Shown: in pieces, positions 1 through 64,000 of the stretch
How positions within the stretch are numbered: position 1 is the stretch's first letter
Layout: every line of letters starts with the position of its first letter
From: Methanomassiliicoccales archaeon PtaU1.Bin124
GTDB lineage: Archaea > Thermoplasmatota > Thermoplasmata > Methanomassiliicoccales > UBA472
Direction of reading: 5' to 3'
Length of the DNA: 64,000 bases
Assembly: GCA_002067865.1 (NCBI GenBank)
Contig: MVRC01000006.1
Location: 1-64,000 of the forward strand
The notes under the pieces: generated by a model
What the model was told of the DNA's origin: nothing
Databases searched by the model: none
The model's input: the letters and a program-made list of their open reading frames with translations, nothing else
Made by a program: the position numbers and the translations under genes

Positions 1-159
1 CCGATAGATCAGGTATCTCAGAGCATGAGGCACGCATCGACACAGACAACGGAGCGGTACTATTGCCGCGCCAGGGCTGAACCTGCGTTCGCGAGGGTCA
101 ATGAAGCATACAAATCGATGTTTCCACCCGAGCCAGCTATAAACGCTGAGAACGTTTGA
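1..159 (+). CDS. Tyrosine recombinase/integrase, C-terminal fragment
   Basis: The first reading frame is open from base 1 to a TGA at 157-159, so only the last 52 residues are in the window. They contain MRHASTQTTERYY, which matches the end of the catalytic domain of XerC/D-type phage integrases: the histidine of the usual GHSS box (here RHAS) followed by TTxxYY with the tyrosine nucleophile. The gene points at the tRNA-Val gene and stops 37 bp from its encoded CCA. This is the standard arrangement of an integrase next to the tRNA attachment site of its element. Whether the enzyme is intact cannot be judged, because the N-terminal part and the catalytic Arg are outside the window. Confidence 0.75.
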   Translation, partial: PIDQVSQSMRHASTQTTERYYCRARAEPAFARVNEAYKSMFPPEPAINAENV

Positions 160-195
160 ATTGAATTTCAAGAATAATTGTCTGGATAGTGAGAT

Positions 196-271
196 TGGTG
201 GGCTCAGCCGGATTCGAACCGGCGGCCTACGCCGTGTAAGGGCGTTGTCATAACCGCTAGACCATGAGCCC
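196..271 (-). tRNA. tRNA-Val (anticodon UAC), CCA encoded
   Basis: On the minus strand the sequence folds into a complete cloverleaf. The acceptor stem pairs GGGCTCA with TGAGCCC, and the D arm is closed by GTC/GAC. The anticodon stem is ACGCC/GGCGT around loop CTTACAC, giving anticodon UAC (valine, GUA codon). The T arm is GCCGG-TTCGAAT-CCGGC. The 3' CCA is encoded at 198-196. The 3' end faces the integrase fragment, so this gene is the probable attachment site of the element to the left. Confidence 0.95.
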
Positions 272-292
272 GTAGATGACCAGGACAGGAAA

Positions 293-306
293 GAAAAGTA
301 TAAAAA
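293..306 (-). promoter_or_regulatory. TATA box for tRNA-Val; the adjoining T-tract may also end the protease transcript
   Basis: Read on the minus strand, the segment is TTTTTATACTTTTC, centred about 28 bp upstream of the tRNA 5' end at 271, the right distance for an archaeal TATA box. The run of eight T residues just upstream (minus strand, about 301-309) also lies downstream of the metalloprotease gene, which ends at 342 on the same strand. It could serve as its poly-T termination signal. Sharing one AT tract for both jobs is an inference. Confidence 0.6.
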
Positions 307-341
307 AAATGGGATTGGAAAGGGTTTGCTCGCTCTTAGGC

Positions 342-2393
342 CTATTTATGGACCACACCGAACTCGTAGGTGCATGGACCGTTGGTGGGTGAGATGACGA
401 CGAGCAGCCAGCTGTATCCACTGAAGATAGACATCGGGATGCTGCCGGTCTCGGTCGCGTCGCGCAGGGTCATGTCCCTGATCTTGACGACCTGCCTGGC
501 TCCGACGACCTCACCGTAGAAGGTGACGAGGTAGTCGTTGTCCTCGGCCTCGGAGTTGCTGGTCGTCAAGGACATCGGGTTGCCGTCCATGGCGAAGTTC
601 CGGGCCAGCCAGCCGACAGCCTCGCTCGGGTCGGCATCAGGCGAACCGTTGGTGGCCTGGTCGGTCATGTAGAGCAGCCTTATGTAGACATTGCTGGACT
701 CGGCCAGGGTCAGGTCGAAGCTCAAGGCCACCTCACCGAACGAGTATCCAGTGATGCCCGGTAGGTTGGCGATGATCTCCGGCACCTCGGTCATTGGGCT
801 GGACGAGGTGTAGGCGTTGGACATGGAGGTCCAGGTCACACCGTCGGTGGAGTACTGCACGAAGCCGTAGTCCCAGTTGTCCTCGATGTTCCATATGGAA
901 TCGAAGCTGAAGATGTGGGTACCAGCGTCCAAGGCCATCGCGTCGCTCATCAGCCAGAATTCCTTCATGTCGCCATAGCCGGACCATGCATAGTCGACAC
1001 CGCCGACGTTCAGGGTCTGCCATCCGGTCAGCACGCTGTCCTGACCGTCGAAGACGAACTTGTACTGGCTCTTCTTCAGGTTGTTCCAGCTGTCACCGGA
1101 CATGAGGAAGTAGTCGGTGCCATAATCATCGATGCCATATCCTGCGACATAGGCGACCTCGGTGCGATCCACCATGCCCCAGCTGACATCATAGTTGTAG
1201 GTATAGGGCTGGACCATCTCGGAATAATCCAGGCTGGTGTAGCCGTACTTGCTGCTGGCCACAGTGCTCTGCAAAATGTTCGCTAGGCGCCAGTTCTTGA
1301 ACACATCGGTGAAGGTGGTCCTGTATCCCAACGACCGGAGCACATATGTCACCGAGTCGGTGGATGTGAGCTTGGAGTGGGCCAGCGTTGATATGGTCGA
1401 AGAGCCGCCATACTTGTCGTTCAGGTAGATCAGGAACATGGCCGCCGCACCATAGTCACCTATGATGAGGTTGTCGCCCTGGTCGCCCCAGATTGTCAAG
1501 CTGTTGTCCGGGTAGTACAGGAAGCTGTTCAGGTAATCGTACGGGACACCATATCCGCACAGCATCTCGGAGTACATGGAGCAGCCCTCGTTCAGCCAGC
1601 TCTCCTCTTCAGGGTCCATGTCGTTGTGCAGGAGGTGCTGGTACTCGTGGGCCACAGTGGCCTCATAGAGGTAGGAGTAGTATCCAGGGGTATCCGGCTG
1701 CTCTCCGGTGCGGTCCGCCCATCTCCAGCAGTCCAGGTGGATGATGTTGCGGTCATACAGGTTGTCAATGCCAGACGAGAAGAACCCAACTGTGTAGGTT
1801 GTATAAGCGTTCGGGTTGTAGTAGCTTCCATCGTGGATGTTGAAGATCATGATCATGGTCTTCTGGCCATTGTCAGTGGTGAAACCATCGAAGTCGGAGC
1901 CACCGAAGCTGACCATGTCGGTACCCAGCTTGGAATACGGCTCACCGAAGTAGACGGCCTCGGTCACGTAGATCTTGGCGAACTCGGTCATGATCATGCT
2001 AACCATGTCGTCCGTGATCGTGAGCCGGCTCGGGTCCGAGTTGCGGTTCAACGGGTCAGTGGACGGGAAGGTCATGTCATCAGCGGTCCAGACCTCACAA
2101 TAGTCGTTCTCTCCCCTGTAGTTGAACAGGGTCGGAGTCAGCGCTCCATAGAACGTGTCCAGGGCCAGATATGTCTTCTGGATCCCGATGGTCTTACTCG
2201 ATTCGCCGGCGGAATAGACAGAACCATCTCCGCCCGCGATCACATCGCTCGTGATCTTTTCATCAGTGCCAGCCTTCGCTGGCGTCAGGTTGTCCGTTGC
2301 TCCTTGCACGTTGACCAGGCTCGATGCTACGAACACTAGGCCAGACAGCATCAGGAGTGCAACGACCACTATGCTCAATGCTTTCTTTATCAA
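342..2393 (-). CDS. Secreted zinc metalloprotease (HEYQH gluzincin type)
   Basis: Large exported protein of about 683 residues. The best start is a TTG at 2393: it is preceded by GGGGGAG on the minus strand and gives an N-terminus LIKKALSIVVVALL typical of a signal peptide. An ATG at 2432 would add 13 residues unlike a signal sequence. The active site is HEYQH (about residues 249-253) with a downstream WLNEG whose glutamate lies 20 residues after the first histidine, the HExxH...E pattern of gluzincins. It resembles immune-inhibitor-A/M30-type secreted peptidases. The C-terminal half is rich in beta-forming segments and probably carries carbohydrate-binding or jelly-roll domains. It stands alone, convergent with the tRNA region. 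Substrate unknown; extracellular protein degradation is the likely role. Confidence 0.8.
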   Translation of the reverse strand: MIKKALSIVVVALLMLSGLVFVASSLVNVQGATDNLTPAKAGTDEKITSDVIAGGDGSVYSAGESSKTIGIQKTYLALDTFYGALTPTLFNYRGENDYCEVWTADDMTFPSTDPLNRNSDPSRLTITDDMVSMIMTEFAKIYVTEAVYFGEPYSKLGTDMVSFGGSDFDGFTTDNGQKTMIMIFNIHDGSYYNPNAYTTYTVGFFSSGIDNLYDRNIIHLDCWRWADRTGEQPDTPGYYSYLYEATVAHEYQHLLHNDMDPEEESWLNEGCSMYSEMLCGYGVPYDYLNSFLYYPDNSLTIWGDQGDNLIIGDYGAAAMFLIYLNDKYGGSSTISTLAHSKLTSTDSVTYVLRSLGYRTTFTDVFKNWRLANILQSTVASSKYGYTSLDYSEMVQPYTYNYDVSWGMVDRTEVAYVAGYGIDDYGTDYFLMSGDSWNNLKKSQYKFVFDGQDSVLTGWQTLNVGGVDYAWSGYGDMKEFWLMSDAMALDAGTHIFSFDSIWNIEDNWDYGFVQYSTDGVTWTSMSNAYTSSSPMTEVPEIIANLPGITGYSFGEVALSFDLTLAESSNVYIRLLYMTDQATNGSPDADPSEAVGWLARNFAMDGNPMSLTTSNSEAEDNDYLVTFYGEVVGARQVVKIRDMTLRDATETGSIPMSIFSGYSWLLVVISPTNGPCTYEFGVVHK

Positions 2394-2539
2394 TCGCTCT
2401 CCCCCTATTGAAAGGTCCATCCCGTTTACCAAACGGGCAGGTCCTTTTTTTGGAATAGGCCTTTACATTACCTCCATAGATAATAAAACATGATGTAAAT
2501 CCCTAAACCGGGAAAATCGCCTTCGGAAAGAGTTAAGAC

Positions 2540-3154
2540 GTGAGCATCGCTGTGCCATCTTCGATGGCCGAGGAGGGAATTGGTAAGAAGATCAGGGCGG
2601 CGTTATCGCAGCCAGATACATTACCATCGATGAGGAGATACTTCGTCAACACCATGTTCGACGCCACCTTCGTGATGCTTGGGGTCATCATAGGCTCGGC
2701 CCTTTCCTCCGATCCAAGACATGCCATCATTATCACGACGATGCTGACCAGCACTGTCTCCCTGGCCATCTCCACTGGCACCAGCGTCTATGAGGCGGAG
2801 AGCCTCGAACAGAGCCGCAGGATGAACGAGATCGGCAGGGCGATGTTGACGAATGTGGAGGACACGGACATCGGCCGCGCTTCCCGAACGAGCATTCTCC
2901 TGATCGCGGCCATCAATATGATGGCCCCGCTCATGACCGGTCTGGTCCTGATAACGCCATTCCTGTTCATATCCATCGAACAGGTCGTCATGGCGGCAGA
3001 GATCGCGATCGGGCTGGCCATCACCATGATGTTCATAACGGGCTTCATAATGGGGCGCACCAGCGGGAAGAACCCTTTCGTCAAGGGTGCCCGCATGGCG
3101 GTCATCGGCATAGCGGCCTTCGTGATCTGTTATCTCATCGGTGGAGCTGTCTGA
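2540..3154 (+). CDS. VIT1/CCC1-like integral membrane protein
   Basis: A 204-residue hydrophobic protein with paired N-terminal and C-terminal membrane helices. A central hydrophilic segment (about residues 85-112, EAESLEQSRRMNEIGRAML) resembles the cytoplasmic helix of VIT1/CCC1 (DUF125) family proteins. The family includes iron and manganese vacuolar transporters, and archaeal members of this short type are uncharacterised. The start is GTG at 2540 or ATG at 2564; neither has a strong ribosome binding site. It converges with hypE with no gap between stop codons. Transport of a divalent metal is a family-based guess. Confidence 0.6.
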   Translation: MSIAVPSSMAEEGIGKKIRAALSQPDTLPSMRRYFVNTMFDATFVMLGVIIGSALSSDPRHAIIITTMLTSTVSLAISTGTSVYEAESLEQSRRMNEIGRAMLTNVEDTDIGRASRTSILLIAAINMMAPLMTGLVLITPFLFISIEQVVMAAEIAIGLAITMMFITGFIMGRTSGKNPFVKGARMAVIGIAAFVICYLIGGAV

Positions 3155-4201
3155 TCAGCAGATACGGGGGACCGGGTCGCCCACTGGCGGTTCGAGTATC
3201 CTCTTGCCGCCAACCTCCGTCCGCATGACGACATGCTTCGTTCCCTTCGACGCCTTCCCGATGATCGCGGCGTTCTTACCGTAGGGGTGGCGGCGCACTG
3301 TCTTCAAAACCTCTTCCGCCTGCTCCGGAACGACCCCTATCAACACCTTTCCCTCGTTCCCGATGGTAAGGGGGTCCAGTCCAAGCATTTCGGCCGCATT
3401 CTGCACCGGTTCGCTCATGGGTATCGTGGTCTCTTCGAGATCGATCCCGACATTTGACTTGGCCGACCACTCATTGATGGCGTTCGCCAAACCTCCTCGG
3501 GTCGGGTCCTTCATGCACACCGCCCCCCCTACCTTCAGCACTTCGGCGATGAGGCCGTTCAGCGGGGCAACGTCGCTCTGCACCTTGCTTTCGAAGCCAT
3601 AACCTTCACGGAAGGACAGCAGCGCGATACCATGGTCCCCCATGTTGCCGCTGACGATTATCACGTCGCCATCCCTGAGGTTGTCGTCCGTGAGCCATTT
3701 GGAATCGACCTGGCGAGATGCCGATGCGACCTCCAGGTTATGGTTCATATGTCTCGACCGTCTTCCGATCGCGGAGGTGGAGACGACCATCTTGTCGATC
3801 GCGCCGGCCTCCATCACCTTGGTGTCGCCAGTGACCACCGGGACACCGCTGATCTCAGAATATTTACCTATGCTGGCCATGACCTTCTCCAAGGTCTCCA
3901 GCTCCAACCCCTCTTCCAGGACCATGGCCGAGGCCAGTCCCAACGGCTCACCGCCCATGACGGAGATGTCGTTCACCGTCCCGCAAACGGCAAGTGCGCC
4001 GATGTCCCCACCGGGGAAGAACAGCGGCTTGACGGTATGGGCATCAGTGGTGAAAACGATCCCATCCACTACTGCAGAATCATCAAAGGAATCCAATGGG
4101 ACATCGGTCTTCATCTTCGGCAGGAATGGCACGATATGCTTGGCTATGAGCTCCTGCATGAGCTCGCCTCCCGCCCCATGGCCCATGGTCACGCGCTTCA
4201 T
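3155..4201 (-). CDS. hypE: Hydrogenase maturation protein HypE
   Basis: HypE dehydrates the carbamoyl group passed from HypF to a thiocyanate on its C-terminal cysteine, which becomes a CN ligand of [NiFe] hydrogenase. The 348-residue product starts MKRVTMGHGAGGELM, has the AIRS/PurM-type ATP-binding core (DSAVV, FFPGGDIGALAVCGTVNDI, DPTRGG) and ends in PRIC, the invariant modified cysteine. The reading frame extends 26 codons upstream to 4279, but a TATA-like GGTATTAAGT lies inside that extension about 26 bp before the likely transcript start. ATG 4201 is therefore preferred. No other hyp gene is in the window. Confidence 0.95.
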   Translation of the reverse strand: MKRVTMGHGAGGELMQELIAKHIVPFLPKMKTDVPLDSFDDSAVVDGIVFTTDAHTVKPLFFPGGDIGALAVCGTVNDISVMGGEPLGLASAMVLEEGLELETLEKVMASIGKYSEISGVPVVTGDTKVMEAGAIDKMVVSTSAIGRRSRHMNHNLEVASASRQVDSKWLTDDNLRDGDVIIVSGNMGDHGIALLSFREGYGFESKVQSDVAPLNGLIAEVLKVGGAVCMKDPTRGGLANAINEWSAKSNVGIDLEETTIPMSEPVQNAAEMLGLDPLTIGNEGKVLIGVVPEQAEEVLKTVRRHPYGKNAAIIGKASKGTKHVVMRTEVGGKRILEPPVGDPVPRIC

Positions 4202-4318
4202 GCCCCCGCAAATCGGAAGCTCCGACTTAATACCTTTTCCTGATGCTTCGCATCCTTTTCCAAAGCGGTCCCTCAGCAATCCTTTTAACCGCCAGCATAA
4301 TACATGCCATACCTACAT

Positions 4319-4396
4319 GGGCCCGTAGGGTAGTCTGGATCATCCTTTTGGCCTTCGAAGCCAAAGACCCGGGTTCGAATCCCGGCGGGTCCGCCA
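4319..4396 (+). tRNA. tRNA-Arg (anticodon UCG), CCA encoded
   Basis: A full cloverleaf: acceptor GGGCCCG/CGGGTCC with one G-U pair, D arm containing AGTCTGGATC, and anticodon stem TTGGC/GCCAA around loop CTTCGAA. The anticodon is UCG, reading arginine CGA. The T arm is CCGGG-TTCGAAT-CCCGG, the discriminator is G and CCA is encoded at 4394-4396. The short variable loop fits a class I tRNA. A TATA-like CCTTTTAACC lies about 30-35 bp upstream (4281-4290). Confidence 0.93.
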
Positions 4397-4496
4397 AAAC
4401 TCCAATCCCTCGATTTGTCACAGATTCCGTTCTTCATCAGATTGATAAAGGGCCAGGAATCTTTTTATTTGGAAGGGCGACTTGCCACATCCATCC

Positions 4497-6170
4497 ATGG
4501 AACCATTGATAGTACTGCTGGTCATGCTTTTCGGCATTTTCTATCTGCTGATGGCGGTCCAGACATTCCGAGAGGACCTTCCCGCCTATCGAAATCTGAT
4601 CCTCCTGCTCACCATGGCCTTGGCCTGGCTGTCATTCACGTACGCCCTGGAGCTGATGAGCACAAACCTGGCAGAGATGATGATATTCACCGACTTGGAA
4701 TACATCAGCTATGCTTCGCTGCCGACTATATTCCTCTTCTTCGTCCTATCGTACACCGGCAAGGACCATCTCATCAACAGAAAGACGGTGCTGATCGCCA
4801 GCATCGTACCGGTTTTCGTACTCCTATCGGTTTGGACCAACGATCTGCATCATCTGTATTATACCAGCACTTATGTGGACCTGTCTGCTCAGATCTCTCC
4901 TTTCATCGTGAGCAGGGGCCCCATCTATATTGTTTACGCAGTCTACACCTATCTCATTCTTCTCCTGGCCATCGTCCTTTTGTTCCGCAACATGAAGGAG
5001 GAGCCCAGATACCGTAGACGCCAATCACTGACCATCACGATGGCATGCATGATCCCTGCGGTTGGGACCATTCTCCAATTGACCGGCATCCTCCACTTAC
5101 AGCTGGGTTTCGTCGTGATCGTCTGCTATTACATCTGCGGCATCTTGTTCTACCTGGGGGCGCTGCGCACCGATATCTATGTAATCGTGCCCATAGCCTC
5201 CTCCACCATCGTGGACAATATGTCGGACGTGGCCATCGCCACGGACCTCAAGGATAGGATCGTCAGGGTCAACCCGGCAGCCGAGAGATTATCAACAAGG
5301 ACCGGCGATGAGATCGTCGGCAAGACGCTCGAGTTCGCCTATCCCGGGGTCATTTTTTCATCTTCTCGTTCCGACCAGGAACCGCTCCTCATCCGTTCTG
5401 GGGGGAAGGACCATTATTTCCATCTCCAGACCAGCCCTCTGAGGTCCAGGAACGGCACGCAGATAGGGACCCTGTACATTCTGCGAGACATCACAGAGTT
5501 GGAAAAGGCCAGGGAAGATCTGAAGATGGCCAACACCAAGCTCAATCTCATCTCCAACATCACCCGACACGACATGCTGAACCAGCTGGTGGTGGTGCGC
5601 GGCTTCTCATCGTTGCTGGCCGATCCGTTGACCCGCGATAAGAGCGAGAGATACCTGCAGGGGATCGATAACGCCGTCATAACCATGGAACATCTCATAG
5701 GCTTCGCCAAGGACTATCAGAAATTCGGCCTGGAGGCGCCTCATTGGAGCATGCTGGAGAGCATACTGACGAAGTCGCGCATGAATCTGAACTCAGGGCG
5801 GATCGGCATCACCTTGATCGATGGGACGACCGAGGTCTATTTCGACCAGATGCTGGAGAGGGTCTTCTACAATCTCTTCGAGAACAGTCTGAGGCATGGA
5901 GGACATGTCTCGTCCATCACGGTAAGGACGGTTCAAGAGGGCGATGACCTTTTCATCATCTACGAGGACGATGGTATCGGTGTGCCCGAGGAAGAGAAGG
6001 CCAAGATATTCCAGTGGGGCTTCGGGAAGAACACGGGCCTTGGCCTAGCGATGTGCCAGCAGATCCTTGCCTTGAGCGGTTGGTCCATCCGTGAAAAGGG
6101 CGTGCCGGGCGAAGGAGCGATGTTCGAGATTTCCGTTCCCCAAGGCGACTGGAGAAGGAAGGCATCTTAG
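4497..6170 (+). CDS. Membrane sensor histidine kinase: 7TM input, PAS, HisKA-like, HATPase
   Basis: About 557 residues. The first 220 hold seven hydrophobic helices of the 7TM histidine-kinase input type. A PAS domain follows at about 235-340, then a phospho-acceptor box NITRHDMLNQL with H358. The HATPase domain has the N box (FENSLRHGG, about 462), G1 box (DDGIGVP, about 495) and G2 box (GFGKNTGLGLAM). TTG 4482 and ATG 4497 are possible starts; a TATA box CTTTTTATTT at 4461-4470 places the transcript start just before 4497, favouring a leaderless ATG. The tRNA-Arg gene lies 100 bp upstream. No response regulator is adjacent, so this is probably an orphan kinase. Signal unknown. Confidence 0.88.
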   Translation: MEPLIVLLVMLFGIFYLLMAVQTFREDLPAYRNLILLLTMALAWLSFTYALELMSTNLAEMMIFTDLEYISYASLPTIFLFFVLSYTGKDHLINRKTVLIASIVPVFVLLSVWTNDLHHLYYTSTYVDLSAQISPFIVSRGPIYIVYAVYTYLILLLAIVLLFRNMKEEPRYRRRQSLTITMACMIPAVGTILQLTGILHLQLGFVVIVCYYICGILFYLGALRTDIYVIVPIASSTIVDNMSDVAIATDLKDRIVRVNPAAERLSTRTGDEIVGKTLEFAYPGVIFSSSRSDQEPLLIRSGGKDHYFHLQTSPLRSRNGTQIGTLYILRDITELEKAREDLKMANTKLNLISNITRHDMLNQLVVVRGFSSLLADPLTRDKSERYLQGIDNAVITMEHLIGFAKDYQKFGLEAPHWSMLESILTKSRMNLNSGRIGITLIDGTTEVYFDQMLERVFYNLFENSLRHGGHVSSITVRTVQEGDDLFIIYEDDGIGVPEEEKAKIFQWGFGKNTGLGLAMCQQILALSGWSIREKGVPGEGAMFEISVPQGDWRRKAS

Positions 6171-6502
6171 GACGATGCCGTCTGCTTCTCCAAAGCCTTC
6201 TTCAATACCTCAATGAGCTTTTCCTCGGTCGGAACACCGCCGAACAGGGCCATCTCCTCGTTGATGAACAATGCTGGGGCGATGGCCGTACCGTACTTCT
6301 GGAACATGGGGCGGATGGGCGCCATGTATGCATAGGTCAAGCTCATCATGGCCTCGGTAACGGTCACCAGGTCGATCTCCGCCTCGATCCCCGTCTTCTT
6401 CAACACGTTCTGGATCAGCTCGACGTATCGCTGATCGTGCACGGCGAACTGCGGGTTACAGCAGGAAAAGGAAAGGACCGTCAATCTAAGTTTACTTGCC
6501 AT
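6167..6502 (-). CDS. ArsD/thioredoxin-like small protein with vicinal Cys pair, partner of ArsA
   Basis: A 111-residue protein beginning MASKLRLTVLSFSCC, with a vicinal cysteine pair at 14-15 after the first beta strand. A thioredoxin-type cis-proline strand (IAPALFINEEMALFGG) follows, then a C-terminal helix. The layout resembles ArsD metallochaperones and small redox-active thioredoxins. The start at 6502 is chosen over 6514 because TGAGGTCC lies at proper distance and it overlaps the arsA stop by 11 bp, implying translational coupling. Its position directly after an ArsA-type ATPase supports a role in delivering a metalloid, metal or thiol-bound client to that ATPase. It lacks the additional C-terminal Cys pairs of enterobacterial ArsD. 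Naming it ArsD would be premature. Confidence 0.65.
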   Translation of the reverse strand: MASKLRLTVLSFSCCNPQFAVHDQRYVELIQNVLKKTGIEAEIDLVTVTEAMMSLTYAYMAPIRPMFQKYGTAIAPALFINEEMALFGGVPTEEKLIEVLKKALEKQTASS

Positions 6503-7412
6503 ATAGGACCTCACCGACCTTCCTGATCCGGTCCAGGCCGTAGATGTCGGTCTCGAACAGCGGGACCTGCTTCTTGATCAGGTTGGGGAACCGCCTGTCG
6601 ATCTCAGCCAGATACTTGTCCTGGGTGGCGCTGCGCCTTTCCAGGAACCAGTTGCCCTTCAGGACCTCCTTGGGGATGACCTCGTTGATGATCAGCGATG
6701 GAACCTCGATCCCCCAATTGCCCAGGTCCTCGACCGCTCTGGCCGTTTCCTCGATCGGCAGCTTTTCCGGCAGGAGCACCAGGTTGAAGGCGGATATGCG
6801 CTTGTCCGAGAGCCCCTTCACCGACTTGTCATAACGCTCCTTCTCCACATTGAGGTCTGCCACCATCTTCTCATCGTAGACGAATCCAAGGACCTCCGAG
6901 AGCTCCCTGCGGTTCTTGATCTGGTTGCTGATATAGCCGGACCAGTCGAAGGGCATCGACAATTCCCTCAGGGTATGGCCGGTCGGGGCGGTGTCGAAGA
7001 CGACCTTGTCATGCTCGGTGTCCTCGAAGAACGAGACGAACTGGTCGAAGGCTGCGATCTCTTCGGTGCATGGGGTGCTGAGCAGCTCGCTGCCGAAGAC
7101 CGAAGAGATTCCGGACAGAGTTCCCTCGAGACGTGTCTGGAACATGCCCATCGCCTTTTTGGGGTTGATGTTCAGCCCGCACAGGTTACGCTCCGTGCCG
7201 ATCTTTGTGATCTCCGTCGCGCTGATGTCCTGTTCATAGATGGCGGACAAGCTGACCGTAGGGTCGGTCGCGACGATGAGCGTCTTATATCCATGATCAG
7301 AAAGCCACGTGGCCGCGGTGGCCGCCATGGTCGTCTTGCCTACTCCGCCCTTGCCCCCAAAGAATAGGAACTTCCTCTGCTCCAGTATGTCACGGATGGA
7401 CTCTGTCTTCAT
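6492..7412 (-). CDS. ArsA/GET3-family P-loop ATPase
   Basis: A 306-residue single-domain ATPase with the deviant Walker A GGKGGVGKT (19-27), switch I ATDPTVSLS (48-56) and switch II DTAPTGHT (140-147), all hallmarks of ArsA/TRC40. A single cysteine sits in TPCTEEIAAFDQF (C115), where many archaeal ArsA-type proteins have Cys or Gly. Family members drive arsenite efflux or insertion of tail-anchored membrane proteins. There is no ArsB, Acr3 or ArsR next to it, so arsenite export is not supported by context. The downstream ArsD-like gene is co-transcribed. The promoter on the minus strand has a TATA box CATTATATGTT at about 7444-7454, and the gene is divergent from the heliorhodopsin. Confidence 0.85.
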   Translation of the reverse strand: MKTESIRDILEQRKFLFFGGKGGVGKTTMAATAATWLSDHGYKTLIVATDPTVSLSAIYEQDISATEITKIGTERNLCGLNINPKKAMGMFQTRLEGTLSGISSVFGSELLSTPCTEEIAAFDQFVSFFEDTEHDKVVFDTAPTGHTLRELSMPFDWSGYISNQIKNRRELSEVLGFVYDEKMVADLNVEKERYDKSVKGLSDKRISAFNLVLLPEKLPIEETARAVEDLGNWGIEVPSLIINEVIPKEVLKGNWFLERRSATQDKYLAEIDRRFPNLIKKQVPLFETDIYGLDRIRKVGEVLYGK

Positions 7413-7444
7413 TAAGTCACTCGGGGTCGTTACGGTCCTGTCCT

Positions 7445-7457
7445 AACATATAATGTT
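7445..7457. promoter_or_regulatory. Inverted repeat over the arsA-family TATA box
   Basis: AACAT-ATA-ATGTT is a perfect 5-bp inverted repeat that coincides with the minus-strand TATA element of the ArsA-family gene (centre about 38 bp before its ATG). It is followed by a second short repeat GCCT-AA-AGGC at 7458-7467. Overlap with the TATA box suggests repressor control, or simply the symmetry of an AT-rich promoter. Confidence 0.4.
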
Positions 7458-7514
7458 GCCTAAAGGCGGACGACCCTATGAAAATCATAAACAAAGATAA
7501 TTTTCAAATACCCT

Positions 7515-7532
7515 TAGAATGACTTGATTCTA
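7515..7532. promoter_or_regulatory. Palindromic operator candidate upstream of heliorhodopsin
   Basis: TAGAAT-GACTTG-ATTCTA is a perfect 6-bp inverted repeat with a 6-bp spacer, about 12 bp before the GGAGGT ribosome binding site (7545-7550) of the heliorhodopsin gene. The 18-bp size and central spacing suit a dimeric helix-turn-helix regulator bound between promoter and start. No regulator gene adjoins it, so the partner protein is unknown. Confidence 0.45.
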
Positions 7533-7555
7533 GACGATCAAAAGGAGGTCATTCC

Positions 7556-8338
7556 TTGGTGAGATTCGCAGACGTACCAGACGATGAGAAGTTCAAGAAG
7601 CTGAGAAAGTTCAACCTGGCCATGGGAGCATTCCATCTCATCCAGGCGATAATTATGTTAGTGATAGCTAACTATAGTGTGAAGATGGCCTTCACGACAT
7701 CGTTCTACGACGCCACGAACGGTTTTCCGCCCACCGTCCCCTCTGACCCGACCGTGTGGTTCACAGTGCCCCTGGGTCCCATGGTGGCGATATTCCTTCT
7801 GATGTCAGCGATCGCCCATTTCTCCGTCTCCACCTTCGGTTATAAGTGGTATGTGGAGAACCTCAAGCACAACATCAACAAGGCCCGCTGGTTCGAGTAC
7901 GCGATATCATCCTCGTTCATGCTGGTGGTCATCGCCTGGCTATGCGGTATGTGGGATTTCGTCTCGATCATGCTGTTGTTCTCAGTGAACGCTTGCATGA
8001 ACCTCTTCGGTTACATGATGGAACTGCACAACCAGACCACTGAGAAGACCAACTGGACCTCTTTCATCTTTGGCTGTTTCGCCGGCCTGATGCCATGGGT
8101 GGCCTTGTTCATGTACTTCCTCGGCGTCAAGGGGGGGTCCCCGCCAGCGTTCGTCTACGGCATCATGATCTCGATCGCGATCTTCTTCAACATCTTCGCA
8201 CTGAACATGTTGCTGCAGTACCGCAAGAAGGGCAAGTATCAGAACTACCTCTACGGGGAGTACATCTACATCGTGCTCAGCCTAGTGGCAAAAACGGCAT
8301 TGGCCTGGCAGGTGTTCTCAGGTACGATGGTGGGCTAA
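7556..8338 (+). CDS. Heliorhodopsin
   Basis: A seven-helix retinal protein of the heliorhodopsin family, which is inverted in the membrane relative to type 1 rhodopsins and does not pump ions in characterised cases. The 260-residue sequence keeps the family's hallmark last helix, VLSLVAKTALAWQVF, with K246 as the retinal Schiff-base lysine. E114 in RWFEYAISSSFM sits at the counterion position. The motifs FNLAMGAFHLIQ (helix A), FSVNACMNLFGYMME, FGCFAGLMPW and FNIFALNMLLQYRKKGKYQNYLYGE match in order. TTG 7556 and adjacent GTG 7559 both follow a strong AAAGGAGGT; GTG has the better spacing. It is divergent from the ArsA-type operon and abuts the convergent ACT-MBL gene. No retinal or carotenoid gene is in the window, so the chromophore source is unknown. 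Confidence 0.93.
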   Translation: MVRFADVPDDEKFKKLRKFNLAMGAFHLIQAIIMLVIANYSVKMAFTTSFYDATNGFPPTVPSDPTVWFTVPLGPMVAIFLLMSAIAHFSVSTFGYKWYVENLKHNINKARWFEYAISSSFMLVVIAWLCGMWDFVSIMLLFSVNACMNLFGYMMELHNQTTEKTNWTSFIFGCFAGLMPWVALFMYFLGVKGGSPPAFVYGIMISIAIFFNIFALNMLLQYRKKGKYQNYLYGEYIYIVLSLVAKTALAWQVFSGTMVG

Positions 8339-8341
8339 ACC

Positions 8342-9859
8342 TCATCCTTTCATTTCGCCTTCGAAGCGCACCTGCTCGCCGTTTACGGTGAGCCGGTCGC
8401 CCTCGAGGACGGAGACGGCCCCATGCCCGCCACATACCAAGCACCGTCTCCCTTTTTTTACCATCTTTACATCTAAGGACCTGGCCATGTCCATGAGCAT
8501 CTTTCTCTCCTCCTCTGCCTTCTCGCTGTCCACGTTGACCGAGGTCATGAGGTTCTTGGCCAGTATGTTGTACTTCTTCCTATCCTCGCTGAGGCTGTGG
8601 AAATTGATGAGACTGTCTCCGGTGAACATCAGCCCATGGCCTTCGCTGAGGAAGTACACATGGCCGTGCTGATGACCCCCCAACCCTTCCAGCACCAGGA
8701 AGTCCACGTCCCCAACCCTGAACAGCCCGATGGCATCGAATCCCCCGACCTTGTCCGAGACGCCCCTCATCTCCCGGATATTTCCGGGCGGGGAGAATCT
8801 GGAGAACAGATTGATGAGCTTGGTATAGACCTCCTCCAGCACCGAGCTCTCAGAGACCGAGCCATAGGCACGATTGGACGATTCAATGATCTTCACCGTG
8901 CCTGTGGAAGCATGGGAGGGGACAGGGAACAGGCCTGCCCCGCCAGCATGGTCGGCATCGGCATGGGTCAGGTAGATGGCCTTGAGCTTGGAAAGGTCCC
9001 CCAGCCCGTAATGGGCCAGCATATGGGCTAGGTCCTCATGGTATGATCCGTATCCAGTATCGATCATGACCATCTCGTCCGGGGCCTTCAGCACGAAAAT
9101 ATTACCCCCGCAAGGCATCTGGAATGCGTATAGGTCGAGATGGTTGGATATGCGGAACTGCTGTACATCGGCATAGAATCCCGCGCCGGCCGTGTCCCGC
9201 AGTGCCTTTCCCGTTTCGAGCACGCTTTGGAACACCTGCTTTGGGTCGATGTTGAGGTTCGTCAGCTCCTGGACGATGTGGTTGACATCGGAGAGGAGCT
9301 TCATGAGGAACTCATCCTCCTTCTCGCCCACTATCTCCCTGAGCTGCTGGGCGAAGCGGATGTAGAACACGGTATCGTCCAGATTCCGCCCGGTCGTGTC
9401 ATATTCCAGAATCTCTAGGGGATAGCGGGACTTCAGCTGCTCCAGCAGACCATCGACCTTGGAGATGTCGTCGATGGTAAGGGACACCGTAAGCCTTTCC
9501 GGCCTGGGGCTCTTGTCGTCGAAGTCCAGGAAAGCGATGTTGCACTTCGCGTTGGTGGTGAAGTTCAGGAACTCGAACAGCGCCCCGGAACGGTTGGGAA
9601 GATAGACGTTGAACTTGAGGAAGCCGAGCTTGTTGAGGGCGGTCTGAAGGTAGCCTATGGCCTTCAGCTCCTCCGTGAGGGAATCATATTCCCTCTCTGT
9701 GCAGGTGACCTCGAAGAAGACGACGTAAGGGTCGATGCGCCGGTCATAATGGATGCGCTCGATGTTACCCTTGTATCGTTTCACAATCTCGGCGGCGCGA
9801 TGAAGCGCCCCGGGCTCGTCTGGCATCTTCGCAATGAAGTAATGCTTTCCGGCCACCAT
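8342..9859 (-). CDS. Tandem ACT domains fused to a metallo-beta-lactamase fold domain
   Basis: About 505 residues. Two ACT-like regulatory domains (about 5-75 and 80-155; the first starts HYFIAKMPDEPGALHRAAE) are followed by a helical linker and a metallo-beta-lactamase domain from about 245. Its metal motif is THADADHAGGAG (H299, D301, D303, H304), so the second histidine of HxHxDH is Asp; flavodiiron proteins carry an acidic residue at this place. Further ligands are probably in GGHQHGHVYF and FTGDSL. ATG 9859 is preferred to 9907 because a TATA-like TTTTTATTTC precedes it by about 30 bp. ACT domains usually bind amino acids, which suggests an amino-acid-controlled hydrolase. The substrate cannot be read from the sequence. 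Confidence 0.75.
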   Translation of the reverse strand: MVAGKHYFIAKMPDEPGALHRAAEIVKRYKGNIERIHYDRRIDPYVVFFEVTCTEREYDSLTEELKAIGYLQTALNKLGFLKFNVYLPNRSGALFEFLNFTTNAKCNIAFLDFDDKSPRPERLTVSLTIDDISKVDGLLEQLKSRYPLEILEYDTTGRNLDDTVFYIRFAQQLREIVGEKEDEFLMKLLSDVNHIVQELTNLNIDPKQVFQSVLETGKALRDTAGAGFYADVQQFRISNHLDLYAFQMPCGGNIFVLKAPDEMVMIDTGYGSYHEDLAHMLAHYGLGDLSKLKAIYLTHADADHAGGAGLFPVPSHASTGTVKIIESSNRAYGSVSESSVLEEVYTKLINLFSRFSPPGNIREMRGVSDKVGGFDAIGLFRVGDVDFLVLEGLGGHQHGHVYFLSEGHGLMFTGDSLINFHSLSEDRKKYNILAKNLMTSVNVDSEKAEEERKMLMDMARSLDVKMVKKGRRCLVCGGHGAVSVLEGDRLTVNGEQVRFEGEMKG

Positions 9860-9935
9860 GAGCGCCCCCCTGCACATGCAGAAATAAAAATCTTGTCCCG
9901 CCACCATGCGGTCAGAGCGGGAACGCCCCGACCAG

Positions 9936-10169
9936 TCACTTCTTCTTTTCAGCGAACTTGGTGGCGATCTTCAGGGAATTGAGCATGCAAGGTTCGGCAT
10001 AGTAGTCCTTCATGTTGCGCAGTTCCTCGTACATCTGCTCCGGCGACCTCCCCCTGAGGTCGTCAACGCTCCTGACACCGAGGCGGTACAATGCCTCTGC
10101 CGCATTACCCCCCACCCCTGGCACTTTGCGAAGTTCTGCTATGACCTCATCCTTCGGGCGCTCATCCAT
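9936..10169 (-). CDS. Helix-hairpin-helix protein of the Cdd1 (pathogenicity locus) type
   Basis: A 77-residue basic protein with a helix-hairpin-helix element (LRKVPGVGGNAAEALYRLGV) followed by SVDDLRGRSPEQMYEEL and a Cys in AEPCMLNSLKIA. These segments match, in order, the Cdd1 family: IPGIG, SVEDL, PEELY, CVLY. HhH proteins of this size bind DNA non-specifically, but the family's function is not established. A TATA-like CGATTAAGTCC at about 10196-10206 suggests ATG 10169 as a near-leaderless start rather than 10196. It lies between a membrane protein and the ACT-MBL gene on the same strand with separate promoters. Confidence 0.7.
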   Translation of the reverse strand: MDERPKDEVIAELRKVPGVGGNAAEALYRLGVRSVDDLRGRSPEQMYEELRNMKDYYAEPCMLNSLKIATKFAEKKK

Positions 10170-10215
10170 GATATCGAAAAACGAGTGATGCCGCAAGGAC
10201 TTAATCGTTTGCCAT

Positions 10216-10809
10216 TCACGGACGGAGGTTCACTGCCCTCATGAGCACGCCCTTTATGGACGAACCGAGCTCCATCGGAGTGAACTTCTGCATCGCCAGG
10301 TAACCAATGGTGAATGCGAAGTATGGCACCAGGTATTCCCAGGAGAAGGTCCCGGCCAACACCATGAGAACGATCGCCACGTCGCTGAAAGGCCTGTAAT
10401 GAAGGAACCATTCCATGGCCTTGACCGTCCTGACGCGGTGGGCCACCTCGTCCATGATCTCGTCGATGAAGCCGGCCACCAGGAAGATGACCACAACGCC
10501 CCACATGAACTCGACGTTCTCCCTGAAGAGCATTATGCCCAGGGTGATCAAGGCGGTACCGGTGCCAGCGGCGAAGGCGACGTTGTCTATCTTCCGTGCC
10601 AGGATGAGACTGACGATCATGGCCAGGAAGAAAGCGGTGGAGAACGGGGAGTCGAAGACCATCAATGCGCCCATGACCACACCCGATATGACCGCCAACA
10701 GATTGGCGGTCTTCAACGAGTACATCTCCTCGTCATATGCCTGGTCTATGAACTTTATGGCAAAGCCCAGGAATGCATACAATGGGACGATGATAAATAT
10801 CGGCAACAC
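10216..10809 (-). CDS. Polytopic membrane protein of unknown function
   Basis: A 197-residue protein with five or six hydrophobic helices and acidic loops (FIDQAYDEEM; GFIDEIMDEVAHRVRT). I do not recognise a characterised family. The start is GTG 10809, preceded by GGTGGATTTGAA on the minus strand, which gives a usable ribosome binding site. The conserved-looking IDNVAFAAGTGTALI and the DE-rich motif between helices could bind a metal or a polar ligand, but this is speculation. It lies 47 bp upstream of the Cdd1-like gene on the same strand. Confidence 0.6.
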   Translation of the reverse strand: MLPIFIIVPLYAFLGFAIKFIDQAYDEEMYSLKTANLLAVISGVVMGALMVFDSPFSTAFFLAMIVSLILARKIDNVAFAAGTGTALITLGIMLFRENVEFMWGVVVIFLVAGFIDEIMDEVAHRVRTVKAMEWFLHYRPFSDVAIVLMVLAGTFSWEYLVPYFAFTIGYLAMQKFTPMELGSSIKGVLMRAVNLRP

Positions 10810-11050
10810 TTCAAATCCACCGTCTTTTTGGTTGTCAAGGTAGCCAAGAACAGGCCGCTATGTTAGTCGACCTCGACAATTTACGAAGTACTTAAGGATT
10901 ATGTATTTGGAAATTGACATCCAAAGGGACCATCCTACGTCGTCTGTCGATGGGATTAATCGACTTGGCGCTTACCCCATTTGCGCAGGCGTTGACGAGA
11001 AAATCAACCAAAATCGTGGTTTGATATAGGCACTGTCAAATTTTGTCATC
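10810..11050. other. Divergent intergenic region, 241 bp
   Basis: No open reading frame of coding character was found. On the plus side a TATA-like TTTGATATAGG (11021-11031) lies about 25 bp before ATG 11051 and would give a leaderless beta-propeller mRNA. A second AT-rich element (AAGTACTTAAGGATTATG, about 10886-10903) could be a minus-strand TATA, but its distance to GTG 10809 would leave a leader of about 60 bp. I see no convincing RNA gene. Confidence 0.4.
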
Positions 11051-12841
11051 ATGACCATATCGGCAGGAGCGAAGGCGTTCCTTTCCTTGGGCATAGTGGC
11101 GGCGATCATCATATCGGGGTTCTACATCGTCAATGCCAACAGGGACGGGAGCGAGGGGGAACGGGGGCTTCCCAACTTCAGTTCTGAACATCAGCTGCAA
11201 TATTTTCTAGCCTTGCACGGCGGAGCGAGGGAGGGCGTTCTCGATTATGATCAGATGATATCTCAGGCCGAAGCATCTGGCTCCACGACCTACACGAAGA
11301 CGAACACACAGGTGGCCGGGGTGGACGAGATGGATTCGATCGAGACGGATGGGATTCACATCTACATCGCCACCAGGGACCGGGTCAACATCGTCAAGGC
11401 AGCGCCGGCCGATGCGATGTCGAACGTAGGCGTCATCATGGTCAAGGACCTCATCAAGACCAGCGCCGAATCCTGGTATTATGTGGACGGCATCTTCCTG
11501 ACAGGGGACGAACTGGTCGTGATGATCTCCATATATGATTATGGCAAGGGAGAGGGGGTCTATTCATTGTATGACTATTATTACGGGTACCAGGCGAGGA
11601 CCGTCCTCTGCCTCTTGGACGTTTCGGACCCTTCAGCTCCCGCTTTGGTCGACGCCAAAGGGATCTCCGGTTACCTACTCTCCGCCCGACTTCATGACGG
11701 GGTCGCATATCTCATCACCGAACAGTCCATCTGGGATGGGCATGGAACGGCGATGCCTGTGATATGGTCCGGCGGTTCATACTCCAACGAGCCCGTATCT
11801 TCGATCCGATATGACCCCAACGCCACCGATGTCCGCTCCTACACCAATGTACTATCGTTCAGGCTGTCCGACCATGAGGCGAACGTCACCAGCGTGCTGA
11901 TGGGGTATGGCAGCGTCATCTATGCGACCGGCGAGAACATCTATGTGACCAGCACGGTTTGGGGCACGACAGGAAACTGGGCGTTCAGCGACCCCACCAC
12001 GACCATCTATCGGCTCCATCTCGATGGCCTGATCGTCACTCCGAACGGGATCGGCCAGGTTCCTGGTTCCCCCCTTAACCAGTTCTCCATGGACGAGCAC
12101 GACGGTCACTTGCGCATCGCCACGAATTCAGGCTGGCAATCGGGGGAGAACATGGTCTTCGTGATGGACGGCACGATGAACGTCATCGGAGAGCTGCGTG
12201 GCATCGCAATGAACGAAACGATCAGGGCCGTTCGGTTCATGAACGACACATTGTACCTGGTGACGTTCTTCCAGACCGATCCGCTCTTCATCATCGACCT
12301 GAGCGACCCTACCCATCTCATCGTGTTAGGGGAACTGGTCATGCCTGGATTCTCCAGTTATCTTCAGGACCTCGGGAACGGCCTGTTGATCGGCGTGGGT
12401 TGGGAGAACGGCACGTTGAAACTGTCCCTCTATGACGTCAGCGACCCCGCCGAGCCGAAGATCCTGTCCAACATCATCACCCCCGCATGGGCATATTCCG
12501 AGGCACAGTACGATCATCATGCGTTCATGTACGATGCTGCCACAGGGACCATCGGGATACCGGTGTGGACCTATGGTCAGAACGGCCAGGGTGGTGCGTT
12601 CATCTATCGCCTGGAGGACAGGTCGCTCACCTTCAAGGGCATGGTCCAGAGCGATAACTCCACCTCCGCTCGCTGCCTGCTGATAGATGACCATCTGTAC
12701 ACCATCTCGAGCACAACAGTGTCTTCATGGTCCTCCATAGACCTGGGCCACATCGGCAGCATCACCTTCAGAGAGGCCGATGAACCGGTGTACTTCGTCT
12801 GCGGGGAGATATCCACCGTTCTCGAACGGGGGGAGGCATGA
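11051..12841 (+). CDS. Membrane-anchored beta-propeller protein (PF09826-like)
   Basis: A 596-residue extracytoplasmic protein. One N-terminal helix (AFLSLGIVAAIIISGFYIV, residues 9-27) anchors it. The segment YTKTNTQVAGVDEMDSIETD (from about residue 80) is the signature of the secreted beta-propeller family PF09826 (YSKTNxQVxGVDEADxxKTD), and repeated LSDPxxP- and HDG-type strands follow through the rest of the protein. The biochemical role of the family is unknown. The gene probably has a leaderless mRNA from TATA TTTGATATAGG. Its stop overlaps the start of the next gene (ATGA), which encodes a membrane-bound helix-turn-helix protein, so the two probably work together, with the propeller as external sensor domain. 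Confidence 0.8.
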   Translation: MTISAGAKAFLSLGIVAAIIISGFYIVNANRDGSEGERGLPNFSSEHQLQYFLALHGGAREGVLDYDQMISQAEASGSTTYTKTNTQVAGVDEMDSIETDGIHIYIATRDRVNIVKAAPADAMSNVGVIMVKDLIKTSAESWYYVDGIFLTGDELVVMISIYDYGKGEGVYSLYDYYYGYQARTVLCLLDVSDPSAPALVDAKGISGYLLSARLHDGVAYLITEQSIWDGHGTAMPVIWSGGSYSNEPVSSIRYDPNATDVRSYTNVLSFRLSDHEANVTSVLMGYGSVIYATGENIYVTSTVWGTTGNWAFSDPTTTIYRLHLDGLIVTPNGIGQVPGSPLNQFSMDEHDGHLRIATNSGWQSGENMVFVMDGTMNVIGELRGIAMNETIRAVRFMNDTLYLVTFFQTDPLFIIDLSDPTHLIVLGELVMPGFSSYLQDLGNGLLIGVGWENGTLKLSLYDVSDPAEPKILSNIITPAWAYSEAQYDHHAFMYDAATGTIGIPVWTYGQNGQGGAFIYRLEDRSLTFKGMVQSDNSTSARCLLIDDHLYTISSTTVSSWSSIDLGHIGSITFREADEPVYFVCGEISTVLERGEA

Positions 12842-13452
12842 AAGGGATTAATCTCGGTGGGCCACTATATCCGTCGAGGGAGCTAGACTTGAGGGTGGAG
12901 CTGGACAAGAAGGCCCTGTTCGCACTGGCCTCCGACACCAGGATGGACATACTGAAGGCGTTGCAGACGGACCGTCGCACGCTCTCCCAGCTAGCCGAAC
13001 TGTTACAGGTCGACAAGGCCGCAGTGCATCGCCACCTGAAAAAGCTGGAGGAGGGCGGCTTCGTGAACCGGGCCGATGATCATGGGTTCATCTATTATTC
13101 CCTGTCATGGAAGGCCAGGGACATCATCTCCCCGGGGGAGAACACCCGTATCGTGGTCATCATCTCCACCGCGTTCATCCTCCTCCTGGCCTGCCTTGTG
13201 ATATTTGCTTCAATCCCTCAGGCGGACCAACCCGCATATGAAGCGGTACAGGGATCGGACAACTTTGACCCACCTGTCATGACCATGAACGAACCGGACC
13301 ATACATGGGAGTATGTTGGGATAGGGGTCATGGGCATAGCTGCCGTGGTCATGCTGGTGGTCTGCATCAAAATGTTGGTCCGACCTAAACAGCCGAGGCC
13401 CGATGATGCCGAGTCATATACGGCTCCAGAGTCGAACGTGATTGACGATTGA
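12838..13452 (+). CDS. Membrane-anchored ArsR-type winged-helix regulator
   Basis: 204 residues: an N-terminal ArsR-like winged helix (about 17-95; ALASDTRMDILKALQ, then TLSQLAELLQVDKAAVHRHLKKLEEGGFV), a first membrane helix (about 105-127), an external loop of about 35 residues and a second helix (about 158-182), ending in a short hydrophilic tail. The ATG overlaps the propeller gene's stop by 4 bp. DNA binding by a protein fixed in the membrane, made in equal amounts with an external beta-propeller protein, suggests a one-component trans-membrane signalling pair. No metal-binding cysteines are present in the winged helix, so metal sensing of the classical ArsR type is not supported. Confidence 0.8.
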   Translation: MKGINLGGPLYPSRELDLRVELDKKALFALASDTRMDILKALQTDRRTLSQLAELLQVDKAAVHRHLKKLEEGGFVNRADDHGFIYYSLSWKARDIISPGENTRIVVIISTAFILLLACLVIFASIPQADQPAYEAVQGSDNFDPPVMTMNEPDHTWEYVGIGVMGIAAVVMLVVCIKMLVRPKQPRPDDAESYTAPESNVIDD

Positions 13453-13481
13453 CGGTAACTGGGCCGTAATCATTATGGACA

Positions 13482-13512
13482 GTGACCCCTTATGAAAGGG
13501 CCAAGGGGTCGC
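13482..13512. promoter_or_regulatory. Strong inverted repeat before the GCS2-like gene
   Basis: GACCCCTT (13484-13491) and AAGGGGTC (13503-13510) form a perfect 8-bp inverted repeat with an 11-base loop. It extends to 10 bp with a T-G and a G-C pair. It lies 8 bp before ATG 13520, and the AAGGGG half is the only purine-rich stretch that could act as ribosome binding site. The hairpin could end the upstream transcript, gate translation or be an operator. Confidence 0.45.
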
Positions 13513-13519
13513 TGGTTTC

Positions 13520-14446
13520 ATGAGGCTGGCAGTGTCCGCGGAATATATCATCCGACCTGCGGGTCTGGACTGCGAGTCATTGCGTTCAGGTCAAGAACCC
13601 TCCCGCCGCAGCATTATCGTGGGCGGCGCCAAACAACTTGAGCTCTTCCGGGACCTGGAGACGAGCATGCACCATGGGATCAAAGAGGCGTTGGAACGCC
13701 TTCCCCGGGGCGAGGGCCTGCTGGGGATCGGCGTGGAGCCTTGGTTGCCGGCCGAAGCGAGCGGCGCTATTCCAGTACGGATAAAAGTGACCATGCTGGA
13801 CCTGCCGACCAGCGATCTCGATGCAATTTGGCGTCGCATCCGGGCTATAATCCCTTTGATAAGCGCCTTGGCCGCCGCCACCCCCTTCGATTCCTGTCAT
13901 GCGAACGGTATCGCCAGCAATGCGCTGATGAATCACATCCATACCTGCCAAAGGGAAGGACGGGCACCCATATCCGCGGACCGAAGGTTCAGATATGGCC
14001 GGGTGGAGAAGGCACTGCCATCCGCTGCACCCCGGTCTCCCGTGGCATACGACAGTTCCACCGGGGCATTACAGATCTCCCTATGGGAGGTTCAGGAATG
14101 TGCCAGATCGAACATGGCCGTCATAGCCCTCCTTTCCTCCCTGCTCCGGACCGAAGGGATGGGGCTGGATGCTTCCGAGGAAGATTGCACCATAGCATTG
14201 GGGAAGGCCGCCGAAGGAGGCACGGCCCAGCTGAAGGAGGAGCTTTGGACCATGTATGAGCTCGCAGGCAGCACCGCCTCCGCTGAAGAGAGGATGTATC
14301 TGTCGATAATACGGGAACGGATCGATAGGGGCTCGCTGGGGGAGACCTTGCCAAAACTGGTCCAAAGCAAGGGGATGGACAGGGCGATGGACGAGCTGAG
14401 CAAATGCCTCCGCACCAATCGTCCGTTCCTACCTCGGGAAGATTAG
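13520..14446 (+). CDS. Divergent GCS2-like (carboxylate-amine ligase) protein, probably catalytically altered
   Basis: A 308-residue protein. The segment RIRAIIPLISALAAATPFDS followed by GIASNALMNHI (about residues 110-140) resembles the GCS2/YbdK core helix (LRPLLPLLLALSASSPF...TGYASYR). In that family the preceding strand carries GLHVHV; here the corresponding PVRIKVTM has no histidines, and the N-terminal acidic ExE motif is not evident. It may be a degenerate or repurposed ATP-grasp-like ligase of the glutamine-synthetase fold. It is shorter than usual family members (about 370). It precedes the PLC-like and photolyase genes on the same strand. The family call is tentative; an unrelated fold remains possible. 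Confidence 0.45.
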   Translation: MRLAVSAEYIIRPAGLDCESLRSGQEPSRRSIIVGGAKQLELFRDLETSMHHGIKEALERLPRGEGLLGIGVEPWLPAEASGAIPVRIKVTMLDLPTSDLDAIWRRIRAIIPLISALAAATPFDSCHANGIASNALMNHIHTCQREGRAPISADRRFRYGRVEKALPSAAPRSPVAYDSSTGALQISLWEVQECARSNMAVIALLSSLLRTEGMGLDASEEDCTIALGKAAEGGTAQLKEELWTMYELAGSTASAEERMYLSIIRERIDRGSLGETLPKLVQSKGMDRAMDELSKCLRTNRPFLPRED

Positions 14447-14501
14447 TTTCGCCGACCTCCCAGGGTCGATCAATTGTAGGGCGGGGCGGTAGGCCGTTCG
14501 A

Positions 14502-15239
14502 ATGAAGTGGAGGACGCACGCTGCCATCACCCGCACGGTAGGCGACTCGCTGGGAATGGAGCCAGAGCTCATCGAGGTCATGGTGGAGGCATCGATCGAA
14601 CCGGACCGGTGTCCGGTCGGAAAAAGGAACAATGGCAGGTTCAGCAGGTCCATCCATCATGGCACTGAGAGCAAGATCGTGAAAATTCTGGTCTGGAAGG
14701 CAAGGATGGCGTTCCTGGAGGGGGATGTGCACAGCGGCAGTCGCGCCTTAGGCCTGGCCCTTCATTATGTTCAGGACAACAGCGTGCCTCGATGCCGGAA
14801 TTGGAATGCTCACAAGGAGTTCGAACGGAGATTGAGCGAGCAGGTCGTCCCCATGAACGCCATCCGTTCCGGATTGGAACGAAGCATCTCCTCTCCCCTT
14901 TTTGTCGACGCGGTCGCCGACTCGGTTCGGCCTAGGAAGAATAGGCAGTGGTCGATGTACCAAGCATCGGCCTGTTCGGCCGCCCTGGCAGGAGCGGTGC
15001 TATCCGACCTTGATCCTCCGGGCGAAATGGCCATCCAACTGAGGCGGCGTCTGTTGGCACATCGTTATGTGGCCCCTCCCCTGATCATCGGCCTGGGGGC
15101 AGCGGTCACCACGACCCTTTGGACCATCTGGCCAGCGGCTGGCCTTACAGCTCTCTCGGCGACCTGCATCCTATTCGCAGTAAATTCAACCCTGACCCGC
15201 CGGACCAACCGTCTAGAAAAATGGTTCGATATTCTCTGA
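14502..15239 (+). CDS. Zinc phospholipase C / P1-nuclease-like protein with C-terminal membrane helices
   Basis: A 245-residue protein starting MKWRTHAAIT. The closely spaced W3 and H6 recall the N-terminal Trp and His zinc ligands of the P1 nuclease/PLC fold. Further motifs match: SIHHGTES, and ALHYVQDNSVPRCRNWNAHKEFE, where family proteins have HYxQDxxxPxH. The His after VP is replaced here by Arg/Cys, so one zinc ligand may have shifted. Residues 188-230 form two membrane helices. No export signal precedes W3, so the domain is probably cytoplasmic and tethered, unlike secreted phospholipases. Activity is unproven. Confidence 0.5.
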   Translation: MKWRTHAAITRTVGDSLGMEPELIEVMVEASIEPDRCPVGKRNNGRFSRSIHHGTESKIVKILVWKARMAFLEGDVHSGSRALGLALHYVQDNSVPRCRNWNAHKEFERRLSEQVVPMNAIRSGLERSISSPLFVDAVADSVRPRKNRQWSMYQASACSAALAGAVLSDLDPPGEMAIQLRRRLLAHRYVAPPLIIGLGAAVTTTLWTIWPAAGLTALSATCILFAVNSTLTRRTNRLEKWFDIL

Positions 15240-15290
15240 AAAAGAATCCTGGCGCAAATTACATGAGGCGGCATCGCTTGAATCCATGCG

Positions 15291-16613
15291 ATGATCGGTG
15301 AGACCCGGGCAAAGAGCCTTCATGTCAGCGACAAGAAGGGAACCGTGGTCTACTGGATGAGCCGGGACCAAAGGGTCTCGGACAACTGGTCCCTCACGTA
15401 TTCCCAATCCCTTGCTGAATCGCTGGACCAGGAACTGAGGGTCGTTTTCACCCTGGCCCCGTCCTTCCTCGAGGCATCGAAGAACCAGTTCGATTTCATG
15501 GAACGAGGATTGGTGGAGGTGTCCACCAGACTGAGCGCCCTGGGCATACCGTTCGACATCCTGATAGGAGACCCTACTAGGACTTTACCAAAGTACATCC
15601 CCGAAATGGGAGTGGGCACCGTGGTGATGGACCAGGACCCCCTGAAGCCCAAGGTGGAATGGCGCCAGAAGGTCATGGAAGAGGGGGATTGCAGCTTCGT
15701 TCAGGTCGATGCTCATAATATCGTGCCAGTGTGGGTGGCCTCCCCCAAGGCAGAGTATGCCGCCGGAACCTTCAGGCCGAAGGCTCAGCGGGTGGCCCCA
15801 AGGTTCTTCTCGAAGTTGCCGCACCATGTACACGTCGCCAAGAAGGCCTCCGCGCCCTATGACGGGGCAGAAAAATTACCCGAGCGATCGTCCCCGGTAG
15901 ATGGCCAACGGGTCGTACCGGGCGAAGGGGCGGCCCACAGGGCCATGCTGCGGTTCGTCGCCTATGGTCTGGCCGGATACGAGGAAAGAAGGAACGACCC
16001 CAACCTGGAGGGCCAGTCCGGTCTCTCCCCATACCTCCATTTCGGGATGCTGTCCACTCAACGGCTGGCCCTGGCCGTTTTCCGTTCCCCCGTGCCCGAA
16101 AGGGACAAGAACGCATTCCTGGAGGAACTGTTCATCCGCAGGGAGCTGGCGGATAACTTCTGCTACTACACCCCCGAATATGATAGCGAGCATTGCTTCC
16201 CTGCCTGGGCGAAGCAGTCGTTGCAGGAGCACCTGGTGGACAGGCGGGAATACATCTACACCCTACAGGAGCTGGAGGCGGCCAAGACCCACGATCCCCT
16301 TTGGAACGCCGCGCAGAGGCAGATGCTCATCACCGGCAGCATGCACGGGTACATGCGGATGTACTGGGCGAAGAAGTTGCTGGAATGGTCGGAGACCTCG
16401 GCCATAGCATATGCGGCAGGGATCTATCTTAACAACAAGTATATGCTGGACGGGCGCGACCCGAACGGCTATGTCGGTCTGGCCTGGTCCATCGGAGGGC
16501 TGCACGATAGGGCTTGGCCCACCCGCCCCATCTTCGGCAAGGTGCGATATATGAGCGAGGGCGGGGCGAGAAGCAAGTTCGATGTGGACGGTTACATCAC
16601 CAGATGGACCTAG
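15291..16613 (+). CDS. phr: Class II CPD photolyase
   Basis: Repairs cyclobutane pyrimidine dimers using blue light and FAD. The 440-residue protein has the N-terminal antenna-type Rossmann domain (VVYWMSRDQRVSDNWSL) and the helical FAD domain ending in DGRDPNGYVGLAWSIGG, LHDRAWP and RPIFGKVRYMS, the class II signature. GQSGLSPYLHFGMLS and EELFIRRELADNFC are also typical. Length is normal (about 440-460). The start ATG 15291 could be shortened to a downstream start before KGTVVYWMSRDQR. Its stop overlaps the stop of the convergent isomerase gene by 3 bp. Along with the heliorhodopsin, it suggests life in a lit habitat. Confidence 0.95.
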   Translation: MIGETRAKSLHVSDKKGTVVYWMSRDQRVSDNWSLTYSQSLAESLDQELRVVFTLAPSFLEASKNQFDFMERGLVEVSTRLSALGIPFDILIGDPTRTLPKYIPEMGVGTVVMDQDPLKPKVEWRQKVMEEGDCSFVQVDAHNIVPVWVASPKAEYAAGTFRPKAQRVAPRFFSKLPHHVHVAKKASAPYDGAEKLPERSSPVDGQRVVPGEGAAHRAMLRFVAYGLAGYEERRNDPNLEGQSGLSPYLHFGMLSTQRLALAVFRSPVPERDKNAFLEELFIRRELADNFCYYTPEYDSEHCFPAWAKQSLQEHLVDRREYIYTLQELEAAKTHDPLWNAAQRQMLITGSMHGYMRMYWAKKLLEWSETSAIAYAAGIYLNNKYMLDGRDPNGYVGLAWSIGGLHDRAWPTRPIFGKVRYMSEGGARSKFDVDGYITRWT

Positions 16614-17380
16614 GCCCGGCTCTTCAGCTCGGATATTGAGCGGATGAGGGAGTCAATGGTCTTCGTCTCTACTACGATGGACATGTCATGGTTCTTGGCG
16701 AAATAGTAAAGCCCTAGGATATCCAGATGGCCGGTGAAGAGGACCTGATGGTCCGAGCGGCCGTCATGGTCGTGGAGATGCATGTGGCGCAGGTTGGCCT
16801 CATGCTTCATGAGGGTCTCTCTCTCCTTGAAACCGGTCTTGGCATCATGACCTACATCCCAGGTTAGACCCATCCCCGGCAGCTTGGTCAACGGTACCAG
16901 CACTCTCTGGATGAAAGGAAGGTCGAAGTTGCACACGTTCTCCACGCAGATCTGCACCCCGCCGGCCCTGGCCCGGTCCAGCAGCAAGCCGAACGCCTGG
17001 ATGATGTTCTTCTCGAACGACTCGTAGTACTTGTCGAAGATCCAGACCTTGTAGTTCGGCAGGGTGAAATAGATGCCTGGGTTGATGTGGAAGTTGAGCA
17101 GGCCGATGTCCGCCTGCACCGCCCAGTCGACCACCTCGATGGCCCGGTCCAGCGTGCCCTTGCGAATCTGCTCGTGCATGCTTCCCAGGTCGAGGTCGTC
17201 GGGCATATGCATGCTGAAGACCACGTCCATGTCCTTGGCCATCATCCTCAGGTCCCTCGGTTCCAGGTTCTCCGGGAAGCAATAGGGCATGTTCATGTTG
17301 AGCTCGACGAAGTCCAGACCCAGCTCCTGGCATAGCAGAACGTTCTCCTCCACGGTGGAGAACTCGATCAGTGCGGGCAT
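16610..17380 (-). CDS. Sugar-phosphate isomerase/epimerase-like TIM barrel (AP endonuclease 2 family)
   Basis: About 256 residues from ATG 17380 (MPALIEFSTVEENV). In-frame ATGs at 17407 and 17398 exist, but a TATA element GTTTTTAAATGC centred near 17411 would place the transcript start at about 17385, favouring 17380. The xylose-isomerase-like barrel is shown by DFVELNMNMP, VFSMHMPDDLDLGS, GLLNFHINPG, ICVENVCNFD, MGLTWDVGHD, LRHMHLHDHDG and IVVETK. The E, D, H and E residues at strand ends are the usual divalent-metal ligands. The substrate cannot be assigned; endonuclease IV-like activity is less likely because it lacks the extended DNA-binding loops. Confidence 0.75.
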   Translation of the reverse strand: MPALIEFSTVEENVLLCQELGLDFVELNMNMPYCFPENLEPRDLRMMAKDMDVVFSMHMPDDLDLGSMHEQIRKGTLDRAIEVVDWAVQADIGLLNFHINPGIYFTLPNYKVWIFDKYYESFEKNIIQAFGLLLDRARAGGVQICVENVCNFDLPFIQRVLVPLTKLPGMGLTWDVGHDAKTGFKERETLMKHEANLRHMHLHDHDGRSDHQVLFTGHLDILGLYYFAKNHDMSIVVETKTIDSLIRSISELKSRA

Positions 17381-17416
17381 GCCCAACAGGCCTTTCATGC
17401 GATGCATTTAAAAACG

Positions 17417-17441
17417 GCATTATGGCGACCCTTCATAATGC
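17417..17441. promoter_or_regulatory. Inverted repeat in the divergent isomerase/dehydratase promoter region
   Basis: GCATTATG-N9-CATAATGC is a perfect 8-bp inverted repeat centred at 17429. It lies directly upstream of the minus-strand TATA of the TIM-barrel gene and about 50 bp before the TATA (AATTATTTATCC, about 17481-17492) of the dehydratase large subunit. The symmetry suggests a dimeric regulator of one or both genes. Confidence 0.45.
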
Positions 17442-17515
17442 TATCTGCCTGACAATCATCGTCCACTTTGTCAGCGAGGCTAATTATTTATCCGTCCATG
17501 CGTTTCGAAGCGACG

Positions 17516-18778
17516 ATGCCAGAGATGACCTTCGCGCAGAAAGTTCTGGCCAGGGCAAGCGGCACGGCCTCTCCCGTCCCGGGCGAGATCGTCAACGCCA
17601 AGATAGACCTGGCCATGTCCCACGAGAACGCCGCCCTGGTGCTGGCAGCCTTCAAGGAGATCGGGGCCAAGCACGTGTGGGACAGGGAGAAGATCGCCCT
17701 GCTTTTCGATCACCGCGTACCGGCCAACACCACCAAGGCAGCTGAGGGTCATAGGACCGTGCGCAACTTCGTCAAGGACGAGGGCATCCCCCAGTTCTAC
17801 GACATGAGGGAAGGTATCTGCCACCAGGTGCTGCCGGAGATGGGCCATGCCCGGCCTGGCATGCTGATCGTGGGGACAGATTCCCACACCACCACCTACG
17901 GGGCCTTCGGGGCGTTCGCCACCGGCATAGGCGCCACGGAGATGGCCTCGGTCTGGACGACGGGTGAGCTGTGGCTGAAGGTGCCCGAAACGATGCGGCT
18001 CAAGGTGGAAGGGAGGCTACCCGTGGGCACGATGGCCAAGGACGTGATCTTGAACATCATAGGGGACGTCGGGGCGGACGGAGCGGACTACCGCTGCGTC
18101 GAATATGTCGGCCCCACGGTCGACGAGATGTCATTGGCGTCACGCATGGTGCTGAGCAACATGGCCATCGAGATGGGCGCCAAGGCCGGTATCTGTTTCC
18201 CGGACGAGAAGACCAAGAGGTATCTGCAGGAGAGGACCGACAGCCCATACCAGCCGGTGTTCTCCGATACAGACGCGGTCATCGAGAAACAGATCGACTA
18301 TGACGTCTCGTGCCTCGGTCCGAGAGTGGCGTGCCCGCACACGGTCGACAACGTCAAGGCGGTGGAGGAAGTGGCAGGGATGCCCATCGATCAGGCGGTC
18401 ATCGGTTCCTGCACCAACGGCAGGATGGAGGACCTGATCGCGGCAGCGTCGATCCTCAGCGGCAGAGAGGTCGATCCAGACGTACGGCTCATCATCGTTC
18501 CGGCCTCCCGTGAGATATACCTCGAGGCAATGGAGAAAGGGCTGCTGGCCTGCTTCGTACGTGCCGGCGCCGTGGTGGTCAATCCGGGCTGCGGCCCGTG
18601 CCTAGGTGCCCACCAGGGATTGCTGGCCAAGGGAGAGAGGGCGATAACCACCACCAACCGCAACTTCCGGGGCCGCATGGGCAGTCCGGAGGCCGAGGTT
18701 TACCTGGCCAGTCCATTGACCGTGGCCGCTTCTGCGGTAAAGGGCGAGATTACCGACCCCAGGGGGCTGCTGGCATGA
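17516..18778 (+). CDS. leuC: 3-isopropylmalate dehydratase / homoaconitase large subunit
   Basis: Aconitase-superfamily dehydratase, 420 residues from ATG 17516 (MPEMTFAQKVLARASG). The three [4Fe-4S] cysteines are visible: VIGSCTNGRMEDL and GPCLGAHQG preceded by NPGCG. The active-site segment GTDSHTTTYGAFGAFATGIG is intact. Upstream in-frame starts exist, but the TATA AATTATTTATCC fits a leaderless mRNA beginning near 17512. The small subunit overlaps by 4 bp. Archaeal enzymes of this class serve leucine synthesis, or in methanogens the 2-oxosuberate (coenzyme B) pathway. The sequence alone does not tell which, so the symbol is nominal. Confidence 0.9.
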   Translation: MPEMTFAQKVLARASGTASPVPGEIVNAKIDLAMSHENAALVLAAFKEIGAKHVWDREKIALLFDHRVPANTTKAAEGHRTVRNFVKDEGIPQFYDMREGICHQVLPEMGHARPGMLIVGTDSHTTTYGAFGAFATGIGATEMASVWTTGELWLKVPETMRLKVEGRLPVGTMAKDVILNIIGDVGADGADYRCVEYVGPTVDEMSLASRMVLSNMAIEMGAKAGICFPDEKTKRYLQERTDSPYQPVFSDTDAVIEKQIDYDVSCLGPRVACPHTVDNVKAVEEVAGMPIDQAVIGSCTNGRMEDLIAAASILSGREVDPDVRLIIVPASREIYLEAMEKGLLACFVRAGAVVVNPGCGPCLGAHQGLLAKGERAITTTNRNFRGRMGSPEAEVYLASPLTVAASAVKGEITDPRGLLA

Positions 18779-19269
18779 GGGGGAAGGTCTGGGTCTATGG
18801 CGACCACATCAATACCGACCTGATCATTCCGGGAAGGTATCTGGACGATTATGACCCCAAGAACCTGGCGAAGCATGTGCTGGAGGACCTTGACCCGGCC
18901 TTCAGCAAGAAGGTGGCCTACGGCGACATCCTTGTGGCCGGGCGCAACTTCGGTTGTGGCTCCAGTAGGGAGCAGGCGCCGATCGCCCTGAAGACCGCCG
19001 GTGTCAGCGCGGTGGTGGCAGGCAGCTTCGCCCGCATCTTCTACCGTAACGCCATCAACATCGGACTGCCTGTCATCGAATGCAAGGAGGCCATCACCGC
19101 TTTCAAGAACGGTGATGTGGCGTTGATCAACATCGACAAGGGCATATTGGTGAATGAGACGTCCGGGGCAAGGCTGAAGTTCGAACCGTTGCCCCCGTTC
19201 CTATTGGACGTTCTGCACAGCGGGGGCCTCGTGCCTTATACCCGCAAGAAGGTCCCGGTGGAACACTGA
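18775..19269 (+). CDS. leuD: 3-isopropylmalate dehydratase / homoaconitase small subunit
   Basis: 164 residues beginning [20 protein letters not shown]. It carries the swivel-domain signature [14 protein letters not shown] and the [14 protein letters not shown] loop, which helps set substrate choice in this family. The loop reads YLDDYD, which I cannot match with confidence to either the isopropylmalate or the homoaconitate type. The ATG overlaps the large-subunit stop (ATGA), giving a coupled two-gene operon. The heterotetrameric enzyme isomerises a 2-hydroxy tricarboxylate through a cis-unsaturated intermediate. Confidence 0.9.
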
Positions 19270-19374
19270 ACTATATTAAGGGGGAACGCCTAGGCGGATG
19301 CAGGGACGTGTTGCGCCAGATAGGTGGCGGTTTTTGCATCCAGCATGCTCGCGGGCGGGCTGGAAATCGTCAAA

Positions 19375-19385
19375 AACTTTATAAG
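19375..19385 (+). promoter_or_regulatory. TATA box for the rpoK-rpsB operon
   Basis: AACTTTATAAG fits the archaeal TATA consensus with purines just upstream as BRE. It places the transcript start near 19408, about 18 bp before ATG 19426 of rpoK, leaving room for the GGTGA ribosome binding site at 19417-19421. Confidence 0.6.
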
Positions 19386-19425
19386 CCCCCCGCTAATATG
19401 GGGACACTCCCTATTCGGTGAATTC

Positions 19426-19599
19426 ATGAAATACACCAGATTTGAGAAGGCGCGCATTATCGGTGCTAGGGCACTTCAGATTTCTTTGGGTGCGCCGGTC
19501 CTTCTGGAGATCCCTGAGGGGTTCATCGATCCCATACAGATCGCCATGATGGAGTTCGACAGGGGAGTCATCCCGATTACAGTAAAACGAGACGAATGA
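19426..19599 (+). CDS. rpoK: DNA-directed RNA polymerase subunit K (Rpo6)
   Basis: 57 residues, [20 protein letters not shown] through [32 protein letters not shown], the compact archaeal homologue of Rpb6/omega. The start is fixed by GGTGA five bases upstream and by the family N-terminus; earlier in-frame codons lie upstream of the promoter. The subunit helps assemble and stabilise the polymerase. It is followed 10 bp later by rpsB. In many archaea enolase sits between these genes; here it does not. Confidence 0.95.
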
Positions 19600-19609
19600 G
19601 GGTATTGAG

Positions 19610-20236
19610 ATGAGCGAAGAGGTTAAGATGGACCTGTTGGTCCCAGAGGATGTGTACCTGACGTCGGGCGTCCACATCGGAACTCAGCAGAAGAGCGCTG
19701 ACATGAAGGAGTTCATTTTCAAGGTCAGGTCGGATGGACTGTACGTGCTGGACGTCAAGCAGACGGACGGCCGCATCCGCACCGCCGCCAAGTTCATCGC
19801 CAGGTACAAGCCGGAGCGTGTGCTCGTCGTGTCCGCGAGGCAGTACGGCCAGAAGCCGGCGGAGATGTTCGCCAAGACCATCGGCGCCAAGGCGCTGGGC
19901 GGCGACACCCCGGACAAGCGCTATGTGCCCGGGACTCTCACCAACCCGCAGTTGAAGAACTTCACCGAGCCGGACATCATCATCCTGACCGACCCGGCCG
20001 CCGACAAGCTGGCAATGGAAGAGGCCATGCAGGTCACCATACCCATCGTGGCCCTCTGCGATGCCAACAACGAGACCCGCCAGGTCGACATGGTCATCCC
20101 CACCAACAACAAGGGGCGCCGTGCTCTGGCCTGCGTCTACTGGCTCCTGACCCGTGAGGTCCTCAAGGCCCAGGGAAAGCTGCAGAACGACGCGGACTTC
20201 AAGCTGACCATCGACGACTTTGAGGCTTCCCTCTAA
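19610..20236 (+). CDS. rpsB: Small ribosomal subunit protein uS2
   Basis: 208 residues with all archaeal uS2 landmarks: [107 protein letters not shown]. It binds the 30S head/body junction. It is the second gene of the rpoK operon, 10 bp after rpoK. The T-rich tract at about 20262-20280 follows and may end the transcript. Confidence 0.97.
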
Positions 20237-20283
20237 GCCGTCCCCAAACTATATCAAACCCCTTTATTCCTATTATTTTTTGA

Positions 20284-21102
20284 ATGGTACGTCATCCAGC
20301 GGTAGCAGGGCAGTTCTATGCCGCGAAGGAATCATCGTTGAGGTCGGAGGTCGAGCGCTGCTTCCTTTCTCCCATCGGCCCCGGTCGTCTGCCTAAGCTG
20401 GCAGAGCATGGTCAGAGGACGATCCTCGGGGCCATGGTGCCCCATGCAGGGCTGGTCTATTCCGGTCCGGTCGCCGCCCACGCTTATGCCGCCATGGCGG
20501 AGGACGGTTTTCCCGAGACGTTCATAATCATCGGCCCGAACCACCACGGCAGGGGAAAGGGAGTGGCCGTGAGCGACGAGGACTTCGAGACCCCGATGGG
20601 CACGATCGAGACGGACAGGGATATCCTCAGTAGGCTGAAGGGGATCGTCGAGATCGACCGCTCCGCCCATCTTTACGAACATTCCCTTGAGGTCCAGCTG
20701 CCTTTCATCCAGTATATCAAACCGGACGTCAAGATCGTAGCGATCGCCATGGGATATCAGGACCCTGAGACCTCATCCGAGGTGGCCAAGTCGGTGAAGC
20801 GTGCGGCCATGAACCGCGATGTGGTGGTGATCGCATCCACCGACATGTCCCACTATGTACCGCCCCAGGTGGCCATGGAGAAGGACATGGGCGTCCTGTC
20901 AAGACTGACCGAGATGGACCCGGACGGCGCCTACCGCCGCGTTTTGGAGATGGAGGTCACCATGTGCGGCTACGGTCCGGTCATGGCCATGTTCCATGCC
21001 GTGGGCGGGAAGGAGGCGAAACTTCTGAAATATGCCAATTCCGGGGATGTGACGCCGATGAGGGACGTCGTCGGATACGCCTCGATGATCGTGACGAAGT
21101 GA
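20284..21102 (+). CDS. MEMO1 family protein (AmmeMemoRadiSam system protein B)
   Basis: 272 residues of the MEMO/extradiol-dioxygenase-like fold. Visible motifs are RHPAVAGQFYAA at the start, GAMVPHAGLVYSGPVAAHAY, IIIGPNHHGRG, EHSLEVQLPFIQ, VIASTDMSHYVPP and VTMCGYGPVMAM. The histidines and Cys line the cleft that binds metal in relatives. Archaeal MEMO often occurs with AMMECR1 and a radical SAM protein; neither is next to it here. The molecular function in archaea is unsettled. The T-rich region just before the ATG provides a TATA-like TTTATTCC, and the mRNA probably has a very short leader. Confidence 0.92.
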   Translation: MVRHPAVAGQFYAAKESSLRSEVERCFLSPIGPGRLPKLAEHGQRTILGAMVPHAGLVYSGPVAAHAYAAMAEDGFPETFIIIGPNHHGRGKGVAVSDEDFETPMGTIETDRDILSRLKGIVEIDRSAHLYEHSLEVQLPFIQYIKPDVKIVAIAMGYQDPETSSEVAKSVKRAAMNRDVVVIASTDMSHYVPPQVAMEKDMGVLSRLTEMDPDGAYRRVLEMEVTMCGYGPVMAMFHAVGGKEAKLLKYANSGDVTPMRDVVGYASMIVTK

Positions 21103-21223
21103 TGACGTTCATCGTTCCATTTACCGTTTAAATTGGATCGGTTTTCCTACGGCGGCACAACTTTTTTTATTGGGAAATATCAATACCACCGTGGCCGATA
21201 TGGCCGGAGAAGGTGAATCACAG

Positions 21224-21697
21224 ATGTCAGGATACAAGTCTTGCCCGAAGTGCGGCAGGCAGAACCCGGTTGACGCCCAATGGTGCGCCAGCTGCGGGGC
21301 GAACATCGCCAACATCGCCCAGCAGCAGGGGTATCAACAGGCTCCGCCGAACTATGGTCAACCACAATACCAGCAGCCACCAGTATATAATCAGGCGCCG
21401 GGTTATGGAGCGCCTCCACAACCGTACATGCCCATGAAACAGAAGAGCGAGGGCCTGGCCGTGATCTTGTCCTTCTTCATTCCAGGGTTGGGGCAGATGT
21501 ATAATGGTAAGATAGGGAGGGGTCTAGGGATCTTGATATCTGCCATCATCCTCTCGCTCCTGTTCTGGTTGTTAGTCCCACTCTTGATACTCTTCGTGCT
21601 CTGGATATGGAACATCTACGACGCATACAAGGGTGCTCAGAAATACAACCAGCAACAGATGATGACGGCCAACTACCAGCAGTATCCGAGGTACTGA
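21224..21697 (+). CDS. Zinc-ribbon plus TM2-like membrane protein
   Basis: 157 residues from ATG 21224, chosen because AAGGTGA lies 8 bp upstream; earlier in-frame codons lack such a site. The N-terminus is a double-CxxC zinc ribbon (CPKCG, WCASCG). A Gln/Pro/Tyr-rich linker (about 32-75) follows, then a TM2-type pair of helices (VILSFFIPGLGQMYNGKIGRG, then LGILISAIILSLLFWLLV). The TM2 motif with GxGQMYxGK is shared by many prokaryotic proteins of unknown role. The zinc ribbon is encoded almost base for base again in the next gene. Confidence 0.75.
   Translation: MSGYKSCPKCGRQNPVDAQWCASCGANIANIAQQQGYQQAPPNYGQPQYQQPPVYNQAPGYGAPPQPYMPMKQKSEGLAVILSFFIPGLGQMYNGKIGRGLGILISAIILSLLFWLLVPLLILFVLWIWNIYDAYKGAQKYNQQQMMTANYQQYPRY
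21251..21298 (+). repeat. 48-bp direct repeat, copy 1 (zinc-ribbon coding segment)
   Basis: This segment matches 21818-21865 at 47 of 48 positions, including synonymous positions. It encodes CGRQNPVDAQWCASCG in both genes. Such identity points to recent duplication or gene conversion. Confidence 0.85.
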
Positions 21698-21790
21698 GGG
21701 GACCAAACCTTTTTCATCCATTTCATTTAATATGTCTGCTTAGGAATTATTACATTCAAAGGAAAGTGTTTTTCAGGGAGGGTAAGTAAA

Positions 21791-22678
21791 ATGACGAGCT
21801 ACAAGGTCTGCCCGAATTGCGGCAGGCAGAACCCGGTTGACGCCCAGTGGTGCGCCAGCTGCGGGAACAACATAACGAACGTCGCGCCACCTCAGCAGGC
21901 ACAGCCTCAGCCGGCACCATACGGCCAGGGACAATATCAGCCCGCTCCGGGATATCAGCCGGGGCAGAGCGGGGCCAGGCAGCAGATCATCAGCTCCGTG
22001 CAGATGAGGGTCCAGACCGATGAGGTCATGCCCATCTGGTGGATCGTATTACCCCTGGTCGGTGTGCTGGCTCTGGTTGGGTTCGCCGCCATAACGATAT
22101 TCTGGAGCGGATGGGGATGGATTGGCATAGTGGTCGGTCTCCTCCTCTTCTTGGTCCTCTATGCTGTCCTGGTCTACAAACTGGTCACGCGTCAGAACGA
22201 GCATATCAAACGCGAGATAGTCCTTCGGACGGCCATCATAAACTACGTCCGGGAAAAGGCCAGGGAGCAGTACAAGGAACAGATGGTCGCCGGACAGATC
22301 TCCACGATGGAGAGCATCAACCAGGAGGCCTCGTACAAGGAACAGGAGAACAACGCCTTGCTGTTCACCATCATGTCGTTCATCCCGATCCTTAACCTGT
22401 ACGTGCTCTACGTGCTGACCAAGTTCCCGTTCGAGCATGACAGCCGCTGGCACACCTTTACGCAGCAAGCGCAGTACGCTCTCAGTCAGGTCGGCGTGAA
22501 CATCATGACGCCTTCGTGGAAGACGCTGCCCAGGCGCTCGTTCTGGTTATACTTGATCATAACGCTCATCATCGGCGTCTTCATGATATACTGGCTCTAC
22601 ACGCTCATCGATGACCCCAACGACCACTACCAGGCCCAGTGGGCGTTCGAGGACCAGCTGATGAGCCAGCTGCGTTAA
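21791..22678 (+). CDS. Zinc-ribbon membrane protein with coiled cytoplasmic segment
   Basis: 295 residues. The same N-terminal zinc ribbon as the preceding gene (CPNCGRQNPVDAQWCASCG) is followed by a Gln/Pro-rich linker and two membrane helices (about 82-130). A charged helical region (about 133-185, KREIVLRTAIINYVREKARE) and two more hydrophobic stretches near 188-205 and 250-270 complete it. I do not recognise the membrane part. It lies 93 bp downstream of the TM2-type gene on the same strand. The shared ribbon suggests a common partner. Confidence 0.65.
   Translation: MTSYKVCPNCGRQNPVDAQWCASCGNNITNVAPPQQAQPQPAPYGQGQYQPAPGYQPGQSGARQQIISSVQMRVQTDEVMPIWWIVLPLVGVLALVGFAAITIFWSGWGWIGIVVGLLLFLVLYAVLVYKLVTRQNEHIKREIVLRTAIINYVREKAREQYKEQMVAGQISTMESINQEASYKEQENNALLFTIMSFIPILNLYVLYVLTKFPFEHDSRWHTFTQQAQYALSQVGVNIMTPSWKTLPRRSFWLYLIITLIIGVFMIYWLYTLIDDPNDHYQAQWAFEDQLMSQLR
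21818..21865 (+). repeat. 48-bp direct repeat, copy 2 (zinc-ribbon coding segment)
   Basis: Second copy of the 21251-21298 segment with a single A-to-G difference (CCCAATGG versus CCCAGTGG), which leaves the encoded glutamine unchanged. Confidence 0.85.
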
Positions 22679-22696
22679 GAAACCCCTTTCCGTTTT

Positions 22697-22720
22697 CCCT
22701 TTTTTTAAAAAATAGAAAAA
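22697..22720. terminator. Poly-T termination tracts between convergent genes
   Basis: CCCTTTTTTT on the plus strand follows the zinc-ribbon gene, and the AAAAAATAGAAAAA next to it gives T-runs on the minus strand after the RPA-associated gene. Archaeal transcription commonly ends at such T tracts. Confidence 0.5.
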
Positions 22721-22734
22721 TGGTTTGAATTGTT

Positions 22735-23619
22735 TCAGATGATCTTCATCTTGCCCAGCACAGGCTCGTACACCAGACCTTTGTCCAACAGGGAACTGGT
22801 GATCTCGTCCAGTTCGTCCCGCTCGATGCCCGCCTTCGCAGCTCCGGACACGATCTCGTCCCACTGGGCGCCCTTGCCGGTCTTGTCCAGCTTCTCCACC
22901 AGCTCGAGGACCACCTTCTCCTTGTCCAGTGATTCCTCCGGCTCGTCCTCGATCTCATCGGGCATGTCCGAGACCTCCATCGGCGTCTCCGGACCTGCCT
23001 GTTCTGGCAGCAGGAACTTCAGGGCGTCGATGACCATGTTGCGATAGCGCTGCAGGTCCACCTCACCGTAGTGGCCCTTCGCCTTCACCACTCCCTGGGC
23101 CAGCGGAAGCGGGTAGCCCAGCTTCACCAGCGCCTCCTCGCTCGGTGCCTCCATCTTCGCCGCTTCCTCCATGGCCTCGATGCGGCGCAGGGTGGAGCGG
23201 CAGGTCTCCAGCACCCAGTAATCCCTCATGGAGGCGTCGACCACCTGCACCTTCTCGGGACGTATGGAGACGTACATGGTGCCCTCCTCCGGGATGTAGG
23301 TGCGTACCTTCCCGACCACCGCCACGAACCTGGGCGGCGCGATCTTGGACAGCGCGGCGGTCGCTTCGGGCTGGTACTGCCCGGAGGACAGGTAGAACGT
23401 TCCAGTGGGGTCCTGTATGCGGGCCCGCCACAATGGCTCCTCCTCCGTGCCGATGTTGTCGATGTCCGTCAGCACCCCGACGGCCAGCAGGCGGTTCACC
23501 TGGGCCCCCAGCGGGGTGATGAGGTGAGAAGGAGCCTTGTCCCCCTCTCCCTTGATCTCAAGTTTGGACGAAGCGAACTCCGCCGCGAACACCCTCCAGG
23601 CCAGCTCCCTCACCATCAT
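22735..23619 (-). CDS. RPA-associated OB-fold protein
   Basis: 294 residues of the archaeal RPA-associated protein type (COG3390). An OB fold (ITPLGAQVNRLLAVGVLTDI through ARIQDPTGTFYLSSGQYQPEA) is followed by VAVVGKVRTYIPEEGTMYVSIRPE, a helical part, an acidic linker (DEIEDEPEES) and a C-terminal winged-helix-like region. It starts ATG 23619 (or 23616) and overlaps the RPA stop by 4 bp, so the two are made together and probably form a complex on single-stranded DNA during replication and repair. Confidence 0.85.
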   Translation of the reverse strand: MMVRELAWRVFAAEFASSKLEIKGEGDKAPSHLITPLGAQVNRLLAVGVLTDIDNIGTEEEPLWRARIQDPTGTFYLSSGQYQPEATAALSKIAPPRFVAVVGKVRTYIPEEGTMYVSIRPEKVQVVDASMRDYWVLETCRSTLRRIEAMEEAAKMEAPSEEALVKLGYPLPLAQGVVKAKGHYGEVDLQRYRNMVIDALKFLLPEQAGPETPMEVSDMPDEIEDEPEESLDKEKVVLELVEKLDKTGKGAQWDEIVSGAAKAGIERDELDEITSSLLDKGLVYEPVLGKMKII

Positions 23620-24947
23620 TGGAATCCCTCCAGTTCCGCCAGCATGGCCACGGCAGCCTCTTTCAGGTCCGTCTCGACGGCCGAAGCCTCGCTCACGATC
23701 ATCATCAGGCCATATTCATCGCTGAGCACGTTGCCCCGCACCTGCATGGGCTTGGCCAGGATCTTCTCCTCCACCATCTCGCGCACCACATCTGGGTTCA
23801 GCGCCTCCTGGGCCCTCTTCACACAGTCCTCCAGCTTCTGCCCGAGTACCGTTTCTGTCACGGTCCGGTTCATGACCACGGCCAGGGTGGAATTGCCATC
23901 GTCCAGGATGGCCTTCACCCTCAGGTCCCATATGCCCTCCACCTTGCCATGGATGCGGCAGGCCCCCTTCAGCACCACCCTCTTGCACTGAGGGCAGCGC
24001 TTGATGAGCCCAGACCCTTCCTTGACGTCCACGATGGTACCGATGACCAGGGCATCGGTCGCACCACCAACGCGCTCGATGTCCTCGATGCTGCGCGGCT
24101 TCGGCTTTCCGGACGTCACCTCGGGCAGGTCCTCGGCCTTCAGGCGGACCACTCCGGCCCTCTCCCCGAAGTTCAGCTTGGGCACTCCCTTCCAGCCTTT
24201 CACATAGGCCCGGCTGATCCTGACCAGCTCCCCTTCTTTCAGCTGGTAGTCCGCCCAGGCGGAATATTGCACCTTGCCGGTCTCATCGGCCAGGATGCCG
24301 GAGAACACGACCTTCGCGCCATCTTCCGTGTTGATCTCGCGGCGCTCCACCGTGACGATACGGCCAGACACTGTGACGTTGTTCATCCCATCGGCGAGCT
24401 CGCCCACCTTTACGGTCTCTCCAGGCGCATACGACCCGCCCGCAGGCGCATCGATCTGTGGCAGCGCGTCCTTGGGCATCTGCTCCACGTTGGCCCTGTT
24501 ACCCAGGTTGAGGTCGACCCTGCCATTGTACTCCTTGGAGTACGCGTTGCGGAGCATGATCACGTCGCCTGGCTTGAAGAGAAGGCGCTGCGGCTCCCAG
24601 AGCGTATAGCCCATAGAACCGGTCTCGTCCGCGACCAGCCCGTAGGCCAGCTGTCTCTTCTCCCCTTTTATCTCCACCTCTTTAGGATTCAGTGTCAGCA
24701 CGCGCACCAGCAGGTCCACGTTCTGCTCGCCGCCCTTGACATCGGAGACCTTGCGGCGATTCCCCCTCGTCAATGCGTTGGGGTCTCCTCCAAAGTTCTT
24801 CACGACGCTGCGCTTTGCCGTGTCCAGCGAAACGCGGTAGACGTTCAGGTAGTTCTCCAGCTCTTCCTCGATCTTTGATTCTTCCACTTTTCCATTGAGC
24901 ACCCGGGCAATTTCCTTCACATGGGGTGCGATCTCGTCCTTTTCCAT
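23616..24947 (-). CDS. rpa: Replication protein A, single-stranded DNA-binding protein
   Basis: 443 residues from ATG 24947, which follows a clear AGGAGGAATGAC; the frame extends upstream but without a site. Three or four OB folds are visible (about 70-160, 180-270, 290-420). The last contains a zinc motif, CPQC...C-x2-H (C318, C321, C330, H333), as in euryarchaeal RPA. Repeated phrases YGLVADETGSMGYTLWEPQ and FSGILADETGKVQYSAWADY mark equivalent strands of two OB folds, showing internal duplication. It coats single-stranded DNA in replication and repair. It forms a coupled operon with the RPA-associated gene. Confidence 0.93.
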   Translation of the reverse strand: MEKDEIAPHVKEIARVLNGKVEESKIEEELENYLNVYRVSLDTAKRSVVKNFGGDPNALTRGNRRKVSDVKGGEQNVDLLVRVLTLNPKEVEIKGEKRQLAYGLVADETGSMGYTLWEPQRLLFKPGDVIMLRNAYSKEYNGRVDLNLGNRANVEQMPKDALPQIDAPAGGSYAPGETVKVGELADGMNNVTVSGRIVTVERREINTEDGAKVVFSGILADETGKVQYSAWADYQLKEGELVRISRAYVKGWKGVPKLNFGERAGVVRLKAEDLPEVTSGKPKPRSIEDIERVGGATDALVIGTIVDVKEGSGLIKRCPQCKRVVLKGACRIHGKVEGIWDLRVKAILDDGNSTLAVVMNRTVTETVLGQKLEDCVKRAQEALNPDVVREMVEEKILAKPMQVRGNVLSDEYGLMMIVSEASAVETDLKEAAVAMLAELEGFQ

Positions 24948-25073
24948 GTCATTCCTCCTGCATGATGCAGATTGGCAAGAGCTAATCAAGATGCCCCTTA
25001 AATGCATTATTCCAGGGTTTACCGAAAGTGCGGAAAAATATGAGGAAAATCAGAGAAGGGAAGGGATGGAATG

Positions 25074-25097
25074 ATTAAAAGTGGCCGGTTAGGCCAC
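25074..25097 (-). terminator. Hairpin plus T tract after the 25113 gene
   Basis: On the minus strand GTGGCC-TAACC-GGCCAC is a perfect 6-bp stem with 5-base loop followed by TTTTAAT, located 16 bp beyond the stop of the gene ending at 25113. The layout is that of an intrinsic terminator. Confidence 0.55.
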
Positions 25098-25112
25098 ATT
25101 TAACATAGAGGT

Positions 25113-25730
25113 TTACTCCGTGAAGGTTTCGCCCTTCTCGTAGTTCTCCTTCAGGTGGTTTATGAGGATGTCCCTGTTGTTGCGCAGGTGGGACTCGTAC
25201 CAGGCAAGGACGACATCTCTCAGTACCTCGTGGATGCGGTCGCCGTCGGCATCGCTCAAGGCAGCGTCATAAACGACGAACTGGCCGAAGATGCGCTTCC
25301 AGCCGGCGTACTTGTAATAGTGCTCACCTTCGCAGTAGTCGAAGACGACCCTGACGCGGGGGGAGGCATCCGCCATGTAATGCCAGATCTTGAGGGAATC
25401 TCCCATCCGGCCCTGCACTTGGGACCGGTCGATGAGCTGGAGGTTGTTGACGACCTCATAATCGACGTCCGACCTCAGGGTGTACTTCTCCGGGTAGGTG
25501 TCCTTCTCGAAGGACATGAAGGAGCTGTACGTAGGCTCCATGATCATATTGACGCCGATCTTGCCGAACCGGTTCATGATGTTCCAAAGGTCCTCGATGA
25601 GCATCTTGTTGACGCGGGTCTTCTGCATGTGAAGCTCGTCGCGGTCCCTAGAGACCGCCATGGTCTTCCTTTCGAGCTCGGCGTCAAGCTTGCTGAACCA
25701 GTCTTCCTTTCCAGCCTTCTCAGGAGTCAA
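25113..25730 (-). CDS. Conserved protein of unknown function
   Basis: About 205 residues from TTG 25730 (LTPEKAGKEDWFSKL), preceded by CAGGGGGATTCA; the TATA CTATTTATTTG near 25765 supports this over upstream in-frame codons to 25850. The protein is soluble and charged. An N-terminal helical stretch (DAELERKTMAVSRDRDELHMQKTRVNKMLIEDLW) is followed by an alpha/beta region with many aromatic residues (WHYMADASPRVRVVFDYCEGEHYYKYAGWKR). I do not recognise the family. It is monocistronic and divergent from the VTT-like membrane gene. Confidence 0.6.
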   Translation of the reverse strand: MTPEKAGKEDWFSKLDAELERKTMAVSRDRDELHMQKTRVNKMLIEDLWNIMNRFGKIGVNMIMEPTYSSFMSFEKDTYPEKYTLRSDVDYEVVNNLQLIDRSQVQGRMGDSLKIWHYMADASPRVRVVFDYCEGEHYYKYAGWKRIFGQFVVYDAALSDADGDRIHEVLRDVVLAWYESHLRNNRDILINHLKENYEKGETFTE

Positions 25731-25869
25731 ATGAATCCCCCTGCCGGTTAATGCCACTCCACAAATAAATAGATATCCCACACTGGCCAGATGTTCTGTG
25801 CTGCGACCGTTATCAAGAATCGGAGATGTACACGAGGTATTTTTAGTCAAGCCCCAATACCGCTACGAA

Positions 25870-26382
25870 ATGGACATATTCCAGGTGCTGTGGGATTTCC
25901 TCAACCAGGTACAGGGGGACGCGGTCATCTATTCCATCTTCCTGTTCCTCTACTCGGTGGCGGCAGCGATCATACTGCCGATCCCGGTCGAGTTCGCGTT
26001 GTTCGTGGGCACCACCACTCCGTTCTGGATAAAGGCGCTGGTGCTTGGCCTCGGAAAGGCCGTGGGCAGCAGCGCGGTCTTCTTCATCGGCTTCGAACTG
26101 GAAGGACCTATCAGGCGCTGGTCTGAGAGGTGGAAGTTCTTCGGCAAACTGGTCAAGTTCTGCGAATGGTTCGTCATGAAGCTGCGCTACATCGGGTTGT
26201 ACATCCTGCTCAGCATCCCTCTGATGAGCGACACCGCCGTCCTCTACATCTTCTCGCTTTTCAACAAGGAGGGCAAGGAGCTGAAGATAAAGTGGTTCAT
26301 CGTGGTGAACTTCTTTGCTGGCGTGACGAGGGCTCTCATCGTCTATGGGGTGTTCGAACTGCTGGGATGGAAGCTAGTTTAA
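25870..26382 (+). CDS. VTT/DedA-like small membrane protein
   Basis: 170 residues from ATG 25870. A TATA-like GTATTTTTA near 25836-25844 makes it nearly leaderless; the frame opens further upstream but that part crosses the promoter. Several hydrophobic helices surround the conserved-looking AAIILPIPVEFALFVGTTTPFW and GLGKAVGSSAVFFIGFELEG, which resemble the re-entrant loops of VTT/SNARE-associated proteins. Related proteins act in lipid scrambling or small-molecule export. The assignment is by pattern only. Confidence 0.55.
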   Translation: MDIFQVLWDFLNQVQGDAVIYSIFLFLYSVAAAIILPIPVEFALFVGTTTPFWIKALVLGLGKAVGSSAVFFIGFELEGPIRRWSERWKFFGKLVKFCEWFVMKLRYIGLYILLSIPLMSDTAVLYIFSLFNKEGKELKIKWFIVVNFFAGVTRALIVYGVFELLGWKLV

Positions 26383-26446
26383 GCGTTCGACCAGATTTCT
26401 TGTAACGATTGGAAAGGTTTATTAGGAAAAGACAAATTCCCTTTTA

Positions 26447-27517
26447 ATGGTCCCAAAGAAGAAGATTTCGAAGATCCTGTCCGAGTACGACCAGGACAAG
26501 ATCACCATCGCCACCCTCTGTTCTCATTCGTCGTTGCAGATCTTCCACGGCGCCAAACAGGAGGGCTTCCGCACTTTGGGACTCGCCGTCCGGCCTAACA
26601 ACCGCCACTACGATGCATTTCCGCTGGCCAAGCCGGACGAGATCATCAAGCTCGATTCTTACACGGACCTGATAGATAAGGCGGATGAGTTCCTGGCCAG
26701 GAACATCATCATCGTACCCCACGGTTCCTTCGTGGAATATATGGGCACCAAGAAGTTCGAGGAGATGCCTATTCCCACCTTCGGCAACAGGAGCGTCCTG
26801 GGCTGGGAGTCCGACCGTGGCAAGATGAGGGATTGGTTGGAGTCTGGCGGCATCGATATGCCCCGGGTCATCGACGATCCGAAGTCGATCGACAGGCCAG
26901 TACTGGTGAAGTACTGGGGCGCCAAAGGAGGCCGCGGTTTCTTCATCGCCAAGGACTACATGGACTTCAAAATGGGCATCGACATGGAGCAGCCCTTCAC
27001 CATCCAGGAGTACATACTCGGCACGCGTTACTATCTGCACTACTTCTACTCGCCCATCAAGCAGGACGGGTATAGGGTGGGCAAGGGATGCGTCGAACTG
27101 ATGTCCATGGACCGCAGGGACGAGAGCAACATCGATGAGATGTACAAGCTGGGCGCCGCCGAGGAGCTGAAGAAGCTGGGATACTTCCCCACCTTCGTCG
27201 TCACCGGCAACATCCCCGTCGTCATCAGGGAGAGCCTGCTGCCCAAGGTGTTCGAGATGGGCGAGAAGGTGGTGCAGCGCTCCGAGGAGCTGTTCGGCGG
27301 CATGATCGGGCCGTTCTGCCTGGAGGCCATCGTCACCGACAAGTTGGAGTTCAAGGTGTTCGAGATATCCTCGCGCATAGTCGCAGGCTCGAACCCGTTT
27401 GTATCTGGATCACCATATTCCGACCTGGTCGAGCCGGGAATGAGCACCGGAAGGCGCATCTCCCGCGAGATCAAGACGGCCAAGGAGAAGGATTGTCTGG
27501 ACATAGTGGTGTCATGA
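26447..27517 (+). CDS. purP: FAICAR synthetase PurP (formate-dependent AICAR formyltransferase)
   Basis: Archaeal purine biosynthesis enzyme that formylates AICAR using ATP and formate. The 356-residue ATP-grasp protein has TIATLCSHSSLQIFHGAKQEGF (substrate-binding N-terminus), IIIVPHGSFVEY, LVKYWGAKGGRGFF (ATP-grasp lysine/glycine loop), FTIQEYILGTRYYLHYFYSP and VFEISSRIVAGSNPF. Length matches the family. It heads a two-gene unit with nep1, overlapping by 4 bp. The AT-rich GGTTTATTAGG at about 26415-26425 is the probable TATA. Confidence 0.95.
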   Translation: MVPKKKISKILSEYDQDKITIATLCSHSSLQIFHGAKQEGFRTLGLAVRPNNRHYDAFPLAKPDEIIKLDSYTDLIDKADEFLARNIIIVPHGSFVEYMGTKKFEEMPIPTFGNRSVLGWESDRGKMRDWLESGGIDMPRVIDDPKSIDRPVLVKYWGAKGGRGFFIAKDYMDFKMGIDMEQPFTIQEYILGTRYYLHYFYSPIKQDGYRVGKGCVELMSMDRRDESNIDEMYKLGAAEELKKLGYFPTFVVTGNIPVVIRESLLPKVFEMGEKVVQRSEELFGGMIGPFCLEAIVTDKLEFKVFEISSRIVAGSNPFVSGSPYSDLVEPGMSTGRRISREIKTAKEKDCLDIVVS

Positions 27518-28173
27518 GAGCGACCATACTCATCGTTGATGCAGAGATCGAAATACTGTCCCGGGACCGGTCCCATGCGGCCAAGCACCGCGCCATGACC
27601 GATGCCGTCTACGGCCAGTACGATGTCATCTTGGACAACTGGCTCCATCACGACCTGATCAAGTTCATGCCGGGCAGCGAGAGGAGGGGAAGGCCGGACA
27701 TAGTGCATCACGCGCTGGGTCTGCTGCTCGACTCGTTGGCATACCGCCGCGGCTACATCGATGTCCTGGTGCACACCAGGAACGACGAGCTGATCCGTTT
27801 CGACAAGCACGTGGAGCTCCCGCAGAACTACTTCGAATACCTCAACCTGCTGGGGCACTTGTACACAGAGGGCCACGTGGGAAGTGGCGAGGGAAAGATC
27901 ACCATCGAGAGCGTCAGCGGCCTGGAAGAGGTGCTGAAGAAGATCGCTGCTGAGGTCAACATCGTCATGACCCCGCACGGGGACCAGAAAGGGCTGGAAG
28001 GCCTGCTGGCGGGCTTCAACAACCAGAAGACATGCATCATCTTCGGCGGGTTCCCCGAAGGGGAGTATCGCAGCCCTGCCTACGACCTGGCGGACATCAC
28101 CGTCACGCTCGGGCCGGAATGGCTCAACATAAACTCGGTCACCGCAGAGATCCTGCGCTGCCTTCCGAAGTGA
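27514..28173 (+). CDS. nep1: rRNA small-subunit pseudouridine methyltransferase Nep1
   Basis: SPOUT-class methyltransferase that methylates N1 of a pseudouridine in the 16S rRNA and helps 30S assembly. The 219 residues include LDNWLHHDL, GRPDIVHHALGLLLDSLA, VHTRNDELIRFD, LPQNYFEYLNLLG and the C-terminal SAM-binding knot FGGFPEGEYRSPAYD, then WLNINSVTAEILR. The ATG overlaps the purP stop (ATGA). A hairpin terminator follows at 28191-28215. Confidence 0.95.
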   Translation: MRATILIVDAEIEILSRDRSHAAKHRAMTDAVYGQYDVILDNWLHHDLIKFMPGSERRGRPDIVHHALGLLLDSLAYRRGYIDVLVHTRNDELIRFDKHVELPQNYFEYLNLLGHLYTEGHVGSGEGKITIESVSGLEEVLKKIAAEVNIVMTPHGDQKGLEGLLAGFNNQKTCIIFGGFPEGEYRSPAYDLADITVTLGPEWLNINSVTAEILRCLPK

Positions 28174-28190
28174 ATTAAAACAAATAAAAT

Positions 28191-28215
28191 GACAGCCAGG
28201 GTGGCTGTCTTTTTT
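28191..28215. terminator. Intrinsic-type terminator between nep1 and pdxS
   Basis: GACAGCCA-GGG-TGGCTGTC is a perfect 8-bp stem with 3-base loop, followed by TTTTTT on the plus strand. Read the other way it is followed by ATTTTATTTGTTTT, so it can serve both converging genes. Archaea usually rely on T tracts alone; such a bacterial-style hairpin is notable. Confidence 0.75.
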
Positions 28216-28220
28216 AAATT

Positions 28221-29129
28221 TTACCAGCCGCGTTCCTGCATGCGCTGCTGCTCAGGGATGGTGGAGATCTCGATGCCATGCATCGCCTCTCCCAGGCCCC
28301 TGGAGACCTCGGCAATGACCTTAGGGTCGTCGAAGTTGGTTACAGCATCGACGATGGCCTTGGCACGAAGCTTGGGGTCGGTGGACTTGAATATGCCTGA
28401 ACCAACAAAGACGCCGTCGGTGCCGAGCTGCATCATGAGCGCCGCATCGGCCGGGGTAGCGATCCCGCCTGCTGCGAAGTTGATGACCGGCAGACGCTGC
28501 ATCTGGGCCACCTCTTCGACAAGGTAGACGGGGGCCTCGATCTTGCGGGCGATGGCGACCAGTTCCTGGCGTTCCTTGCCCTTCAGCTCCCTGATGGCCC
28601 CCATGACGGCCCTCTGGTGCCTTACCGCCTCGATGACATTGCCCGTGCCTGGTTCTCCCTTGGTGCGGATCATGGCCGCGCCCTCATCGATGCGGCGCAG
28701 CGCCTCGCCCAGGTCCCTGGCGCCACAGACGAAGGGAACGGTGAACTTCTTCTTCTCCACGTGGAAGAACGGGTCGGCCGGGGTGAGCACCTCGGACTCG
28801 TCGATCATGTCGACGCCCAGCGACTCCAGGACCTGTGCTTCTACGATGTGCCCGATGCGGCACTTAGCCATGACCGGGATGGTGACCGCTTCCATGATCT
28901 CATCGATCTTGCGGGGGTCGGCCATCCTGGCCACGCCTCCCTGGGCGCGGATATCGGCGGGAACGCGCTCGAGAGCCATGACCGCGACCGCGCCAGCGTC
29001 CTCAGCTATGCCAGCCTGCTCTGCGTTGGTGACGTCCATGACGACGCCTCCCTGCTGCATCTTGGCGAAGCCGCGCTTCACGAGGTCCGTACCATATCTC
29101 AGTTTGCTCAGGTCTAGTTCGAAAGACAT
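28221..29129 (-). CDS. pdxS: Pyridoxal 5'-phosphate synthase lyase subunit PdxS
   Basis: Combines ribose 5-phosphate, glyceraldehyde 3-phosphate and ammonia into PLP. 302 residues with the near-invariant family blocks [56 protein letters not shown] (second catalytic lysine region), [34 protein letters not shown] and VFVGSGIF. PdxT, the glutaminase partner, is not in the window. The minus-strand TATA CATATATAACG near 29159-29169 lies about 35 bp before the ATG. Confidence 0.97.
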
Positions 29130-29303
29130 TTGTCTCGCCGGTCCCGCTTAGTCAAACTTCGTTATATATGGTTTTCGAACATGGGAAAAAATCAGATATG
29201 CCCCATGCGGTTATTCCTGGCCGATGGACGGTCCGAACGCCGATGGGTGCTCATCGATCTTTTCCTTCTCCATCTCGGCGTATCGCCTGGAGGGTGACCG
29301 GGA

Positions 29304-30236
29304 ATGAGGGTGCTCCACGTGGAGAACCCAGCAGGCGTCCCCTATGCCCTTTCCAGGGGCCAGAGGGAGGCCGGGGCCGAGTCCGACGTGCTGGAGACCT
29401 GGAAGCTCCCCTACGCCTACGGCCATGACCTGGAGAACTACTATACTGGGGGGGTCAAGGACATCCTTCGCCTGGCCCGTACCGTAAATATCGGTCGCAG
29501 GTATGACATCATCCATCTTCACACCGGCCTGCCCAGGAAACGGCTGGACATGGTTGCGTTGCGGCTCTTCTTCGGCAAGCCGTTAGTGGTCCATTATCAT
29601 GGCTCGGAGACCAGGAAGGGCTATGGTATGTACTACCGCAGTCTGGTGGACCTCAGGCTGGTGAGCACGCCCGACCTGCTGGGTTACCATCCAGATGCGT
29701 TCTACGTCCCCAATCCCATGAAGGAGATGCCCCAAGCGCCCTGGCCCACAGGAAGGCTGCGCATCCTCCATCTGCCTACGAACCGCGAGATCAAGGGCAC
29801 GGTCCGATTGGAGGCGGCCCTGGAAGGGTTGAAGGCCAGGTACGATTTCGAACTGGTGGTGAGGGAAGGGATGACCCACGAGGCCGCCCTCAAGGAGATG
29901 GCGTGCGCCCATCTGATCGTGGACGAGGTGGGCGATACGACATCGACAGGGGTCAGAGGAAGGTTGAACGTGGCGGCCTTGGAGGCCATGATGCTGGGCA
30001 GGCCGGTCATCACCAACCTTGACCAGGACATGATGGCATATTACCCAGGCTGCCCGGTCCAGAACATATCTCAAGGGGTGGCCTCGCTGCAGGAAAGATT
30101 GGAACAAGCACTATCTCATCCCGAACGCCTGGCCGAGATCGGGAGGAAGGGCAGGGAGTATGTGCTGAGCAATCATGACCCGAAGAAAGTGGCAGAGATG
30201 GTCTACAAGCTCTATGCGGCCCATCTCCGTCTATGA
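29304..30236 (+). CDS. GT4-like glycosyltransferase
   Basis: 310 residues with a GT-B layout: the N-terminal MRVLHVENPAGVPYALSRGQREAG, then YDIIHLHTGLPRK and VVHYHGSETR, typical of the acceptor domain. The C-terminal domain has LRILHLPTNREIKG and the donor-site region ADHLIVDEVGD-like AHLIVDEVGDTTSTGVRGRLNVAALEAMMLGRPVI, where E-x7-E equivalents bind the nucleotide sugar. The start follows GGAGGGTGA seven bases upstream. The gene stands apart from the main glycan island 13 kb away. Donor and acceptor are unknown. Confidence 0.8.
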   Translation: MRVLHVENPAGVPYALSRGQREAGAESDVLETWKLPYAYGHDLENYYTGGVKDILRLARTVNIGRRYDIIHLHTGLPRKRLDMVALRLFFGKPLVVHYHGSETRKGYGMYYRSLVDLRLVSTPDLLGYHPDAFYVPNPMKEMPQAPWPTGRLRILHLPTNREIKGTVRLEAALEGLKARYDFELVVREGMTHEAALKEMACAHLIVDEVGDTTSTGVRGRLNVAALEAMMLGRPVITNLDQDMMAYYPGCPVQNISQGVASLQERLEQALSHPERLAEIGRKGREYVLSNHDPKKVAEMVYKLYAAHLRL

Positions 30237-30305
30237 GATCATCCCCCGGTCTACCTATCATCGTTCCAAAAGGTAGAAAAACGGGGTTCTCCTTTAAGGC
30301 CGATA

Positions 30306-31463
30306 ATGGTCGCACGCAGGATGGGCAACGTGCCCGAGTCTGGAACCGTCAAGATATCCAATGTGGTCAGCAAGCTGAAGCTTGAGGGTGTCAACGACAT
30401 CATTTCCTTCTCCATGGGCGAGCCAGACTTCCCCACGCCTGAGAACATCACCAACGCCTGCGTGGACTCGCTACGCAACCACTTCACCTATTACACTCCA
30501 TCGGCCGGCATACCAGAGCTGAGGCAGGCCGTGGCCGAGACGCTCAACAAGCGCAACTCCATCCCGTGCAAGGACAAGGACGTGCTCATCACCCCGACCA
30601 AGCAAGCCATCTTCATGACCATGCTGGCCATGGTCGAGGAGGGGGACGAGGTCATCGTTCCCGACCCGTCCTGGGGCACGTTCGATGCATGCGCCCGGCT
30701 GGCAGGGGCTAAGGTCAAGTACGCCAAGGTCTCCCCTGACAACGACTACCGCCTCACGCCCGAATCTCTGGCGGAGGCAGTGACCCCGAAGACCAAGCTG
30801 ATGGTCATCAACACGCCCTCGAACCCGTGCGGGGCCGTGATGACCCGGAAGGACATAGAAGGGGCCGCGAAGATCGCCAAGGAGGCGAACTCCTACGTCA
30901 TGGCGGACGAGATCTACGAGCAGCTCGTGTTCGATGGCGAGCACGTTTCCATCTCATCGCTGCCAGGGATGTTCGAGAGGACCATCACCCTGGGCGGCTT
31001 CAGCAAGACCTATGCCATGACCGGATGGAGGCTGGGCTGGGCCATAGCCCCGGCTCCGATATTCAAGGAGCTAAACAAGCTGCAGATGCAGTCCATCACC
31101 TGCGCCGTCTCGTTCGTGCAGAATGCCGGCGTGGAGGCGCTGCGCGGCCCGCAGAAGGCAGTCGCGGACATGAAGAAGGAGTTCAAGGCCAGACGCGACC
31201 TGATCTATGACCTGACCATGGAGATCCCGCAGATGCACTGCCCCCGTCCGCACGGTGCGTTCTACCTCTTCCCATCGTATGACATCGACATGCCATCCGA
31301 GGACCTTGCCGCCTATCTGTTGGAGAAGGCGCACGTGGCGCTGACCCCTGGCTCAGCTTTTGGGCCATCTGGAGAGGGACACCTGCGCATATCGTACGCT
31401 GCCAGCAGGAAGGACATCATCGAGGGCATGGAGCGGATAAAGAAGGCGCTGGCCACCCTTTGA
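30306..31463 (+). CDS. PLP-dependent aminotransferase, class I (AspC/AlaT-like)
   Basis: 385 residues of fold-type I. Seen are ISFSMGEPDFPTPENI, YTPSAGIPELRQAVAETLN, the NTPSNPCGAVM loop (Asn binding PLP O3'), MADEIYEQLVFDG and the Schiff-base lysine in LGGFSKTYAMTGWRLGW. The C-terminal HLRISYAASRKDI holds the Arg that binds the substrate alpha-carboxylate. Family members accept aspartate, alanine or aromatic amino acids; the exact substrate cannot be read. Monocistronic, followed by the convergent Trm112-like gene. Confidence 0.9.
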   Translation: MVARRMGNVPESGTVKISNVVSKLKLEGVNDIISFSMGEPDFPTPENITNACVDSLRNHFTYYTPSAGIPELRQAVAETLNKRNSIPCKDKDVLITPTKQAIFMTMLAMVEEGDEVIVPDPSWGTFDACARLAGAKVKYAKVSPDNDYRLTPESLAEAVTPKTKLMVINTPSNPCGAVMTRKDIEGAAKIAKEANSYVMADEIYEQLVFDGEHVSISSLPGMFERTITLGGFSKTYAMTGWRLGWAIAPAPIFKELNKLQMQSITCAVSFVQNAGVEALRGPQKAVADMKKEFKARRDLIYDLTMEIPQMHCPRPHGAFYLFPSYDIDMPSEDLAAYLLEKAHVALTPGSAFGPSGEGHLRISYAASRKDIIEGMERIKKALATL

Positions 31464-31643
31464 TCATTTCGTCTGAGGGAGAAGGTTGGGTATCGAGCCC
31501 TCGATCGGATAGGTCACCTTGCATTTTTCGCAATAAAGCGACCCCTTGACGATGTCGTTCCCCTTCTTCTCCACCACTGTAAGCTGAAGCGGATGTGACT
31601 TGCATACGGGACAGGCGAGGATGTCCATGAGTTCGGGCTTCAT
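31464..31643 (-). CDS. Trm112-like zinc protein
   Basis: 59 residues: MKPELMDILACPVCKSHPLQL followed by GSLYCEKCKVTYPIEGSIPNLLP. Two CxxC pairs (C11/C14, C38/C41) form the zinc site, and the IPNLLP end is typical of the Trm112/YcaR family, which activates several methyltransferases in archaea and eukaryotes. The start is leaderless: a TATA-like ACATAAATCG lies about 28 bp upstream, and the longer frame to 32009 runs antisense through the threonine aldolase promoter and gene. Confidence 0.85.
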   Translation of the reverse strand: MKPELMDILACPVCKSHPLQLTVVEKKGNDIVKGSLYCEKCKVTYPIEGSIPNLLPQTK

Positions 31644-31752
31644 CGGCCCCAACATTCCCGCCGCTCGATTTATGTGTTTGCCGCGCTCCAAATGGCAGCG
31701 GGCGTGATTTCGGCAGATTTTTAATGCGGCCGAACATCCTCCTGCCGATACC

Positions 31753-32787
31753 ATGAGGGCAATCGATCTGCGAAGCGACACCTTCACCCTGCCGTCAAGA
31801 GAGATGCTGGAGACGATCCTCGACTCCCCGTTGGGCGATGATGTGGAGAAGGAGGACGAAACGGTCAACAAGCTGCAGGAGATGGCCGCCTCCAAGTTCG
31901 GGGCCGAGGAGGCATTGCTGGTGCCCAGCGGCACGCAGGGCAACCTGGTATCGATGCTGGTGCATTGCCGTAGGGGGGATGAGATCATTCTCGAATCGGA
32001 TGCCCACATGTACTATTACGAGATCGGAGGAATGTCCGCACTGGTCGGTGCCATTCCCCGCCTCATCCAAGGGACCAGGGGGGTCTTCACCCCGGAACAG
32101 GTGGAGGAGGCCATCAGGCCTTATGACTCCCTCCATTACCCGCCGACCCGACTGGTGGAGATAGAGAACACACACAACCGCGCCGGAGGATGCTGCTGGT
32201 CCGCCAAGCAGGTCAGCGCCGTCAGCAAGGTCGCCAAGGACCACAAGCTCAAGGTGCACATGGACGGTGCCCGCATCTTCAACGCCTCGATCGCCACCGG
32301 CACGGACGTCAAGCAGTACAAGCGGCAGGTCGACTCGATCAGCTTCTGCCTGTCGAAGGGGCTGGGCTGCCCCATCGGCTCGCTGCTGGTAGGCAACAAG
32401 GAGTTCATCGACCAGGCCAGGATCTACCGAAAGATGGTGGGCGGAGGTATGAGGCAGGCAGGCATCATCGCCGCGCCTGGTATCTACGCATTGAAGAACA
32501 TGGTCTCCCGATTGCAGGAGGACCATGACAACGCCAAACTGCTGGCCAAGGGCCTCGCCGCCATGGACGGGATCAAGGTCGATATGAAGTCCGTCCAGAC
32601 CAACATCGTCATAGCGGACGTGTCTGGCACCGGAAAAAGCTCAGATGAGTTCGTGGAACTGTGCAAGAAGAACGGCATCCTGATCTTCTCGTTCGGTCCC
32701 CAGACCGTGCGCTTCGTCACCCGCTACGGCATCGCCAAGGCTGACATCGAGGAGCTGCTGGCCAGACTGGAACGTTCCCTGCGCTGA
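31753..32787 (+). CDS. ltaE: Low-specificity L-threonine aldolase
   Basis: Cleaves threonine to glycine and acetaldehyde with PLP. The 344 residues start IDLRSDTFTLPSREM and include PLGDDVEKEDETVNKLQE, LVPSGTQGNLVSMLVH, IENTHNRAGGCCW, VHMDGARIFNAS and the PLP lysine in SFCLSKGLGCPIGSLLVG. GGGMRQAGIIAAPGIYAL is also diagnostic. Length matches the family. Divergent from the Trm112-like gene. Confidence 0.93.
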   Translation: MRAIDLRSDTFTLPSREMLETILDSPLGDDVEKEDETVNKLQEMAASKFGAEEALLVPSGTQGNLVSMLVHCRRGDEIILESDAHMYYYEIGGMSALVGAIPRLIQGTRGVFTPEQVEEAIRPYDSLHYPPTRLVEIENTHNRAGGCCWSAKQVSAVSKVAKDHKLKVHMDGARIFNASIATGTDVKQYKRQVDSISFCLSKGLGCPIGSLLVGNKEFIDQARIYRKMVGGGMRQAGIIAAPGIYALKNMVSRLQEDHDNAKLLAKGLAAMDGIKVDMKSVQTNIVIADVSGTGKSSDEFVELCKKNGILIFSFGPQTVRFVTRYGIAKADIEELLARLERSLR

Positions 32788-34077
32788 TCAACCCTTCCCG
32801 ATACCGGCGTAGGTGAAGCCCCGTCTGCGGCAGTCGGCGGCATTGAACACGTTCCTGCCATCGACCAGGTTCGGGGTGCGCATCAATTCCTTGACCTTGG
32901 CCAAATCGAGCTTTGCATATTCTGAATGGTCGGTCACGAACACGACGCAGTCGGCACCTTTAAGGGCCTCTTCCATTGACCTCACCAAGGGCGCATTATG
33001 CGCTTCTCGGGCAAAGCTGTCATGCACGACCACCTTCGCCTCTTTCATCAGGGCGTCGATCACTGGGATGGCCGGAGAATGCCTGGTGTCATCGGAGTCG
33101 CGCAGGAAAGAGAGCCCCATGACCGCCACCTTCGGGTCGGGTACCTTGCAGCGCTTTATGAGCTGGACGGCGATATCGGCCAGATGTATCGGCATGCGCT
33201 CGTTTATCTCCCTCGCGGCCGGCATGACCCTGGGTTCGGCGAACGGCGCCGAGCTCATCAGGAGCCAGGAGTCCTTGGGCAGGCAATGCCCTCCGACCCC
33301 TGAGCCAGGAATGTGCATGTCCCTGTAAGGACAGGTGTTGACCAGTCGGCGGACCTCGTAGGCGTCCCCGCCGACCTGCTCGCACAACAGGGCCACCTCA
33401 TTGGCGAATGCGATCTGAACGTCCCTGTAGGCGTTCTCGGTGGTCTTGCAAATCTCGGCCGACAGGAGGTCGGTCGGATGAAGTTCGGCACGGACCACCT
33501 TCGAGTAGAAGTAGGCCCCTTTCTTGATGGACTGGGCATCGATCCCGCCCAGCACCCTTTCCACCGAACGCATGTTGCCCAGCAGCTTTCCAGGCATGAC
33601 CCTTTCCGGGCAGTGGACCACGGAGAAGTCGGTTCCGGCCTTGAGCCCGCTGCCCTGCTCCAGGAGAGGCACCAACCTGTCCCTGCATGTTCCCGGAGGC
33701 AACGTTGACTCGAACGAGAGCATCATTCCCTTGCGCACGAATTTGGACAGTTCTCTGGTGACATTGATAAGGATCGTAAGGTCGGGCCTGTTGGCCGCGT
33801 TCAAAGGAGTATCGACGCAGATGAAGATGGCATCGCAGGACACGACATCGGACATCTTGTCCGTGGGGGTCAGAGAACCATCATCGGCCACCTTGTCCAC
33901 AAGCTCGGCCAGGCCAGGTTCGTTCCCCTCGATGGGCGAGATACCCTGCCTCAGTTTTTCCAGTTTGTTGCGGTCCACATCCACACCAATGGTCTGGAAA
34001 CCGCTGTCCGCCAATAGGCAGGCCAAGGGCAGGCCGACATATCCCAATCCGACCACCGCCACCTTTTCCTTGGACAT
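32788..34077 (-). CDS. wecC: UDP-N-acetyl-D-mannosaminuronate / UDP-GlcNAc 6-dehydrogenase (WecC/WbpA type)
   Basis: Oxidises C6 of a UDP-HexNAc to the uronate with two NAD+. 429 residues from ATG 34077 (MSKEKVAVVGLGYVGLPLA, Rossmann). A TATA GGCATTAAGAACC about 33 bp upstream makes this start better than 34182. Later motifs are ICVDTPLN, SFESTLPPGTC, HCPERVMPGKL, TENAYRDVQIAFANE and the catalytic cysteine in GSGVGGHCLPKDSW. The family includes ManNAc- and GlcNAc-specific enzymes; a 2-epimerase gene 3 kb away fits either route. The symbol is nominal. Confidence 0.92.
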   Translation of the reverse strand: MSKEKVAVVGLGYVGLPLACLLADSGFQTIGVDVDRNKLEKLRQGISPIEGNEPGLAELVDKVADDGSLTPTDKMSDVVSCDAIFICVDTPLNAANRPDLTILINVTRELSKFVRKGMMLSFESTLPPGTCRDRLVPLLEQGSGLKAGTDFSVVHCPERVMPGKLLGNMRSVERVLGGIDAQSIKKGAYFYSKVVRAELHPTDLLSAEICKTTENAYRDVQIAFANEVALLCEQVGGDAYEVRRLVNTCPYRDMHIPGSGVGGHCLPKDSWLLMSSAPFAEPRVMPAAREINERMPIHLADIAVQLIKRCKVPDPKVAVMGLSFLRDSDDTRHSPAIPVIDALMKEAKVVVHDSFAREAHNAPLVRSMEEALKGADCVVFVTDHSEYAKLDLAKVKELMRTPNLVDGRNVFNAADCRRRGFTYAGIGKG

Positions 34078-34248
34078 GCGGCTTCGAATAGCCCGAAGGT
34101 TCTTAATGCCTTCGAATCGCCTGGGAACGGAGCTGAAATTATTCCTAAAGGAATCAGAACTACCGCCTTCACAGGCAAACATATATTAAAAGTGTCCATG
34201 TTATGGGCCTATTGCCAAGGCCTGTCATGGGTTCATGCGGGCCGAAGT

Positions 34249-34273
34249 CCCGCCGCCAGAGATGGTGGGCGGG
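34249..34273 (+). promoter_or_regulatory. Stable leader hairpin with GAGA tetraloop upstream of the serine pair
   Basis: CCCGCCGCCA (34249-34258) pairs with TGGTGGGCGGG (34263-34273), 10 pairs with one bulged G, closed by a GAGA (GNRA) tetraloop. It sits in the untranslated leader expected from TATA CATATATTAAAAG (about 34178-34190), roughly 30 bp before TTG 34303. A shorter hairpin, GGCCT-N7-AGGCC, is at 34206-34222. The purpose is unknown; attenuation or ligand control is possible. Confidence 0.5.
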
Positions 34274-34302
34274 TAAGATTCGCAGACAAAGAGGGGATTC
34301 GA

Positions 34303-35367
34303 TTGAGCCGAAGACTTTTCACCGTGGGCCCTGTCGAGGTGTTTCCGGATACCTTGCAGGCTATGGCCAAACCCATGATCATCCACCGCGGCAAGGACTA
34401 TCAGCAGGTGCAGAAGGCCGTCGTGGAGAAGTTGCACAAGGTGTTGGACACGGATATGGAGATATACCTGTCCCCGGCCTCGGCCACCGGATTCCTGGAA
34501 TCATGCGTGCGCTGCGGTGTCAGCAAGAAGATGCTGGGGATTACCAACGGCTCATTCGGTGACCGCTGGCAGCAGATTGGCACCCTGAACGGCAAGCTGG
34601 TCGACAAGATCGAGGTGGAGTGGGGCAAGGCAGTGCGCAAGGAGCACATCCAAGGCAAGATCGGCAAGGACATCGAGGCCGTGACGTTCGTGTCCAACGA
34701 GTCCTCCACAGGCGTCCTGAACCCCTGCCTCGAAGTGGCCGAAGCTGTCAAGGCTGAAGGCGATCCGCTCTTCTTCGTGGACGGCGTCACCTCGGTCGGC
34801 GCGGTGGACCTGCAGCTCAAGAAGATGCAGCCCGATGCGTTGGTCTTCGGCAGCCAGAAGGCACTGGCGCTCCCGCCAGGCCTGGCCATCATCTGCGTCT
34901 CTCCCCGTCTTCTGAAGAAGGCGGAGAAGGTGGAGAACCGCGGTTATTACTTCGACCTGCTGGAGATCAAGAAGTTCGCCGACAAGGACCTCCCGCTGAC
35001 GACCCCGGCGGTCTCCCTGCTGTTCGGTCTGGACTACCAGCTGGACAAGATGCTCAAGGAGGGCGTCTCCGCCCGTTACCAGCGCCACGCTGAGATGACC
35101 GACATGATCCACAAGTGGGCCAAGAAGAAGTTCGGTCTGTATGCGGAGCAGGGCTTCCGCTCCAAGACCCTCACCGCCGTGGAGACCGGCAAGTTCGACT
35201 TTGGCGCCTTCGACAGCGCTCTGAAGGCCAAGGGGTTCGAGATATCCAACGGCTACGGCAAGATCAAGGACAACACCTTCCGCATCGGCCACATGGGTGA
35301 CCTGGTGCCCAAGGACATCAACGACCTCACTAAGGTCATGGACGAAGTACTGGAGGAGATGAAATGA
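34303..35367 (+). CDS. Class V aminotransferase, probable phosphoserine/serine-glyoxylate type
   Basis: 354 residues from TTG 34303 (LSRRLFTVGPVEVFP), which follows GAGGGGATTCGA; the frame stays open to 34192, but that part lies in the transcript leader. Fold-type I class V features are VGPVEVFPDTLQAM, IIHRGKDYQQV, YLSPASATGFLES, FVSNESSTGVLNP, FFVDGVTSVGAVDL and the PLP lysine in FGSQKALALPPG. It overlaps serA by 4 bp. This strongly suggests that it turns 3-phosphohydroxypyruvate (or hydroxypyruvate) into phosphoserine/serine, as class V enzymes do where SerC is missing. Alanine- or serine-glyoxylate transamination is the alternative. Confidence 0.85.
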   Translation: MSRRLFTVGPVEVFPDTLQAMAKPMIIHRGKDYQQVQKAVVEKLHKVLDTDMEIYLSPASATGFLESCVRCGVSKKMLGITNGSFGDRWQQIGTLNGKLVDKIEVEWGKAVRKEHIQGKIGKDIEAVTFVSNESSTGVLNPCLEVAEAVKAEGDPLFFVDGVTSVGAVDLQLKKMQPDALVFGSQKALALPPGLAIICVSPRLLKKAEKVENRGYYFDLLEIKKFADKDLPLTTPAVSLLFGLDYQLDKMLKEGVSARYQRHAEMTDMIHKWAKKKFGLYAEQGFRSKTLTAVETGKFDFGAFDSALKAKGFEISNGYGKIKDNTFRIGHMGDLVPKDINDLTKVMDEVLEEMK

Positions 35368-36971
35368 AGATCCTAGTCACGGACGAGCTTTCCAAGGAAG
35401 GCATCGAGATGCTCACAAAGGACGGCGTCCAGGTGGACGTCCGCCCCAAGATTTCCCAGGAGGACCTCCTCAAGATCATCGGGGAGTACGAGGGCCTCAT
35501 CGTGCGCAGCGGCACCAAGGTGACCGCACAGGTCATCGAATCCGGCAAGAAGTTGAAGGTGGTCGGCCGGGCCGGCGTCGGCGTCGACAATGTGGACGTC
35601 GAAGCGGCCACAAGGCGCGGCATACTGGTCATGAACACCCCCTCGGCCAACATCATCTCCGCTTGCGAGCACACCCTGGCCATGATGCTGTCCCTGGCCC
35701 GCAACATCCCCTGGGCCGACAAATCGGTCAAGGAGGGCAAGTGGGAGAAGAGCAAGTTCATGGGCGTCGAGCTTTCTGGCAAGACCCTGGGCATCATCGG
35801 CATCGGCCGAATCGGCGGCGAGGTGGCCAAGAGGGCCAAGTCCTTCGGGATGAAGCTGATCGGCTACGACCCATACATATCCCAGGAAGCGGCGGTCAAG
35901 CTGGGCGTGCGCCTCATGACGCTGGACCAGGTCTGCCGCGAGGCGGACTTCATCACTGTCCACGCAGCGCTCACGCCGACCACTCACAACCTCGTCAGCA
36001 AGGCCCAGTTCGACATCATGAAGCCCAATGTCATGATCGTCAACTGCGCCCGCGGCGGCATCATCGACGAGGCCGCCTGGTGCGAGGCCCTGCGGACGAA
36101 GCGCATCGCCGGCGCGGCCATCGATGTGTTCGAGCAGGAGCCGCTCTCCAAGGACTCTCCGTTCCTAAAGTTGGAGAACGCGGTCCTGACGCCTCACCTG
36201 GGCGCATCCACCAAGGAGGCGCAGGAGAAGGTGTCCATCGAGATGGCCGAGCACGTGAAGCTCTTCCTGGTCGACAAGCAGATCACCAACGCCGTCAACG
36301 CCCCGATGGGCAAGATCGACCCGAAGGTCGCCCCGTTCATCAACATCGCTGAGAGACTTGGTTCCTTCTGCATGCAGCTGGTCGACGGCCCGGTCAAGAA
36401 GATCGAGGTCGAAGTGCACGGCGAGATCGCAAGCATGGATACGCGCATGATCACCACCTCGACCCTGGTGGGCGTGCTCGCCAACGTCAAGGGCGAGAAC
36501 ACCAACATCATCAACGTCGGTTCCATCGCCCGGGACATGGGCATCCAGGTCGTAGAATCGAAGGTGGACGAGTCCACCCACTACACCAACATGCTGGTCA
36601 TCCGGGTATCCTCGGACGGCCACAAGCACGAGGTGCGCGGCACGGCCTACCCCGGCACCGAGGCCCGCATCCTGGGCGTCGACGAGTTCGACATCGACAT
36701 GCCGTTGGAGGGCGACTTCATCTTGACCAGGCACCAGGACATGCCGGGCATGATCGGCAAGGTCGGCACCCTGCTGGGCGACATGAAGATCAACATCGCC
36801 CGCATGGGCGTGGGCAGGGAGGACCAGAAGGGCGGCGCGCTCATGCTCATCCAGGTCGACAACGACGTGGACAAGGCCGTGCTGGAGAAGCTGCGCGGGA
36901 TGCCGAACTTCAAGGAGGCCCGCTCCGTCCGCCTGAGCCACATGAAGAAGAAGGAGCTCATGGAGCTCTGA
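35364..36971 (+). CDS. serA: D-3-phosphoglycerate dehydrogenase (long form)
   Basis: First enzyme of serine biosynthesis. The 535 residues comprise a substrate domain (KILVTDELSKEGIEML), a Rossmann NAD domain (GKTLGIIGIGRIGGEVAKRAK), catalytic Arg in NCARGGIIDEAAW, catalytic His in LTPHLGASTKEAQEKV, an intervening ASB domain (about 320-445) and a C-terminal ACT domain (FILTRHQDMPGMIGKVGTLLG). The ACT domain usually mediates feedback by serine. Length is that of the type with ASB and ACT domains. It is translationally coupled to the class V aminotransferase upstream. Confidence 0.96.
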   Translation: MKILVTDELSKEGIEMLTKDGVQVDVRPKISQEDLLKIIGEYEGLIVRSGTKVTAQVIESGKKLKVVGRAGVGVDNVDVEAATRRGILVMNTPSANIISACEHTLAMMLSLARNIPWADKSVKEGKWEKSKFMGVELSGKTLGIIGIGRIGGEVAKRAKSFGMKLIGYDPYISQEAAVKLGVRLMTLDQVCREADFITVHAALTPTTHNLVSKAQFDIMKPNVMIVNCARGGIIDEAAWCEALRTKRIAGAAIDVFEQEPLSKDSPFLKLENAVLTPHLGASTKEAQEKVSIEMAEHVKLFLVDKQITNAVNAPMGKIDPKVAPFINIAERLGSFCMQLVDGPVKKIEVEVHGEIASMDTRMITTSTLVGVLANVKGENTNIINVGSIARDMGIQVVESKVDESTHYTNMLVIRVSSDGHKHEVRGTAYPGTEARILGVDEFDIDMPLEGDFILTRHQDMPGMIGKVGTLLGDMKINIARMGVGREDQKGGALMLIQVDNDVDKAVLEKLRGMPNFKEARSVRLSHMKKKELMEL

Positions 36972-37029
36972 ACTTCCCAAACCCCTTTTCCATCTTTTCC
37001 AAACGGTTATTAATCCAGGACAGCGTTCG

Positions 37030-38100
37030 ATGGGCATGAAGTTCCTTTCCGTGGTGGGCGCCAGGCCTCAGTTCGTCAAGCTGGCCCCGCTCCACCGGGA
37101 GCTGGTCAAGCAGCATGAGCATATCATCGTGCACACCGGCCAGCATTATGATTACCGCATGAGCCAGGTGTTCTTCGAGGAGCTTAAGATCCCCGACCCG
37201 CAGCACAACCTCGGGGTCGGGTCAGGTAGCCACGGCGAGCAGACCGGGAAGATGCTGGCGGCGATCGAGCAGGTGCTGCAGCAGGAACGTCCGCGCTGTG
37301 TCATCGTCTATGGGGACACGAACTCCACCCTGGCCGCGGCGCTAGCGGCGAGCAAGCTCCTGATACCGGTGGCGCATGTCGAGGCTGGCCTGAGGTCCTA
37401 TCGCCACGGCATGCCCGAGGAGATCAACAGGGTGCTGACGGACCACATCTCTGACGTGCTTTTCTGCCCCAGCGATGTGGCCGTGCGGAATCTCCGAAAG
37501 GAAGGGATCGGCAAGGGCGTCCATGTGGTGGGCGACACCATGACCCAGGTCCTCAAAGAGGTCGATGCCAAGCTAGGGGCCGAGGTGCCGCAGAGCATGG
37601 GGGTCAGGCCGGGCCATTACCTGTTGGCGACCATCCACCGGCAGGAGAACGCCGATTCCAGGGAGAACATGACCGCCATCCTCGACGCGCTCGAAAGGTA
37701 CGATGGCGAGGTGCTGTTGCCGCTGCACCCCCGCACCGCCAAGAACCTAAAAGGCTGGGGCATGATGGGCCGCCTGGAATCTATGTCTCATGTCAAAGTG
37801 AAGGAACCGCTGGGCTTCCTTACGTTCACGGCATTGGAGAAGTTCGCGGGACACATCATGACCGATTCGGGCGGGGTGCAGAAAGAGGCCTACTATTTCC
37901 ATGTGCCATGCACCACCGTCCGGGATGAGACGGAGTGGGTGGAGACGCTGGAAGGCGGATGGAACGTTCTCACTGGAGCCGACAAGGGCAAGATCGAGAG
38001 CGCGCTCAGCCGACCTAGACCCTCGAAGGACCAGGTCTCTTATGGAGATGAGCATGTCTGCGAGAGGATCGTAGCCACGCTGGAAGCCGAGCTGAGATAG
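37030..38100 (+). CDS. wecB: UDP-N-acetylglucosamine 2-epimerase (non-hydrolysing)
   Basis: 356 residues, starting at ATG 37030 or 37036, both leaderless by a TATA GGTTATTAATCC near 37006-37017. Motifs are GARPQFVKLAPLHREL, HTGQHYDYRMSQVFF, VYGDTNSTLAAALAA, VAHVEAGLRSYRHGMPEEINR, TIHRQENADSREN and TDSGGVQKEAYYFHVPCTTVRDETEW. It interconverts UDP-GlcNAc and UDP-ManNAc, or the C3-amino uronate derivative as in WbpI. With the 6-dehydrogenase and the WbpB/D/E-like trio at 44.5-47 kb, it supplies a surface-glycan precursor. Confidence 0.94.
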   Translation: MGMKFLSVVGARPQFVKLAPLHRELVKQHEHIIVHTGQHYDYRMSQVFFEELKIPDPQHNLGVGSGSHGEQTGKMLAAIEQVLQQERPRCVIVYGDTNSTLAAALAASKLLIPVAHVEAGLRSYRHGMPEEINRVLTDHISDVLFCPSDVAVRNLRKEGIGKGVHVVGDTMTQVLKEVDAKLGAEVPQSMGVRPGHYLLATIHRQENADSRENMTAILDALERYDGEVLLPLHPRTAKNLKGWGMMGRLESMSHVKVKEPLGFLTFTALEKFAGHIMTDSGGVQKEAYYFHVPCTTVRDETEWVETLEGGWNVLTGADKGKIESALSRPRPSKDQVSYGDEHVCERIVATLEAELR

Positions 38101-38103
38101 GCG

Positions 38104-38388
38104 TCACAGCTTCCTTTCCACACTGGCGATGCGCTGTTCCAGCGGTCTCTCGTTCAGCCTGTCATCGATCTTGATCTCGGTGAGCACCTGGTTGGACATG
38201 GTTCTGATCTTCTTGTGACAAGAGGAAATCGTCTCCATGACATCGTCATATGGACCTTGAACGACCGTCCCCATCGGGGTCAATTCATAACGCAGTCCGG
38301 AAGCTCTGACCAACTTGATGCATTCCGCGACATACTGGCTCAGACCCTCTTCTCTGCCAATCGGCACTATGCTGAATTCGGCGATCAT
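38104..38388 (-). CDS. MTH1187/YkoF-type thiamine-binding protein (UPF0045)
   Basis: 94 residues of the ferredoxin-like MTH1187 family: AEFSIVPIGREEGLSQYVAECI, SGLRYELTPMGTVVQG and RMSNQVLTEIKIDDR-type strand (TMSNQVLTEIKIDDR). Homologues bind thiamine or its pyrimidine and form tetramers; the physiological role is not firm. Start ATG 38388 follows GGTGA. A minus-strand TATA GGTTTATATC near 38446 is positioned for a short leader. No thiamine genes adjoin. Confidence 0.85.
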   Translation of the reverse strand: MIAEFSIVPIGREEGLSQYVAECIKLVRASGLRYELTPMGTVVQGPYDDVMETISSCHKKIRTMSNQVLTEIKIDDRLNERPLEQRIASVERKL

Positions 38389-38619
38389 TTTTTCATCACC
38401 GAATCAAAAAAATGAATGCTAAAAATGGTCCTCTTAGAAGATATAAACCTTACGCCCTAGTGGTTGAGAAATGATAGCATCATCGAAACATCGCATTTTT
38501 GTTATCATAAATAATATCGAAAAAAGCATGTATGGACCAAAATACTTATATACAGAACCGCGAATCATTTAGTTTTAATTTACTTTAAACATGTTCAAAT
38601 TGATTAGGGGCCAGACACG
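38389..38619. other. AT-rich divergent intergenic region with two TATA boxes
   Basis: 231 bp, markedly more AT-rich than its surroundings. It holds a minus-strand TATA for the thiamine-binding-type gene (about 38441-38451). On the plus strand there is a TATA ATACTTATATACAG (38541-38554) and a second candidate TTTACTTTAAAC (38579-38590), nearer to ATG 38620. No coding or RNA gene was recognised. Confidence 0.5.
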
Positions 38620-39171
38620 ATGAAGAGCAACGCAAACGCAAAGTCCCGTAGCATTCCAGGGGCAAAGAAGGGGAGCGCCAAGAGCGCAACCGTAAGTATG
38701 GTCGGTTCTCAGAGCGTCAAGAATGATGGAGTTGTCCTTTCTGGAGGAAACGCCAAGCAACCCACTTTTGAGATATGTTTTGATGATCGATGCACCACCT
38801 TGACCGTCGACGACCTTACTTCTGCCATCCGCAACGGGATCGACAAGGATGGAATGCCCGAGGAGATGGCGAGGGGCATGGCCCAGCACGTTTTGAACTT
38901 CTTCGGTTACAGCGAGCGCATCATCGACAACATTTTGGAGCCCGAGGACAGGGACGCCTTCTACCAGTTGGAGGATACCGGTATCCTGACCACGGAAAGG
39001 GAGGAGACCACCCTCTACGATGGCAGGGAGTGGCGCATTCACTATTGGCTGTTCCGCAAGGAACGGATCATGGAGCTCATAAACGTCAACAACGGCGGTG
39101 TCCAGAGCAGCGAGGACGGTCAGTTCAACTACTCCGAGCTGGGCGAGGACATCTGGCAGAGAACGAAGTAA
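38620..39171 (+). CDS. Conserved archaeal protein (DUF6015-like) with basic N-terminal tail
   Basis: 183 residues. The first about 45 are low-complexity, rich in Lys, Ser, Ala and Gly, and probably disordered. The remainder (LTVDDLTSAIRNGIDKDGMP onward, with HVLNFFGYSERIIDNILEPEDRDAFYQLEDTGILTTEREETTLYDGREWRIHYW) resembles a small conserved domain I associate with DUF6015 of Thermoplasmata-type archaea. Its function is unknown, and the name is from memory. The cluster of acidic and aromatic residues suggests a protein-protein interface, and the basic tail could bind nucleic acid. The promoter is unusually AT-rich, hinting at strong expression. Confidence 0.6.
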   Translation: MKSNANAKSRSIPGAKKGSAKSATVSMVGSQSVKNDGVVLSGGNAKQPTFEICFDDRCTTLTVDDLTSAIRNGIDKDGMPEEMARGMAQHVLNFFGYSERIIDNILEPEDRDAFYQLEDTGILTTEREETTLYDGREWRIHYWLFRKERIMELINVNNGGVQSSEDGQFNYSELGEDIWQRTK

Positions 39172-39248
39172 AACCACTTACAGCGGTCTCCCTTAGTTTC
39201 GGGGACCTCCGCGAAATCCTATTCTAAGCAGTTCAGATTCACAACCGG

Positions 39249-41153
39249 ATGGACCTTTTTCCTTATTCTCCCCGGCCCAATCAGGCAGAGTTCATACGCT
39301 TGATCGAAGAGGCCACCGCCAATGACAGGCATATCGTGGTCGAGTCAGGCACCGGGACAGGCAAGACCGTATGCGCTTTGGTGGGGACGCTCCAGGCGGC
39401 GCTACGGACGGGGAAGAAGGTCCTTTATCTCACTCGTACCAACTCACAGGAGAAGCAGGTCATCACCGAGCTGCGCAAGATCAACGAGAGGCAGGCGGTC
39501 TTCGGCATCGCCATCCAAGGCCGTCAGGTCACCTGCCCTCTGTTCCGCAGGGACCCGGACCTCAAAGGCGGCTCTCCCGAAGAGCTGTCCCGACTGTGCA
39601 GGGAGAAGAAGCGCAAGAGCATGCAGGACCAACCGGGCGGATGCCGGTTCTTCACCGAGACCAGGCTGGCGGACCATGATGAACTGGCCAATCACTGTCG
39701 GTCCACCATTCCGACCGCCGAGGAGTTCGTGGAGTATTGCGACCAGAAGGGTTACTGCCCGCACGAGCTGCTGAAGGAACTGGCCAGGGAGGCCAGGGTC
39801 GTGGCAGCCCCCTATGCTTATTTCTTCATGCCCTTCATCCGCAACTCCCTGCTGGACTGGATGGACGTTTCGCTGGGGGACCTCATCGTCATCGTGGACG
39901 AGGCGCACAATCTGCCCGACTACACCAGGGAGGTGGAAAGCTTCCAGCTGTCCAGCTGGGCCTTGGACGCGGTGGAGAAGGAGATCGAGGAGTTCGGGGA
40001 CCCGGACGTTCTGCCGACCGCCAGCATACGGGATGTGCTGGTGGAGATGAAGAGACTGATCCAGGAGGCGTTGGCGGAGTACCTCATTGACGAGGACGGC
40101 CTCATACCACCGGCCTTCGTGGAGGAGGGGCTGATGTCCGCCTTCACCACCTCATCGCGCGGGCTGCAGACAATGGCAAAGGCATTGATGGAACAGGGGG
40201 AGGTGATCAGGGAGCGGAAGGCGCAGGAGGGGAGGCTGCCCCGCTCCTACATCCACGGCCTGGGCGGGTTCATCAACTTCTGGACCTCGCTGGACGAGGC
40301 GGAGTATGTGAAGCTCATCATCGGAGGAGATAACCCCACGCTCCGTGCCTATTGCCTGGACCCGGTCGTTACCACCTCGGTGCTTCTGGGCTGCGGGGGC
40401 TCGCTGCACATGTCCGGGACGCTCGTTCCACTGTCGGAGTACCGAGATACCATCGGGCTTCCGGCCAACACGGCCCTGGCCACATACCCATCCCCCTTCC
40501 CTCAGGAGAACAGGAGGATCTTCTACCTGGAGGACTGCACCACCAAGTACGAGGAGATGGCCCAGGACGAGGACATGGTGCCCCGCATGGAAGAGCATGT
40601 GGTCCAGATATGCAATGTCATGGACCGCAACACGGTCGTCTTCTTCCCTTCGTACGCGCTGATGGACCGCTTCATCGGTGACAAGGTCCTCGCCCGCATC
40701 CGCCGCAAGGTGCATGTGGAGGAGCGGGGCATGGGCCAGGCCGAGCTGATGGAGGTAGTGTCCCGCTTCAAGGGGCAGAGGGACGAGGGGGCGGTGCTGT
40801 TCAGCGTGGTGGGGGGCAGGATCAGCGAGGGGATAGATTTCCCTGACAAGGACCTGGAGGTGGCGATCATCGTCGGTGTACCATATCCTCGTCCCACGGC
40901 AAAGCAGAGGGCGCTGATGCATTTCTACGAGACCAAGTTCCGCAAAGGCTGGGAATATACCGTGAAGGTGCCCACGTTCAGGAAGATGGCCCAGGCCATC
41001 GGCCGCCTCATCCGTACTGAGACGGACATCGGGGCGGCTGTCATCCTGGACCGCCGGGCGAAGCAGTTCTCCGAAAGGATGGAGATGGATGAGACCCAGG
41101 CGCCGGTGAACGACCTGGTGAACTTCTTCAAGTACCACACGGGGAAAGGTTAA
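39249..41153 (+). CDS. XPD/Rad3-family iron-sulfur DNA helicase
   Basis: 634 residues, SF2 5'-3' helicase. Walker A is ESGTGTGKT (32-40), the DEAH box is VDEAHN (216-221), and the C-terminal motifs include FSVVGGRISEGIDFPDKDLE and RKMAQAIGRLIRTETDIGAAVILDRR. The Fe-S insertion lies between: candidate ligands C96, C117, C132, C150, C164 and C170, of which four would hold the cluster. Archaeal XPD acts in nucleotide excision repair and opens damaged DNA. Start ATG 39249; transcribed towards carS, pyrE and UDG with small gaps. Confidence 0.92.
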   Translation: MDLFPYSPRPNQAEFIRLIEEATANDRHIVVESGTGTGKTVCALVGTLQAALRTGKKVLYLTRTNSQEKQVITELRKINERQAVFGIAIQGRQVTCPLFRRDPDLKGGSPEELSRLCREKKRKSMQDQPGGCRFFTETRLADHDELANHCRSTIPTAEEFVEYCDQKGYCPHELLKELAREARVVAAPYAYFFMPFIRNSLLDWMDVSLGDLIVIVDEAHNLPDYTREVESFQLSSWALDAVEKEIEEFGDPDVLPTASIRDVLVEMKRLIQEALAEYLIDEDGLIPPAFVEEGLMSAFTTSSRGLQTMAKALMEQGEVIRERKAQEGRLPRSYIHGLGGFINFWTSLDEAEYVKLIIGGDNPTLRAYCLDPVVTTSVLLGCGGSLHMSGTLVPLSEYRDTIGLPANTALATYPSPFPQENRRIFYLEDCTTKYEEMAQDEDMVPRMEEHVVQICNVMDRNTVVFFPSYALMDRFIGDKVLARIRRKVHVEERGMGQAELMEVVSRFKGQRDEGAVLFSVVGGRISEGIDFPDKDLEVAIIVGVPYPRPTAKQRALMHFYETKFRKGWEYTVKVPTFRKMAQAIGRLIRTETDIGAAVILDRRAKQFSERMEMDETQAPVNDLVNFFKYHTGKG

Positions 41154-41178
41154 TAGAACGCGAGCGGATTTGGCCGGC

Positions 41179-41751
41179 ATGGATGTGCTGGAATTTCTGC
41201 TCCTGGTGCTTCTGGGCTTCTGGCTGATGCTGCCCGCCTACGTACCAAATTCTGCGGCAGTGCTTTTCGGCGGAGGGCTCCCTATCGACATGGGGAAGAG
41301 CTGGAGGGGCAAGCGCATCCTGGGCGACGGGAAGACCTGGCGCGGCCTGATCGGCGGGGTGGCCGCCGGTACCGGCATAGGGATCGTCCAGCTGTACATC
41401 GCCTATCCCTTCGACAAGATCGATTTCTTCGGCTTCGGCAAGGTGCCCGAGGCGATGGCCATCGTCTTCGTTCTGGCCATCGGTTCCCTTCTGGGCGACA
41501 TGGTCGGGGCGTTCATCAAGAGGCGCCTGGGCCTGGAACGGGGGGCCAAGGCACCTGTCCTGGACCAGTACAATTTCATTGCTGGCGCCTTCATACTCAC
41601 ATTGATCTGCTTCCCCGACTGGTTCATGAGGAGCTTCGTGAACGGGGAGCACATCATCAGTCTCCTGGCGGTGCTGATCATCACCCCGCTGCTGCACCGT
41701 GGGGTCAACATCATCGGTTACAAGCGCGGGTTGAAGAAGGTTCCCTGGTGA
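41179..41751 (+). CDS. carS: CDP-archaeol synthase CarS
   Basis: Activates unsaturated archaeol (digeranylgeranylglyceryl phosphate) with CTP in archaeal lipid synthesis. The roughly 190-residue membrane protein has YVPNSAAVLFGGGLPIDMG, the conserved RILGDGKTWRGLIGG, GDMVGAFIKRRLGLERGAKAPVLDQYNFI and several helices. TTG 41170 is possible, but a TATA AGGTTAATAGA near 41152 predicts a leaderless ATG at 41179. Followed 4 bp later by pyrE. Confidence 0.93.
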   Translation: MDVLEFLLLVLLGFWLMLPAYVPNSAAVLFGGGLPIDMGKSWRGKRILGDGKTWRGLIGGVAAGTGIGIVQLYIAYPFDKIDFFGFGKVPEAMAIVFVLAIGSLLGDMVGAFIKRRLGLERGAKAPVLDQYNFIAGAFILTLICFPDWFMRSFVNGEHIISLLAVLIITPLLHRGVNIIGYKRGLKKVPW

Positions 41752-41755
41752 GCAA

Positions 41756-42286
41756 ATGAGCGAGACGATGCGCAAGGCCCTGGTCGACTGTGGCGCCATC
41801 CTGTATGGCGATTTCACGCTCGCATCCGGCAAGAAGAGCAGGTATTACATCGACATTAAAAAGGCCAGTACCAATCCGGACGTGCTGCGCCAGGTGGCCA
41901 GGGAGATGGCCGGCACGATGAGGGCCAACGACGTAAAGGTGGACAGGATCGCCGGGGTCGTTCTGGGCTCCGTACCTCTGGCCGTCGCGCTGTCCCTTGA
42001 GACAGGCATACCGTTCATCATGGTGCGGAAGGAGAAGAAGGACCACGGCACTGGAAAACTGATCGAGGGAGTGTACTCCAAGGGGGAAAGGGTGCTGGTG
42101 GTCGAGGATGTGGTCACCTCCGCCGGTTCAGCTCTCTATGCCATCGAGACGCTGAGGGCCGAGGGAATGACGGTGGATTCGATCTACTCCGTGGTCGACA
42201 GGGAAGAGGGCGGCCGGCAGAAGCTGGCCGAGATAGGGGTGCAGCTCACCTCGCTGGTCACCGCCACCGAGGTATTGGGGAAGTAG
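41756..42286 (+). CDS. pyrE: Orotate phosphoribosyltransferase
   Basis: 176 residues. ALVDCGAILYGDFTLASGKKSRYYIDIKKA is the OPRTase N-terminus, IAGVVLGSVPLAVALSLETG and IMVRKEKKDHGTG hold the flexible loop lysines, and VLVVEDVVTSAGSALYAIE is the PRPP-binding motif. Forms OMP from orotate and PRPP in pyrimidine synthesis. The ribosome binding site GGTGAG overlaps the carS stop; the next gene starts right after the pyrE stop. Confidence 0.95.
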   Translation: MSETMRKALVDCGAILYGDFTLASGKKSRYYIDIKKASTNPDVLRQVAREMAGTMRANDVKVDRIAGVVLGSVPLAVALSLETGIPFIMVRKEKKDHGTGKLIEGVYSKGERVLVVEDVVTSAGSALYAIETLRAEGMTVDSIYSVVDREEGGRQKLAEIGVQLTSLVTATEVLGK

Positions 42287-42826
42287 ATGCCGCTGGACCC
42301 ACGCTGCACTTCCTGCGGGCTGTCGGGCGGCCGGAGGCAGGTCGTCCCGCCCAGCGGTGACCTGAACAGCTGCCTCGTTCTTCTGGGCGAAGCTCCGGGC
42401 GAGCGGGAGGACAAGCTCGGTCAGCCCTTCGTAGGGAGGGCGGGGAAGTGGCTGGACAAATGCCTGGCAGATGCGCAGCTGCCCCGCGAGAAGATAATGA
42501 TCACGAACACGGTGAAGTGCCGTCCTCCAGACAACCGTCGACCTGAGCCAGAGGAGGTCGAGGCCTGCATGCCCCACCTCATGGAGGACCTGAAGGGGCG
42601 GGGATTGGTGGTGGCATTGGGCAGCACCGCCATCGAGGCGCTGCTCGGCAAGAAGGTGAAGGTGGGAGAGGTGGCCAACCAGATCGTGGATGTGGATTTC
42701 CACGGACTGAAGCTGAAGGTCCTTTTGACGTATCATCCCAGCGCCTGCATCTATAACAGGGATGCAAGAGTGAAGCTGGCCGAAGGTCTCCGCATGGCAA
42801 AAGAGTATTGTGGCATCACGGCTTGA
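42287..42826 (+). CDS. udg: Uracil-DNA glycosylase, family 4 (Fe-S)
   Basis: 179 residues. The four Fe-S cysteines are visible: C8 and C11 in RCTSCGLS, and two in KCRPPDNRRPEPEEVEACMP. The active-site motif GEAPGEREDKLGQPFVGRAGKWLD is that of family 4, and TYHPSACIYN is the DNA-insertion loop with His. It removes uracil from DNA after cytosine deamination. The ATG follows the pyrE stop with no gap, and the 3' end overlaps the convergent glycosyltransferase by 11 bp. Confidence 0.95.
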   Translation: MPLDPRCTSCGLSGGRRQVVPPSGDLNSCLVLLGEAPGEREDKLGQPFVGRAGKWLDKCLADAQLPREKIMITNTVKCRPPDNRRPEPEEVEACMPHLMEDLKGRGLVVALGSTAIEALLGKKVKVGEVANQIVDVDFHGLKLKVLLTYHPSACIYNRDARVKLAEGLRMAKEYCGITA

Positions 42827-43496
42827 ACGTGGTGCGCTTGCCGAACAGGAAACGAATGTTGCGCAATCCATCCTTCCAGGATGAAAGCTTCACCTCGCCC
42901 ACGCGCTGCCTGTAGACAATGGGAAGCTCCTTTCCCCTGGTCTTCTTGAACGCCTCGATCTTGATCTCCTCGGACATGGCCATTCCGTCGTCGGTGATGT
43001 CCAGTTTGGGGAGTATGTCCCTGCGGAAGACCCACATGCCGCTCTGGGAATCGCGGATCCAGATGTGGAAGAGGAAGTTGCAGGTGAACGTGAGAGCCTT
43101 GTTCCCGATGCTGTGCTCCAGGCTCATCGCTCCCTTCTCCAGCTTGGCGAAGCGGTTGGTGGTGATGAAGTCCCAGTTGTTGTCATACAGCTGCTTGGTC
43201 AGGACAGGTATCTCTTCAGCCGGGTAGGTGCAGTCCGCATCCAGCGTGGCGATCACATCGCCCGTGGCCCTCTCGAAACCTGTCTTGTAGGCCCTGCCAT
43301 ATCCCCTGCGGGGCTCTTCGATGACGATGGCGCCCTTCTCCCGCGCGATATCCTTCGTGCGGTCCTTGGAATTGGTGTCGACTATGAGAACCTCATGCTC
43401 CAGACCGCTGCCGAGGAACGCCTTGCGCACATCGTCGATGACGAGACCCACGCCCGCCTCCTCGTTCATGGTGGGGATGATAACGCTGACCTTCAT
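42816..43496 (-). CDS. GT2 glycosyltransferase, dolichol-phosphate mannosyltransferase-like
   Basis: 226 residues from ATG 43496 (MKVSVIIPTMNEEAGVG); 43508 is also in frame. GT-A motifs are VLIVDTNSKDRTKDIA, RRGYGRAYKTGFERATGDVIATLDADCTYPAEEIP (metal-binding DAD) and IRDSQSGMWVFRRDILPKL. No C-terminal membrane helices. Such enzymes transfer sugar from a nucleotide to polyprenyl phosphate, providing a lipid-linked donor. It is the first gene of the glycan island. Confidence 0.85.
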   Translation of the reverse strand: MKVSVIIPTMNEEAGVGLVIDDVRKAFLGSGLEHEVLIVDTNSKDRTKDIAREKGAIVIEEPRRGYGRAYKTGFERATGDVIATLDADCTYPAEEIPVLTKQLYDNNWDFITTNRFAKLEKGAMSLEHSIGNKALTFTCNFLFHIWIRDSQSGMWVFRRDILPKLDITDDGMAMSEEIKIEAFKKTRGKELPIVYRQRVGEVKLSSWKDGLRNIRFLFGKRTTFKP

Positions 43497-43566
43497 GTGC
43501 GACACCAAACGCTTTCAGTATGGGAAAGTGGGTGAAATAGATTGCCACCACAGACCCGGTCCTCAG

Positions 43567-44385
43567 CTATTTCGCCGCAGGCCTGTCGCCGAACAGCTTG
43601 AAGGCCACGTATCCCATCCATGCCGCCACCATGCGGCTGAGTGACCAGAAGGTGACCTTCTGCCTGAACATCTTCAATGGGTCATACGAAGACCACAGCC
43701 TGCCGTGCTTCATGGTGAGCTGCTTCCTGCCCGCCCCGTTCCAGAATGCCTGCTTGTAGAAGCGGTAGAGGGTCGACTTATGGCGGTGGTAGATGACGGC
43801 TCCAGGGTTGTAGAAGATATCATAACCGGCGTCGACCACGCGCATGTTGAGATCGATGTCCTCGGCCGTGATGAACCAGTTGTCGAAGCCCCCCGCCTTC
43901 GTCAGCGCCTCTCGCTTGAACGCCTCGTTGCATGAGGGCCAGGAAAGGTCGTTGCCCTTGTGGAACAGCTCCACCCGGTCCAGCTCGACCCAGGCGTCCA
44001 GACCGATGGTGATGGTCTTCCCGACCACCACGCCATGGCCCGCCTCGATGGTCTGCCGCAGCTCCTTGATCCAGAATGGGTTGGCCAGGCAATCGCCGCC
44101 AGTGAACGCGATTATCTCTCCCTTGGCCTTCTCAATGCCGTAGTTGGTGCTCTCCCCGCGGCGTCCAGGTTTCACATGAAGGCTGATGAAATCGTACTTC
44201 TTGGTGTACGACTCCACGATCTCCCTGGTGCGGTCCTTGCTTGCCGCGTCGACCACGACGATCTCCAGGGGCTGCTCCTGGATGACGAGGCTGTCGAGAA
44301 GGTCGGCGATGTTCTTCTCCTCGTTCATGACGTTGAGGACCACACTGACCAGTTTGGGCACGCCAGGTGATTGGCTCAATGGCAT
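43567..44385 (-). CDS. GT2 glycosyltransferase
   Basis: 272 residues from ATG 44385 (MPLSQSPGVPKLVSVVLNVMNEEKNI); a longer start at 44430 is possible. The GT-A fold shows EIVVVDAASKDRTREIVESY, GRRGESTNYGIEKAKGEIIAFTGGDCLANPFWIKEL (GGD in place of DxD) and WFITAEDIDLNMRVVDAGY with the catalytic ED. The C-terminal region is hydrophobic. Same strand as the previous GT2 gene, 70 bp apart. The metal-binding triplet GGD is less usual than DxD. Confidence 0.82.
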   Translation of the reverse strand: MPLSQSPGVPKLVSVVLNVMNEEKNIADLLDSLVIQEQPLEIVVVDAASKDRTREIVESYTKKYDFISLHVKPGRRGESTNYGIEKAKGEIIAFTGGDCLANPFWIKELRQTIEAGHGVVVGKTITIGLDAWVELDRVELFHKGNDLSWPSCNEAFKREALTKAGGFDNWFITAEDIDLNMRVVDAGYDIFYNPGAVIYHRHKSTLYRFYKQAFWNGAGRKQLTMKHGRLWSSYDPLKMFRQKVTFWSLSRMVAAWMGYVAFKLFGDRPAAK

Positions 44386-44537
44386 AATATCATTTCGCCA
44401 CGAGGCCAAGCGGTCCTCCAGCATCATCATGGGCCGAAGGTGTCATGGTCATGAAGGGAATAATCCAATTTCTTCCCCTCCGCCTCACCAGCCAGCGGGG
44501 CGGAGATAAATACAAATCGGCGCATATCCATCACCCG

Positions 44538-44999
44538 ATGCCCATGAAACTGCTCGCTGACTATCATTCCATCAAGGACTGCACCATCGGGGAGAACACC
44601 ATCGTGCGGGACTTCGTCAACCTGTATGGCTGCAAGATAGGCGACGAATGCCGGATTGCCGCTTTCGTGGAGATCCAGAGGGGCGTCGTCATCGGAGACC
44701 GCTGCAAGATCGAGGCATATGCCTTCATACCGACCGGCGTCACGATCGGGGACGAGGTCTTCGTCGGTCCCCATGCCTGCTTCACCAACGACCTGCATCC
44801 CCATGCCGTGGGTGACTGGGAGGTGACCCCGACGGTGGTGAAGAAGGGCGCTTCGATCGGCGCCAATGCCACCATCGTCTGTGGTGTGACCATCGGCGAG
44901 GGCGCCATGGTCGGGGCCGGGGCGGTCGTCACCAAGGACGTTCCAGCCCACACCCTCGTGGTGGGCAACCCCGCCAAGCCGATCAAGAAGCTGAGGTGA
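44538..44999 (+). CDS. Left-handed beta-helix N-acetyltransferase (WbpD/WlbB type)
   Basis: About 153 residues from ATG 44538 or 44544, leaderless by TATA AGATAAATAC near 44504-44513. Repeated hexapeptides (TIGENTIVRDFVNLYGCKIG, VVIGDRCKIEAYAFIPTGVTIGDEVFVGPHA, ASIGANATIVCGVTIGEGAMVGAGAVVTKDV) form the LbH solenoid, and FTNDLHPHA supplies the catalytic His region. The C-terminus VVGNPAKPIKKL is typical. WbpD/WlbB acetylate the 3-amino group of UDP-GlcNAc3NA, and the next two genes encode the enzymes that make that amine. It overlaps functionally with the aminotransferase 4 bp later. Confidence 0.88.
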   Translation: MPMKLLADYHSIKDCTIGENTIVRDFVNLYGCKIGDECRIAAFVEIQRGVVIGDRCKIEAYAFIPTGVTIGDEVFVGPHACFTNDLHPHAVGDWEVTPTVVKKGASIGANATIVCGVTIGEGAMVGAGAVVTKDVPAHTLVVGNPAKPIKKLR

Positions 45000-45003
45000 A
45001 TCA

Positions 45004-46107
45004 ATGGACAAGATACCGCAGGCCCGTCCGGAGATGACGGATGAGATGATCGCTGCCGCCACCCATGCCTTGCAGAACGAGAGGCTGGTGCTGGGGGAGA
45101 GCGTCCACAAGTTCGAGGAGGAGTTCGCCAGATACAACGGAGTGAAGCATGCGATCTCCGTCTCCTCGGGAACGGACGCATTGCAGCTGACGTTCATCGC
45201 GCTGGGCATCGAAGGGAAGGAGGTCATCACCACCCCCCTGAGCTTCATCGCCACGGCCAATGCGGTCCTCCAGGCCGGCGGTGTTCCCCGCTTCGCCGAC
45301 GCCTCCGCCAATGACAACAATCTCGACCCGGAACTGACCGCCAAGGCCGTCACCAAGAGGACCGCCGCGGTCATGCCGGTGCACCTCTTCGGGCATCCCT
45401 GCCGCATGGACGAGTTCAACGAACTGGCCCAGGAAAAGGGGCTGAAGGTCGTGGAAGACGCCTGCCAGGCGCACGGGTCCTCGTACAATGGGAAGAAGGC
45501 CGGCGCCATCGGAAACGTCGCCTGCTTCTCCTTCTACCCCACTAAGAACATGACCGTGGGCGGGGATGGTGGCATGGTCACCACCGACGACGATGACCTG
45601 GCAAAGCTGGTGGCAAAGCTGCGGGACTGCGGCCGCACCTCGCGCTATGTGCATGACGTGGTGGGCTACACATCCCGCCTGAACAGTGTAAACGCGGCCA
45701 TCGGAAGGGTGCAACTGAAGCATCTGGATGAATACAACGAAAAGCGCCGTGCCATCGCCAAGAGGTATGACCAGCTGTTGAAGGACATTCCCGAGCTGGA
45801 CCTGCCGCCGAGGGGGGACAAGAACGTTTCGCCGGTCTATCACCAGTATGCCATCCGCTGCCAGCGCAGGGACGACCTGGAGAAGGCGCTCATCACCAAC
45901 GGTGTCGAGGTGGGCGTGCACTACCCCGTCCCGATACATCTCCAGCCGGTATACCGCGGCCTGTATGGGTTCAAAGGCGGGGAATATGCGGTGAGCGAGA
46001 GGTTGTCCCTAAGGCTGCTCTCCCTGCCCATGTTCCCGTCCCTGAAGGACGATCAGGTCAAGCGCGTGGCGGAGGAGATCGGCCTATTCTATCATCGGAG
46101 GGCTTAA
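45004..46107 (+). CDS. DegT/DnrJ/EryC1 sugar aminotransferase (WbpE type)
   Basis: 367 residues, PLP enzyme transferring an amino group from glutamate to a keto sugar nucleotide. Motifs are IPQARPEMTDEMIAAA at the start, HAISVSSGTDALQLTFIALG, VITTPLSFIATANAVLQAG, VMPVHLFGHPCRMDEF, VEDACQAHGSSY and the PLP lysine in CFSFYPTKNMTVGGDGGMV. SD GAGGTGAATCA precedes the ATG. Between the acetyltransferase and the Gfo/Idh/MocA gene, it most likely aminates C3 of UDP-GlcNAc uronate (WbpE function). Confidence 0.92.
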   Translation: MDKIPQARPEMTDEMIAAATHALQNERLVLGESVHKFEEEFARYNGVKHAISVSSGTDALQLTFIALGIEGKEVITTPLSFIATANAVLQAGGVPRFADASANDNNLDPELTAKAVTKRTAAVMPVHLFGHPCRMDEFNELAQEKGLKVVEDACQAHGSSYNGKKAGAIGNVACFSFYPTKNMTVGGDGGMVTTDDDDLAKLVAKLRDCGRTSRYVHDVVGYTSRLNSVNAAIGRVQLKHLDEYNEKRRAIAKRYDQLLKDIPELDLPPRGDKNVSPVYHQYAIRCQRRDDLEKALITNGVEVGVHYPVPIHLQPVYRGLYGFKGGEYAVSERLSLRLLSLPMFPSLKDDQVKRVAEEIGLFYHRRA

Positions 46108-46108
46108 G

Positions 46109-47056
46109 ATGCCAAGATTTGAGATCGGGGTGCTGGGCGTCGGATATTGGGGCCGCAAGATCGTCGAGGAGTACAGTGGCATCCAGAACGTGAAGGTGAA
46201 GGCCGTTTCCGATCTGGCGGAGAAGAACCTGGTCCATTGCAAGGAGAGGTACGGCATACCGCATCTTACGCACGATTACCGCGACGTGCTGGCGATGGAT
46301 TCGATCGATGCGGTGCACATCTGCCTGCCCAACGCTCTCCACTATCCGGCCTGCAAGGAGGCGTTGGAGAGGGGGAAGCATGTTCTGGTGGAGAAGCCGA
46401 TCACGTTATCTTCTTCGGATGGCAAGGAGCTGGTCAAGCTGGCCGAGGAGAAGAACCTGACCCTTTCGGTCGGCCACATCTACCGATTCAACAATGCCCT
46501 GGCAGAGGTGAAGAGGCTGTGGTCGGAGAACTTTTTCGGGAAGGTCTTCCTGCTCAACTTCACCTGGACCAATCTGGAGCCGGTCTTCACGGACAGGGAC
46601 GTCATCGTGGACCTGGCGCCGCACTATTTCGACATGGTGAATTTCCTGTTCGACGCCTGGCCCGAGAAGATCACCTGCACGGCCATGCCCTACCGCCAGA
46701 AGCAGCTGGAAGAGGCGGCGTACATCGCCTGCCAGATGCCCAGCGGCGCCATCGCCCATGCCCACCTCAACTGGCTGGGGCCGAAGAAGGTGCGCCAGCT
46801 GGAGGTCGTGGGAGAGAACCGCTCCTGCATCATAGATGCGGTCGGTCAGGTCGTCACGGTCTACGAGAGCGGCTACACCTACCAGCTGGGGGTGCAGCGC
46901 AACAACACCATCCGGGACGAGCTGCTCCACTTCATCAAGTCCATCGGCGACCCGTCGGCGGAGACGCGCAACTCCGGCTCCATCGGGGTCAAGACCGTGG
47001 AGATGATCGAGAGGACGAAGGAATCGCTGCGCAGCGGGGCCACGGCCCAGGTGTAA
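46109..47056 (+). CDS. Gfo/Idh/MocA oxidoreductase (WbpB type)
   Basis: 315 residues with the N-terminal NAD fold (IGVLGVGYWGRKIVEEYSG), AVHICLPNALHYPACKEALERGKHVLVEKPI (catalytic EKP lysine) and a C-terminal alpha/beta domain with VDLAPHYFDMVNFLF. The ATG follows GGAGGGC, 1 bp after the aminotransferase stop. WbpB-like enzymes oxidise C3 of UDP-GlcNAcA to the 3-keto sugar for amination by WbpE; the gene order here matches that role. Confidence 0.9.
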   Translation: MPRFEIGVLGVGYWGRKIVEEYSGIQNVKVKAVSDLAEKNLVHCKERYGIPHLTHDYRDVLAMDSIDAVHICLPNALHYPACKEALERGKHVLVEKPITLSSSDGKELVKLAEEKNLTLSVGHIYRFNNALAEVKRLWSENFFGKVFLLNFTWTNLEPVFTDRDVIVDLAPHYFDMVNFLFDAWPEKITCTAMPYRQKQLEEAAYIACQMPSGAIAHAHLNWLGPKKVRQLEVVGENRSCIIDAVGQVVTVYESGYTYQLGVQRNNTIRDELLHFIKSIGDPSAETRNSGSIGVKTVEMIERTKESLRSGATAQV

Positions 47057-47062
47057 GCGCCC

Positions 47063-48163
47063 ATGGCCAAGCGCGTCCTGATGCTCCTCTCCAACGAATA
47101 CCGCCCCGACCCGCGGGTGGAGAAGGAGGCCAGGACGTTGAGCGGGAAAAGGATGGACATGACCGTCCTCTGTTGGGACAGGGAGCATGCCTATCCTCCT
47201 GAAAGGGATGAGAACGGCGTGCATGTCGTCAGGGTCCGAACCAAGAAGGTGAAGGACAAGCCCAGCCTGGCCCGCAACTATCTTTTCTTCGTTCTGAAGG
47301 CCCTCCGGTCGGCGAAGGGCCGTGAGTTCGATGCCGTGCATGCCCATGACCTCGACACCCTGCCGATCGGGCTTTTGGTGTCCCGGCTCCACGGAAAAAG
47401 ATTGGTGTTCGACGCCCACGAGCATTATTCCCGCATGGTCGAACCGGACGTGCCGCATTTCATCGTGCCATTGTTGGATTGGATAGAGGCCAGGATGGTG
47501 CGTTGCACCGACAGGGTGATCGCGGCCAATGACATGATCGCGGAGTACCTTCAGCCCTATGCCCGCGAAAAGGTCGTGGTAGTGATGAACTGCATAGACC
47601 CGCCGAAGGCGGCCGAGCGCAGAGAGAGGGAAGGTCTGACGGTCTTCTATGGCGGGGCCTTGGAGCCTCAACGCTATATCCTGGAGGTGGCGGAGGCGGT
47701 GGAGCGGTGCGATGGTGTAAGGATGCGCATCGCCGGGACCGGTTCTCTGCAGCCCAAGGTGGAGGAGATGGCCCGGAGGTCAACAGGAAAGATCGAGTTC
47801 CTGGGATATCTGGACCAGGCCAGGATGAGGGAGGAGATCACCTCGGCGGACATCATGGTGGCGCTCCTCGACCCGATCAATGAGAACAACCGCATCGGCA
47901 CCCCGAACCGCCTGTTCGAGGCGATGGCCCTGGGAACGCCGGTGCTGGCCACCGAGGGAACGCTGAGCGGACGGATCGTCAAGGAAGAAAAGAGCGGTCT
48001 GACCATGGACTGGACAAAGGACCAGCTCTGTGATGTCATCCGCCCCCTCAGAACACCAGGGAAGGGTGAGGAGATGGGCAGGAACGGAATCAGGGCAGTG
48101 AGCGAACGGTACAATTGGAAAGAGATGAGCAAAAGATTGTTCCTTCTCTACGATAGCATCTAG
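47063..48163 (+). CDS. GT4 glycosyltransferase
   Basis: 366 residues, GT-B fold: VLMLLSNEYRPDPRVEKEARTL, FDAVHAHDLDTLPIG, LVFDAHEHYSRMVEP and the C-terminal VFYGGALEPQRYILEVAEAVE, MRIAGTGSL, EFLGYLDQARMREEI and NRIGTPNRLFEAMALGTPVLATEG, where the E-x7-E type motif binds the nucleotide sugar. It is the last of four co-directional genes and probably attaches the diacetamido uronate made by the upstream trio, or a neighbouring sugar. Confidence 0.88.
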   Translation: MAKRVLMLLSNEYRPDPRVEKEARTLSGKRMDMTVLCWDREHAYPPERDENGVHVVRVRTKKVKDKPSLARNYLFFVLKALRSAKGREFDAVHAHDLDTLPIGLLVSRLHGKRLVFDAHEHYSRMVEPDVPHFIVPLLDWIEARMVRCTDRVIAANDMIAEYLQPYAREKVVVVMNCIDPPKAAERREREGLTVFYGGALEPQRYILEVAEAVERCDGVRMRIAGTGSLQPKVEEMARRSTGKIEFLGYLDQARMREEITSADIMVALLDPINENNRIGTPNRLFEAMALGTPVLATEGTLSGRIVKEEKSGLTMDWTKDQLCDVIRPLRTPGKGEEMGRNGIRAVSERYNWKEMSKRLFLLYDSI

Positions 48164-48164
48164 G

Positions 48165-49673
48165 TCAGCCCTTTCCCCCTAGCTCGGTCTTGATGTACTG
48201 CCACATCTCCTTGGCGTCAGCTATCTCCAGCAGGTAGTTCAGATCGTTCCTGGTGAACTCCTTCATCAGCGCCAGGAAGCCGATGAAGAGGCCGAACGCC
48301 AACAGGGTGAAGATTACCAGGTCATACCAACGCGTCGGTGCGTACAGCCAGGATAGCAGTATCAGGATGATTCCGGTGCAAAGTATGGCCGCCAGCTGGA
48401 AAAGGATGCGGGGGTTCGAACTGGTCTGGGTCAGTTCTTTTACGATGTACCTTGTGGCAATGAAAATGACGATGGCCGTTATAAGGCCGGCATAGACAGC
48501 GCCCATGTAGGTGAAGCCTAACAGCTTGATTCCCATGATACTGGTCGGAACGAAGATAAGCAACAATGCTGTGTTCAGGACCAGGCTCAGGACCGTGAGC
48601 TTCAGATTGATGTCTGGCCGGTTCACAGCGCAGAAGTGGCTGTTGTAGGCCTGGTTCATCAGGCCCAGCGCGGCGATTATTGCCAGTATCTGGAGCGGAC
48701 CCCCGGCGCTGTGGTATTTCGGGGAGAATATCACATCGGCCACGGTGTAAGGGAACAGGACCATGATGAGGACCAGGGGAAGGATGATGATACCGATGTA
48801 GCGCTCCGCCTCGTACGTCTTCAGCTTGATCTGGTCCAGTCGTCCTTCGGTAAAATATTTGGAGAAGAGAGGGAACGTGATCGTCCCTACTGCCGCCCCT
48901 ACGGTCGATAGTATGCCCATCAAGGTGTTCGCCGAGGAGTAATACGAGACGTCGATGTTGGTACCGAACAGACCGAGCAGCACAGGGGTGATGTAGTTCC
49001 AGGCGACCGTGAACACCGATGCGAACGCCAGCGGCGCGGCGAACGTCAGGAACGACCGATACATGGTCGGCCTCTTCCATCTGATGCCGGAGCGCAGCAT
49101 CAGGATGACAGCGACGGCGAAGATGGCCATCGAACCTAGCAGATAGGTGTACGCCAGGTCGTTGACGGTCATGCGGTTCATGGCCACCAGTATCACAAAG
49201 GGCACGCGGACGATCGGGTCGGCGAGGTAGATGGCAAGGGACTTGGCCGACTCCATCTTGGCATCGAACGTATAGAGTGCGATGCCGGCCAGGTCGTAGA
49301 ACACATAATACCCGATGAAGATCAAGATCAGCTGGATGTTCGTATCGGTGAGCTTCTTGCCGATCACGAACTCATAGAAGACGATGGAGATGAGCGTCGC
49401 TACGACCATGAGTCCGGTGAGGCCCAGCTTGATCGTCGCGAACGTGCTGACGCAGTCGTCCTGGTCCGCCCCTTCCGAGATCCTTTTGATGGCCGCAGTA
49501 TTGAACCCCAGGTCCGAGATGCAGTTGAACAGTGCCACCAAGGACATGCTGAAGACGATACCTCCGTAGAGGTCCGTGCCGAGATATTTCCAGACGAACA
49601 GCAGCGCGATGAACGATAACGCCTGGGAGGTCAACCTGGACAACAGGATGAGGAACGATTTTCTGGCTAGCAT
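48165..49673 (-). CDS. Polysaccharide flippase, Wzx/MATE-like (MOP superfamily)
   Basis: 502 residues with about 12-14 membrane helices. The N-terminus SFLILLSRLTSQALSFIALLFVWKYLGTDLYGGIVF and the second-half phrase LALMGLMNQAYNSHF-like (ALGLMNQAYNSHFCAVNRPDINLKL) resemble archaeal Wzx/AglR-type flippases. It would turn the lipid-linked oligosaccharide to the outside of the cell for S-layer or surface-protein glycosylation. Convergent with the GT4 gene, stops adjacent. Confidence 0.85.
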   Translation of the reverse strand: MLARKSFLILLSRLTSQALSFIALLFVWKYLGTDLYGGIVFSMSLVALFNCISDLGFNTAAIKRISEGADQDDCVSTFATIKLGLTGLMVVATLISIVFYEFVIGKKLTDTNIQLILIFIGYYVFYDLAGIALYTFDAKMESAKSLAIYLADPIVRVPFVILVAMNRMTVNDLAYTYLLGSMAIFAVAVILMLRSGIRWKRPTMYRSFLTFAAPLAFASVFTVAWNYITPVLLGLFGTNIDVSYYSSANTLMGILSTVGAAVGTITFPLFSKYFTEGRLDQIKLKTYEAERYIGIIILPLVLIMVLFPYTVADVIFSPKYHSAGGPLQILAIIAALGLMNQAYNSHFCAVNRPDINLKLTVLSLVLNTALLLIFVPTSIMGIKLLGFTYMGAVYAGLITAIVIFIATRYIVKELTQTSSNPRILFQLAAILCTGIILILLSWLYAPTRWYDLVIFTLLAFGLFIGFLALMKEFTRNDLNYLLEIADAKEMWQYIKTELGGKG

Positions 49674-49691
49674 CTCATCCTCCCCATCCCT

Positions 49692-50666
49692 TCACCCCGA
49701 GCTCTTCGCTCCTTCATTATCGGGGCAGCCGTACTTTATCCTACGTCCCGCCTGGAACCCTATCCGGAAGAAGGAGTTGGGCAGCAGGAGCATGGGCACA
49801 TCCCATATCCAGAAGGATGGAAGTTGGCGGTAGAGGGGGAACATCCGCCTAAGGAGGGCGGAGTCAACCTCCAGCCCGTTCGCCTTGGCCCGGGGGATCG
49901 ATTCCTTATAACCGCCCTCGATGACCCTGGCGCCCATCCGGCAGACGTCCTTGTCATAACCAAGCTCGCGCATCTTCTGGAAGACCTCCACCAGGCGCAG
50001 GCCGGTGTAGATGAACTTGCCACCATGCCCCCATCGGGCCACTCCATCCTGGCGTATGAGGAGGTCGGTGAAGACGTACCCCTTCCTCCCCAACTTGGGG
50101 GCCAACGCCTCCATGGCATATGCCATGTGGATCCAGAGGCATCCATCATATCTTTTCATGTCAAGGTCCAGCCAGACCGAGCGGTTGAAGATGTTGCACG
50201 AGAGCAGCCCGTTCTTGAACTGGACTGTGCGGAAGAACGCATTCCCGTCTTGGCAAAGGGCGTTCTCCTTGGCCTTCAGGGTGATGGGGTTGGTGAAATT
50301 GGCAAAGATAATGGCCAGGTCCGGTTCCGACCTTATGACACTGAGCACCTTGTCCGCCGCACCGGGGAGCAGGAAGTCGTCATCGGCCATGGTCCAGACG
50401 AATCGCCCCTTGGCCTGCCTGACCACATTGTCCACGTTTCCATCGAACTCGATGTTGCTCGCGTTCCGATAGTGCCTGACCTGACCGGGATATCTTGATT
50501 GGAACGACCGGGCGATCTCAGCGGTCCTGTCCGTGGAGGCGTTGTCGGAGATCAGCACTTCGATGGGCTTCCCGCGGGCCTCGAGCATGATGCTCTCCAG
50601 AACGGCCTCCAGGAACCTCTCCCCATTGTATGTGGCGATGCCAATGGTAAGTTCAGGCTCCTCCAT
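49692..50666 (-). CDS. GT2 glycosyltransferase (abequosyltransferase-like)
   Basis: 324 residues from ATG 50666, preceded by GAGGGAACG; 50699 is also in frame but overlaps the TATA-like GGTTAATTATGG. The GT-A domain reads ELTIGIATYNGERFLEAVLES, EVLISDNASTDRTAEIAR, VRQAKGRFVWTMADDDFLLPGA (DDD metal site) and a C-terminal helical region. Transcribed with the flippase, 18 bp upstream of it. Sugar specificity unknown. Confidence 0.85.
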   Translation of the reverse strand: MEEPELTIGIATYNGERFLEAVLESIMLEARGKPIEVLISDNASTDRTAEIARSFQSRYPGQVRHYRNASNIEFDGNVDNVVRQAKGRFVWTMADDDFLLPGAADKVLSVIRSEPDLAIIFANFTNPITLKAKENALCQDGNAFFRTVQFKNGLLSCNIFNRSVWLDLDMKRYDGCLWIHMAYAMEALAPKLGRKGYVFTDLLIRQDGVARWGHGGKFIYTGLRLVEVFQKMRELGYDKDVCRMGARVIEGGYKESIPRAKANGLEVDSALLRRMFPLYRQLPSFWIWDVPMLLLPNSFFRIGFQAGRRIKYGCPDNEGAKSSG

Positions 50667-50776
50667 CGTTCCCTCGACGGCATAAAAGACACCTGCCATA
50701 ATTAACCGTTCCGATGACTGGACGCTGCGGACAATGAATAAGTAATCGCATCTCGATTAACCGCCCGAAGCAGCAC

Positions 50777-51784
50777 ATGTTCGTTGTCAAGATCTCCAAT
50801 CCAGTTTCTGATTTTCCATTGGAGAGGCAGACCCCTGGCAGGAATTGCCGTTGGGGCGATTTCCAGTTCGTCATCAACCAGGATGTGGAGGAGTGCGATT
50901 TCTGGGTGGTGGGGGAGGGCATCCGCCAGGCCGAGACCTGCCGCTGCCCCGGGGACCGCACCTTCTTCCTGACCGGAGAGCCGCCCAGCGTTCGAAGGTA
51001 CAATCCCCTCTTCCTCCGTCAGTTCAAAACGGTCCTCACCTGCCATAGCAACATATTGCACCGCAACGTGATCAGATGCCAACCTGGCCTTCCCTGGTAC
51101 ATAGGCATGCGCTGGTCGAAGAAGGAGAAGCGCTGGCTGAAGGGCGACATGAAGGACTATGACGAACTGAAGGGAATGGGCGAGGTCCAGAAGGACCGCA
51201 TGGTCTCGGTGATCACTTCCGACAAGGCCATCACCAAGGGCCACCAGAGGCGCCTGGCGTTCGTCCGCCGGTTGGAGAAGGAGTTCGGCAACGAGATGGA
51301 CGTATTCATCACCAGCGGGATGGGGCTGGAGGACAAATGGGACGCGATCGGCAGGTACAGGTATCACCTGGCGTTGGAGAACAGCGTCTTCAAGGACTAC
51401 TGGACGGAGAAGGTGGCGGACCCCTTCCTCAGCCTCTCCTATCCATTCTACTACGGCTGTCCAAATCTGGCCGATTACTTCCCGGCCGATTCGTTCAGGC
51501 ACATCGACATCAACGATTACGACAAGGCGATCGGGGCCATTCGCCTGGCAATCGATTCTGATCTATATTCATCTCGACTGGCATCTTTACAAGAGGCGAA
51601 GCGCCGCATGCTCGACGAGCACAATGTCTTCCCCATGCTGACCAAACTGTTCACCGAACTAGGCCCCGGGTCAGATAGGGAAAGGATCACCATTCGTCCG
51701 GAAGTGGTCATACCCAGGAACGTCAACCCAGTCCGATCCGGTTGGAACATCGTCAGGAAGGAGTTCCAGAAGAGGGTCCGCTGA
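50777..51784 (+). CDS. GT10 (alpha-1,3-fucosyltransferase-like) glycosyltransferase
   Basis: 335 residues. The segment RYRYHLALENSVFKDYWTEKVADPFLSLSYPFYYGCPNLADYFPADSFRHIDINDYD is the GT10 donor-site signature (YxFxLAFENS...DYxTEK...GxPNxxDYxPxxSFI). Classical GT10 enzymes use GDP-fucose and add alpha-1,3/1,4 fucose to GlcNAc. The N-terminal part (VVKISNPVSDFPLERQTPGRN, then CDFWVVGEG and FFLTGEPP) matches the acceptor domain of bacterial members. The family is uncommon in archaea. Divergent from the upstream GT2 gene. Confidence 0.8.
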   Translation: MFVVKISNPVSDFPLERQTPGRNCRWGDFQFVINQDVEECDFWVVGEGIRQAETCRCPGDRTFFLTGEPPSVRRYNPLFLRQFKTVLTCHSNILHRNVIRCQPGLPWYIGMRWSKKEKRWLKGDMKDYDELKGMGEVQKDRMVSVITSDKAITKGHQRRLAFVRRLEKEFGNEMDVFITSGMGLEDKWDAIGRYRYHLALENSVFKDYWTEKVADPFLSLSYPFYYGCPNLADYFPADSFRHIDINDYDKAIGAIRLAIDSDLYSSRLASLQEAKRRMLDEHNVFPMLTKLFTELGPGSDRERITIRPEVVIPRNVNPVRSGWNIVRKEFQKRVR

Positions 51785-51786
51785 TC

Positions 51787-52713
51787 TTATTTCCGCCTTC
51801 TTGACCGTCTGATCGCGAACGGGATGATGGAGAAAGCCCCGGCGATGGAGAACTTGTCCGGCTTGTGCTCTCGCAGCGATGCCCTCATGGCGTGGAACCC
51901 CTGCTTCCTCCATGCGCTTCCGGCCCTCTCCAGATATCTCCTGGTCTGAAAACGGTACACGTTCTTCGCGATCCTGCGGGCGAGCTTCGGGTCGCTGGCA
52001 GAGACCTCGATGAGGAACCGGTCCTTTCTGCGGTAATCGTCCTCTGGCAGCATGGCAGAGTCCTGGTTGCCATGGGTCCGGTAGCGATAGAGCATCTTGT
52101 CCAGATGGACGATCGGTCCGGTCCTCTGCACATCGAACAGCATCCTGCTGTCGCCCACCTTCCCATACTCGGTGTGGACCATATCGGGCTGGATCGCATC
52201 TCGCCGGTATACGATGGACGGGAAGAGCAGGTGGCCATCGGTATAGAGCAACGCCAGCTCGGGCGGTGTCCTGTACCATGTTGTCACCGTCTTGTGACGG
52301 GGCAGGACCGAGCGGCCGATCTCCTTGCCATCCGGACTGATGAGGGGGCCGTTGCATCCCACCGCCGCGGCCTCCGGATTGGAGCTGAGGAACCCGACCA
52401 TCTCCTCCAGGAAATGCGGGTCCAGTATGTCATCGTCATGCATGATCTGGACATATTTGGTGCGGACCATGGCCAGACCCCGAGCGGTGTTCCAGTGGGG
52501 GGAATGCGTCTCATCGGCCCCCTCCCACTTCACGTTGTCCTTCAGGAGATCGAGGACCGCGGCCTTGACATCCTCCTTCGAGCCGTTGTCGAGAACGATG
52601 ACCTCCTTCGGGCGGACGGTCTGCTGGATGACCGAGGTCAGCGCCATTCTGAGGTAAGCGCCCCGGTTCAATGACAATATCAAGACCGTGACGTCCTGAC
52701 CTAGGTCCTCCAT
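51787..52713 (-). CDS. GT2 glycosyltransferase
   Basis: 308 residues: DVTVLILSLNRGAYLRMALTSV, EVIVLDNGSKEDVKAAV, ARGLAMVRTKYVQIMHDDDILDPHFLEEMVGFL (DDD site) and KVGDSRMLFDVQRTGPIVHL for the catalytic base. The C-terminus is basic (RRSRRRK) with helices and no membrane span. Convergent with the GT10 gene and divergent from the methyltransferase. Specificity unknown. Confidence 0.85.
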   Translation of the reverse strand: MEDLGQDVTVLILSLNRGAYLRMALTSVIQQTVRPKEVIVLDNGSKEDVKAAVLDLLKDNVKWEGADETHSPHWNTARGLAMVRTKYVQIMHDDDILDPHFLEEMVGFLSSNPEAAAVGCNGPLISPDGKEIGRSVLPRHKTVTTWYRTPPELALLYTDGHLLFPSIVYRRDAIQPDMVHTEYGKVGDSRMLFDVQRTGPIVHLDKMLYRYRTHGNQDSAMLPEDDYRRKDRFLIEVSASDPKLARRIAKNVYRFQTRRYLERAGSAWRKQGFHAMRASLREHKPDKFSIAGAFSIIPFAIRRSRRRK

Positions 52714-52819
52714 GCAACGGTATCGCTAGGCTCAATCTTCAACCTTACCAGTTCGGTGGGTTCGAAATCCCAAGAGCCGACCGGAAATCGTTTTAAACCA
52801 AAATGGATTTTTGCCGCTC

Positions 52820-53701
52820 ATGAGAGAGGTCCAAGAATGCGTCGGCTGTGGTTCCAAACGGCTGAGGTCGTACAAGGCGAACCTCTCTCCATTCCTCGCA
52901 GAGATGGTGCATCTGGTCCCGAGATCCCGCGTGAGATTCGTGAGGTGCAGGAGCTGTGGACTGCTGTTCTACGACCCCCGCATGACGGACGAGGAGATCG
53001 CGCTCCTTTACGAAGATTATCGGGGCAAGAGATACCAGAGCGTCCGGCAGAAGCACGAACCGTGGTACACGCCGGAGATGAACGAATGTGTCGGCAACGA
53101 TGCCGATACGCTCAGGGAACGGAAGGAGACCCTTTTCTCGGTGCTGGCAGAGAACACCGATGTCAACGCGATCCACCGCATCCTCGATTACGGTGGGGAC
53201 CAGGGGCAGTTCATCAGCGACCAACTGGCGGACCGGGAACGTTTCGTCTACGACATTTCCGGCGTGCCCACATTACCAGGCATCAAGAGCGTTGATGCAG
53301 CGCAGGGGTTCCCTAATGATCTTGACCTGATCATGTGCTGCCACGTGCTCGAGCACGTCTCGTTCCCCAAGGAGATACTGGAGCGGCTGAGGGCGCTGGG
53401 AAATGAAGGGACCCTGTATTATTTCGAGCTGCCCTTCGACTCCCCTATGAAATCACGGAGGACCGGACTCTCCAAAAAGCTCTTCGGCATATTGACGCGA
53501 AGCTCCACCTTCGTTAATGTCAACAACAAGATGAGGGGGTTCAGTTTCTCCATGCACGAGCATCAGAACTATTTCGACGAAGCGTCGCTGAGGGAGTTCT
53601 TGGAGAGGAACGGGTTCGGGGTCCAGGTCATAAAGCGAACGACGGTTCCCACGCTCGGGATCAGGGCCGAGATCATATGCTGTCTCGCTAAAAAGAAATG
53701 A
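52820..53701 (+). CDS. Zinc-ribbon class I SAM methyltransferase (sugar C-methyltransferase-like)
   Basis: 293 residues from ATG 52820, leaderless by TATA CGTTTTAAACC near 52788-52798. An N-terminal zinc ribbon (ECVGCGSKRLRSY and VRCRSCGLLFYDPRM) precedes a methyltransferase core (RILDYGGDQGQFISDQL, LIMCCHVLEHVSFPKEILERL, FELPFDS). The architecture is that of methyltransferases acting on sugar nucleotides or glycans in surface-polysaccharide clusters. Last gene of the glycan island. Confidence 0.8.
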   Translation: MREVQECVGCGSKRLRSYKANLSPFLAEMVHLVPRSRVRFVRCRSCGLLFYDPRMTDEEIALLYEDYRGKRYQSVRQKHEPWYTPEMNECVGNDADTLRERKETLFSVLAENTDVNAIHRILDYGGDQGQFISDQLADRERFVYDISGVPTLPGIKSVDAAQGFPNDLDLIMCCHVLEHVSFPKEILERLRALGNEGTLYYFELPFDSPMKSRRTGLSKKLFGILTRSSTFVNVNNKMRGFSFSMHEHQNYFDEASLREFLERNGFGVQVIKRTTVPTLGIRAEIICCLAKKK

Positions 53702-53756
53702 TGACCGATGTCATAAAAAAACCCAAAATCGAGGTCATGACCAGCGCTCATCAGTT

Positions 53757-53771
53757 GTTGGTTATACCAAC
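53757..53771. promoter_or_regulatory. Operator-like inverted repeat upstream of the smc TATA box
   Basis: GTTGGT-TAT-ACCAAC is a perfect 6-bp inverted repeat ending 2 bp before the TATA element GATTTATATAATTA (53773-53786), on the BRE. A half-site-like GGTTATA recurs at 53791-53797. A factor bound here would block or recruit TBP/TFB at the smc promoter. Confidence 0.5.
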
Positions 53772-53870
53772 AAGATTTATATAATTACCAGGTTATACAT
53801 TAAATTTGTCTGACAGTCGTCGGACTCGAGGGATGGGATGCAGTCGGAGCTAACGCTTTCGCAGTCGACC

Positions 53871-53891
53871 CTCTCCCCGGCCAGGGGAGGG
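53871..53891 (+). promoter_or_regulatory. Hairpin masking the smc ribosome binding site
   Basis: CTCTCCCC (53871-53878) pairs with GGGGAGGG (53884-53891) around loop GGCCA: eight pairs, one of them T-G. The 3' arm contains GGGGAGGG, the smc ribosome binding site, six bases before ATG 53897. The fold would hide it. The leader from TATA 53773 is about 90 nt and also carries three CAGTCG repeats (53814, 53841, 53862). Confidence 0.5.
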
Positions 53892-53896
53892 TTCTG

Positions 53897-56800
53897 ATGT
53901 ATTTACAGCAGATCGAGGTAGAGAACTTCAAGTCGTTCGGCAAGAAGATGACCATCCCCATGCTGGGCGGTTTCACCGCCGTCACCGGCCCGAACGGTTC
54001 TGGTAAGTCCAACATCTCGGACGCCATCCTTTTCGTGCTGGGGCCGAAGAGCTCCAAGGCTTTGAGGGCTGGGAAGCTCACCGACCTCATCTTCAACGGC
54101 GGCAACTCCAAGCAGCCCGCCAGCTTCTGCAAGGTATCCCTGGTCTTCGACAACGCCGACAGGACCATCCCGGTGGACTCCGACATAGTCCGCCTCACCC
54201 GGCACGTCAAGCTTTCCGAGAGCGAGATCGGCTACAATTCCTACTTCTTCGTCAACGACAAGAAATCATCCCTGGGAGAGTTCGATTACCTTCTGGCCTC
54301 GGCCCGCATCAGCGCCGACGGCTACAACCTGGTGCAGCAGGGCGACGTCACCCGCATCGTGGAGATGTCCCCCCTGGAGCGCCGCAGGCAGCTGGACGAC
54401 ATGTCCGGCATCAGCAAGTTCGACGAGGACATCCTTCGCGCGGAGGGCGAGAAGAAGGGCGCCGAGGAGAACATGGACCGACTGGGCATCATCACCTCCG
54501 AGCTGGAGAAGCAGATGCGCCAGCTGGAGACCGAGAAGACCGCCGCGCTCAGGTTCATGGAGACCCGCGACCGTTTGGCCCTGTCCAAGTCGCGCATGGC
54601 CCACAAGAAGAAGGAGATGTCCGAGGTCGAGGTCAACGCCACCCGCACCCAAATCGACTCCTACAACAAGGAGATCGAAGGCCTCAAGGCCAAGAAGGTG
54701 GAGATGGGAAAGGCCATCACCGAGGCAGAACAGCGCATAGTCCAGCTCGAGAAGGAGATCGACGCCAAGGGCGGCCAGGAGTTCCGCGAGCTGAAGGAGA
54801 AGATGGACGGGGTGCGCATCGAGATCGCCCGCGCCACGGACGCCATCCAGCGCACCGCCGAGGAATCACAGTCATTGCAGGAGGCCCTGAAGCAGCGCAA
54901 GGAGGAGAAGACCAAGCTGCTGGAGGAGGTCAAGGGCATCGAGTCCAAGATCAAGAAGACCGAGACCGCCCTGGCCGAGAAGAAGGCCCTGCTGGATCAG
55001 ACCAAAAAGGACCAAGCAGAGGCCCAGGCGAAGATATCCGCCTCCGACAGCGAGCTGTCCGCACTGGAGAAGCAGGTCGGGGAGATGGACCTGCAGCTCA
55101 CCCAGGGCGAGGAGAAGGCCCACGGGGTCCTGCTGGAGAAGACCAGGATGGAGGACAAGGAGAAGCGCCTCCAATCGGACCTGGCCGGTCTGGAAGAGAC
55201 CCGCAACAACTGCGAGTTCCAGATGAAGGACACGGAGTGGCGCCTGAAGGAGGTGCAGCGCTCCGACAAGACATCGTCCGGCGAGATGAGCACCCTGCAG
55301 GCCCAGTTCTTCGCCAAGCGTTCCCAGGAGGCCAAGGCCTCCCAGCAGCTGGACGAGCTGGAGAACGCCATCAAGACCCTTACCAGAGAGTACAATCATC
55401 TCAAGGCCGAGAGCGAGGCGGCGGAGAGCGTGGCCAAGGGCTACAACCGCGCCGTCCGTTCGCTCATGGAGGCTCGTGACCGTCACGACATCCGCGGCAT
55501 CCACGGGACCGTGGCCGAGCTGGCCAAGGTGGACCCGAAGTACGAGACGGCGTTGAACGTGGCCGCCGGGGCCAGGATGCAGTCGGTCATCGTCGATGAC
55601 GACGAGGTCGCTTCCACTTGCATTCAGCATCTGAAGCGCAACAACCTCGGACGCGCCACGTTCCTGCCGCTCAACAAGATGCTGGACGGGAAGCCGCGCG
55701 GCAAGGCCCAGCTGATCGTCAAGGATGCGGTCGGGTATGCGATCGACCTCATCGATTTCGATGAGAAGTACCGTCCGGCCTTCTGGTACGTGTTCGGAGA
55801 CACCGTCGTGGTCGACTCCCTGGAACAGGCGAGGAGGCTCATGGGAGGCGTAAGGCTGGTAACGGCCAGCGGGGAACTGATCGAGGCTTCCGGCGCCATG
55901 GTGGGAGGCACCCTCGACACCAACGTGCCCAAGTTCGGAGCCAGCAACAAGGGCAAGATGGAGGAGGTCTCGGAGCAGCTGCGCAGGACCATCGAGCACT
56001 CCGAGAAGATGGCCGCCCAGGTGAAGGCGCTCAGGCTGGAGATGCAGCAGCTGGAACAGCGCATGCGCGAGATCAATGGCGCGGAGAGCGGCAATGAGAT
56101 CAAGATCACTGGATTGGAGAGCGGCCTGAAGGAGCAGAGGGCCAAACTGGCCAGGGCCAAGGAGGACATCCTCGTCCTGACAAAACAGCTGGATGAGACC
56201 CGGGCGGCCATCGAGCGGCTGGGCCGGGAGGCATCCTCGTTGGGCTCCAAGAACGACCAGCTGAGGGGGCAGCGCGACGCCGCCAAGCAGAAGGTCATGG
56301 ACCTGGCGCCTCAGGAGCTGGTGACCAAGCTGCGCGAGCTTCAGGCCAAGGTGCTGGAAATGACCGGCGAAGTGGCCAAGCTGGAATCGGAGAAGGCCAC
56401 CATGACCACCCAGGTCGAGCTGCACAAGAAGCGCTTGGCGGAGATGGACGCCTTCGAGAACGAATCGAAGGGAAAGGCCATAAAGCTGAAGGCCGAGGGC
56501 GACGAGGCCAAGGCCAAGGAGACCAAACTGAAGGTGGAGCTGTCCGGGCTTAAGAAGATCGAGGACAGCATGGGCCGGGAGCTGAACGATCTCCGTGCCA
56601 AGAAGGACACAGCCTTCCAGGAAAGGACCCGGCTGGAATCGGAGCGGGACAAGGTCCAGACCAAGGTGGAGACGTCCCAGGACTTCATCATCACGCTGAA
56701 CACCAAGCAGGCCGCGGCGCTGGAGCGCATCAAGGAATGCGAGGCCGAGATACTCCAGATCAAGGTGCCGGTCACCTACCCCTTGCCGTCCATGGACGAC

Positions 56801-57496
56801 ATCAAGGCGGAGATCAACCGGTGCGAGAACTCGCTGGCATCCATGGGGGCCGTGAACCTCCGCTCCATAGAGGACTTCGAGCAGAAGTCCGCCAGGCACA
56901 TCGAGCTCAAGGCGGAGATCAAACGCCTGGACGAGCAGAAGCACGACCTCATCAAGCTGACCACCGAGCTCAACGAGAAGAAGAAGGTGGCATTGCTGAA
57001 GGTCTTCCACGCGGTGAACGAGAACTTCCGCACCGTCTACGCGGAGCTTTCCCAGGGCGGCGAGGCAGAGCTCATCCTGGAGAACGCTGACAAGCCCTTC
57101 GAGGGCGGCCTGATCATGAAATGCAAGCCCCGCAACGGAAAGGTGCTGAGGCTGGAGGCGCTGAGCGGTGGGGAGAAGTCCCTCGCGGCCCTCAGCTTCA
57201 TCTTCGCCATGCAGGACTGGCAGCCATCGCCGTTCTATCTGCTGGACGAGGTGGACATGTTCCTGGACGCGGTCAACGCCGACATGGTGGCGCAGCGCGT
57301 CAAGAAGAGCTCCAAGACCGCGCAGTTCGTCATGATATCACTCAGGAAGGTCACCCTGAACAAGGCTGACCACATCATCGGGGTCACGAAGCCGGAGGCC
57401 GGCATCAGCAACGTGATCATGAAGCCCGACATGGGCGACATCAAGGACCTGCAGGATGACCTGAAGGTCCACCAAGAGAAGGGGGAAACCGCATGA
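53897..57496 (+). CDS. smc: Chromosome segregation ATPase SMC
   Basis: 1199 residues, full length. The N-terminal head has FKSFGKKMTI and Walker A GPNGSGKS (31-38). Two long coiled coils (about 170-510 and 680-1030) flank a hinge (about 520-670, with IRGIHGTVAELAKVDPKYETALNVAAGARMQSVIVDD). The C-terminal head has the signature LSGGEKSLAALSFIFAMQ, Walker B PFYLLDEVDMFLD and a D-loop. It forms the condensin-like ring with ScpA/ScpB encoded next; stop and start overlap by 4 bp. The promoter carries an operator-like repeat and a masked ribosome binding site. Confidence 0.97.
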   Translation: MYLQQIEVENFKSFGKKMTIPMLGGFTAVTGPNGSGKSNISDAILFVLGPKSSKALRAGKLTDLIFNGGNSKQPASFCKVSLVFDNADRTIPVDSDIVRLTRHVKLSESEIGYNSYFFVNDKKSSLGEFDYLLASARISADGYNLVQQGDVTRIVEMSPLERRRQLDDMSGISKFDEDILRAEGEKKGAEENMDRLGIITSELEKQMRQLETEKTAALRFMETRDRLALSKSRMAHKKKEMSEVEVNATRTQIDSYNKEIEGLKAKKVEMGKAITEAEQRIVQLEKEIDAKGGQEFRELKEKMDGVRIEIARATDAIQRTAEESQSLQEALKQRKEEKTKLLEEVKGIESKIKKTETALAEKKALLDQTKKDQAEAQAKISASDSELSALEKQVGEMDLQLTQGEEKAHGVLLEKTRMEDKEKRLQSDLAGLEETRNNCEFQMKDTEWRLKEVQRSDKTSSGEMSTLQAQFFAKRSQEAKASQQLDELENAIKTLTREYNHLKAESEAAESVAKGYNRAVRSLMEARDRHDIRGIHGTVAELAKVDPKYETALNVAAGARMQSVIVDDDEVASTCIQHLKRNNLGRATFLPLNKMLDGKPRGKAQLIVKDAVGYAIDLIDFDEKYRPAFWYVFGDTVVVDSLEQARRLMGGVRLVTASGELIEASGAMVGGTLDTNVPKFGASNKGKMEEVSEQLRRTIEHSEKMAAQVKALRLEMQQLEQRMREINGAESGNEIKITGLESGLKEQRAKLARAKEDILVLTKQLDETRAAIERLGREASSLGSKNDQLRGQRDAAKQKVMDLAPQELVTKLRELQAKVLEMTGEVAKLESEKATMTTQVELHKKRLAEMDAFENESKGKAIKLKAEGDEAKAKETKLKVELSGLKKIEDSMGRELNDLRAKKDTAFQERTRLESERDKVQTKVETSQDFIITLNTKQAAALERIKECEAEILQIKVPVTYPLPSMDDIKAEINRCENSLASMGAVNLRSIEDFEQKSARHIELKAEIKRLDEQKHDLIKLTTELNEKKKVALLKVFHAVNENFRTVYAELSQGGEAELILENADKPFEGGLIMKCKPRNGKVLRLEALSGGEKSLAALSFIFAMQDWQPSPFYLLDEVDMFLDAVNADMVAQRVKKSSKTAQFVMISLRKVTLNKADHIIGVTKPEAGISNVIMKPDMGDIKDLQDDLKVHQEKGETA

Positions 57497-58407
57497 GCGA
57501 CACTAGCTCCGAGGCAGTACTGGGCCATCTGTTGTTCCACCGCGCCATCATCGACGAGGGGGACCGCAGTGAGAAGATCGAAAGGTACATGCAGCTGCTG
57601 AAGCAGGCGGAGATGGGCGAGCACGTCGTGCCGACCGACCCGATCGACCGCTCCATCCAGCTGGTGTTCGAGCTGGTCCTCTCGCAGAACTTCGATCCCT
57701 GGGACGTCAACCTGATGGAGTTCACCCGCCTCTACACCAAGAAAATGCACTCCGACGAGATCAACTTCATCGTCGCTGGCAAGCTGATGTGGATGGCCTG
57801 GAGCATATTCCGCATGCAGTCCAAGGAGGTCCTCACCCTGCACGAACAGCCCGAGGAGTTCGAGCTGGTGACCGCTGAGTGGGACATGGACATGCTGGAC
57901 CAGCTGAGCGAGGAGGAGGCCCTGTCGGTCATCAACACCAAGATACCGGCGGGCGTGGAACTGTCCCCCGCGGTCAGGCATCACACCTCCCGCCCTGTCA
58001 TGCTTGTCGAGCTGCTGGACGCCTTCGACGACGCCCAGCGCGAGATGGAGATCCAGGAGCAGCGCCAGAAGGTGAAGGAGAAGCTGGCCAAGCTGAACAT
58101 CAAGTTCGATGGCAAGGCCCACTCCGAGGACCTGGAGAAGGATGTGCAGATGACCTGGGAGCGCATCATGCGCTGCGGCAACGGCCCCGTCCACTTCGAG
58201 GACCTGGTGGAGGGAGGCAAGGAGGACGCCGTCACCATATTCGTTTCATTGCTCTTCCTGGCCAAGGCCGGGAAGGTGGCCCTGTGGCAGGATGAACTGC
58301 CCTATGGCCAGATATTCCTGGAGATCAAGCTGCCCTGGGACATCGGTACCCTAGAGGACTCCGCGGTCGGACGCGTGCCGGCCGTGGTCAGGCCAGCGGT
58401 GATGTGA
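57493..58407 (+). CDS. scpA: Segregation and condensation protein ScpA (kleisin)
   Basis: 304 residues. N-terminal helical domain that binds the SMC neck (DPIDRSIQLVFELVLSQNFDPWDVNLMEFTRLY), KLMWMAWSIFRMQSKEVL, and a C-terminal winged helix (EDLVEGGKEDAVTIFVSLLFLAKAGKVALWQDELPYGQIFLE) that binds the other SMC head. The ATG overlaps the smc stop. It closes the SMC ring. The linker (about 185-230, charged) is typical. Confidence 0.93.
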   Translation: MSDTSSEAVLGHLLFHRAIIDEGDRSEKIERYMQLLKQAEMGEHVVPTDPIDRSIQLVFELVLSQNFDPWDVNLMEFTRLYTKKMHSDEINFIVAGKLMWMAWSIFRMQSKEVLTLHEQPEEFELVTAEWDMDMLDQLSEEEALSVINTKIPAGVELSPAVRHHTSRPVMLVELLDAFDDAQREMEIQEQRQKVKEKLAKLNIKFDGKAHSEDLEKDVQMTWERIMRCGNGPVHFEDLVEGGKEDAVTIFVSLLFLAKAGKVALWQDELPYGQIFLEIKLPWDIGTLEDSAVGRVPAVVRPAVM

Positions 58408-58408
58408 A

Positions 58409-58906
58409 GTGGAACCGGAGCGTGTGGTCGAGGCCGTTCTCTTCTCTGCCGGGAAGCCGCTGAAGGCATCGGAGATCAGCGACGCCACCGGCCTATCGCA
58501 GGAAGCGGTCCGCAAGGCACTAAAGAAGCTGTCGGACCGGTACGATGAGTCCGGGTCGGCCATGGAGATCGCCCGCGCCGGGCTGAGATATTCCATGGTC
58601 CTCCGGTCGGACGTGGCCTCTTATTCCATCCAGTACGCCGAGAAGGAGATTTCTGACAAGGTGCTCCGCACCGCCGCCATCATCGCCTATAACCAGCCGA
58701 TATTGCAGAGCGACCTGGCCAAGCTCATGGGCTCGGACATCTACGAGGACGTGCACCAGCTGCGCCAGTCGGGCCTGGTCACGGGCAAGAAGACCGGGCA
58801 GACGTGGATGCTGTCCACGACCACCAAGTTCTCCGAGATGTTCGGCATCGGCAGCACCAGAAAGGAAGACATCAAGAGGTGGTTGGAATCGCAATCAAAG
58901 AAGTAG
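58409..58906 (+). CDS. scpB: Segregation and condensation protein ScpB
   Basis: 165 residues with two winged-helix domains: VVEAVLFSAGKPLKASEISDATGLS and DKVLRTAAIIAYNQPILQSDLAKLMGSDIYEDVHQLRQSGLVTGKKTGQTWMLSTT. Starts GTG 58409, 1 bp after the scpA stop. It binds the kleisin linker as a dimer. Complete smc-scpA-scpB operons occur in some euryarchaea. Confidence 0.93.
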   Translation: MEPERVVEAVLFSAGKPLKASEISDATGLSQEAVRKALKKLSDRYDESGSAMEIARAGLRYSMVLRSDVASYSIQYAEKEISDKVLRTAAIIAYNQPILQSDLAKLMGSDIYEDVHQLRQSGLVTGKKTGQTWMLSTTTKFSEMFGIGSTRKEDIKRWLESQSKK

Positions 58907-59088
58907 GCAATCTCAGGCTGCAAGGCAACGGCATCGTGCGCATTCCGGTGACCATACCCGAAGGGCACAGGCCTGCCGGTTCGAACTTCTGCGTCAACAT
59001 CTCGGACCTGAGCTTCGAATACGACAATGAGGCCCGAATCAACACCGCTTGCTGCACTGGCTACCCGTTCGTGTCGATGAAACGGTAA
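58879..59088 (+). CDS. Possible small protein overlapping the end of scpB
   Basis: A 69-codon frame from GTG 58879 (overlapping scpB by 28 bp) to TAA at 59086-59088. GGAAG lies about 10 bp upstream. Third codon positions are GC-rich like neighbouring genes, and the product (NGIVRIPVTIPEGHRPAGSN then FCVNISDLSFEYDNEARINTACC) looks protein-like with alternating beta strands and a Cys pair. No family is recognised. It could be a real small gene co-transcribed with scpB or chance. Confidence 0.4.
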   Translation: MVGIAIKEVGNLRLQGNGIVRIPVTIPEGHRPAGSNFCVNISDLSFEYDNEARINTACCTGYPFVSMKR

Positions 59089-59146
59089 AAAGGCGACCGG
59101 GAAAACCTTTAAATCAAAATCGCCTAATCTCTGGGCTAGTGATCAC

Positions 59147-59362
59147 ATGGTAATGCCACTTGCGCTGCTCGAGAAGTCCATGAACAAGAAGATATCCTTG
59201 ATGCTCAAGGACAACAGGATCCTCGAAGGCAAGCTCACCGGTTACGATGAGTATATGAACATGGTCATCGAGGAGACCGAGGAGCGCACCGCGGACGCCT
59301 CAAGGCGCCTGGGTGTCGTCATCCTGCGCGGCAACAACGTCGTAAGCATCTCGCCGCTGTAA
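59147..59362 (+). CDS. LSm (Sm-like) RNA-binding protein
   Basis: 71 residues: Sm1 motif KKISLMLKDNRILEGKLTGYDEYMNMVIEETEE and Sm2 RLGVVILRGNNVVSISP. Forms ring-shaped oligomers that bind U-rich RNA. The TATA CCTTTAAATC near 59106-59115 gives a short leader containing GTGATC, a match to the 16S anti-Shine-Dalgarno tail, just before ATG 59147. An internal ATG two codons on is the alternative. Confidence 0.93.
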   Translation: MVMPLALLEKSMNKKISLMLKDNRILEGKLTGYDEYMNMVIEETEERTADASRRLGVVILRGNNVVSISPL

Positions 59363-59399
59363 CCTTTCTGCAAACGTCTTGCGCACGGGGCTTGGCAGC

Positions 59400-60356
59400 A
59401 TGAAGGCGGTCATTCTAGCTGGCGGGATGGGCACTCGCCTCCGCCCCATCACATATGCCATGCCCAAGCCGCTGGTCCCCTTGGTCAGCAAGCCAATGGT
59501 CATGCATATCATCGATTCCTTGCCGAACGAGGTGGACACCGTCGTCCTGGCCGTTTCTTACATGAAGGAGAAGCTGGAAGAGTACTTTTCCAGCCACGAT
59601 TGCGGCAGGAAGATCGTTCTGGTGAACGAGGACCAGCCTCTCGGCACCGGAGGGGCGCTGAAGAACGTCTCCTCCTATCTCGATGACACATTCTTCGCGT
59701 TCAACGGGGACGTGCTCTGCTCACTGGACCTCAATGACATGTTGAAGGTGCATAGGGCCCGTGGCGGCATAGGGAGCATAGCCCTCTGGGACGTGGAGGA
59801 CCCTACCGCCTTCGGCGTGGTCGGGACCACCGGCGACGACCGCATCACCGTCTTCCAGGAGAAGCCGAAAAGAGAGGAGGCGGCCTCCAACAGCATCAAC
59901 GCTGGCGTGTACATATTCGAGCCGGAGATATTCTCTCACATCGGCTCGGGCGTGGTCTCGCTAGAACGGGAGGTATTCCCGAAGGTGCTGGAAAAGGGGC
60001 TGTACGCTCAACGCTTCTCCGGCTACTGGGTCGATTGCGGCACCAGGGACAACTACGTCAAGGCGCAGCGCATCCTGCTGGAAAGGGGCAGCGCACTGGT
60101 CCAGGGGTGCACCATCGATTCCTCCGTGATCAAAGGGCAGAACCGCCTCATCGGCACCCAGCTCGAGGGATGCACTGTCGGCCCATACGTCACCACATTC
60201 CCCGGCTGCCGCATCATGAAGGGCGCGGTCGTCTCCAATTCCATGCTGATGGACAACGTGGTCATCGAGGAGGGGGCGGTCGTCAAGGACAGCCTCATCG
60301 GGCCGGGCTATGTGGTGAAGAGGGGCGAGAAGGTAGAATCGAACATTCTGGCATGA
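59400..60356 (+). CDS. NDP-sugar pyrophosphorylase (mannose-1-P guanylyltransferase/glucose-1-P thymidylyltransferase-like)
   Basis: 318 residues from ATG 59400 (MKAVILAGGMGTRLRPITYAMPKPLVPL, the nucleotide-binding G-x-G-T-R-L-R-P and PKPL motifs). FAFNGDVLCSLDL holds the metal-binding Asp, and EKPKREEA and NAGVYIFEPEIF follow. The C-terminal hexapeptide repeats (TIDSSVIKGQ... VVIEEGAVVKDSLIGPG) form a beta-helix. It makes a nucleotide sugar for surface glycans. Substrate choice (GDP-mannose, dTDP-glucose or UDP-sugar) cannot be read from the sequence. Confidence 0.88.
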   Translation: MKAVILAGGMGTRLRPITYAMPKPLVPLVSKPMVMHIIDSLPNEVDTVVLAVSYMKEKLEEYFSSHDCGRKIVLVNEDQPLGTGGALKNVSSYLDDTFFAFNGDVLCSLDLNDMLKVHRARGGIGSIALWDVEDPTAFGVVGTTGDDRITVFQEKPKREEAASNSINAGVYIFEPEIFSHIGSGVVSLEREVFPKVLEKGLYAQRFSGYWVDCGTRDNYVKAQRILLERGSALVQGCTIDSSVIKGQNRLIGTQLEGCTVGPYVTTFPGCRIMKGAVVSNSMLMDNVVIEEGAVVKDSLIGPGYVVKRGEKVESNILA

Positions 60357-60425
60357 GCATACGGAAATCGACCGTCAACTCTGCTGTGTCAAGGGGTTAG
60401 GTATATATCCCTACATAGGTTCGGG

Positions 60426-62096
60426 TTGACGAAGGTGAATAGACTGGCCGAAGGCAGAAAGAAAACACTGCTCGACCTTGTCAGCGGGCGCCGCTTCAGG
60501 ACCGGCTGGAAGTCCTTCATCATCCTGTTCTTCATAATCTTCGTCATTCTCCCGACGGTCTGGATCCTATCATATGTTGTCACCGACTGGTCATCCATCC
60601 AGACCGAGGTCTTCGATAAGCCGGAGATAATGCAGGTCATCACCGACGCCATCATCGCTTCGTTCGAGATCGCCATCATCGTCACGGTGATCGACATCAT
60701 CGTCGGCCTGCCCATGGCATGGATCATGGTCCGGAAGGAGTTCAAAGGGAAGCAATACCTCGACACTCTGATCGACATGCCCCTGGCGGTCCCGACCGCC
60801 GCCCTGGGCTTTTCCTGCGCCATCTTCTGGGCGGTGACACCGGACAAGGTGAACGCCCCGGACTTCTCCCTGGCGTTCATCACCTCTCCGTTCATGCTCA
60901 TCATCCTGTTGCACGTCGTCTTCTCCTATCCCTATATGGTCCGTTCTCTGAGCGCCATCCTGGAGCAGATCGACCAGACCTATGAGACGGCCGGCAGGAC
61001 CCTCGGGGCAAGCAAGTTCACCGCGGCCAGGACCATCACTCTCCCCCTCTTCAGGGCGGGACTGGTGACCGGCATCATCCTGTGCCTGGCCCGCAGCCTG
61101 AGCGAGACCGGCGGAACAATGATCGCCCTCTCCACCATGGCGAACGCAGGCACTTTCGAGACCGGCCCGACCATCATCGGCAAATGGAAGGCGCTCCTGA
61201 GCACGAATCCGGACCTGGCCGCGCCACTGGCGTTCGTCAGCATTTTGCTGATAGTCATCTCCCTGGTGCTGTTGGTCGTCCTCAAGCTGATGGTGATGAA
61301 GGTACGCCTGCCGGCGGGAAAGGTCTGGCCCAAGTGGGAGCGGACCCTATCCCGCAATTGGGTGCCTAAACTGAAGGACGGCTCCGCCATCATATTCCTG
61401 TTCATCTTCGTCCTCATCCCGTCGTTCTTCATTTTCTCGTATGTTCTGGTATCTCCCTCTGCCATAACTGAATGGGGTACCTTCTGGAACGCCCTGATCT
61501 ATTCGTTCATCATCGCCGGCATCGTCACAGCGATCGACATCGTCCTGGGCGTTCCGATGGCGCTTTACATCGCCCGGGGCCACTCCCTGAAGTTCCCTCA
61601 GTTCCTCGATGTCCTGGTCAATGTGCCTCTCATCGTCCCGACCGCAGCGCTCGGCTACTCGCTGGGCGTGTTCTGGAAGGGCGTGCCTGGCATCGGTTCG
61701 CTCGATTTCGTCCTGATCATCATGGCCCACGTGGCCTTCACATATCCATTGGTGGTTCGGAACGTGGCGGGGGCGGTCGAGGAGATCGATCCATCCTACG
61801 AAGAGACCGCCAGGACGCTAGGGGCCAAGCCCCTGCAGGCGTTCCGCCGCGTGCTCTACCCCATGATCAAAGCGTCCATCCTGGCAGGGGCGATCATGGC
61901 GTTCACCCGCAGCCTGGGAGAGACCGGCGCCACCCTGGCGGTGGTCAGCAGCGCCAATACCGCACCGGTCTACATCGTGAACCTGATCAAGGCAGACCAG
62001 TTCTACCTGGCCGCAATGGCCTGTATAGTGCTCATCATCGTGTCCTACATATTCATGCTGGCCCTGCGTTATGTGACTAAAAGGAGGACCGACTGA
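60426..62096 (+). CDS. ABC transporter, fused two-domain permease (Fbp/ThiP-like)
   Basis: 556 residues, about 12 membrane helices in two homologous halves. Each half bears an EAA loop: DQTYETAGRTLGASKFTAARTITLP (about 180-205) and DPSYEETARTLGAKPLQAFRRVLYP (about 460-485). The double form is typical of ferric-iron, thiamine and related importers. Each EAA loop would contact one of the two ATPases encoded next. TTG 60426 and GTG 60435 are possible starts; the TATA GGTATATATCC (60400-60410) would make GTG 60435 leaderless. No binding protein is seen before the window ends. Confidence 0.85.
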   Translation: MTKVNRLAEGRKKTLLDLVSGRRFRTGWKSFIILFFIIFVILPTVWILSYVVTDWSSIQTEVFDKPEIMQVITDAIIASFEIAIIVTVIDIIVGLPMAWIMVRKEFKGKQYLDTLIDMPLAVPTAALGFSCAIFWAVTPDKVNAPDFSLAFITSPFMLIILLHVVFSYPYMVRSLSAILEQIDQTYETAGRTLGASKFTAARTITLPLFRAGLVTGIILCLARSLSETGGTMIALSTMANAGTFETGPTIIGKWKALLSTNPDLAAPLAFVSILLIVISLVLLVVLKLMVMKVRLPAGKVWPKWERTLSRNWVPKLKDGSAIIFLFIFVLIPSFFIFSYVLVSPSAITEWGTFWNALIYSFIIAGIVTAIDIVLGVPMALYIARGHSLKFPQFLDVLVNVPLIVPTAALGYSLGVFWKGVPGIGSLDFVLIIMAHVAFTYPLVVRNVAGAVEEIDPSYEETARTLGAKPLQAFRRVLYPMIKASILAGAIMAFTRSLGETGATLAVVSSANTAPVYIVNLIKADQFYLAAMACIVLIIVSYIFMLALRYVTKRRTD

Positions 62097-63187
62097 TGCC
62101 AACGATACGGTTGGAGAACGTGTCGAAGCACTATGGTCCGACCAAGGCGGCCGACAGGCTGAGCCTGGAGATCATGGATGGCGAGTACCTATGCATCCTC
62201 GGGCCTACTGGGGCCGGGAAGACAACGTTGTTGCGCATCCTCAGCGGCCTGACCCTGCCCGATTCCGGAAAGGTATTTTTTGATGGGGCGGACAGGACCA
62301 GGGCGGAACCGGAGGAAAGGGGAGCATCGATGCTCTCCCAGACATATTCCCTATTCCCTGCGCTGACGGTGTCGGAGAACATACTTTTCGGACCGGCCAT
62401 CCGCGGCATGGGCGAGAAGGACAAGGACGACACCCTCAATTCCATGCTCGACCTAGTTCGATTGACAGAGAGGTCGGATGCATATCCGAAAGAGCTCAGC
62501 GGGGGCATGATGCAGCGCACTGCACTGGCCAGGGCACTTGCGTCCGGTTGTGATACCTTGCTGCTCGATGAGCCGTTGCGTGCCCTCGATGCCCGCCTTC
62601 GCATCTCCCTCCGTTACGAGATCAGGGACCTGGCGAAGTCGCTAGGCCTGACCACGATTCATGTCACGCATGATCAGGACGAGGCCTTGGTGATGGCCGA
62701 CCGGATAGCCATCATCAGGCACGGCACGATCCTCCAGGTGGGGACGCCGAACGATGTGTTCGATCATCCCAATTCTCCCTTCGTGGCCAACTTCGTCGGC
62801 CAATGCAATTTCTTCCGGGGCAAGGTGCTTTCTTCCGGCTCCATCACCCAGGTCCAATGCGCGGACGGCAGGTCGATCGAGGCCGGACCAAGCGAACTGA
62901 AGGCAGGAGAGGAGGCGGTGGTCGCGGTCAAGCTGGGCAACACCGAGCTTACCAAGGAGGCCAAGGGCTACTTCTCGGGAACGGTCGAGCGGACCCTCTT
63001 CGAAGGCAAGTATATCCATGTAGATGTGAACGTCAAGGACGTCGGTACGATCTCGGCCAAGCTGCCTTCCTGGAGACTGAGCAAATTGGCCATCGGCGAC
63101 CAGGTGGACGTGCGTTGGAACGCGGCGAGGGCCAATGTCTTCCCCATGCCCGAAGGCGGGCTGGAACAGGAACTGAAGGTGGAATGA
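62096..63187 (+). CDS. ABC transporter ATPase subunit A, TOBE domain
   Basis: 363 residues: Walker A GPTGAGKTT (36-44), Q-loop SQTYSLFP (Q82), signature LSGGMMQR (134-141, Met in place of Gln), Walker B DTLLLDEP (E159), H-loop HVTHDQDEA. A C-terminal TOBE-like region (about 240-350) is present. The ATG overlaps the permease stop by 1 bp (TGATG). It pairs with the second ATPase gene 3' of it. Confidence 0.9.
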   Translation: MPTIRLENVSKHYGPTKAADRLSLEIMDGEYLCILGPTGAGKTTLLRILSGLTLPDSGKVFFDGADRTRAEPEERGASMLSQTYSLFPALTVSENILFGPAIRGMGEKDKDDTLNSMLDLVRLTERSDAYPKELSGGMMQRTALARALASGCDTLLLDEPLRALDARLRISLRYEIRDLAKSLGLTTIHVTHDQDEALVMADRIAIIRHGTILQVGTPNDVFDHPNSPFVANFVGQCNFFRGKVLSSGSITQVQCADGRSIEAGPSELKAGEEAVVAVKLGNTELTKEAKGYFSGTVERTLFEGKYIHVDVNVKDVGTISAKLPSWRLSKLAIGDQVDVRWNAARANVFPMPEGGLEQELKVE

Positions 63188-64000
63188 TGCCAGAGGTCGT
63201 CCTGCGCGGGGTCAGCAAGAAATATGGAAAGGTCGTCGCAGTGGACGACATCTCCCTCACCATCAAGGACGGGGAGTACGTCACCATCCTCGGACCATCT
63301 GGATGCGGCAAGACCACGCTGATCCGCATGATCGCCGGCATCATCCAGCCGACCGAAGGCCAGGTATTCATCGGCGGCAAGGACATGAAGGGCGTGGAGA
63401 TCGAGGACAGGGACCTGGGATACGTCTTCCAGAACATCGCCCTGTTCCCCAATCTTAACGTGGCCGACAACGTGGCCTATAGTCCCAGGGTCAAGGACAG
63501 GCCGGCAGAGGAACAGGCAGCCACCGCCAAGAAATATCTGGAACTGGTCAAGCTGCTCGACAGGATGAGCATGCTGCCCGGCGAGCTATGCGGCGGGGAG
63601 CAGCAAAAGGTTTCGTTGGCCAGGGCGCTGGCGACGGGTTCAAAGCTCCTCCTGCTGGACGAGCCCCTCTCCGCATTGGACGCCAGGGTGAGGATGGACC
63701 TGCGCTACGACCTGAGGCGTTTGGTGAAGCAGCTGGGCATCACCACGGTGCACGTGACCCACGACCAGGAGGAGGCGATGTCGGTCTCCGACCGGATCGT
63801 GCTCATGCGCAAGGGGTCGGTGATGGAGATGGGCTCACCCGAGCAGCTGTACACGAAGCCGCAGAACATGTTCACGGCCAACTTCATCGGGGAGACCAAT
63901 TTCTTCGAAGGCTGGGTCAAGGAGCGGGCCGATGGCCTGAGCAAGATCGAGCTGCGCGACGGCTCGGAGATGAGCGTGGCCAACTGCCCCTTCGACAAGG
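63184..64000 (+). CDS. ABC transporter ATPase subunit B, 3' end beyond window
   Basis: Open from ATG 63184 (or 63187) through the last base; 272 codons are visible and the stop is outside. Walker A is GPSGCGKTT, the signature is degenerate, LCGGEQQK (Cys for Ser, Glu for Gln), Walker B is LLLLDEPL, and the H-loop is HVTHDQEEA. The tail begins a TOBE-like region (NFFEGWVKERADGLSK). It overlaps the stop of ATPase A by 4 bp. The two ATPases share the fold but differ in sequence, which suggests a heterodimer. Confidence 0.88.
   Translation, partial: MMPEVVLRGVSKKYGKVVAVDDISLTIKDGEYVTILGPSGCGKTTLIRMIAGIIQPTEGQVFIGGKDMKGVEIEDRDLGYVFQNIALFPNLNVADNVAYSPRVKDRPAEEQAATAKKYLELVKLLDRMSMLPGELCGGEQQKVSLARALATGSKLLLLDEPLSALDARVRMDLRYDLRRLVKQLGITTVHVTHDQEEAMSVSDRIVLMRKGSVMEMGSPEQLYTKPQNMFTANFIGETNFFEGWVKERADGLSKIELRDGSEMSVANCPFDK

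Follow-up and report, generated by a model that had tools for sequence, protein, structure and literature searches.

The leader of the smc gene in the archaeal genome studied here carries a 5'-terminal hairpin, designated P1, followed within a few bases by a 14-nt site that is exactly complementary to the loop of a candidate small RNA (sRNA) encoded elsewhere in the same genome. The conservation of P1 together with this site is far beyond chance, and the element was not named in the original prediction made for this stretch of DNA. We judge it probable, from comparative sequence analysis, that a conserved trans-acting antisense sRNA controls a chromosome and cell-division regulon by pairing with tags of this type in target leaders. 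Genome comparison establishes the sRNA gene with its structure, strand and conservation, as well as the complementary sites at orthologous genes.

The smc leader and its conserved element

The window analyzed comprised 64,000 nucleotides of the genome of Methanomassiliicoccales archaeon PtaU1.Bin124 (contig MVRC01000006.1, positions 1 to 64,000), and the features of the smc locus within it are listed below.

53757..53771, + strand: 6-bp inverted repeat GTTGGT-TAT-ACCAAC, originally proposed as an operator; not conserved
53776..53785, + strand: TATA-box-like TTTATATAAT; spacing to the hairpin comparable in relatives
53808..53825, + strand: 5'-terminal hairpin P1, GUCUGAC-AGUC-GUCGGAC, 7 bp with a tetraloop (covariation)
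53829..53842, + strand: sRNA-complementary site AGGGAUGGGAUGCA, 14 nt, complementary to the sRNA loop at every position (comparison)
53846..53859, + strand: weak middle hairpin GGAGC-UAAC-GCUUU; several relatives have a hairpin of different sequence here
53867..53893, + strand: hairpin able to mask the Shine-Dalgarno-like (SD) GGGGAGGG at 53884-53891 (fold, comparison)
53897..57496, + strand: smc, 1199 aa (NCBIfam SMC_prok_A and Pfam)
57493..58407, + strand: scpA-like ORF overlapping the smc stop (Pfam)
58409..58906, + strand: scpB, behind the scpA-like ORF

The identification of smc was based on a match to NCBIfam SMC_prok_A (944.6 bits against a cut-off of 729.4) and on the Pfam domains SMC_N and SMC_hinge in its product, and the order on the + strand is smc leader, smc, scpA and scpB. 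The SMC_prok_A type and the TATA-type promoters give the genome an archaeal look. Using the smc protein as a query, the gene was located in 19 of the 22 genomes of the family (f1), own genome included; a further scan of genome contigs with this protein returned one distant Micrarchaeota locus, which was left out of the analysis. From the position of TTTATATAAT, transcription of smc is predicted to start at about 53804-53808.

P1 (53808-53825) and AGGGATGGGATGCA (53829-53842) are kept in all 19 readable smc leaders of the family, which are 85-99 nt long and begin with GTCYGACANNYGTCGGAC, with GATGGG within a few bases. A strict P1 pattern occurred in 18 of the 22 family genomes, as a single copy in all of these but G003, where there are two. 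Additionally, a covariance model combining the hairpin and the site (R1) matched in 51 of the 147 genomes of the order, where the elements lie at smc, at a gene for a membrane protein of ~300 aa and at a gene for a protein of ~60 aa. An Rfam search of the smc leader gave no matches up to an E-value of 5.

The pairing within P1 was evaluated in 86 elements from all loci collected at that stage. Position 4/15 is paired in 85 of these (C-G 37, U-G 21, G-C 20, U-A 6, A-U 1; the remaining element has U-U) against 50.9 expected from independent columns, a comparison that is not a probability since related sequences were counted. Because the wobbles are U-G and never C-A, P1 is read as an RNA hairpin and not as a DNA operator; the covariation and this asymmetry were the grounds for rejecting the DNA-palindrome reading of P1, which appears to act as an RNA structure.

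Some further matches were observed outside these gene classes. Locus L064 (G003:C111:3393-3427), on a contig from a genome with 3% contamination, has the smc leader element in near-perfect form before an ORF that, by reading, is glycoside-hydrolase-like. Weak hairpin-plus-site matches lie upstream of serine-recombinase-like genes in two families (L095, G006:C24; L121, G025:C2), and GGATGGGATGC stands at the start of another recombinase-like gene (L260, G045); the recombinase-like names were likewise assigned by reading the sequence.

All of the elements described in the original prediction are present, including the inverted repeat, the TATA-like TTTATATA from 53776, the three CAGTCG copies and the SD hairpin, and comparison with relatives separates them. 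The inverted repeat, GTTGGTTATACCAAC, is the sole perfect copy of this 15-bp sequence in the genome, and by eye it was absent from all 17 relatives with a readable promoter (18 promoters including the own genome; G011 was omitted as its contig ends at the hairpin). Repeats with 6-bp arms and 3-6-nt loops occur about 1.5 times per kb in the window and 3.5 times per kb in its AT-rich stretches. As the repeat is not kept even within the genus, its proposed role as a transcriptional operator is unsupported, and its occurrence at 53757-53771 is probably incidental. In the same region, GGTTATAC occurs twice (53760-53767 and 53791-53798), 31 bp apart and on both sides of the TATA box, and inspection by eye did not reveal it in relatives.

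The CAGTCG copies, at 53814, 53841 and 53862, are not retained as a triplet by relatives, and the triplet was rejected as a unit. CAGTCG is rarer in the window than in shuffles (24 observed, 41.8 expected), so that three copies in 54 bp constitute a local cluster; the first of them is part of P1. The hairpin said to mask the ribosome site fared better. Its 3' arm, GGGGAGGG, ends 5 nt before the ATG at 53897, and in the own genome it beats shuffles (10-bp arms, 1/200 shuffles). As a class, a stem of at least 5 bp with an SD-like 3' arm was found in 34 of 55 smc leaders, of which only 6 of the 55 beat shuffles (10/200 or fewer). This hairpin is real but weakly supported. For the broader suggestion that condensin level may be set both in transcription and in translation, the operator part found no support, and the comparisons strongly suggest post-transcriptional control of condensin level, mainly via the sRNA-complementary site behind the 5' hairpin.

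A conserved candidate small RNA gene and its complementarity to smc leaders

In each of ten genomes, one ultra-conserved hairpin antisense to GGATGGGATGC was found, located before srp54 wherever the flank was readable. Its stem is GGGAAGG...GGGCUAG / CUAGCCC...UUCCC, its loop contains GUGCAUCCCAUCCC, and it has a TATA box and, in most of the ten, a T run. The copy in the own genome is as follows.

C13:240392-240453, strand opposite to the motif: candidate sRNA gene, ~70 nt, upstream of srp54

A covariance model of the sRNA (R2), built from 5 sequences with 17 pairs, matched in 118 of the 147 genomes of the order and in 65 of the 74 high-quality ones, with one match each as listed. Amongst 400 genomes sampled from the class, 166 had matches, nearly always single (two each in G167 and G221), and the matches listed span the six families of the order and 19 other families. 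Genomes without an R2 match exist, for example in f14 and f18. Twenty consecutive positions of the loop region (GAGUGCAUCCCAUCCCUUCU) are identical in 46 distinct sequences from 23 families, the loop part being exposed on a conserved stem; since the seeds and the R2 model favor the loop, part of this invariance reflects selection by the search.

The outer stem covaries. In helix 1, 5 of the 7 pairs show changes on both sides, and the covariation score of the whole structure was 0.190, compared to 0.126 for shuffled alignments (0/500 shuffles); the loop is unpaired in predicted folds. Strand assignment to the loop strand was based on 49 G-U cells against 4 A-C, on a correctly placed TATA box in 42 of 45 loci against 0 on the opposite strand, and on a T5 run in 25 of 45 loci against 1. 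In silico, the TATA boxes and T5 runs mark the sRNA as a gene in its own right, with a promoter and a terminator. Among the loci checked, those of f1 and f3 have srp54 as the neighboring gene and several of f5 have other genes there, which indicates that the sRNA is not just an srp54 leader. The best Rfam score at the sRNA locus was 27.3 bits, below the gathering score of 74.

The perfect 21-nt target of the sRNA loop is AGAAGGGATGGGATGCACTCT, and the longest exact match to it was scored in 150-nt smc leaders. An exact match of at least 8 nt was observed in 53 of 55 leaders, with 14 nt in the own genome and lengths reaching 16 nt. For comparison, 852 segments of 150 nt were scored across the window; 30 reached 8 nt, 11 reached 9 nt and one reached 14 nt, and this single segment is the smc site itself. 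Two leaders stayed below 8 nt, one from G156, with its site 164 nt ahead of the start that was used, and one from G158, a genome lacking an R2 match. The site is absent from the smc leaders of both genomes read that are without an R2 match, G158 and G154 (the latter examined separately, outside the 55-leader script tally), and G158 has matches of uncertain status to the GGATGGGATGC-type 11-mer.

The sampling of these leaders was uneven. All thirteen from f2, f3 and f5 were recovered with R1, which favors the motif; the 19 f1 leaders from the protein search and a separate set of 24 smc genes are free of this bias. In f6, the 5' hairpin sequence is replaced and the site is reduced to GGGATGC[AG], located 46-77 nt from the smc start in 12 of 12 genomes. 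The smc site of f23 and f19 has degenerated, and the 8-nt match there is in part located outside it.

The conserved unpaired region of the sRNA, a 20-nt segment, is complementary to unlinked mRNAs, with sites in the leaders of smc, ftsZ and other genes. Compensatory sRNA-mRNA changes were not seen, and none are observable because the loop is invariant in 46 of 46 sequences. The predicted duplexes between sRNA and leader are strong (mean of -24 kcal/mol over 52 smc leaders). Upon blocking the site in these leaders, the predicted accessibility of the ribosome site rose in 13 of 52 and fell in 12, and a switch between the site and the SD hairpin was rejected for want of a consistent direction (52 of 55 leaders computed). 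At smc, 54 nt separate the end of the site from the start codon downstream.

The 11-mer GGATGGGATGC is present in 22 of 22 family genomes. It occurs 8 times in the own genome, about twofold the ~3.6 expected per 2.2 Mb when the one-mismatch dinucleotide expectation of the window is scaled. A reversed-pattern control contains TAG triplets and overstates the enrichment, and it was not relied on. Given this modest count, the case rests on orthologous positions and not on counts.

Other tagged genes, loop hairpins and viral copies

A census of 82 distinct 11-mer sites, covering part of the collected loci, placed 7 at smc, 7 at ftsZ, 5 at MFS-like genes, 2 at gyrB, 12 (and L083) at the small-protein gene and 7 in the 3' flank of a CdrS-like RHH gene. 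Eight were sRNA complements, reassigned from the script class 'other', and 33 were in no recognized target class, several of them inside genes. NCBIfam matches at the collected loci comprised FtsZ, GyrB, SRP54 and CdrS-like proteins, all partial sequences below whole-protein cut-offs; the CdrS-like RHH gene matched NF058555 with 47 bits, under the cut-off of 100. Pfam matches were to Tubulin/FtsZ, RHH_1, HATPase_c, SRP54_N, TauE, HisKA and ATP-cone, with the TauE and MFS matches below their cut-offs.

Sites at ftsZ were found at 7 loci in f1 and, in other orders, at L317 (f25), L331 (f19), L333 (f27) and L334 (f23). In f8, one genome has a site just before the start of an RHH gene (L342), a second has it behind a CdrS-like C-terminus (L329) and a third at the small-protein gene (L343); the genes at these f8 loci and at the ftsZ loci of other orders were named by reading translated starts. 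The gyrB leader sites come from one genus. Locus L128 was considered as a second antisense RNA and rejected, its strand and position being those of an ftsZ leader. Two further copies of the element in the own genome were identified with R1.

C2:22223-22258: element at the membrane-protein gene (L066)
C11:220522-220551: element at the small-protein gene

The membrane protein, conserved over ~300 aa (L066, L065, L067, L068, L070, L097-L107), apparently begins with the AUG inside the motif, and its P1 hairpin is mostly in the G-C swapped form. The small protein has ~60-85 aa and a core like WMKTHTIxDLK (L083-L093, L101, L118, L120, L159, L167, L187, L343). One or two sRNA sites precede the start codon in its mRNA, and in some of the genomes a GGAUGGGA hairpin follows the stop. 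Neither protein matched a curated family above cut-off.

At the 3' end of the small-protein transcript, a hairpin presents AGGAUGGGA in its loop (L093, L083). Additionally, the corresponding f5 loci (L111, L115, L117) consist of a 5' GUC hairpin and two stem-loops with AGGAUGGGA loops, with no clear ORF and a tRNA gene, identified by Rfam, just downstream. Hairpins with AGGAUGGGA loops could titrate the sRNA by loop-loop pairing.

An exact search of IMG/VR with the 21-nt loop returned three contigs.

L344, 4000-4020, + strand: viral copy of the loop
L345, 4360-4380, - strand: viral copy of the loop
L346, 4989-5009, - strand: viral copy of the loop

The sequence around the loop is identical in L344 and L345 and distinct in L346, which indicates two different tailed viruses. 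PHROGs matches comprised the major head protein, protease and portal in L344 and the terminase and portal in L346. The viral loops lie between structural genes on hairpin stems unrelated to the host stem, with a TATA-like sequence upstream in L346 and a T run downstream in L344, where the predicted fold leaves the loop partly paired. It is possible that these hairpins mimic the host regulator. Two 17-mer viral matches (L347, L348) had no hairpin, looked like chance and were set aside.

Alternative readings, proposed mechanism and known systems

The GGA-type motif in mRNA leaders brings to mind CsrA/CsrB-type systems, in which a sponge RNA has repeated GGA-containing loops and mRNA leaders have single sites. 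Under such a reading, AGGAUGGGA would be bound by a CsrA/Rsm-like protein, with the loop hairpins and the sRNA locus acting as sponges. The AGGAUGGGA hairpins 3' of the small-protein gene in the own genome, their presence in at least two copies at the three f5 loci and the motif 3' of the CdrS-like gene favor it, and the arrangement resembles the CsrB/RsmY layout. However, the G-U, TATA and T5 counts place the conserved locus on the complementary strand, its loop contains the complement of the GGA motif and not the motif itself, and a sponge with the complement would not be a ligand of that protein. Equally well, the loop hairpins can be read as target mimics pairing with the sRNA loop, and the partner found here is an RNA with a complementary loop. 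We regard this explanation as unlikely. It is somewhat less probable still that P1, palindromic and located where transcription starts, serves as a DNA operator, bound for example by a CdrS-like RHH protein, with GGATGGGATGC as its extension. In its favor, GTCCGACANNTGTCGGAC is palindromic as DNA, keeps a fixed distance from the TATA box and recurs at several promoters. A conserved operator sequence independent of RNA pairing was not found, as the inverted repeat is unconserved and P1 behaves as RNA: position 4/15 covaries with 21 U-G and no C-A, the P1 loops include GNRA tetraloops, the spacing from hairpin to site ranges from 1 to 24 nt in the collected elements, and f6 swaps the hairpin sequence yet retains GGGATGC.

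The motif might also act only in cis, as a short 5' leader in which GG-AUG-GGA opens a uORF or as a sequence that loads ribosomes, the complementarity to the sRNA being incidental. Nearly all targets have an AUG within the site, and for the membrane-protein gene this AUG is likely the start codon. We nonetheless consider a cis-only role quite improbable: chance would not be expected to give matches as long as 16 nt to an RNA loop whose conservation is independent, sites 3' of the CdrS-like gene serve no start codon, and uORF peptides and stops are not conserved. A uORF starting at the site was itself rejected, since frames and stops vary among relatives. Least probable of all, and in our judgement very doubtful, is the original prediction, in which a transcriptional operator and an SD-masking hairpin set the condensin level. 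The repeat and the hairpin do exist, and the hairpin class recurs in more than half of the smc leaders (34/55), but the repeat is not conserved and few of the hairpins (6/55) surpass shuffled sequences.

In the sRNA-based mechanism that we favor, each genome would contribute one sRNA gene with its own TATA box and often a T-run terminator, and target mRNAs would carry (G)GGAUGGGAUGC(AC), often right behind a 5'-terminal GUCNGAC hairpin. Pairing of the sRNA would block or reshape the 5' region of the mRNA. In the membrane-protein and MFS-like targets, whose site covers the start codon, translational repression by occlusion would be the simplest outcome; the smc, ftsZ and gyrB sites stand farther upstream, ~50-90 nt from the start, and the effect there may therefore be on ribosome entry or mRNA stability. 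Transcription of the sRNA, its pairing in cells, the direction of the effect and a physiological trigger are what we infer from these patterns. The set of tagged genes (smc, ftsZ, gyrB, the CdrS-like regulator and two uncharacterized genes) points to coordination of condensation and division. As other cell-division genes share the smc tag, one sRNA may coordinate chromosome folding with division. For the more ambitious proposal, we see about even chances: that an ancient, near-invariant sRNA is a class-wide master riboregulator of smc, ftsZ and the CdrS-like gene, tuned by sponges, and that viral versions of it seize host division.

The coordination of chromosome folding with FtsZ-based division in archaea is largely open. 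If the proposal is true, an sRNA shared by the class, whose target tag is found on smc, ftsZ and the CdrS-like gene, would provide a directly testable layer of control, its conservation would be unusually wide for an archaeal regulatory RNA, judging from the parts of the literature accessed, and the viral copies would hint at viral interference with host division. The literature search, within the portions of sources available, returned no description of this sRNA or regulon.

Amongst known systems, those parts of the reports available to us describe regulators of a related kind. EcpR1, an alpha-proteobacterial trans-sRNA, has a conserved stem-loop whose loop pairs with gcrA and dnaA mRNAs, and it is Hfq-independent and experimentally proven (PMC4414408). 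The likeness is in a strongly conserved sRNA loop that pairs with cell-cycle mRNAs; in contrast, EcpR1 is bacterial, its targets as described there are not smc or ftsZ leaders with a common 5' hairpin tag, and it was proven by experiment (PMC4414408), whereas the sRNA here is a candidate predicted from sequence. In Methanosarcina, sRNA162 pairs with mRNAs and masks the ribosome binding site (PMC3510493), and sRNA154 acts through loops and is reported as conserved in Methanosarcina (PMC5867862). Both resemble the present candidate as archaeal trans-acting sRNAs that base-pair with mRNAs (PMC3510493, PMC5867862), and differ from it in that the sections consulted describe metabolic and nitrogen targets, with no leader tag across many mRNAs and no cell-division regulon. 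In haloarchaea, ftsZ1, ftsZ2, sepF and an smc homologue go down when cdrS-ftsZ2 is repressed (PMC8406309). That gene set overlaps with the one found here, where a CdrS-like RHH gene is amongst the tagged loci, but CdrS is a DNA-binding protein that acts at transcription (PMC8406309), while an RNA acting on mRNAs is proposed here. Altogether, and within what these sources report in the parts available, a trans-acting sRNA with a conserved loop is of a kind already known from EcpR1 (PMC4414408) and sRNA162 (PMC3510493), and the candidate described here is different from known systems in its conservation across the class, in the hairpin tag on its putative targets and the set of cell-division genes among them, and in having viral copies.
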